A stretch of DNA of 24,405 bases, taken from positions 1-24,405 of IMG/VR virus record IMGVR_UViG_3300045999_006411; one strand, 5' to 3'. Shown here piece after piece: positions 1 to 24,405 of this stretch. Position 1 is the stretch's first letter. Each line of letters opens with the position of its first letter. The position numbers were made by a program, and so were the translations under genes. This DNA comes from a virus. Below the pieces are notes generated by a model. That model had not been told where the DNA came from, did no database searches, and saw nothing but the letters and a program-made list of their open reading frames with translations.

Positions 1-2
1 AG

Positions 3-41
3 GAAGACTCCTCCGAAGAGCCCTCCTCTGCAACTATGTAA
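3..41 (+). CDS. possible C-terminal end of an upstream gene
   Basis: One frame open from the window edge reads EDSSEEPSSATM and stops with TAA at 39-41. The acidic, Ser-rich composition is compatible with the end of a protein, but at 12 codons it cannot be distinguished from chance. The gap up to the next start (42-76) holds only a weak ACCC/GGGT inverted repeat and the Shine-Dalgarno-like AAGGGG before the GTG at 77. Confidence 0.2.
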   Translation, partial: EDSSEEPSSATM

Positions 42-76
42 CCCTGTAACCGGGTCCAGAAACCAAGGGGATTGGG

Positions 77-577
77 GTGGTAACACGATCTGACCTACAA
101 ATGATCGAGCAGGCAGTAAAACGCGGCTGGGCAATACCCGACGCGGTTTTTTCTCAGTTGCCGGAACAGATGGCGAAGATTGCACGATCCGGAAAGCCGC
201 GGGAAGCTGTTCGGGCTGCTGCAATTTTGGTCCAGATGAATCTGCACAACGGGCAACCGGCAGTAAAACTTCCGGCAACTCACGTGCACGCTCACGCTCA
301 TTTACCCGTCCCGCCGAGTCAGGCAGCAAATGGAGACTCCGCCGCACCAACTGACGCTCCAAGAATTGAACTCATTGAGCGAATCCGAACTCGCCTCGCT
401 GACGCCAGTGGAGCAGTCAGCCCTGTTGCAGTTGATCGACCAACTACAGGCGGAGGAGCGGGAGCGGATCCGGTCGGAGTCACGACTGGCAAACCGCGAG
501 AAGGTGGCAAAGCACCGGGCAGCGCTGCGGGAAATCGGCGAGATTCCGCCCGTGGTCGATCCCGGAAAACGGGCTGA
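77..577 (+). CDS. small terminase-adjacent protein, possible small terminase subunit
   Basis: The 166-codon frame starts with GTG at 77, about 7 nt after AAGGGG. The first ~60 residues form an amphipathic helical region (SDLQMIEQAVKRGWAIPDAV, then a segment rich in Arg and Ala). A His-rich HVHAHAHL segment follows and then a helix around RIELIERIRTRL. This layout resembles the short proteins found directly upstream of large terminases in planctomycete prophages, so a small-terminase or packaging-accessory role is inferred from position and style only. No DNA-binding motif is certain. The last ~80 codons overlap the large terminase frame and become Gly/Ala/Pro/Arg-rich, so the C-terminal part may be little constrained. 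A later start at the ATG near 101 is possible. Confidence 0.5.
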   Translation: MVTRSDLQMIEQAVKRGWAIPDAVFSQLPEQMAKIARSGKPREAVRAAAILVQMNLHNGQPAVKLPATHVHAHAHLPVPPSQAANGDSAAPTDAPRIELIERIRTRLADASGAVSPVAVDRPTTGGGAGADPVGVTTGKPREGGKAPGSAAGNRRDSARGRSRKTG

Positions 578-2531
578 GTGCGACGCTTCGCTGGCCGCGT
601 TCCTCCAGACCTGTTTTCCGGACATTTTCCACCTCAAATTTTCCACCGCTCACCTCGAACTCATTGCGGCCGTTGAGCGGGCTGTGTCGATCGACGGGAA
701 CGAAGCGTTTGCGTGCGAGCGGGGCTTCGGGAAGACGCAAATCTCCATCGGTGGAGCATTGTGGGGCTGTCTCACTGGCCGCGTTCGCTACGCTATGATA
801 ATCGCGGCCAACATAGATATGGCCACGAGTCAGCGGGAAGGTATCAAACGCCGCCTCGAAACGTCTCAGCCGCTGTACGACCTCTACCCGGAAATCTGCT
901 ATCCCATGCGGACGCTGGCCGGATCTCTGAAAATGTCCGCCACCTACCGTGGGCAACTGGTCCGCATTCGCTCCCGCCCTGATCTGGTTCTCCCCTGCAT
1001 CGCTGGTGCACCTGGATCCGAGGCTGTGATTGCGTGCACCGGTATCGACAGCAGCAGCATCCGCGGCAGGTTCTATGACCGGGCCGACGGCACGACCGCC
1101 CGCCCTGATCTGGTCATGCTGGACGACCCGCAGGACGACGCGACCGCCAGGCAGCCGGAACTGGTAAAAAAACGCTCAATCAAAATCCGCCAGGCCGTGA
1201 CTGGGATGCGGGGGCCGGGGCGAAAATTGGCTATGCTCATGCCGTGCACCGTGATTGCCAAAAATGACCTCGCAGACGAATTCACTGACCGGCAGCGACG
1301 CCCTGAGTGGTCCGGCCGGCGAATTGCCGCCATGCCTTCCATGCCGCTTGACCTCGACGCAGAGCACCCGTTGTGGCACAAATACGACGAACTCCGCCGC
1401 GAGGACCTGGCGACGGGCGACAAGACGAGGCAGCGGGCCACGGATTTCTATTTGAGCAACCGCGAAGCGATGTCTGCAGGGGCGGAAATCACATGGCCCG
1501 ACCGCGTGGAGTTGGGGTGTGTAGACGCTCTGCAGGCTCTGATGGACAAATACCTTTCAGACCGGCAGGCCTTCCTCGCAGAGCAGCAACAGAACCCGCA
1601 GGGCGATGAAGACGTTTCGGCCTACCTCGACTTCAACGGCATCGTCGGGCGGTTCAACGGTCTCCGCCGCGGGCAACTGCCACCCACTGGTTCGCTGCTC
1701 ACGACTTCCATCGACGTGCAGGAGCACCTGCTGTACTGGCTGCAGATCCTGTGGGCTGACGACCTCTCGGGCTGGATTGTGGACTGGGGAACGTTTCCAA
1801 AGCAGCCCGTAGCCGATTTTCATCACATGCAGCCCCCGAGAACCATTCACGACTGGGCACGCAAGGCGTTCCCGCGGCAGGGCATGACGTGGGAGGAGGA
1901 GCACCGGGCGGCGATCGAAGAATGTTTGCGGACGCTGCCGCAGCCTGAGGGGCCGACGCCGGGGCCGATCCTCGTCGACAACCGCTGGCACAAGGCACAG
2001 CAGGTTGTGGAGTCTGTTTCGACCTCACCAGAATTTGCTGGCACCGTGGTTCCTGCCGGGGGCATTGCAGTCGGGGGCAACGACACCGCCATCTCTGCAC
2101 GCAAAATGCAGCCCGGCTCGAAGCGCGTCGGCAAAGATGTTGAGTGGTATATCAAACGCGAATCAACCACTCGCAAAATCCTGCTGTTCGACGCCAACGT
2201 GTACCGCTCGCAACTCCAAAAAGGTATCGCCGAGGAACCCGGCAAACCCGGATCCATCACGTACAATTCGCCGTTTGCGGATCCAATCCTCGCTTCCCAC
2301 CTCGCCTCGAAGTCCGTTCGCCTCACGGTCGACACCAAACGCGAACTGGAGATCTGGACCAACAAGCCTGGGCAGGACCAGGACCACTGGCTGGACTGCG
2401 CCGTAATGTGCCGCGTGGCCGCAGAACTCGCTGGGCTGCGGATCAATGGAGCACCCGTAACGAAGCCGCAACGACGCCGCCACACTGAATTTACGCTTGT
2501 AAAAAAGCCACGGAAGCGGGGTGGTGAATGA
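330..2531 (+). CDS. terminase large subunit (GpA-like ATPase-nuclease)
   Basis: This is the DNA-packaging motor that cuts concatemeric phage DNA and pumps it through the portal. At 733 residues it fits the larger terminases. A Walker A-like loop, CERGFGKT, lies at about residues 129-136, a Walker B segment LVMLDD at 261-266, and a coupling-type segment AMLMPCTVIA near 301. The C-terminal nuclease domain begins around TTSIDVQ (Asp462), preceded by the FLAEQQQNP segment typical of terminases, and ends with the acidic HWLDC motif near residue 685. The N-terminal ~80 residues are helical and charged. The stop overlaps the next start (ATGA). The assigned start lies 248 nt inside the previous frame. 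No better in-frame start is seen before the ATPase domain, although the extreme N-terminus is uncertain. Confidence 0.92.
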   Translation: METPPHQLTLQELNSLSESELASLTPVEQSALLQLIDQLQAEERERIRSESRLANREKVAKHRAALREIGEIPPVVDPGKRAECDASLAAFLQTCFPDIFHLKFSTAHLELIAAVERAVSIDGNEAFACERGFGKTQISIGGALWGCLTGRVRYAMIIAANIDMATSQREGIKRRLETSQPLYDLYPEICYPMRTLAGSLKMSATYRGQLVRIRSRPDLVLPCIAGAPGSEAVIACTGIDSSSIRGRFYDRADGTTARPDLVMLDDPQDDATARQPELVKKRSIKIRQAVTGMRGPGRKLAMLMPCTVIAKNDLADEFTDRQRRPEWSGRRIAAMPSMPLDLDAEHPLWHKYDELRREDLATGDKTRQRATDFYLSNREAMSAGAEITWPDRVELGCVDALQALMDKYLSDRQAFLAEQQQNPQGDEDVSAYLDFNGIVGRFNGLRRGQLPPTGSLLTTSIDVQEHLLYWLQILWADDLSGWIVDWGTFPKQPVADFHHMQPPRTIHDWARKAFPRQGMTWEEEHRAAIEECLRTLPQPEGPTPGPILVDNRWHKAQQVVESVSTSPEFAGTVVPAGGIAVGGNDTAISARKMQPGSKRVGKDVEWYIKRESTTRKILLFDANVYRSQLQKGIAEEPGKPGSITYNSPFADPILASHLASKSVRLTVDTKRELEIWTNKPGQDQDHWLDCAVMCRVAAELAGLRINGAPVTKPQRRRHTEFTLVKKPRKRGGE

Positions 2532-2782
2532 GCGTTCCGCAACAACATGGACTGAATCTGCCCGACGGATGCGGCATGTGTGGCTGCCCACAATTCGAGA
2601 TCGTCCGACAATACAAAACCCGTGGATTCATCAACGCGATATGGAAATGCACGGTTTGCCTCGCTATGAATAGAACGCAGACGCCAAACGGCTACATCAA
2701 AAAAAAGATTGCAGAGGAGGCTGAGGAAAATGACACCGGAAGAAGCAGCCGCCGCCCCAAAAAGAAGCGTAATTGGTGGTGA
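2528..2782 (+). CDS. small zinc-ribbon protein
   Basis: This 84-residue protein has two CxxC knuckles: C15-x2-C18 (within CGMCGC) and C41-x2-C44 (within WKCTVC). They are separated by about 22 residues, the spacing of a zinc ribbon. The C-terminus is Lys/Arg-rich (RPKKKRNWW), which would suit nucleic-acid contact. The start codon overlaps the terminase stop by 4 nt, so translation is probably coupled. Its location inside the packaging genes suggests a packaging or DNA-binding accessory, but no specific function can be assigned. Confidence 0.75.
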   Translation: MSVPQQHGLNLPDGCGMCGCPQFEIVRQYKTRGFINAIWKCTVCLAMNRTQTPNGYIKKKIAEEAEENDTGRSSRRPKKKRNWW

Positions 2783-2915
2783 GACGATCGAAGAGCACAG
2801 CCTGCAGGACCGAATCGCCTACGAGCGATGGAAGGCACAGCAGGACACCGCCGGCGAATTGCCCGCCGGCCGTTCGATGCTTCGACGCACGACGTTGACA
2901 CACAGGAGACCATGA
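2730..2915 (+). CDS. small conserved protein between terminase and portal (gpW-like position)
   Basis: The ATG at 2730 sits 9 nt after a strong GAGGAGG (2714-2720), which decides the start over the upstream TTG at 2709. The 61-residue product begins MTPEEAAAAPKRSVIGG and contains the segment EEHSLQDRIAYERW. Small proteins of this style (a 'HSL.dqI.ad.y' core) commonly lie between terminase and portal in planctomycete prophages, the position of lambda gpW. A head-joining role is a positional inference. The gene overlaps the zinc-ribbon gene by 53 nt in another frame, and its TGA overlaps the portal ATG. Confidence 0.6.
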   Translation: MTPEEAAAAPKRSVIGGETIEEHSLQDRIAYERWKAQQDTAGELPAGRSMLRRTTLTHRRP

Positions 2916-4465
2916 CAGTGGATGACGCACAGCAGCCCGCAGCAGTCCCGCCGCGGATCACAAAACAACAGGCGAGGATCCGTAACCGCCGGCTTTCCAT
3001 CCAGCAAGTCGGGCCGCAAAAGGTTCCGCTCAACGCTGCGTTTGACTACGCCGAAAGCAACCCGGAACTCAACGAGGTTTTCGCCCGCGCTCTCCATGAG
3101 TCCGGGCTGACTTCGTTTGACCGGGAGACCCGCCGGCGGTTAGTGGACCGCAGCCGTTATGAGATCCTGCAGGCCAACGAGTGGTTCAAAGGATCGGCCC
3201 GGCAGGCCGTGAACTGGGTTATTGGCCGCGGGCCGTTTTTGGAAGTCAAATTGGAAGGCAACACGACAGCCGCGCGGCAAGTCGAAAAACTCTTCAACGC
3301 CTGGTTCCGCTCCGTTGACGGCGCTCGCAAGATGCGAGTGATGCAATGGGCGAAGATCACTGACGGCTCGGGCTATGCCATGGTGACGAACAAACCGGTC
3401 CCGGAAGGCACCGTGTCGTTGAATTTCGTGCCGTTTGAGGAGGAGCAAATAACTGCGCCAGTGGGCTCAATATCAGGGAGCGACTGGAACACGCAGTACC
3501 TCCTCGACGGCATTGAACTCGACTCGCAAAACGACCCTATCGCGTACCACGTTTTGCCGGCACATCCGGCGGATGAATTCTCACTCAACACCCGCCGCGT
3601 TCTGGCGGAATACGTGATTGCCGTCTGGCAGTGGGAACGGCCGTCGCAACGCCGCGGATACCCGGAACTTGCCACGTCGATCGGCAAAGGGCCGATGATG
3701 CGGATTTACGATCGGGCCGTTATCGACGCTGCAGCCACGGCCGCAAAGCACACGGTTCTCGTCGAAACCAACGTCGATACCTTCGGCGATGGGGACGTGG
3801 CTTACGACCCCGTGGATCCCGACGTGCAAATGCAGATCGGCTACGGGATGCAGACCTTCCTGCCGGCCGGGCACAAGGCAACGCAACTGAAGCCGGAACA
3901 GCCCACGGCCTCGCACGAAAAATTCACCCGCACCAACGTGGCCGCCGCCGCCCGACCGCTCGGGCAGCCCGCACAGATTGCGACAGGCGACAGCGCGGGC
4001 ATGAACTTCGCCGGTGGGCAGTTGGGCCGGCAAGACTACGAACTGGACGTGGATGTTCAGCGGCAAGACTGGGAAACCCACTGCCTGAACAAACTGCTCC
4101 GGCACTTCCTCGACGAAGCCGTTTTGCTCGGCCTCATCCCGGCCGCAATTGCCGCCGAAGCTCTCACGTCCCACGAGTGGAGATGGACGCGCCGCCGGCA
4201 TCAGGACACCAACCGCGAATACACTGGACGGCAGAAGGCTTGCCAGTCCGGTCTTACGTCCCCCGCATTCTGGCAGGAGGATGACGGGGTAGACCCGGAG
4301 GAGGAGGACATCGCCGCCGCCAGGTCCTACGGGATCACCGTGGAGCAGTTCCGCGAAGCCCGTTTCCGCACCCTATTCCCTGAAGCCTCAATGGCAATCC
4401 TCGGACCGGGATTGTCTGCAGCACCAACGACAAGCCGACCGCCAGGAGACCAGCAGAATGGATAA
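2912..4465 (+). CDS. portal protein (lambda-type family)
   Basis: The portal forms the dodecameric ring at the capsid vertex through which DNA passes and to which the tail attaches. The start at ATG 2912 is supported by GGAG just upstream and by the ATGA overlap with the preceding gene, giving 517 residues, a normal length for lambda-type portals. Supporting sequence includes the early helical region with DRSRYEILQANEW and AVNWVIGRGPF, typical of the 'R..srdl.rNn.wa..av..lv.nvVG' portal signature. A long central alpha/beta region follows, then a C-terminal HEWRWTRRRHQDTNREY segment like the wing-end of this family. It overlaps the capsid fusion gene by 8 nt. Confidence 0.88.
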   Translation: MTVDDAQQPAAVPPRITKQQARIRNRRLSIQQVGPQKVPLNAAFDYAESNPELNEVFARALHESGLTSFDRETRRRLVDRSRYEILQANEWFKGSARQAVNWVIGRGPFLEVKLEGNTTAARQVEKLFNAWFRSVDGARKMRVMQWAKITDGSGYAMVTNKPVPEGTVSLNFVPFEEEQITAPVGSISGSDWNTQYLLDGIELDSQNDPIAYHVLPAHPADEFSLNTRRVLAEYVIAVWQWERPSQRRGYPELATSIGKGPMMRIYDRAVIDAAATAAKHTVLVETNVDTFGDGDVAYDPVDPDVQMQIGYGMQTFLPAGHKATQLKPEQPTASHEKFTRTNVAAAARPLGQPAQIATGDSAGMNFAGGQLGRQDYELDVDVQRQDWETHCLNKLLRHFLDEAVLLGLIPAAIAAEALTSHEWRWTRRRHQDTNREYTGRQKACQSGLTSPAFWQEDDGVDPEEEDIAAARSYGITVEQFREARFRTLFPEASMAILGPGLSAAPTTSRPPGDQQNG

Positions 4466-6704
4466 GCCAATCACTCTCAGCGCCGCCAGCCCGATCACGT
4501 TTCCGTTGTTCGGTGGCCGCGCTCTTCTGGAAGCCTCCGCCAGCAACGACAAGATCCGGAAATTTCGGCTGCTGGCCTACACCGGGGGCAAAGCGTATTT
4601 GCCGACCATGTCTCTCCCCGTCGTGTTCGACCTTTCCACGCTCTCCATCGCTGATGGAATGCCGATTCCGGCGCTGCTGGACCACGATAACACCAAACCA
4701 GTGGGACACACCGAAGGCGTGCAAATCGGACCGGAGACGATCACGGGCTATGCAATCACCAGCGCGGAAACAGCCGCGCGGGATCAGGTTGTCATGAGCG
4801 CCGCAAACGGATTCGAATGGCAACTCTCCGTGGGCGTCGTGGCCGATCGGAACAATATTCAGGAGGTTCCAGAGGGTTCGATTCTACAAATCAACAATCA
4901 GATGTTGACAGGTCCATTCTTACTGGCTAGGAATGGGGAACTGCGTGAAATCACATTTACTGCCACCGGCGCTGATGCTGGTGGCGCCGTCGCACGCCTC
5001 GCTGCCAGTTTTGGCTCAGGAGCACCGATGAAATTTTCTCAGTATCTGCAGAGCCTCGGGCTGACTCTGGCGAGCCTGTCCGAAGCTGCATTGTCCGCCC
5101 TGCGGACCTCATGGCAAGCCGCACACCCCGGAGCGGAAGACGACTCCGCAACGCCCGCCGGCGACCCCGCCGCGCCACCGGAACCAGTTGCCGGCGATCC
5201 CGCACCGGCCCCGCCCGCCGCTCCGCCGGCATCGCCGCCGCCGACGCCTGCCCCGCAGCTCACCGACATCGAGCGACAGGCAGCCGAAGCCGCTCAGCGA
5301 GTGCAGGCATTGACCAGCCTCAGCGCCTCGCTGGGCAACCCCGAAATTACCGTCGGTGGCCAGCGCGTCAGCCTGCTCGCCCATGCCATCAGCAACCGCT
5401 GGAGCGTTGAGCGAATGGAACTTGAAGGCCTTCGCCAGCGACGACCCGAAGCCCCACGGGCAACCAGCGGCGGACGTGGCGAGCCGCAGGGCAACCGCGA
5501 AGTCCTGCAGGCCGCGCTTTCAGCCGCCTTCGCCAGCCGCCTCGGGGTGGCCAACGATCACGCCTGTTACACGGCATCGGCTTCCCGTCAAATGCGACGC
5601 CTCAACGCTTCGCTCACGCGACCGGTCAACGACTCGGTTCGGCAGCAGGCAATGGATTTTGCCGACCGCTACGCGGGGCATTCCATGGTGGACTTGTTCG
5701 CCGCCGCCGCTCGGCTGGACGGTATTGACCTCGGAGCACTTGGCCGCCCGTCCAGTGATGAATGGCTTCGCGCCGCGTTCTCGTCCACCTCGATCACTGA
5801 CATGTATACGCAGGCCGTCAATGCCCGCGTAATGGCCTCCTACGTGGAGCAGACATCGCAGTTGATGGAACTGGTGATGGAATCCGACGTGCCCAACTTC
5901 ATGCTCAACGAGCGGAAGCAGATGGAACTGCAGGGTGGCACCCCGCGACGTTTGCCGAATCAGGGCGTGGCGAAGGACATCACACTTTCCGCCACCGGCG
6001 AAGAAGTGCGAGCCTACATGTACGCCGACCGCTTCCAATTCTCGGAACAGGACCTGATCGACGAGCGATTTGACTCGCTTCGCTCGGCCGGTGACGTGAT
6101 GGGCCAGCGCAGCCGCCGGCTGCTTTATGACCTCATCGCTTACGTTCTCATCGCCAACCCGAACATGAAAAACGGACGAGCGTTTTTCAACGCAACTGAC
6201 GGCAACCTGCGGACAACCTCCGCACTCAGCCGCACCAACCTCCTTGCCGCTCTCACAGCGTTCGAAACGCAGACCGAAAACGGGGTGAACGTTGACGTAC
6301 AGCCAACTCGGCTGATCGTTTCCCGCGCAAACCGCTTCGCTGCTGCCGAACTGCTCAGCCCAACCAGCCTGATCACTGGCGAAAGTGTTACCCGAACCAG
6401 CCTCAACGTGCTGGCCGGTCAGATTGGCGGAGTGCTGGCAGACGCCCGCATCGACAACGGTTTTCCCGACCCGCTTTCCACCGACGACGTGCCCGCCACC
6501 ATTGCCGGCGTTCCCACGTCCTGGTGGATTGCCGACACCCGTCAGCCCGCAATCGAGCTGGTTTACGTGGCTGGCCTCGGCCGTGCTCCTCGTATGCGTT
6601 CCGGCACCCTCGGCAATGGCCAGTTCGGTTTTTGGTACGACTGCAGTATGGCCGCCGGTATCTCTCCGATCCGTCGCAAGTCTATTCAACGCAACAACCC
6701 CTGA
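4458..6704 (+). CDS. prohead protease-scaffold-major capsid protein fusion
   Basis: The 748-residue polyprotein has three parts. Residues ~20-185 resemble a prohead maturation serine protease: His76 lies in PALLDHDN and Ser124 in EWQLSVG, the His...Ser arrangement of the HK97/herpesvirus-type protease fold. Residues ~190-345 hold a helical start, a Pro/Ala-rich linker (about 225-268) and a coiled helical stretch, suggesting a scaffold. Residues ~350-748 are the HK97-fold capsid subunit, with the ELQGGTPRRLPNQG loop and RFQFSEQDLIDERFDS. The protease would cleave the scaffold away during maturation. A strong in-frame internal start at 5028 suggests a second, protease-less product. The assignment of the three modules is inferred from motifs and order. 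Confidence 0.88.
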   Translation: MDKPITLSAASPITFPLFGGRALLEASASNDKIRKFRLLAYTGGKAYLPTMSLPVVFDLSTLSIADGMPIPALLDHDNTKPVGHTEGVQIGPETITGYAITSAETAARDQVVMSAANGFEWQLSVGVVADRNNIQEVPEGSILQINNQMLTGPFLLARNGELREITFTATGADAGGAVARLAASFGSGAPMKFSQYLQSLGLTLASLSEAALSALRTSWQAAHPGAEDDSATPAGDPAAPPEPVAGDPAPAPPAAPPASPPPTPAPQLTDIERQAAEAAQRVQALTSLSASLGNPEITVGGQRVSLLAHAISNRWSVERMELEGLRQRRPEAPRATSGGRGEPQGNREVLQAALSAAFASRLGVANDHACYTASASRQMRRLNASLTRPVNDSVRQQAMDFADRYAGHSMVDLFAAAARLDGIDLGALGRPSSDEWLRAAFSSTSITDMYTQAVNARVMASYVEQTSQLMELVMESDVPNFMLNERKQMELQGGTPRRLPNQGVAKDITLSATGEEVRAYMYADRFQFSEQDLIDERFDSLRSAGDVMGQRSRRLLYDLIAYVLIANPNMKNGRAFFNATDGNLRTTSALSRTNLLAALTAFETQTENGVNVDVQPTRLIVSRANRFAAAELLSPTSLITGESVTRTSLNVLAGQIGGVLADARIDNGFPDPLSTDDVPATIAGVPTSWWIADTRQPAIELVYVAGLGRAPRMRSGTLGNGQFGFWYDCSMAAGISPIRRKSIQRNNP
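5028..6704 (+). CDS. nested in-frame product: scaffold-capsid without protease (predicted)
   Basis: Inside the capsid fusion, ATG 5028 is codon 191 and is preceded by AGGAG at 5018-5022 with 5 nt spacing, a better ribosome site than many genes here. It lies exactly at the domain boundary between the protease and the helical scaffold (MKFSQYLQSLGL). Initiation there would give a 558-residue scaffold-capsid protein in excess over the full-length protease form. Lambda makes its scaffold Nu3 from an internal start in the protease gene C by the same logic. That this start is used is inference from sequence. Confidence 0.5.
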   Translation: MKFSQYLQSLGLTLASLSEAALSALRTSWQAAHPGAEDDSATPAGDPAAPPEPVAGDPAPAPPAAPPASPPPTPAPQLTDIERQAAEAAQRVQALTSLSASLGNPEITVGGQRVSLLAHAISNRWSVERMELEGLRQRRPEAPRATSGGRGEPQGNREVLQAALSAAFASRLGVANDHACYTASASRQMRRLNASLTRPVNDSVRQQAMDFADRYAGHSMVDLFAAAARLDGIDLGALGRPSSDEWLRAAFSSTSITDMYTQAVNARVMASYVEQTSQLMELVMESDVPNFMLNERKQMELQGGTPRRLPNQGVAKDITLSATGEEVRAYMYADRFQFSEQDLIDERFDSLRSAGDVMGQRSRRLLYDLIAYVLIANPNMKNGRAFFNATDGNLRTTSALSRTNLLAALTAFETQTENGVNVDVQPTRLIVSRANRFAAAELLSPTSLITGESVTRTSLNVLAGQIGGVLADARIDNGFPDPLSTDDVPATIAGVPTSWWIADTRQPAIELVYVAGLGRAPRMRSGTLGNGQFGFWYDCSMAAGISPIRRKSIQRNNP

Positions 6705-6715
6705 GGGCTCATCCA

Positions 6716-6901
6716 ATGCCGCTCGCACTTGTTACCCGGCGCTATATCGACGACGGCCTTCACGAGGCTGGCGACATTATCGAGTTGACGCCGGAACGGT
6801 TCGAGTCTCTGAAGCTGCAGGGGCTGGTAATCGAATCAGCCCCGCAGCCTGAGGCCGAAGAAACTCCTCCTCCCGAATCCAACCGCAAAGGCAAGAAATA
6901 A
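6716..6901 (+). CDS. small hypothetical head protein
   Basis: This 61-residue protein starts at ATG 6716, 8 nt after GAGGG (6703-6707), and ends with a TAATG overlap into the next gene. It reads as a short beta-alpha fold (PLALVTRRYIDDGLHEAGDI then LTPERFESLKLQGLV) and finishes in an acidic Pro/Glu tail and a basic NRKGKK end. A 'VTRRY...G..idLtpe.fe.L...G.v' pattern is common in small phage proteins between the capsid and connector genes. A head-associated role is inferred from position only. Confidence 0.65.
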   Translation: MPLALVTRRYIDDGLHEAGDIIELTPERFESLKLQGLVIESAPQPEAEETPPPESNRKGKK

Positions 6902-7293
6902 TGCCCGCAGCAACCGTCCATGGTGAATACTCGATCGTCGAAAATGTGACCGCCGCCCGCGAAGTGCAAAGCGGCCACCTGCATCTCTGCCCCGATGGCC
7001 GCGTAGGCTATTACGGCGGGGCTCAGACCATTGCCAGCGCTGGCGTGATTCCATCGCTGGAAACCGAAATCGTTCTGAAAATTGAAGCCGGAAACTTCGC
7101 CGCAATTGCCGCTGGGCAGCCGGCGAACTTCAATTTCACAACCCAAAAATTGGTTCTCTCAGGTGGCACAAACATCGGCACCTACGTCAAAAACAAGGCC
7201 CTCAACGCTACCCACGGTATCGTGGTCTTGAACAACGCAGGCCAGCCGCTGAACACCGCTCAGGTTCCGACAACAACCACCGCCGCTCCATAA
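6901..7293 (+). CDS. putative capsid decoration protein with Thr-rich C-terminal tag
   Basis: This 130-residue protein lies directly downstream of the capsid fusion. It is rich in beta-strand-forming stretches (EVQSGHLHLCPDGRVGYYGG, then alternating hydrophobics), compatible with a small capsid decoration protein. The family is not certain. The last residues are PTTTTAAP, the same end as the tail tube protein at 8399-8875 and a unit repeated in the 15900-17012 protein. A strong terminator follows, so this gene ends the head section. The function is inferred from position and composition. Confidence 0.6.
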   Translation: MPAATVHGEYSIVENVTAAREVQSGHLHLCPDGRVGYYGGAQTIASAGVIPSLETEIVLKIEAGNFAAIAAGQPANFNFTTQKLVLSGGTNIGTYVKNKALNATHGIVVLNNAGQPLNTAQVPTTTTAAP

Positions 7294-7321
7294 TAAGCGG
7301 TCAAACGAAAACCTTTCGGAG

Positions 7322-7359
7322 CAGGTTGCAGTGCAGGAAGCCTGCAGCCTGTTTTTTTT
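7322..7359 (+). terminator. rho-independent terminator after the head genes
   Basis: A 10-bp stem (CAGGTTGCAG at 7322-7331 with CTGCAGCCTG at 7342-7351, one G-U pair) closes a 10-nt loop and is followed directly by eight T residues (7352-7359). It lies 10 nt before the next start codon, inside what otherwise looks like one transcription unit. It may therefore act as a partial terminator that keeps head transcripts above tail transcripts. Confidence 0.85.
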
Positions 7360-7368
7360 GGCGAACAA

Positions 7369-7725
7369 ATGACTCGGCGACTTGAAGCAGCCCAACACGT
7401 GAGATCCCGGACCCGGCAGGTTGCCGGCGTTACGGGAACGATCACGCGCGGGGATGACACGATTGCCGATGATATCACGATCGTTCGCATTTCCGCCGCC
7501 CGCTACATGCAACAGATGGGCGGTGAGTTCGTTGTGGACAGCCAAGAGCATGTCTGGCTGATCGGTGAGGACGCTTGTCCCGAAGACGTTGAGCTGGGCG
7601 ACCTGCTCACCGTTGATGAGATCGAATACCGATTTTGCGAGTCTGCATCGACCGGCCGACACTGGCAATGGTGGGACGCTGAACAAACCGCGAAAGTCTA
7701 CATTACGAGGGTCTGGCAATCATGA
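7369..7725 (+). CDS. putative head-tail joining/stopper protein
   Basis: This 118-residue protein sits between the capsid section and the tail completion gene, where lambda-like phages encode small connector proteins. It contains an early GTITRGDDTI segment and a later CPEDVELGDLLTVDEIEYRF segment. The latter resembles the 'P..GD.i...g..y.V' core of beta-barrel stopper proteins of the gpFII/gp16 kind. The ATG at 7369 has no convincing Shine-Dalgarno sequence, because the terminator occupies that space, which suggests weak initiation or a slightly later start. Its end overlaps the next gene by 4 nt. Confidence 0.6.
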   Translation: MTRRLEAAQHVRSRTRQVAGVTGTITRGDDTIADDITIVRISAARYMQQMGGEFVVDSQEHVWLIGEDACPEDVELGDLLTVDEIEYRFCESASTGRHWQWWDAEQTAKVYITRVWQS

Positions 7726-8399
7726 GCACGATGCCGACTCAGTTCGCCATTCGCATGACGGTGAAGCAGGCCAAACGCCTCTTTCTGGATCGTCCTGCAA
7801 TCATCAATCGGCTCGACAAAGTTTCCCGCCGACGACTGGCAATTTTCGGTGGATACACGCTGCGGACCGCGCGGAATTCCATCAAACCTTCGCGTGATAT
7901 GCGAGTGGACGAACTACCCGCAGACATCAAAGAACTGCTCGGAGAACTGGCACAGCCGCAAAGCGTTAAACGCGACCAGCGAGGCCGATTCCTTGCAGGC
8001 GCTCGCAAGGCTCAGGAACTGTCAGTCCGGGAACTGGTTTCCCCATGGCCGCAAACCACTGGGACACCGGGCAAGCCGCCGCAATTCGCCCGCAGTTACA
8101 CGTATGGCGGGAAGAAGTTTTCGAGGTTCAAGGACCTCATCGTTTTTATCGTCGAACCGAACCTTGCATCCGTGGTTATTGGGCCGATCATATTCGACCG
8201 CAACGACGTTCCCGGCATCCTCGAAGAGGGCGGAATGTCAAATTCATACGTGCCGAATTGGTTCCGTTTGCCAGATGGGAAAATCCGGTCGAAGTTCACC
8301 AAAAAAGCCAAGCGAATCAAGCCACATCCGTACATGGGGCCAGCGTTCGACATTGCTCTTGATCGTCAAGTTCCTCGCATTTTCCGGGAGATTTTCTGA
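7722..8399 (+). CDS. tail completion / neck protein (HK97 gp10-like)
   Basis: This 225-residue basic protein has an N-terminal helix (VKQAKRLFLDRPAIINRLDK), a long central region and the C-terminal segment KPHPYMGPAFDIALDR. The end matches the style of HK97 gp10-like tail completion proteins, which characteristically finish with 'RPFl.pAl......'. Such proteins terminate the tail tube at the head-proximal end. It overlaps the preceding gene by 4 nt and shares TGATG with the tail tube gene. At 225 residues it is longer than the usual ~130-150, the extra length being the loop-rich middle (around KRDQRGRFLAGARKAQ and the SPWPQTTGTPGKPP stretch). Confidence 0.65.
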   Translation: MSTMPTQFAIRMTVKQAKRLFLDRPAIINRLDKVSRRRLAIFGGYTLRTARNSIKPSRDMRVDELPADIKELLGELAQPQSVKRDQRGRFLAGARKAQELSVRELVSPWPQTTGTPGKPPQFARSYTYGGKKFSRFKDLIVFIVEPNLASVVIGPIIFDRNDVPGILEEGGMSNSYVPNWFRLPDGKIRSKFTKKAKRIKPHPYMGPAFDIALDRQVPRIFREIF

Positions 8400-8875
8400 T
8401 GGGCTACAAACACGGCCTTCGCAATAAGTTCTATGTGAGCTCAACGCTGCATCAGGCTGGTACGCCGATCACCTGGTCCGAACTGGACTTGGCCGAATCG
8501 GTGGGCAATGAAGACAGCCGATCTGAAGCGGAAGTCATTAACCGCCGCGGGGATTTCGTTTTGTACGGCACCGGGAAACGCACTGTGACATACACCGTGC
8601 CGTGCACGTTCGACCCGGCCGACGCCGCACAGGCAATTCTGTGGACCGCCTACCGCAACGGGACGCCCGTGGCCATTGCCGACATGGATGGCGCGATCAA
8701 CGTCAATGGCACGAAAGGGATGTTTATTGACTGCGTCGTGGTCAGTGCTCCGAAGCCGCAGGACCTCGCCGCATTCGACACGGTGGAATTCGGCATCAAG
8801 CCGGCAGCCGCATCTGTATACACTCCAAACTACACCACAATTTCCGGCGCGACCACAACGACCGCCGCACCGTAA
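8399..8875 (+). CDS. major tail tube protein with Thr-rich C-terminal tag
   Basis: This 158-residue protein has the size, position (after tail completion, before the chaperone pair) and beta-rich pattern of siphovirus tail tube proteins such as lambda gpV. Features include TYTVPCTFDPADAAQAILW (a strand and then the helix of the tube fold) and NGTKGMFIDCVVVS. The C-terminus is ISGATTTTAAP, ending in the same TTTTAAP tag as the decoration candidate. In a tail built of stacked hexamers, each subunit would display one such tag, giving many copies per virion. Start and stop overlap the upstream gene by a single base (TGATG). Confidence 0.72.
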   Translation: MGYKHGLRNKFYVSSTLHQAGTPITWSELDLAESVGNEDSRSEAEVINRRGDFVLYGTGKRTVTYTVPCTFDPADAAQAILWTAYRNGTPVAIADMDGAINVNGTKGMFIDCVVVSAPKPQDLAAFDTVEFGIKPAAASVYTPNYTTISGATTTTAAP

Positions 8876-8915
8876 TTTTACCCATCCCATTCTCTGACTC
8901 ATTCGGGAGAGATCA

Positions 8916-9116
8916 GTGAGTAAGCCACTCGTTCCGCATTATGTCCGCAACGCTGACGGCACTTTGAGCGAGCCATTCTACCCAGTGCCCTTCATGACGC
9001 TCGACGAAGCCCGCAAAGCGGGGCCGGAAAAAATGTCCGACCCCAATTTTATTCAGGCGAAAATCGACGCCGCTTTGCAGGCTGCCAGTCAGCCCGCGGA
9101 GGAGGGTGAAGGCTAA
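8916..9116 (+). CDS. small hypothetical protein upstream of the tail chaperones
   Basis: The 66-residue product starts with GTG at 8916, preceded by GGGAGA (8905-8910). The sequence is polar with an early PHYVRNADGTLSEPFYPVPF segment and a helical end (FIQAKIDAALQAASQPAEEG). Its stop shares TAATG with the chaperone gene. It lies between the tail tube and the chaperone pair, so a tail-assembly role is plausible, but I do not recognise the family. Confidence 0.6.
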   Translation: MSKPLVPHYVRNADGTLSEPFYPVPFMTLDEARKAGPEKMSDPNFIQAKIDAALQAASQPAEEGEG

Positions 9117-9568
9117 TGCCGCACGTCACACTAAGTTTTGGCAGGACGCTGGAATGCGAGGCAACGCTGGGCCTCTTGCGTCGCATCAAACGCATCCACA
9201 ACATCGACCTGCTGGGGGCTGACTCAAAGGCATTCTCTGAATTCCTGTCGTCGTCTGCAGTATGCTGGCCCGTGGTGTGCGAATTCTTCGGGCTGCAATC
9301 CGTTGAGGAGCAGGAGGAACTGGCTGACAAAGCGAAGGGGGCCGACGTTGCGGCGCTCATTCGCGGGGTGACGGAGTCCCTCGAAGATTTTTTCCAGACG
9401 TGCGGCGAGCCGGACAAAGCCGCCGCACTGAGGAAAGCGATTCAGACGATTCAGGCCGGCCGGCAGGCTCTCGCCACAAAGATCAAAGAGACGGATCTGG
9501 AAAGCGAAGTGGCGAAAGAGATGCTGAGTCTGGATCTGATACCGCCGACGAGTCCCCGTGGGACCTAA
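9116..9568 (+). CDS. tail assembly chaperone (lambda gpG-like)
   Basis: This 150-residue, mainly helical protein starts at ATG 9116 after a strong GGAGGG. It lies immediately upstream of the tape measure gene, the place of lambda gpG. Sequence such as RTLECEATLGLLRRIKRIH and SAVCWPVVCEFF is compatible with the helical chaperone that coats the tape measure during tail assembly. The reading frame ends at TAA 9566-9568 inside a second frame that carries the gpT-like continuation, so it probably exists both alone and as a frameshifted G-T fusion. Confidence 0.65.
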   Translation: MPHVTLSFGRTLECEATLGLLRRIKRIHNIDLLGADSKAFSEFLSSSAVCWPVVCEFFGLQSVEEQEELADKAKGADVAALIRGVTESLEDFFQTCGEPDKAAALRKAIQTIQAGRQALATKIKETDLESEVAKEMLSLDLIPPTSPRGT

Positions 9569-9594
9569 TTTGGGCCGCTGCCGGACGACTCCGG

Positions 9595-9810
9595 ATGAAT
9601 CCCGAACCTTACACCTGGCGGGAACTGGACCTAATGGACCACTCCCTCAGGTGTGAGGAATGGGACAAAACCGCATCCATCATGGCCGCCGTGGTGAATG
9701 CTCAGCGAACGAAAAACCCGATCGAACCCGACAGGCTGAACCCGTACAAAAAGCGCCGCAAGGCGAAGAAAAAACGCCCCGAAGTTTCTCCGCTCTTGCG
9801 ATGGTTGTGA
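9595..9810 (+). CDS. gpT-like extension of the tail chaperone (frameshift product)
   Basis: This frame lies -1 relative to the upstream chaperone. It carries coherent protein sequence beginning before its first ATG: ESPWDLIWAAAGRLRMNPEP (from about 9550), then TWRELDLMDHSL and TASIMAAVVNA. This is the 'W......rE...m.......W..tA.....i.N' pattern of gpT-type tail chaperone extensions, and the frame ends in a basic tail (KKRRKAKKKRP). Because the conserved part starts upstream of ATG 9595, the normal product is probably a frameshifted fusion with the 9116-9568 protein. The listed start is only the first available ATG. The tape measure starts 10 nt downstream. Confidence 0.6.
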   Translation: MNPEPYTWRELDLMDHSLRCEEWDKTASIMAAVVNAQRTKNPIEPDRLNPYKKRRKAKKKRPEVSPLLRWL

Positions 9811-9819
9811 GGCTATTCA

Positions 9820-12006
9820 ATGGCATCAAGTCGTTCCGTCAGAGCGGGCCGCGCGTTTGTGGAATTCTTCCTCGAAGACAATCCACTGAAGCGCGGATTG
9901 ACAGTCGCAGAACGCCGACTCCGACAGTTTGGCGCGAGTGTGCAGAAGATCGGCACAAAGGCCTTCGCGGCTGGCTTTGGTGGCCTCGCCGCGACGGTCC
10001 TGCCGGTCTCTCAGATGATTGCGTTTGATGACGCCATTCGGATGACCGGGGCTGTCTCGCAGTCCACCGATCAGCAGTTGGAACAGTTGCGAAACACAGC
10101 ACTTGAACTGGGCCGCACCACGTCTTTTACGGCTGCCGAAGTGGCTGGGCTGATGGGCGAACTGGGCCGCGCTGGCTTTTCGCCCGATGAGATTGATTCG
10201 ATGACCGCAGCCGTCCTGAATCTATCACGGGCCTCGGGTACGGATGCAGTGATGGCATCGGGAATCATGGCCGCGACGCTCCGCCAATTCTCCCTGGGCG
10301 CTGAGCACGCCACCCGCGTTTCCGACGTGTTGACGCTCGCAGCAAACGCCACATTCAACAGTGTGGAGCAACTCGGCGAAGCTCTCAGCTACGCCGGCCC
10401 AGTGGCTGCCGATTTGGGGATGTCACTGGAAGACACCGTGGCAATCCTCGGCACGTTGGGCAACGTCGGTATCCAAGGCAGTAACGCCGGCACCGCACTC
10501 CGCCGCCTCGGCACAATCACGGCCGCAGAGGCGGACAAAATGCGGGAGTTATTCGGCGTCGAATTCCTCGACGCTGCAGGCAATCTCAGGCCGCTTGTGA
10601 CTGTGATGGGCGAACTCGCCGCGGCAACAAACAACCTGCCCGCAGGCGAACGTATCGCAAAAATGAACGACGCCTTCGGGCTGTTGGGCATCACGGGAGC
10701 GACCGTGATGGCAAACACGGCAGCAGACACTCAGGAACTCGCAAAGGCCCTCCAGAACGCTGGTGGCGTGGCACAGCAGACCGCACAAAAAATGGATGCC
10801 GGACCTGGCGGAGTGTGGCGGCGATTCATGAGCGCTCTCGAAGGAGCGGGAATTGCAATCGGCGACGCGCTCGCCCCGATGCTGACGCAGTTGGGGGACT
10901 GGATCACCGAAAACGTCGGCAAGGTCACCGAATGGATCGGGGCGAATGGGCATCTCATTGTGACGGTCGTCAAATTATTCGCCGCTCTCGCCGCAGGGGC
11001 CGTCGTTCTCATCACCATCGCCAAACTGATGGCTGCGCTTTCGGTTGTGGCTGGCGTTCTCGGGACGGTCGTTACGGCAATGATGTCACCGTGGATTTCC
11101 ATTCCGGTGATTCTCGGAGCTGCTGTTGTGGCGATCATGCACAGCACTGGAGCATTGGCCGATCTCACTTCGCAAATTTCGGCGAACTTCATGCCGGCTT
11201 GGAATTCGATGGTGGCACTCATCAAGGCTGGCGATTTTGAATCTGCCATGAAACTGGCATGGGTGGGCATCAAGTCCGCAGTCCAGATGGGCATGATTGA
11301 AATGCGAGCGTATTTCAACGAAGGGCTGATGTTCCTGAATGAAATCTGGATGTTTTTTTGGGATCAGGCTGCAAACCTTCCGGCTGAATTGTTTGCCGAA
11401 GTCAGAGACGGACTGCAGGCATTGGTTGACTGGGGAAACCGTCTCATCGGCCGTGATGTGCCCGTGCGGAAAAGCAACGTGGAACGACTGGCGGATGAAC
11501 AGCGAGCACGCGAAGACCAGAGGCAGGAAGAATATCAGCAACAGCGCGAAGCGTATAATCGCGAGATGGATGCTGTGAAGCGGGAACTTGATGCCGCTGT
11601 TGCAGCAGCAGACCAGCGGGCCGCGGAGATCAAAGCTGCGGATGACGCTGCAGCGGAACAGCGCAAAGCCGAAGCGGAGGCACGCGAGGCAGCCGCAAAA
11701 GCGGAGCGCGATGCACTGATGGCACAGATGCAGCAGGCAGGGCAGGCACCTCCAGGGCAACAACTCACGAAAGCACTGCAGCAGGGAGCCGCGGAGACCG
11801 CACGCGCCCAAACCTACGGCATTGAAGCCGTCTCGAAAAACTCCGTGGAAGGCCAACGGGCAATCTACGAGGCGCTAGACCAGCGGACACAGGCAGAGGA
11901 TACTACGGCTGCAGTCAAAAGCCTTGAGGGCACACTGGAAGACGAGTTTGAGCGGACTCGCAGAGAAAACCGACAGAACCCAACCATCAGAGGAAGCCGA
12001 AAATGA
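9820..12006 (+). CDS. tail tape measure protein (TP901 core type)
   Basis: This 728-residue protein sets tail length and later takes part in DNA ejection. Residues ~65-300 form the conserved minor-tail core: ELGRTTSFTAAEVAGLMGEL and GRAGFSPDEIDSM, then repeated Ala-rich helices with NVGIQGSNAGTALRRL and FGLLGITG. Residues ~378-441 are a long hydrophobic, probably membrane-active stretch. Residues ~555-640 form a Gln/Glu/Ala/Arg-rich coiled coil. The ATG follows GTGAGG. The stop overlaps the next start as ATGA. If the usual rule of about 1.5 angstrom of tail per residue holds, the tail would be roughly 110 nm, a siphovirus length. Confidence 0.93.
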   Translation: MASSRSVRAGRAFVEFFLEDNPLKRGLTVAERRLRQFGASVQKIGTKAFAAGFGGLAATVLPVSQMIAFDDAIRMTGAVSQSTDQQLEQLRNTALELGRTTSFTAAEVAGLMGELGRAGFSPDEIDSMTAAVLNLSRASGTDAVMASGIMAATLRQFSLGAEHATRVSDVLTLAANATFNSVEQLGEALSYAGPVAADLGMSLEDTVAILGTLGNVGIQGSNAGTALRRLGTITAAEADKMRELFGVEFLDAAGNLRPLVTVMGELAAATNNLPAGERIAKMNDAFGLLGITGATVMANTAADTQELAKALQNAGGVAQQTAQKMDAGPGGVWRRFMSALEGAGIAIGDALAPMLTQLGDWITENVGKVTEWIGANGHLIVTVVKLFAALAAGAVVLITIAKLMAALSVVAGVLGTVVTAMMSPWISIPVILGAAVVAIMHSTGALADLTSQISANFMPAWNSMVALIKAGDFESAMKLAWVGIKSAVQMGMIEMRAYFNEGLMFLNEIWMFFWDQAANLPAELFAEVRDGLQALVDWGNRLIGRDVPVRKSNVERLADEQRAREDQRQEEYQQQREAYNREMDAVKRELDAAVAAADQRAAEIKAADDAAAEQRKAEAEAREAAAKAERDALMAQMQQAGQAPPGQQLTKALQQGAAETARAQTYGIEAVSKNSVEGQRAIYEALDQRTQAEDTTAAVKSLEGTLEDEFERTRRENRQNPTIRGSRK

Positions 12007-13016
12007 GCACTAATCCGGCGACACTCTGGCGGCGCGAACTGGCGAAGGAGCGGGATGGCGAACTGTCATTCCCTCAAACTGGACTGCCCGAACGCCGCGT
12101 GACGGAGACGTGGAACCTCATCTGTCTGACCGACGAGGCGGACATGACGGAGGACTTGGCCGTCCAGATCTGGCCGGACCTCTCGCCAGGCGTTTATCGA
12201 GGCGATGGGTACTACATCGAACGCCTGCAGATCAAACAAATCGGCGATTCGGAGCACTGCCAGGCCGTCACGGAATTGGTATTCACGGCCGGGCCGAATC
12301 GTGAAGGCTCATCAAAAGACCCAAACCCGCTCCGCCGGCCGATCGAGTGGGAACTGGAGACGGACTACGAGGAGAAGGCGACGGAGGTTGACGGCGAAGG
12401 AAACCAACTGGTCAACACTGCCGGGGAGCAGATTATCGGGCTTGTCCGCAACGACCCGATTCTGGTTTTCTCCGCCGTTCGATACATCACCAACATCCCG
12501 CTTTGGCTGGGAGATTTCGCTGAAGAATGTGTGAACTCTGAGCCGGTTGATTTGGATGGCTTTGTGGCCGCGCCTGAGACGCTGAAAATGCGGGGCGTTC
12601 GCCTTTCCCTGCCACAATATACTGAGATCGACGGCCGCGAAATTCGCTACAGAGAACTGCCGTTGGTGTTCCATTACAAAAAGACGACGTGGCGGGAACA
12701 GTACCTCAATCAGGGCATGACGGAGTATTTTGCACCGCGGCCGATTTACGAACAATTCCCAATCTTTGGTTCTCGCCTCATCGGCTACACTCAGGCCGTT
12801 CGCAGGCCGTGCTTGGACTCTTCGGGAAAGCCAGTGGAAAAGCCGGTCCCACTCAACAAAGATGGGCAGCAAATCCGCGAATACAAAAACGTGGCACCGC
12901 CCGGACAGACACCGCAGTTTGAGTGGGTAGTGAAAGAAATCCTCGACAAGTCGGACCTGCATTTCATCGAATATCTGATTCCAAAAAAACTCGATTTTAA
13001 CCTTCTGCTGACATAA
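12003..13016 (+). CDS. tail protein following the tape measure, possible distal tail protein
   Basis: This 337-residue protein is encoded just after the tape measure, where siphoviruses encode distal tail or hub proteins. It shows alternating strand-like segments, for example DPILVFSAVRYITNIPLWLG, RGVRLSLPQYTEIDGREIRY and REQYLNQGMTEYF, and a late 'D..GkPv.kPvpLnkDGqqi' stretch (near residues 273-293). Similar layouts ('P.l..tr...........y...vNs......p..........a....eng..Y......f') are familiar from planctomycete prophages. I do not know a characterised homologue. RBS AGAGGA precedes the ATG, which overlaps the tape measure stop. Confidence 0.7.
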   Translation: MSTNPATLWRRELAKERDGELSFPQTGLPERRVTETWNLICLTDEADMTEDLAVQIWPDLSPGVYRGDGYYIERLQIKQIGDSEHCQAVTELVFTAGPNREGSSKDPNPLRRPIEWELETDYEEKATEVDGEGNQLVNTAGEQIIGLVRNDPILVFSAVRYITNIPLWLGDFAEECVNSEPVDLDGFVAAPETLKMRGVRLSLPQYTEIDGREIRYRELPLVFHYKKTTWREQYLNQGMTEYFAPRPIYEQFPIFGSRLIGYTQAVRRPCLDSSGKPVEKPVPLNKDGQQIREYKNVAPPGQTPQFEWVVKEILDKSDLHFIEYLIPKKLDFNLLLT

Positions 13017-13026
13017 GGGCCGCGTG

Positions 13027-15894
13027 ATGGCAATCAATAAATTCAGGGGCGACGCGACGCCGCTGCAGAAAATCGTTCGACTTGTTTCGCCTGGTGGCAC
13101 GGGACTTGTGCAGGCAGAAATCCGCTGCGGCACGCGCCTGTTTTCGTTCCCCGAATGGAACGCGGGAGCGATCGTCACGGCGCTCAACAATGCAGGCGTG
13201 CCGGAGTTTGCCAATATCGCATTCACCGCCGATCCGGAGACGGGCGACGTAGTGGCGACTGGGCCGCTCGACGACGATTACACGTTGACGCTCACATACC
13301 GCCCGACCGTGACAATCACGAACGAGTTCGGCATCACGCCAGTGAACCAGATCACGGAACTGAATTTCGCGGGCGCACGTGCGGGCACGTATACGCTTAC
13401 CATCAACGGGCTGACAACCGGAGCGATTACCTACGGCGACTCCGCTGACCTGATCAGCAAAATCAACGCCCTGAGCGGATGGACTGCCGGAGATGCTGTG
13501 GTTCGCTCGCAAACGCCGGATTCTGTGCTGATCGAATTTACTGGCACACTCGCCGCAACGCCCGTCTCTGTGGTGATGGACGCAACAAATCTCCGCAATG
13601 GAACAACAATTTTCATCGACCAAAAACGAGCATACACGCCTGGCCCGCATGATGTGTGGATGCTCGGGATCGAACAGAATGAAATCATTACGATTACGAT
13701 TGACGGAAACGCTGGATCACTGCGAAGCGACGCGGGGCTTGAGGCAACGCGGCAACTCATTAAATCACTGGCGACGAACGCCGTGGAAGTCTACGGCGGT
13801 TTTCTTGCGTCTGGGGCGGACATCGCCCGTTCGCACTACATCTTGGACTTCACCGGCTACACGTCCGCCAGCCGCCCCACAATCAGCATTTCGGGTGGCA
13901 CCGCCTCCGCTCTCAAGATCTTAAACAACCCAACAACGGCACTGACGACAACATCTCAGTTTGCCAGCAATGAATCTTCAGCGGGATACCCTGCGCATTA
14001 CATTCTGGACTTCACGACGGGAAACACGATTACCCTCGAATACGAAGGGCAAACGGTCACAATCACCAACGCCTTCGCCAACGTGCAGCCGGACTACGCC
14101 AACACTGCACAGCACACAGCCTACGAAAACGCTGTTGCCGCCGCAGTGTTTGCTTTGAACGACCGCAGTAACTTCACCGACTTTCGCGCCTCTGTCGGAC
14201 GCAAAATTGGCGGGGCCGCAAACTGGGGCGATGTCACATACGCTCCATATTCGTTCTTTCACCCGCAAATCTTCCACATCGTCGACAACGCGCAGAACCT
14301 CACCGGGGCTGCCATCGGGCCGTCTTTGCGGCAGATCGGCGGAAGTGGTACGCTTCGCCTTATCAATCAGCCTGGAAGCGCGGAAGCAGCTGCAATCCAT
14401 CGCGTGTGGCTTCCCGCAAAATCTTCCAGCGGCACGTTCCAGTTGGTGTTCCCCGAAGGCACAACGACCGCATTCCAGTGGAACGCATCGGCCGCGACGA
14501 TTGAAGCCGAACTGGACGCACTGATCGCCTCTGGCCTCTCCGTCTCTGGATCCGGTACACCGTCGGCACCGTGGGAAATCACATACACGACGGCGCTCAA
14601 AACGCGACCGCTGCCGACACCCCGCAACGTGGCAATCGGCGGGTATGGTATCGGCGAGGCGACGACGCTGGCATCTGCAGTGCAAGGGCAGACGCAAACG
14701 GCGGAAATCACTGTCTCCAGCAACGCCGTTTCCGGCTCGTTCTCCATCAACATGGGGCAGCAGGGGCCGGTAGTTGTCCCGCTCAACACGTCCGCATCGA
14801 CGCTGCGGACGCTGCTGGCAACGCTGCCGGCAATCGGCGACGAGGATAACATCCTTGTCACCTACAATTCAGCCTCACAATCCTACGAAATCACCTTCAC
14901 GTCGGCATTGGCAAACCGCTTACTCCCGGGCTTCAGCCTCGCCCGCAACAGCCTTGACGTCATCACGGCGAACACCATCAGCGTCACTCAGCGAGCCACT
15001 GGGCCGCGAAACTGGGCCGACCCGCTGAACTGGTCTTTGGGGCGTTTGCCGGCCGCGACGGATGAAGTGGTGATTGACGGCGCCGACGATGACATCACGT
15101 ATGGACTTCGGCAGTGGGTGATGGTGCAGACGGTGGCGACATACACCCCGCAACCGACAACCACCACTAGCACGACCACAAGCACGACAGGCACGCCGCC
15201 GAATTTGCTGACGAAATTGCGAGCGATCGGGAGCCATGATTTTCGTAACGGGCAAGAGGTTCGATTGACGACATCCAGTGGCCTTCCAGGTGGGCTCTCG
15301 ACCGGCACGACCTATTACGTGCTGGACGCAAACAACGAGGATGGCACGTTCCAGTTGTCCGCAACGGCCGGCGGTTCGCCGATCACGATCACATCGGCCG
15401 GAACTGGCGTGCACTACTGCGGTTTGCTGGCCTCTGCAGTCCGAATCACTTCGCAGTTTGCGGACGAACTCGGACGCGAGGAACGCATCGCCGCCGGGGC
15501 CGTGGAATACCGTCCTCGATACCTGCAGATCGGGCTGGCATCTGGTTCGCTGTGCGAGATCGGAGCGGGCGTAGGGCGAGGCTCTTCGCTGATTCGCCTT
15601 GATTTCGGGCGCTCGGCTGGTACTCTTCGGCTGCTGCGATCGTCAACAACTGCGGAGCTTGACCGCCAGGCCGTCTGTATTCTGTCCGCTGTTTCGACGT
15701 TGGACGTGGAGGTGGTTTCTGGTGAGTTGGGAGTTGCAACGTTTGACGAAGACACATCAACCATTGGGACGCTGACACAGAATTCCGGGACCGTTGTTTG
15801 CGGCAACGTGACGGCCTCGGAGATTATCAAAACAGGCGGCCGGCTTCTCAGCCGGAATCTCTCCGTCACAGGCAACGTGGGCATTCGCGGGTGA
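13027..15894 (+). CDS. large tail fibre / adhesin with beta-domain repeats
   Basis: The 955-residue product is chosen from ATG 13027 (a GTG at 13024 is adjacent; AAGGG lies 7 nt upstream). It contains several copies of a beta-domain with a strand 'GT(Y/F).L...G.TT', an 'NASAATIEAEL' or related helix and a closing 'I.FT..L'. Clear copies start near residues 115, 467 and 568, and a partial pair shares HYILDFT. Around residue 663 comes NWADPLNWSLGRLPAATDEV, then a Thr/Ser/Pro linker (TTTTSTTTSTTGT, about 709-721). A GLSTGTTYYVLD-containing domain follows, and finally a beta-helix-like C-terminus. It is probably the receptor-binding or fibre protein. The repeat style resembles planctomycete secreted and phage proteins. 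Confidence 0.7.
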   Translation: MAINKFRGDATPLQKIVRLVSPGGTGLVQAEIRCGTRLFSFPEWNAGAIVTALNNAGVPEFANIAFTADPETGDVVATGPLDDDYTLTLTYRPTVTITNEFGITPVNQITELNFAGARAGTYTLTINGLTTGAITYGDSADLISKINALSGWTAGDAVVRSQTPDSVLIEFTGTLAATPVSVVMDATNLRNGTTIFIDQKRAYTPGPHDVWMLGIEQNEIITITIDGNAGSLRSDAGLEATRQLIKSLATNAVEVYGGFLASGADIARSHYILDFTGYTSASRPTISISGGTASALKILNNPTTALTTTSQFASNESSAGYPAHYILDFTTGNTITLEYEGQTVTITNAFANVQPDYANTAQHTAYENAVAAAVFALNDRSNFTDFRASVGRKIGGAANWGDVTYAPYSFFHPQIFHIVDNAQNLTGAAIGPSLRQIGGSGTLRLINQPGSAEAAAIHRVWLPAKSSSGTFQLVFPEGTTTAFQWNASAATIEAELDALIASGLSVSGSGTPSAPWEITYTTALKTRPLPTPRNVAIGGYGIGEATTLASAVQGQTQTAEITVSSNAVSGSFSINMGQQGPVVVPLNTSASTLRTLLATLPAIGDEDNILVTYNSASQSYEITFTSALANRLLPGFSLARNSLDVITANTISVTQRATGPRNWADPLNWSLGRLPAATDEVVIDGADDDITYGLRQWVMVQTVATYTPQPTTTTSTTTSTTGTPPNLLTKLRAIGSHDFRNGQEVRLTTSSGLPGGLSTGTTYYVLDANNEDGTFQLSATAGGSPITITSAGTGVHYCGLLASAVRITSQFADELGREERIAAGAVEYRPRYLQIGLASGSLCEIGAGVGRGSSLIRLDFGRSAGTLRLLRSSTTAELDRQAVCILSAVSTLDVEVVSGELGVATFDEDTSTIGTLTQNSGTVVCGNVTASEIIKTGGRLLSRNLSVTGNVGIRG

Positions 15895-15899
15895 ACTAA

Positions 15900-17012
15900 A
15901 TGAGCGCCGATTTTTACGCAATCGAACCAGACGATCGGCGCACGTTCAATGAACTTTGCGACTGGTGGCGGAGGCAATCTCCGGGAACGCCGCAATACGC
16001 TCCGCAGTCCCCGGGGCAGGCCGTCCCGATGATGCTCCTGCAAGCACCGCAGGGATGGACGCAGGGCCGCTATTGCCCGATGGTGGTTGATCCGCTTTAC
16101 CCGTATGCCTACGACGTTTGTCTCATCGGCTATCCGGCCGCGTATCAGACCGGGCTTGTGGAGTCCGGGACGTTCCGCGTTTCGTGGCGTGGGGTGCAGT
16201 CAGAACCTATCGGCTTCAACGCAACCGCGCTGCAGTTTCGGGCCGCTCTACCACCTGGGCTGCGTGACATCTGTAAAGTCACTGGCGGGGCAATTTCGGA
16301 GGTAACTCCAGACGGCCGCGGGCAGACGTTTTACCCGGGCCGCTGGTTCGTTTCGCTTCCGGAGCGGATCCCGGAACTGCAGGCCGTGGCACTCAATCAG
16401 GGCAATTTTGATACGCTCATTCTCCGCGTTTCAGAAAGCCCGCTCGCCGCCGCCAACGACGTTTACCGCTGCTGGGCTCTCACCAATCGCACGACCGCCC
16501 CGCGAATTGCAGTCGGGGCTCTCGCATTAGGCTGGTACACTCAGGGAATCGGGCTGATCGTGGGCGTGGTAGAGCCTCGCATCTACGAGGCATACCGGGG
16601 CGAGCCGATTTATCCGGAGCCGACCACGACAACGCCGGCACCAACGACCACGACCACGAGCACAACGACTGCAGCCCCGACAACGACAACGGCAGGGCCG
16701 ACCACAACCACGACGCCGTCGGGAGTGACAACAACCACGACACCGGCACCGACCACGACCACAACGACAACCACTGGGCCGCCAGTTGTCACAACGACAT
16801 CGACGCCGGAGCCGACCACAACGACGACTGGGGATCCGGGGACGACCACAACGGCCGCACCGACAACGACCACGACTGGCGAGCCAACCACAACAACAAC
16901 CGCCGCGCCAACCACGACAACACAGCAACCGACAACGACAACGCCAGCACTGCCGACCGAAGACCCAAATCCCGGCACCACCACCACCACGACAACAACA
17001 GCACCCCCATAA
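15900..17012 (+). CDS. virion protein with long mucin-like Thr-rich tail
   Basis: Residues 1-238 are a globular domain with no assigned family. Within it, ESGTFRVSWRGVQSEPIGFN at about 88-107 continues into an ATALQFRAAL segment and matches the strand-helix core of the fibre beta-domain. Residues ~239-370 are a low-complexity tail of TTTT/TTTTT blocks separated by AAP, PAP, GEP, GDPG or QQP, and more than half of it is Thr. There are no basic residues in the tail and only a few acidic ones. Such sequence is extended and protease-resistant when glycosylated, as in mucins. The gene lies between the fibre and three glycosyltransferase genes, so a surface-exposed, possibly glycosylated virion protein is inferred. 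GGTGA near 15889 may serve as its RBS. Confidence 0.72.
   Translation: MSADFYAIEPDDRRTFNELCDWWRRQSPGTPQYAPQSPGQAVPMMLLQAPQGWTQGRYCPMVVDPLYPYAYDVCLIGYPAAYQTGLVESGTFRVSWRGVQSEPIGFNATALQFRAALPPGLRDICKVTGGAISEVTPDGRGQTFYPGRWFVSLPERIPELQAVALNQGNFDTLILRVSESPLAAANDVYRCWALTNRTTAPRIAVGALALGWYTQGIGLIVGVVEPRIYEAYRGEPIYPEPTTTTPAPTTTTTSTTTAAPTTTTAGPTTTTTPSGVTTTTTPAPTTTTTTTTGPPVVTTTSTPEPTTTTTGDPGTTTTAAPTTTTTGEPTTTTTAAPTTTTQQPTTTTPALPTEDPNPGTTTTTTTTAPP
16620..17009 (+). repeat. ACN-rich low-complexity tract encoding the Thr repeats
   Basis: About 390 bp consist almost wholly of Thr codons (ACA, ACC, ACG mixed) broken by short CCN/GCN/GGN spacers. Codons vary between blocks even where the protein is identical, so the amino-acid pattern appears to be maintained rather than being a fresh DNA slippage product. 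The tract is a likely site of length variation between relatives by recombination. Confidence 0.9.
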
Positions 17013-17026
17013 TTTCAGGCTAACCC

Positions 17027-17974
17027 ATGAGCAAACCGCGTCTCACAATCGGCATCGCAACGCACAACGATTTCGACGGGCTGTACTTCAGTTTGAACGC
17101 TCTCCGGATGTATGTTCCGGACGTATCAGAGTGTGAACTGATCGTGGTGGATAACGCTCCGGAGTCCCGCGCGGGCAAGCGGGCAGAGGGCCTCATCGCT
17201 CACATCAACGCCGGGCGATCGGCACCGAAACCGGGCGACACAATCGCCGCACATTCCGCCAGGTGGATCCCGTTCGGCGGCATCGAAGGCACCGCCGCAC
17301 CGCGGCAGAAGATTTTCGACGAGGCAGCCGCTGACTGGGTTCTAGTAATGGACTCGCACGTTTTGCTACATCCGATGGCGCTCCCGGCCTTGTTCGACTT
17401 CATTGACCGCAACCCCGCTTCCCGCGATTTGATTTCGGGGCCGATGATGCTCGACAGTCACCGCGGCATTCTGACGCAATTCGACGACATCTGGCGGGAT
17501 GGCATGTGGGGCATCTGGGGACACGACCCACGGGGCGAGCATCCGGATTTCGGCGGTGAGTTTGAGATTCCCGCCATGGGCCTCGGGCTGTTCGCCTGCC
17601 GCCGCGAGGCATGGCTGGGCTTCAATCCGCACTTCAGGGAATTCGGGGGCGAGGAGTTCTACATCCACACCAAATTCCGCCAGGCCGGGGCAACGTGTTT
17701 GTGCCTGCCGATGCTTCGGTGGCAGCACCGTTTCGGGGATCCGGAAGGCGGGCGCAAATCTCCGCTTTCCCTTCACGGCAAAGTCAGAAACTACATCCTC
17801 GGGCATCAGGAACTGGGCATTCCACTTGACCGACTCCGCCGCCATTACGTGGAAGGCATCAACGAAGACACCGGGAAAGCCGAATCAAAGGACGGCCGAC
17901 TCAGCCCGCTCCAATTCGACACCCTCGCCCGTATGGCCGAAACGTATCCGCCTGTCTCCGCCTTCATCAATTGA
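17027..17974 (+). CDS. GT-A glycosyltransferase resembling polypeptide GalNAc-transferases
   Basis: The 315-residue protein begins with a nucleotide-sugar fold strand (RLTIGIATHNDFDGLYFSL), then VLVMDSHVLLH with Asp109-Ser-His111. Downstream come GLGLFACRREAW (185-196), EFGGEEFYIHTKFRQAG (205-221) and RWQHRFGD (231-238, His234). Polypeptide GalNAc-transferases (GT27) use a DSH metal site, a 'GGLF' strand, a WGGEN motif and a later metal-binding His in this same order. The match is by motif order and is not proof of sugar or acceptor. It starts 14 nt after the Thr-rich gene and overlaps or abuts two more transferase-like genes. A related GT2 assignment is the main alternative. Confidence 0.75.
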   Translation: MSKPRLTIGIATHNDFDGLYFSLNALRMYVPDVSECELIVVDNAPESRAGKRAEGLIAHINAGRSAPKPGDTIAAHSARWIPFGGIEGTAAPRQKIFDEAAADWVLVMDSHVLLHPMALPALFDFIDRNPASRDLISGPMMLDSHRGILTQFDDIWRDGMWGIWGHDPRGEHPDFGGEFEIPAMGLGLFACRREAWLGFNPHFREFGGEEFYIHTKFRQAGATCLCLPMLRWQHRFGDPEGGRKSPLSLHGKVRNYILGHQELGIPLDRLRRHYVEGINEDTGKAESKDGRLSPLQFDTLARMAETYPPVSAFIN

Positions 17975-17982
17975 GACCCGCC

Positions 17983-18627
17983 ATGCACGTCTACATCACA
18001 TCTCGCAACCTGCTTTCCGCCGTGGAATTGGCGCTGCAGATCGAAGCGCAAAAAGGCGTTACGGGCATCACCGTCATTGACTGTGCGAGCACATACCAGA
18101 GGCTCTACAAACAATACGCCAGCCTGCCGGCGTGGATGGATATTCACTACGCCAAAAACCTCGGGCCGCGGGCCGCGTGGGCTGCGTTCCAGCCGGTCCC
18201 GCCGTATGTTGTCACTGATGGAGATCTCTCGATTGCCGACTGGCCAGAGGATGGGCTGTTGAGGCTGCGGAACATCGCGGCAGACTATCCCCAACACATC
18301 AAGGTCGGAGCCGCTCTACGCATCGACGACCTGCCGGAAAACGAGATCACAAAACAAGTCATCGCCCACGAATCGCAATTCTGGACGCGACCGCTGGGCA
18401 ACGACCTTTTCGCCGCCGACATAGACACCACACTGGCCGTCTACAACGTGCCGACGTGGGGCGGGTACGGTCCGGCAATCCGTCACGGTGGGCTGCAGGC
18501 GCGGCACTTGCCGTGGTATATCGACCCCGCAAACCCGCCCGCCGATTACCTGCACAATCTCACACAGGACGAGGACATCCCATGCAGTCACTGGACAGCG
18601 AAACTCCGGCAAGCCCTCCCACGGTAA
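17983..18627 (+). CDS. glycosyltransferase-like protein with DGD motif
   Basis: The ATG at 17983 is preferred over the in-frame TTG at 17971, giving 214 residues. The N-terminus (MHVYITSRNLLSAVELALQI) is a GT-A-like first strand and helix, followed by GITVIDCAST. The segment PYVVTDGDLSIADWPED carries Asp79-Gly-Asp81, a DxD-like metal site. NLGPRAAW at 59-66 resembles the conserved strand before the DxD in short phage transferases. At 214 residues it is a minimal catalytic domain. It is the second of three transferase-like genes in a row and probably acts on the same glycan. Donor and acceptor are unknown. Confidence 0.65.
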   Translation: MHVYITSRNLLSAVELALQIEAQKGVTGITVIDCASTYQRLYKQYASLPAWMDIHYAKNLGPRAAWAAFQPVPPYVVTDGDLSIADWPEDGLLRLRNIAADYPQHIKVGAALRIDDLPENEITKQVIAHESQFWTRPLGNDLFAADIDTTLAVYNVPTWGGYGPAIRHGGLQARHLPWYIDPANPPADYLHNLTQDEDIPCSHWTAKLRQALPR

Positions 18628-19382
18628 CGTGGATCACTCCGACGTATTGCCGCCCGCAAACGCTGGCAAATCTCATCGCCTGTTTCCACGCGCAGACTTA
18701 CCCCGCCGACCGCCTGAGGCTGCTGATTTTGGACGACGTGGGGCAGTATCCCAGCCAGCCTTCCGGAGACCGCTGGGAAATCGTGTCGATCCGGAAGCGG
18801 TTCGCGAGCCTCCCCGCGAAATTCAACGCGTTGGCGGGGCTGTGTGACAGCGATATCATTGTGGTGGCGGAGGACGATGATTCGTTTCTGCCGGAACACA
18901 CCACATGCCACGTTCTGGCACTGGACGAAGGCGACTTCAGTAAGCCCAGCCGCGTCCTGTCCGACTATCAATGCCGGATCGGCGAGCACCGCGAGGAGCA
19001 GGCTGCAGGGCGGTTTCACGGATCGGTCGCGTTCTGGCGTTCTCACTGGGAACGAAAGGCCGGATGGCCGCTCTCCCATCAGGCGAATTTCGACCAGCAA
19101 ATGATGACCCACTTTGCCGCGGAATCCATCACCGTGGACCCCTGCCGATTTGGCCCGCCGCAATATGTTTTCCGCTGGCACACCGGGCACTTTCACGGGC
19201 AATCGCAGGCGACTGGACCGGAGGACGCCGAATGGTATTCGCGGTTCTCTCGCAACGCTGAGCCGGTGGAGACGATCGTTCCGAAACTTGACCCCTACAC
19301 AGAGGCGCTCTATGAATCCCTCAAGTATCGGAAACCCGTGGAACCCCATGCCGGGTTGGAGATTCCCGGGGCCAATGGATGA
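18582..19382 (+). CDS. family 2-type glycosyltransferase
   Basis: The start at ATG 18582 has GAGGA 6 nt upstream and overlaps the previous gene by 46 nt. The 266-residue protein has the GT2 N-terminal signature TWITPTYCRPQTLANLIACF, the nucleotide-binding strand LLILDD (47-52) and DIIVVAEDDDSFLP with Glu97-Asp98-Asp99-Asp100 as the metal site. The C-terminal half contains FHGSVAFWRSHW and a His-rich FRWHTGHFHGQSQ stretch near residue 200. It is the third transferase-like gene of the cluster, likely an extending enzyme for a short glycan, by inference from the neighbours. Confidence 0.78.
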   Translation: MQSLDSETPASPPTVTWITPTYCRPQTLANLIACFHAQTYPADRLRLLILDDVGQYPSQPSGDRWEIVSIRKRFASLPAKFNALAGLCDSDIIVVAEDDDSFLPEHTTCHVLALDEGDFSKPSRVLSDYQCRIGEHREEQAAGRFHGSVAFWRSHWERKAGWPLSHQANFDQQMMTHFAAESITVDPCRFGPPQYVFRWHTGHFHGQSQATGPEDAEWYSRFSRNAEPVETIVPKLDPYTEALYESLKYRKPVEPHAGLEIPGANG

Positions 19383-20055
19383 GGCGCGGGCGCCGTTCAA
19401 CCTGCTGGGCAATCGTGGGGCGTTTGACGCTGTGGGCGTCCCCTACGCCTTCGGGGTGTGGTTCGGCGATCAATTGGTGGACATCTGCCGCCGCGTGCTG
19501 CAGACCGTGGGCGGAGTGACGTGGCTCGATAACGACCTGCGAATGCGACTGGAGGCAGCATACGGCGAAGCGAAAGGACGCCAGGTGTGGGCGGACATCA
19601 TGAACTGGCGTTTCTGCCACACCCGCAACACTGGATCACCGCCGACGGCAAACGAGGGATTCTACTGGTGGGGCAGCGGCTACGAACACCCGAATTGGGT
19701 GGGCAATATCTGGACGATTGCCGTGAACGACTTCCGCCCGCCTGGGGCCGTGTTCGCGGCACCTCCAGAGGAACCATATCCCAGCGAGGATGGCAGACCG
19801 TGGATACTGGAAGGCGACGATTTGCGCCGCTGGTCGATGTTCCCAAACACCGCTCCGCGCCGCGTGGCAATAGTGACGCCGAATCCGCCGTGGGAGCGAT
19901 ATGACCTGTATCAGACCTACGACGCCGGCCAAGCCGATTCCCTGCCGGCCGACGTGTACAGGGCTGGCACATTCGTTTTCCCGTCAGTCACGCTCTACGG
20001 ATGCACGGCGGGGATCTTGGGCAACAGGGTGAGACTGGAGCCGGTGCAGGTTTAG
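19312..20055 (+). CDS. unknown protein ending the late gene block
   Basis: The ATG at 19312 (AGAGGCG upstream) gives 247 residues and overlaps the transferase gene by 71 nt. A later start at 19375 (MDEARAPF) would avoid most of the overlap. The protein is rich in Trp, Pro and Gly, with notable segments RLEAAYGEAKGRQVWADIMN, EGFYWWGSGYEHPNWVGNIW and DLYQTYDAGQADSLPADVY. I do not recognise a family. Its coupling to the transferases suggests a role in glycan or virion assembly, but a structural role is equally possible. No signal peptide or membrane segment is evident. Its stop lies 3 bp from the end of the opposing minus-strand gene. Confidence 0.6.
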   Translation: MNPSSIGNPWNPMPGWRFPGPMDEARAPFNLLGNRGAFDAVGVPYAFGVWFGDQLVDICRRVLQTVGGVTWLDNDLRMRLEAAYGEAKGRQVWADIMNWRFCHTRNTGSPPTANEGFYWWGSGYEHPNWVGNIWTIAVNDFRPPGAVFAAPPEEPYPSEDGRPWILEGDDLRRWSMFPNTAPRRVAIVTPNPPWERYDLYQTYDAGQADSLPADVYRAGTFVFPSVTLYGCTAGILGNRVRLEPVQV

Positions 20056-20058
20056 ATT

Positions 20059-20439
20059 TCAGCGAATGTCCAACCGAATCTGTTCTCTTAAAAAATTTGC
20101 AAAAACCCTCGATTCATGTGGGAACCGTCGGGCTGCCGGTGTGGGGCCGCTAAATCGGCGAAGTCCTCGGGCTGCATCTCTTAGGTCAGGAACTGTTGCC
20201 GATTGCTTCCAACAGCGGATGTAAAGCTCAGCAATCTTTGAGCCCCGCTCCGTAGCAAATCCGATCCCTCGCGCCAGGTCTTCAAGAAACTCGCCGCAGT
20301 TGGTCAGGCCCCAACGCGCGGAGGGGAAGCGGTCGATTGCAGCCACTGCCGCATCTACCTCATCCGCCGCACGTTCCAGCATCTCCGGGAGTGCCTCGGG
20401 GTTCTGAAGAATCGCCCTCGTGATCTCAACTGAATCCAT
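20059..20439 (-). CDS. minus-strand hypothetical protein, only opposing gene
   Basis: This 126-residue protein is read from ATG 20439 downwards. The RBS is a perfect GGAGG 8 nt before the ATG, and a sigma70-type promoter (20544-20572) lies upstream, so this is a genuine gene. The N-terminal half is helical and acidic (EITRAILQNPEALPEMLER, then ADEVDAAVAAIDRF). The C-terminal half is basic (DLRDAARGLRRFSG, then AARRFPHESRV). No helix-turn-helix can be named. Its placement opposite the late block and next to a dense operator region suggests a regulator or an immunity/exclusion function, but this is inference. Late transcription running through 20055 would be antisense to it. Confidence 0.75.
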   Translation of the reverse strand: MDSVEITRAILQNPEALPEMLERAADEVDAAVAAIDRFPSARWGLTNCGEFLEDLARGIGFATERGSKIAELYIRCWKQSATVPDLRDAARGLRRFSGPTPAARRFPHESRVFANFLREQIRLDIR

Positions 20440-20490
20440 GATGGCCGCCTCCTGAATTGCGGTTTCCTGAAATGAAAAAGCGAAGGGCAG

Positions 20491-20528
20491 CCGGTCAGGA
20501 TACCGGTTTTCGGGGATCAGCCTATCCC
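20491..20528 (-). other. two short hairpins in the leader of the minus-strand gene
   Basis: Two inverted repeats lie in the ~100-nt untranslated leader: CCGGT/ACCGG (20491-20495 and 20502-20506) and GGGAT/ATCCC (20513-20517 and 20524-20528), each with a 6-nt loop. They have no T run and stand well before the RBS. They could be regulatory or incidental. Confidence 0.3.
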
Positions 20529-20543
20529 ATTCGCGTATCAGGC

Positions 20544-20572
20544 ATCATAAGAGCTAGTTTTTTCGGCGTCAA
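20544..20572 (-). promoter_or_regulatory. sigma70-type promoter for the minus-strand gene
   Basis: Read on the minus strand, TTGACG (20572-20567) and TATGAT (20549-20544) are separated by exactly 17 bp. This is the best consensus promoter in the window. It points away from the plus-strand promoter at 20736-20764, making a divergent pair. Confidence 0.75.
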
Positions 20573-20596
20573 CGCTTTTGCACCAATCCGCCAAGA

Positions 20597-20648
20597 ATGC
20601 CTGTTCAGCTCATTGATGCCAGTTCAATGCCGGTTCAATGCCAGTTCC
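20597..20648 (+). repeat. iteron-like 11-bp repeats (four copies)
   Basis: ATGCCNGTTCM occurs at 20597-20607, then three times in tandem at 20616-20626, 20627-20637 and 20638-20648 with no gap. The 11-bp period is about one helical turn, so a protein could bind all copies on one DNA face. They lie between the divergent promoters. The region is relatively AT-rich compared with the flanking genes, as at an origin or operator array. Confidence 0.8.
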
Positions 20649-20662
20649 CATAGTCACCACAC

Positions 20663-20692
20663 GATTTGTGGCATTGCCACGGGATTTGTGGC
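20663..20692 (+). repeat. GATTTGTGGC direct repeat with internal inverted repeat
   Basis: GATTTGTGGC occurs exactly at 20663-20672 and 20683-20692, a 20-bp period or two helical turns. The first copy also forms GTGGC-att-GCCAC (20668-20680). It sits next to the iteron array and upstream of the operator at 20701, so it is probably part of the same control site. Confidence 0.65.
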
Positions 20693-20700
20693 GGAATAAA

Positions 20701-20721
20701 TTTTCGGAATTCCGCGAAAAT
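20701..20721 (+). promoter_or_regulatory. 21-bp operator-like element, copy 1
   Basis: The sequence has TTTTCG and CGAAAA arms around a GGAATTCC palindrome. An identical 21-bp copy lies at 21331-21351, and both end exactly 14 bp before a TGGACA -35 box. The conserved spacing makes regulator binding the simplest reading. Confidence 0.7.
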
Positions 20722-20735
20722 GGTCTCGATAGGTG

Positions 20736-20764
20736 TGGACATATTGCCGTCTAGGTGCGATACT
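20736..20764 (+). promoter_or_regulatory. sigma70-like promoter 1
   Basis: TGGACA (20736-20741) and GATACT (20759-20764) are separated by 17 bp. It precedes the gene at 20824. Downstream, GCGAGC repeats at 20773 and 20786 (13-bp period), as at promoter 2. Confidence 0.6.
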
Positions 20765-20823
20765 CCTTGCATGCGAGCCAGTGAGGCGAGCGACCGAATC
20801 ACCACTGGGAAGGAATGAAAGCC

Positions 20824-21288
20824 ATGTGCGACCTGACTTACAAAAACCAGCCCTGCCGAATCCTTGGAAATGGCGAAGCTGTTCGCCCCTGCGACTGCTG
20901 CGGAAACACATATCTGGAAAAGGTTGTGTTCATCGAGGTGGAAGGACAGGTTTTGCAGATTGGCCGCGTTTGTGCGAGCAAGGCAATTTACGGCCGTGCG
21001 GACATGGCCGCGAAACTTTGGAAGAAAGCAGAAGAAGCCGCACGCCGTGCGAAGCGTGAACTGAAGGAAGAAACCGAACGAGCCGCTCACAGGATGGTGC
21101 ACGCCCTGCAGGTTGACGGTGACCCGCGAAATCAGGCCCTGTATGTTTACATCAGCACTGGCCGCAAATGCGAGAATCGCCGCCTGTTCCGCAATGGTGA
21201 TTGGTGGGTGGCGGTCGACACCGGCTGTCAGCAGGATGTCGCACGATGGCACGGCATGGGATTTAGCCGCTGGAATCCAGCAGGCTGA
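20824..21288 (+). CDS. small Cys-containing (zinc-binding?) protein
   Basis: The ATG at 20824 is 9 nt after AAGGA (20810-20814). A start at 20815 (three codons longer) is possible but too close to that RBS. The ~154-residue protein has an N-terminal cluster RPCDCCGNTYLEKVVFIEVE followed by LQIGRVCASKA. This is the C..C...C spacing of a small zinc finger of the 'C..CG......v..dg....G..Ca' kind. A charged coiled helix (KLWKKAEEAARRAKRELKEE) and a mixed C-terminal domain with RLFRNGDWWVAV follow. The family is not recognised. It is a single-gene unit with its own promoter and terminator. Confidence 0.75.
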   Translation: MCDLTYKNQPCRILGNGEAVRPCDCCGNTYLEKVVFIEVEGQVLQIGRVCASKAIYGRADMAAKLWKKAEEAARRAKRELKEETERAAHRMVHALQVDGDPRNQALYVYISTGRKCENRRLFRNGDWWVAVDTGCQQDVARWHGMGFSRWNPAG

Positions 21289-21303
21289 AACAAAAGGGGA
21301 AAC

Positions 21304-21335
21304 TCCCGGAGCCTGACTCGCTCCGGGAATTTTTC
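21304..21335 (+). terminator. rho-independent terminator
   Basis: A perfect 9-bp stem, TCCCGGAGC (21304-21312) with GCTCCGGGA (21320-21328), has a 7-nt loop and is followed by ATTTTTC. The T run overlaps the start of the second operator copy. Confidence 0.9.
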
Positions 21336-21351
21336 GGAATTCCGCGAAAAT
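21331..21351 (+). promoter_or_regulatory. 21-bp operator-like element, copy 2
   Basis: This is identical over 21 bp to 20701-20721 and again sits 14 bp upstream of a TGGACA box. Its first bases double as the T tract of the preceding terminator. Confidence 0.7.
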
Positions 21352-21365
21352 CTTCCGGAGTACTC

Positions 21366-21394
21366 TGGACAAATCGAAGTCCAGAGACGATACT
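21366..21394 (+). promoter_or_regulatory. sigma70-like promoter 2
   Basis: TGGACA (21366-21371), 17 bp, GATACT (21389-21394). A perfect inverted repeat CTCTGGAC/GTCCAGAG (21364-21371 and 21380-21387) overlaps the -35 and spacer and could be a repressor site. CGCGAGCGA is repeated at 21403-21411 and 21416-21424. Confidence 0.6.
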
Positions 21395-21448
21395 CCTTCT
21401 ACCGCGAGCGACTGACGCGAGCGAAGACAGCGAAACAACGAACAAAGA

Positions 21449-21691
21449 ATGACGACAATGACAACAGCAACCGCAGCACCAGCCGTTTGTGACCGCCGCA
21501 AAAACATTCTTGTACAGGGTTCAGTTGTGCGATATGACGCCTTTGTTATGTGTTATCGTGCTGTGGTCTTGGAAGTACACCCAGAGGAACTGGCAAGCGA
21601 GGGCTGCGGTCACTATGTGACAATTGCTTTGGTGAAAATGAATCGAATTCAGAAGGTTTCATCGCGAAATCTTGACTTGGTCAAATGGTAA
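21449..21691 (+). CDS. small hypothetical protein
   Basis: This 80-residue protein starts at ATG 21449 or, three codons later, 21458. It has a disordered Thr/Ala start and then a beta-rich segment (NILVQGSVVRYDAFVMCYRA, then VVLEVHP and HYVTIALVKMNRIQKVSS). The pattern resembles a small beta-barrel, perhaps SH3-like, but no family is assigned. There is no good Shine-Dalgarno sequence. It stands alone between promoter 2 and a terminator. Confidence 0.65.
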   Translation: MTTMTTATAAPAVCDRRKNILVQGSVVRYDAFVMCYRAVVLEVHPEELASEGCGHYVTIALVKMNRIQKVSSRNLDLVKW

Positions 21692-21706
21692 TCCAGCCCG
21701 CCAAAC

Positions 21707-21737
21707 ACCCCGGGGAGACCGGCCCCGGGTTATTTTT
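21707..21737 (+). terminator. rho-independent terminator
   Basis: ACCCCGGGG (21707-21715) pairs with CCCCGGGT (21723-21730), leaving one bulged C. It is followed by TATTTTTC. Confidence 0.8.
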
Positions 21738-21766
21738 CAACACCACAATTTTTTGGAGTCCATCCA

Positions 21767-21991
21767 ATGCCCCAATGCCGAACATGCGCCACCGAATTCC
21801 CCGCCACCGCCGCCGGCCGCGGCCGCCCCGTGGCTTACTGCTCCGACGAATGCCGGCTGCAGGCTGGGCGAGTCCGGAAGCGCGGCAAGAAATCCGCGAT
21901 CGACGCCCGACTGGAAGCCGTTATGCAGCGCATCGACGAACTGGAACGCCGGATTAATTTTCTGGCCATTCCGGAAAATTCGCCGGAATAG
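21767..21991 (+). CDS. small zinc-knuckle protein with coiled-coil end
   Basis: This 74-residue protein starts at ATG 21767 after GGAG (21755-21758). Cys4-x2-Cys7 and Cys25-x3-Cys29 (CRTC, then YCSDEC) form a zinc site of the 'C..C...f......gr..yCs..C' type seen in short bacterial and phage DNA-binding proteins. A basic linker (RVRKRGKK) and a helix with heptad-like spacing (RLEAVMQRIDELERRINFLA) suggest dimerisation. The last codons overlap an inverted repeat at 21968-21989 upstream of promoter 3. No clear promoter lies directly before it. Confidence 0.75.
   Translation: MPQCRTCATEFPATAAGRGRPVAYCSDECRLQAGRVRKRGKKSAIDARLEAVMQRIDELERRINFLAIPENSPE
21968..21989 (+). promoter_or_regulatory. inverted repeat upstream of promoter 3
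   Basis: ATTCCGG (21968-21974) and CCGGAAT (21983-21989) form a perfect inverted repeat with an 8-bp spacer, ending 5 bp before the -35. It lies inside the 3' end of the preceding gene. It shares TTCNGGAAT-like content with the 21-bp operator but is not the same element. Confidence 0.5.
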
Positions 21992-21994
21992 GTG

Positions 21995-22023
21995 TGGACA
22001 ACAATTTGGCCAGTCGATACTAT
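21995..22023 (+). promoter_or_regulatory. sigma70-like promoter 3
   Basis: TGGACA (21995-22000), 17 bp, TACTAT (22018-22023). GGTGTGGACA is identical to promoter 1. The TGTGGACAA string is also one base from a DnaA box (TGTGGATAA), so a replication-protein contact is an alternative reading. Confidence 0.55.
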
Positions 22024-22030
22024 CCTCACA

Positions 22031-22053
22031 CCCGCAGCGAATGACGCTGCGGG
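22031..22053 (+). other. 5'-leader hairpin
   Basis: CCCGCAGC (22031-22038) pairs perfectly with GCTGCGGG (22046-22053) over a 7-nt loop. It starts about where transcription from promoter 3 should begin, so it would cap the 5' end of the mRNA. There is no T run, so it is a stabiliser or regulator candidate and not a terminator. Confidence 0.6.
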
Positions 22054-22084
22054 ATTCACCACACAAGACAGGGAGTTCACCACA

Positions 22085-22321
22085 ATGAGCACGACCATCA
22101 ACAGCACGTGGCAGACCATTGCAATCGTCAACTACACCGGCGCTGTCGCAACCCCGCAAAACTACGACGCACACGGCGGCGTCTGCCTGCTGGAGGCCCG
22201 GCAGGGCACAAGGGAACTGCTCGGACGCAAGGTCAACAGCACTGGTCGACATCGCGAAGTCAGCAAGGCGTTCGCCCTGTCCGCTGACCAGCTCGCACAG
22301 TGGCAGAAACTGGCCCGCTGA
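22085..22321 (+). CDS. small hypothetical protein
   Basis: This 78-residue protein starts at ATG 22085 with GGGAG 9 nt upstream and TCACCACA between. It reads as an N-terminal strand (TWQTIAIVNYTGAVATPQNY) and then a basic region (LEARQGTRELLGRKVNSTG) and a helix (KAFALSADQLAQWQKLAR). The family is not recognised. It is first in a likely short operon from promoter 3 with the next gene. Confidence 0.65.
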   Translation: MSTTINSTWQTIAIVNYTGAVATPQNYDAHGGVCLLEARQGTRELLGRKVNSTGRHREVSKAFALSADQLAQWQKLAR

Positions 22322-22359
22322 TTCGTTCCCCATCACCACACCGCTCAGGAGTCACCACA

Positions 22360-22539
22360 ATGTCCACACGCACCGCCCGCAGCGCATACGCTACCCGCTT
22401 TCACCGTGACGGCTCCGTGACCGTCTGGAACTGCCTTACGCAAAACTGGCACCGCTGCTACAGCATGACCGACGAGCTGGTCGCCACGTTTAGCGAGCCG
22501 GAGCGCTCCCGCATCATGCGGCACCTCGGAATCATCTGA
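22360..22539 (+). CDS. small hypothetical protein
   Basis: This 59-residue protein starts at ATG 22360 with CAGGAG (22346-22351) and TCACCACA (22352-22359) directly upstream. The sequence YATRFHRDGSVTVWNCLTQN followed by WHRCYSMTDELVATFSEPER suggests a small beta-hairpin plus helix. Short proteins of this 'trfh.DGsVtvWd...q.W.r......d....s....er..i..H' form are familiar from small-gene regions of phages, but no function is known. A terminator follows. Confidence 0.65.
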   Translation: MSTRTARSAYATRFHRDGSVTVWNCLTQNWHRCYSMTDELVATFSEPERSRIMRHLGII

Positions 22540-22556
22540 CATCGCGTCAGCCGACC

Positions 22557-22583
22557 CCGCGGCGGTTGGTCCGCGGTTTTCTT
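22557..22583 (+). terminator. rho-independent terminator
   Basis: CCGCGG (22557-22562) and CCGCGG (22571-22576) form a stem with an 8-nt loop, followed by TTTTCTTT. Confidence 0.7.
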
Positions 22584-22613
22584 TCATCACCACACATCGC
22601 ACAGGAGTTTCCC

Positions 22614-23240
22614 ATGTCCAACGAACACAATGAAGCCGTTTCACAGATCCTTGATCATCTGGCCGCGGCATACGCTGGGCACTCGCAGTACTCGCTGTCA
22701 CACTTGGGCACTGCTCTGCAGTGCCACAGACACAACGGCGGATGGGGCCTGATCCCGGTGGCTGAGTTGGCTGCGGCGGCGGCCAGCGTCCTTGCTGAGC
22801 GGTGGGAATGGGAGGCAGAAGAAGAGGCGACGGCCACGGCCGAAATCCGCCAGGCCATGCGGCAGGCGGAGAAGCGGCAGGCAGAGCACGATACCCGCGA
22901 GGCTCGCCGTCAGATGCGGCGGCCCGCCGAATTCGAGGCTGTCGATCAAATTATGGAGACCTGTCGGAAGGTGATCCGGAATTGCGAGTTGACAATCGGC
23001 GTCCCGATGCAGGACGAGCCCGCGCTGGCCGGTTTGGCGCTGGCATCCGCTCTTTCGGACGGCATTGTACGCACCCGCTCAGAGGGCGAGGATTACGAAG
23101 AATGCACGCCGGAAGAGGCTGCTGATTTTGCGAGCGGATACCTCTGGCCCGACAGGTTCGAGGCTGGTTTTGCCGAGGAGTCCACCGTGATTGCATGGAT
23201 TGCAGAGGCGGCCAACACCTGCAGCCTGAACCTCGCCTGA
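22614..23240 (+). CDS. hypothetical acidic protein
   Basis: This 208-residue protein starts at ATG 22614 with AGGAG 7 nt upstream. An N-terminal helical part (EAVSQILDHLAAAYAGHSQY) leads into an Ala-rich helix, then a long charged coiled helix (ERWEWEAEEEATATAEIRQA continuing through RQAEKRQAEHDTREARRQMR). The C-terminal half is acidic (EGEDYEECTPEEAADF and FEAGFAEESTVIAW). No catalytic motif or known family is visible. It lies between a terminator and a ParB-like gene. Confidence 0.7.
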   Translation: MSNEHNEAVSQILDHLAAAYAGHSQYSLSHLGTALQCHRHNGGWGLIPVAELAAAAASVLAERWEWEAEEEATATAEIRQAMRQAEKRQAEHDTREARRQMRRPAEFEAVDQIMETCRKVIRNCELTIGVPMQDEPALAGLALASALSDGIVRTRSEGEDYEECTPEEAADFASGYLWPDRFEAGFAEESTVIAWIAEAANTCSLNLA

Positions 23241-23247
23241 AACACTC

Positions 23248-23268
23248 CTCCCGGCGCCTCAGCGGGAG
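23248..23268 (+). other. hairpin after the acidic gene
   Basis: CTCCCG (23248-23253) pairs with CGGGAG (23263-23268). A second small repeat, TCCCG/CGGGA, lies just downstream (near 23296-23315). No T run follows either, so termination is doubtful. Confidence 0.35.
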
Positions 23269-23343
23269 TTCTGGGGCATCTTTCACCACCCATGATCCCG
23301 AAGCAGTTCTCGGGAACATATCACCACAGATCGAGAGGCTATG

Positions 23344-24153
23344 ATGCGAGTCACAGAAATTTTCATGACGCCACAATTGGCGGCGCAGATGCTGGCTAAA
23401 AATGATGGCAACAGAGAATGCCGACAGGCAACTGTCAAATCCTACGCTGCCGAGATGTCAGCAGGGCAGTGGCGAACAACGCACCAGCCAATCGCTGTTG
23501 ATGAGACAGGGCGGTTGGTCGATGGGCAGCACAGGCTGGCTGCAGTGATCGCGGCAAACTGGTCTGGAACAATGCTGCTGGCGACCTATGGCAGCACAGA
23601 AGAGACTTTGCAATTGCCAGTAGACCGCGGATTGAGACGCACAATATTTGATGTGTTGGTCAAGCCGCGAAGTCACGTTGAAATCGTCACGCGGTTGGTT
23701 AAACACACAACATCGAAAACCGCTGCTCCGCATCAGGTCTCTGCAATTCTTTCAGTTCACGAATCCAAAATTGAACGGATTCTGACGCTGTGCGTGGCGC
23801 GAAAGAGAGTCGTTGGTAGTGCGTGCGCAATGGCTGCTCTTTTGCTGACCGCATATGCTGACAGGACTGATGAGGAAATTGACGAATCACTGCAGCAATA
23901 CTCCTTGTTTTTTCAGCAGCAATACGAACACATGTGGCCGCATGTGCGTGCGTTTAATGGCTGGTTGGTTACTGGCTCAGGATCGCGAGCCACAGCACAA
24001 AACGCTAGTTCTGCGGAGGAGTTATTTTTTCGCATTTACCTTGCCTTTGATGTCAAGCGTAAAGACCTGAAGATTAGCCGCGTGAATCATCGTGATATTT
24101 TGAAGGCGGAAGTCACACAGCGTGCAAAGTCTTTCATCGGTGAAATGATGTAA
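23344..24153 (+). CDS. ParB-like N-terminal domain protein
   Basis: The second of two adjacent ATGs (23344) is preferred because GAGAGG (23333-23338) is better spaced, giving 269 residues. The first ~110 residues hold the ParB/sulfiredoxin-like core: TPQLAAQMLAKNDGNRECRQ, then KSYAAEMSAGQWRTTHQPI and GRLVDGQHRLAAVI. The DGQHRL motif (about 60-65 from this start) corresponds to the ParB-type nucleotide-binding motif. VDRGLRRTIFDVL follows. The rest is helical. Phages often carry such genes; possible roles are DNA binding, segregation or nucleotide-dependent regulation. Base and codon use is more AT-rich than in the neighbours, which suggests a recently acquired gene. Confidence 0.78.
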   Translation: MRVTEIFMTPQLAAQMLAKNDGNRECRQATVKSYAAEMSAGQWRTTHQPIAVDETGRLVDGQHRLAAVIAANWSGTMLLATYGSTEETLQLPVDRGLRRTIFDVLVKPRSHVEIVTRLVKHTTSKTAAPHQVSAILSVHESKIERILTLCVARKRVVGSACAMAALLLTAYADRTDEEIDESLQQYSLFFQQQYEHMWPHVRAFNGWLVTGSGSRATAQNASSAEELFFRIYLAFDVKRKDLKISRVNHRDILKAEVTQRAKSFIGEMM

Positions 24154-24159
24154 CAACAA

Positions 24160-24216
24160 CCGCCCCGGCTGGTGCCGGCTGTGTGGTGACAGTGCGGGTT
24201 CGATTCCCGCGGGCGG
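24160..24216 (+). ncRNA. compact tRNA-like fold with canonical T arm
   Basis: GCGGG-TTCGATT-CCCGC (24194-24210) is a perfect tRNA T arm with a 5-bp stem and 7-nt loop. It is flanked by GGGCGG (24211-24216), which pairs with CCGCCC (24160-24165) as a 6-bp acceptor-like stem. Between them are CGGC-tggt-GCCG (24166-24177) and CTGT-gtggtg-ACAG (24179-24192). That is four arms in 57 nt, against about 75 in a decoding tRNA, with a 6-nt 'anticodon' loop and no variable loop. It may be a degenerate tRNA, a tRNA mimic or an attachment-site remnant. Confidence 0.5.
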
Positions 24217-24256
24217 ATTCTGGTTCTGTTTTGATACCATCACAGGAGCGATGACG

Positions 24257-24405
24257 ATGCAAGACCCAACGCCGGAAGAGATCCGCGAACGGTGCGAGGA
24301 AATCCAGCGGGAACGCCGTGAGCGGGAGCGGCTGCTGGGCGAGCGCCGCCGCATGCCGGAACCGTACACCATCCCCGAAGTCCGCGTCCGCGGCGTGCAA
24401 GCCGA
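24257..24405 (+). CDS. small charged protein, truncated by window end
   Basis: ATG 24257 is 8 nt after AGGAG (24244-24248); an ATG at 24251 is too close to it. The visible 49 residues begin MQDPTPEEIRERCEEIQRER and are highly charged, continuing through a helix and into MPEPYTIPEVRV before the window ends. The 'PEEIr.rc.eIq..w...er.rR......w.iPEV' style is familiar from short proteins in planctomycete phage-like regions. Function is unknown, and the C-terminus is missing. Confidence 0.65.
   Translation, partial: MQDPTPEEIRERCEEIQRERRERERLLGERRRMPEPYTIPEVRVRGVQA

Follow-up and report, generated by a model that had tools for sequence, protein, structure and literature searches.

A gene for a Thr-rich protein that is directly followed by transferase-like genes raises the question of what these enzymes modify, which could be virion proteins, the host surface or the phage DNA. 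The locus lies in an uncultured viral contig of 24.4 kb, which was analysed as a whole and is referred to here as the window. The phage probably infects planctomycete bacteria; none of the findings on the contig points to a mycobacteriophage, and a near-identity DNA search of the window against cultured phages gave no match. A single late operon carries, in this order, the genes for terminase (330), portal (2828), capsid/protease (4458), tape measure (9820) and tail proteins, and then the Thr-rich ORF and the glycosyltransferases, which bears out the initial annotation in placing the latter genes inside the late structural block. The ORFs and coordinates given there, including the 14-nt gap between ORF 15900-17012 and the first transferase gene (GTa), are also correct (Table 1).

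Table 1. Positions in the window of the Thr-rich proteins, the tags and the transferase genes.
Feature	Positions	Strand	Basis or remark
TTTTAAP at the C-terminus of ORF 6901-7293, which weakly resembles phage cement protein	7270..7290	+	PF09956 Phage_cement_2, E 0.008, below curated cut-off
TTTTAAP at the C-terminus of ORF 8399-8875, which is in tail-tube position, 5' of tape measure gene	8852..8872	+	Planctomycete prophage contigs L244/L245 have a homologue upstream of their tape measure gene
Internal Thr-rich linker of tail protein ORF 13024-15894	15145..15201	+	Retained in L002, L191-L195
Thr-rich (mucin-like) late protein, 370 aa, proposed main acceptor	15900..17012	+	238-aa N-terminal domain of unknown fold and 132-aa Thr/Pro/Ala tail
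Thr-rich tail, 74 Thr in 132 residues	16614..17009	+	Residue count
GTa, 315 aa, GT-A glycosyltransferase whose predicted fold resembles polypeptide GalNAc-transferases (GT27-like), proposed to initiate O-glycosylation	17027..17974	+	PF00535, PDB sequence matches, predicted structure
GTb, 214 aa, probably a transferase of GT-A type, D-x-D invariant (D79, D81), may extend the chain	17983..18627	+	Conserved motif
GTc, 266 aa, resembles GT2 transferases and has a DDD motif, may extend the chain	18582..19382	+	PF00535, E 2.6e-4, 21.4 bits, just under the 23.3 cut-off
Last late-operon ORF, unknown	19312..20055	+	Kept alongside transferases in L002 (77%); no family match in profile searches

The tail of the ORF 15900 protein, for which about 130 residues had been proposed, has besides its Thr 24 Pro and 11 Ala, and is thus the long Thr/Ser/Pro/Ala-rich stretch at the protein level that is expected of a mucin-like acceptor. 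Its Thr codons are mixed (25 ACG, 25 ACA, 20 ACC and 4 ACT), and identical codons stand side by side less often than after shuffling (11 vs 16.7, p=0.057), so Thr appears to be kept at the protein level, as judged from codon use. Microsatellite slippage as the source of the Thr tract is unsupported by the same codon pattern. Homologues in six related loci (L002, L191-L195) retain the N-terminal domain with 63-88% identity, and their tails, which vary in length and order, are still Thr-rich. An AlphaFold model of the N-terminal domain built from 6 sequences reached a pLDDT of only 38, which allows no fold claim, so it is the position of the gene that suggests a virion location for the protein.

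The Thr-rich sequences are not confined to this protein. Two further structural ORFs, 6901-7293 and 8399-8875, end exactly in TTTTAAP, a C-terminus that was not found in 100 dinucleotide shuffles, and ORF 13024-15894 contains the internal sequence PQPTTTTSTTTSTTGTPP. The set of acceptors is probably wider than ORF 15900 alone.

GTa scores 33.7 bits against the GT2 model PF00535, which has a curated cut-off of 23.3 and is the sole domain above cut-off in the protein, and it has sequence matches in the PDB to ppGalNAc-T10 and T7. The AF2 model of GTa (pLDDT 89.7) has the catalytic GT-A fold of the GT27 polypeptide GalNAc-transferases according to Foldseek, in which the 50 highest-ranked PDB structures, out of 438 with significant scores, all belong to the ppGalNAc-Ts, with 2d7i at the top (E 8.9e-15, TM 0.64 on the query). 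Identity to the structures found in this search is 15-21%. Asp109, His111 and His234 are invariant across 30 homologues and align with the D-S-H and G-H of ppGalNAc-T10; they form the DxH...H triad of GT27, which we take from established knowledge to be the metal ligands. Most ppGalNAc-Ts bear a ricin-type lectin domain, and no such C-terminal domain is present in the 315 residues of GTa, whose homologues carry methyltransferase-like or other C-termini. The best PDB sequence match of a wider GTa profile (A3) is TarP, over the nucleotide-binding half only (profile positions 2-125), so the sugar and the acceptor are not readable from sequence. GTa would work like GT27 on the evidence of its model, and is called GT27-like here with no claim of family membership.

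This GT27-like character is limited to GTa among the three transferases. The initial annotation had named all three genes transferase-like, which stands for GTa and falls just short of the Pfam cut-off for GTc, while GTb matches no Pfam or PHROG family and is recognised by its conserved DxD motif only. GTb profiles also gave no significant match in the PDB (E 0.79 and E 0.12). Homologues of GTb are found in unrelated low-GC phages whose records bear C-terminal TTTTAAP tags (hmmsearch 1e-35 to 1e-24), and 3 of the 9 loci from the GTb-family search (L347-L349) lack a Thr-dense ORF in the DNA examined, so GTb alone is no predictor of Thr tags. GTc homologues lie downstream of GTa in L003 and L004 and are also found in planctomycete prophage contigs. 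A tblastn search of 50,697 cultured-phage records gave no match at E<=1e-3 to GTa, GTb or GTc.

A search that used GTa alone, and was blind to Thr content, gave 37 viral loci with a homologue. A Thr-dense ORF ends at most 2 kb upstream in 20 of the 26 independent GTa clusters, where 2.85 are expected and the maximum in 100,000 simulations was 12, a kind of co-occurrence that the initial annotation had proposed to look for in related genomes. By position, the Thr-dense ORFs of about 32 of 35 loci fall into the two upstream kb bins and almost none elsewhere. These upstream proteins belong to 13 groups, among which similarity outside the Thr-rich parts is undetectable. Over whole records, ACN5 runs are present in 25/26 GTa records vs 2/9 GT2 control records, and counts in the latter do not exceed those of the reversed-pattern control. 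At a loose threshold Thr-dense ORFs are not rare, being present in 8 of 51 control windows of 6.8 kb. A negative-control search with one GT2 protein yielded just 6 loci, at none of which a Thr-dense ORF was present, and because of this small size the scrambled-pattern control described below is the main one.

The reverse test, which starts from the tag, found GT2 genes in 20/50 records with a C-terminal TTTTAAP vs 4/50 scrambled-pattern controls (Fisher 3e-4), and in 16/22 vs 4/20 when records of at least 30 kb are compared (p 8e-4). Thr-rich tails without transferases, or the reverse, had been named as the pattern that would speak against the module, and it is seen in a minority. No Thr runs were found by the GTa homologue in L210 (34.7 kb, scanned as a whole record) or in the L218/L219/L221 subclade, PF00535 was undetected in 6 of the 22 tag-bearing records of at least 30 kb, and two short contigs (L205, L212) have no detectable Thr runs. 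Two other loci are exceptions in appearance only: in the L004 record a homologue of the tail-tube protein ends in TTTTTTTTTGA, and L216 has a C-terminal TTTTTTAAP directly upstream of GTa.

In bacteria, a Thr-dense ORF lies no further than 3 kb away at 29 of 52 loci with GTa, and the loci examined are clusters of the HprK_rel_A/PqqD type. Culturable species with a Thr-rich ORF beside GTa include Oricola indica and Chthoniobacter flavus. In these clusters (e.g. L274 of Oricola and L295 of Bradyrhizobium), as in the phage, a GTa homologue lies near a Thr-rich product, here a short exported peptide; unlike in the phage, GTa is fused to an HprK-like kinase domain, the neighbours are PqqD-like and nucleotidyltransferase-like, and there is no phage late operon. 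The chances are about even that a cytoplasmic equivalent of mucin-type O-glycosylation is widespread among prokaryotes and their viruses, with a GT27-like family acting on Thr-rich acceptors in phage late operons and on Thr-rich exported peptides in bacterial HprK_rel_A/PqqD-type clusters. As part of the same joint reading, the phage acceptors would take the form of tails, linkers and short C-terminal TTTTAAP tags, which come and go on virion proteins.

The fold and metal triad of GTa, the Thr-dense proteins upstream of its homologues, in 13 groups with no homology detected outside the Thr-rich parts, and the enrichment of GT2 genes in tag-bearing records support the mucin-type module for virion proteins that was first proposed for this locus. 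We give a probability of roughly 0.76 to the locus being a late-expressed, phage-encoded module for mucin-like O-glycosylation of virion proteins in the cytoplasm. GTa would take the first sugar, probably a HexNAc, from its nucleotide-linked donor and attach it to Thr in disordered Thr/Pro/Ala-rich stretches, and GTb and GTc would probably then extend or vary the glycan. As acceptors we propose the last 132 residues of ORF 15900, the linker within ORF 13024 and the tags that end the cement-like protein and the protein in tail-tube position. Tail and capsid of the resulting virion would bristle with mucin-like glycans, which may serve in shielding, adhesion or receptor mimicry.

The transferases could instead act on a cell-wall polymer or on the host surface, the latter for superinfection exclusion or seroconversion. 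The Thr-rich protein would then be a spacer of a tail or adhesin that carries no sugar and happens to be encoded at the same host-interaction end of the tail operon. Phage and prophage glycosyltransferases such as TarP and Gtr modify envelopes, tail-operon ends are common sites of host-interaction cargo, and it is TarP that the wider GTa profile matches best over its N-terminal half. However, adjacency to GTa follows Thr content across upstream proteins without detectable homology, the full-length fold is nearest to peptide-modifying GalNAc-Ts, bacterial homologues lie near Thr-rich peptides outside phages as well, and the operon shows no gene for a GtrA/GtrC-like membrane protein, which together make envelope modification unlikely.

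The Thr tails and tags could also be unmodified flexible or adhesive spacers, with the enzymes acting on folded sites of other virion proteins, as in mycobacteriophage Che8, whose capsid and major tail proteins are glycosylated according to the reports cited below and lack Thr-rich C-termini, so Thr tracts are not required. This is improbable, since it leaves unexplained both the recurrent adjacency of a GT27-like enzyme to Thr-dense proteins and the prediction of GT2 genes by the tags, and Che8 gp109 and gp110 show no similarity to GTa. Phage glycosyltransferases that modify DNA exist (Pyle et al. 2024, as cited in PMC12619734), and the products here would then be hypermodified bases. The position in the late operon beside structural genes, the lack of any recognised pyrimidine-modification gene in the window, the bacterial homologues near Thr-rich peptides and a fold nearest to polypeptide transferases make this very improbable.

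If the mucin-like module is real, a genomic signature, which is either a Thr-dense ORF with GTa or a C-terminal TTTTAAP tag, would predict sugar-coated virions of uncultured phages and which of their proteins are coated. It would also explain what Thr-rich proteins with no assigned role do in viral metagenomes and in PqqD-type clusters of bacteria, and would provide prokaryotic, soluble, single-domain relatives of mucin-initiating enzymes, which would be useful for studying the origin of GT27 and as tools. Given the pairing in dozens of distant phages and in bacterial clusters, bacteria and their viruses probably have a mucin-like sugar-coating system of their own.

Among known systems, TarP, a phage-encoded wall teichoic acid GlcNAc-transferase, shares with GTa the nucleotide-binding half of the GT-A domain by profile, whereas the full-length predicted structure of GTa leads to ppGalNAc-Ts. 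Mycobacteriophages Che8, Corndog and Myrna encode glycosyltransferases that glycosylate capsid and tail proteins, and the glycans reportedly sit at the C-terminal ends of the subunits of capsid and tail tube (Freeman et al. 2023, as described in PMC11256854, PMC12363180 and PMC12619734). As far as these descriptions go, the present locus is alike in having phage-encoded enzymes and candidate capsid and tail acceptors, here the cement-like and tail-tube-position ORFs, whose tags would carry the glycans. Che8 differs in that its glycosyltransferases (gp108-110) are at the far genome end and no Thr-rich protein is paired with a GT27-like enzyme; gp109 and gp110 gave no significant alignment with GTa, so neither of these two enzymes links the locus to a mycobacteriophage-type system. 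Eukaryotic mucin-type O-glycosylation by GT27 shares the predicted catalytic fold, the DxH...H triad, a GGE motif and a Thr/Pro/Ala-rich acceptor, whereas GTa, of about 315 residues, has neither ricin-type lectin domain nor secretory anchor and would act in the bacterial cytoplasm. In a body of literature that included few subscription journals and no preprints, a search on Thr-rich phage proteins with glycosyltransferases, or on GT27 in phages, brought up no account of the pairing. Phage virion glycosylation is already known, and it is the pairing of Thr tags with a GT27-like enzyme that appears to be new.

The late operon of the window, an IMG/VR viral record of 24,405 bases, lies on the + strand and runs head-to-tail through terminase, portal, capsid/protease, tape measure and tail genes, up to the Thr-rich ORF and the transferase genes GTa, GTb and GTc at its end. 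The initial annotation, which had described a Thr-rich end of ~130 residues, transferase-like genes 14 nt further on and a location inside the late structural block, is confirmed in these respects. Two other late ORFs end in TTTTAAP* (the asterisk is the stop), a tag with no match in 100 shuffles of the window.

Features of the window
Feature	Position	Strand	Remarks
TTTTAAP*-ended late ORF	6901-7293	+	weakly cement-like
TTTTAAP*-ended late ORF	8399-8875	+	tail-tube position
ORF with internal Thr linker	13024-15894	+	
Thr-rich ORF	15900-17012	+	operon end; final 132 residues have 74 Thr, 24 Pro and 11 Ala
GTa	17027-17974	+	begins 14 nt past the Thr-rich ORF
GTb	17983-18627	+	
GTc	18582-19382	+	
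phrog_5931 match (E 2e-29)	23341-24153		weakly similar to ParB-like partition proteins

In the relatives L002 and L191-L195, loci returned by searches, the N-terminal domain of the Thr-rich protein is kept at 63-88%, and its tail varies in length and order and retains Thr-richness. The Thr tract uses the codons ACG, ACA and ACC almost equally and has fewer identical neighbouring codons than shuffling gives (11 versus 16.7, p=0.057), so codon use speaks against microsatellite slippage as its source.

When the GTa profile is the sole query, so that Thr content plays no part, 37 viral loci are returned. With Thr-dense defined as at least 9 Thr per 16 residues, about 32 of 35 loci have such an ORF in the 2 kb upstream of GTa, often with a gap of 0-110 bp, and the rest of the 10-kb range examined has almost none. 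When the GTa sequences are clustered at 70% identity, 20 of the 26 clusters have such an ORF, while random anchors in the same loci give 2.85 as expectation and 12 as maximum in 100,000 simulations. With their Thr-rich parts masked, the upstream proteins form 13 groups with no similarity detectable by BLAST between them, which indicates that Thr-richness and not one protein family is conserved beside GTa, although deeper homology could possibly escape BLAST. Whole-record scans find runs of five Thr codons (ACN5) in 25 of the 26 GTa records, most far exceeding the reversed-pattern control, and in nine other GT2-bearing records they are no higher than this control.

A search of relatives for this co-occurrence was proposed initially; the co-occurrence holds in 20 clusters, and L210, L218, L219 and L221 have no Thr-dense ORF upstream. 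In the main clade of the GTa tree only L004, L205 and L210 lack this ORF: the L004 record has a tail-tube homologue ending in TTTTTTTTTGA*, L205 is a 6-kb fragment of a nucleotide-metabolism region, and L210 is a true exception, with no Thr run detected across 34.7 kb. The second clade is mixed, with L214 and L215 positive, L218, L219 and L221 negative, and TTTTTTAAP* directly upstream of GTa in L216. The homologue of the tagged L004-record protein at L003:1966-2385 has no C-terminal Thr tag, and the tail-tube-like protein at L239:2600-3055, to which it is homologous, bears one (SVTTTTTTTTTGA*), which suggests that tags are gained and lost over time. The gene at L200:8926-10008, which separates Thr-rich ORFs from GTa, has a radical-SAM-like cysteine motif.

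The reverse search, for C-terminal TTTTAAP* in viral contigs, gives at least 120 stretches versus 61 for a composition-matched scramble, and the phages with tagged ORFs are unrelated and span 31-67% GC. GT2 genes are present in 20/50 tag records versus 4/50 scramble records (p 3e-4), and in 16/22 versus 4/20 among records of at least 30 kb (p 8e-4); shared ancestry or environment, which the scramble control removes incompletely, may explain part of this enrichment. GTc-like GT2 enzymes are frequent in the GT regions examined, and three of these regions contain GTb homologues, which are outside every public family searched. Many low-GC phages among L010-L129 (e.g. L029, L062, L089) encode proteins of ~45 aa, NLLWQISKQLDQLIKVTASLTTTTTTTTAAP*. 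The GT2 protein at L049:114-1148 (presumed to be G025:C1:886-1149, a viral record) apparently bears a C-terminal TTTTTTAAP* itself, so the tag may extend past virion proteins.

Of the three genes first annotated as glycosyltransferase-like, GTa is above the GT2 Pfam cut-off and GTc slightly under it, while GTb has no family match in family searches and is recognized only by an invariant DxD motif. The closest PDB sequence matches of GTa are polypeptide GalNAc-transferases 10 and 7 (E 7e-4 and 0.01; 7e-6 and 2e-4 by profile search). An AlphaFold2 model built from 30 homologues (pLDDT 89.7) predicts a similar fold, its best 50 PDB matches being all polypeptide GalNAc-transferases, with 2d7i first (E 8.9e-15). 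Asp109, His111 and His234, invariant in 30/30 homologues, align to the DSH and GH of ppGalNAc-T10, and GTa has no lectin domain. With a more diverse profile TarP becomes the best sequence match, in the N-terminal half only.

The nearest cellular relatives of GTa (57-58%) are in planctomycete MAG contigs, L243-L246. L244 and L245 have tail-tube, tape-measure, Thr-rich, GTa and GTc genes in the window's order, and in L245 chromosomal-type genes follow them, so the host is likely a planctomycete. Remoter homologues occur in Alphaproteobacteria, Desulfobulbaceae and others, in other gene settings, and at 29/52 bacterial loci a Thr-dense ORF lies no more than 3 kb from GTa. In four loci looked at closely (L258, L273, L274 and L295:8657-11260), GTa is fused to an HprK_rel_A-like kinase domain, with genes for a short Thr-rich exported peptide and for PqqD-like and nucleotidyltransferase-like proteins nearby; these clusters look like a RiPP-type glycopeptide system. 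Since GTa is here near Thr-rich peptides without a phage late operon, this setting is the strongest argument that it acts on Thr-rich polypeptides and not on the host envelope.

In the favoured mechanism, GTa would begin O-glycosylation in the cytoplasm, at Thr of disordered Thr/Pro/Ala stretches, GTb and GTc would lengthen the glycan, and the virion would bear mucin-like bristles, with shielding, adhesion and receptor mimicry as possible functions. Some homologous operons have methyltransferase-like extensions, and in L005:8012-11011 a Thr/Ser-rich ORF and GTa are separated by ORFs named by inspection as GT2-like, putative FkbM-type methyltransferase and sulfotransferase, which suggests that each phage may decorate the glycan differently.

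By analogy, the module would work like mucin-type O-glycosylation, with no claim of GT27 membership. No description of the Thr-rich protein/GTa pairing was found in the literature searched, with most subscription journals and preprints outside it. Glycosylation of mycobacteriophage virions by phage GTs, cited initially as established, is indeed reported in PMC11256854, PMC12363180 and PMC12619734, which cite Freeman et al. 2023. The putative acceptor beside its enzymes would, as anticipated, be a distinct arrangement: in mycobacteriophage Che8 neither capsid nor tail proteins end in Thr-rich sequence, the GT genes are far from the structural genes, and gp109 and gp110 have no similarity to GTa. 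Virion glycosylation by phage GTs is already known, and the Thr-rich/GTa pairing appears to be a new variation of it.
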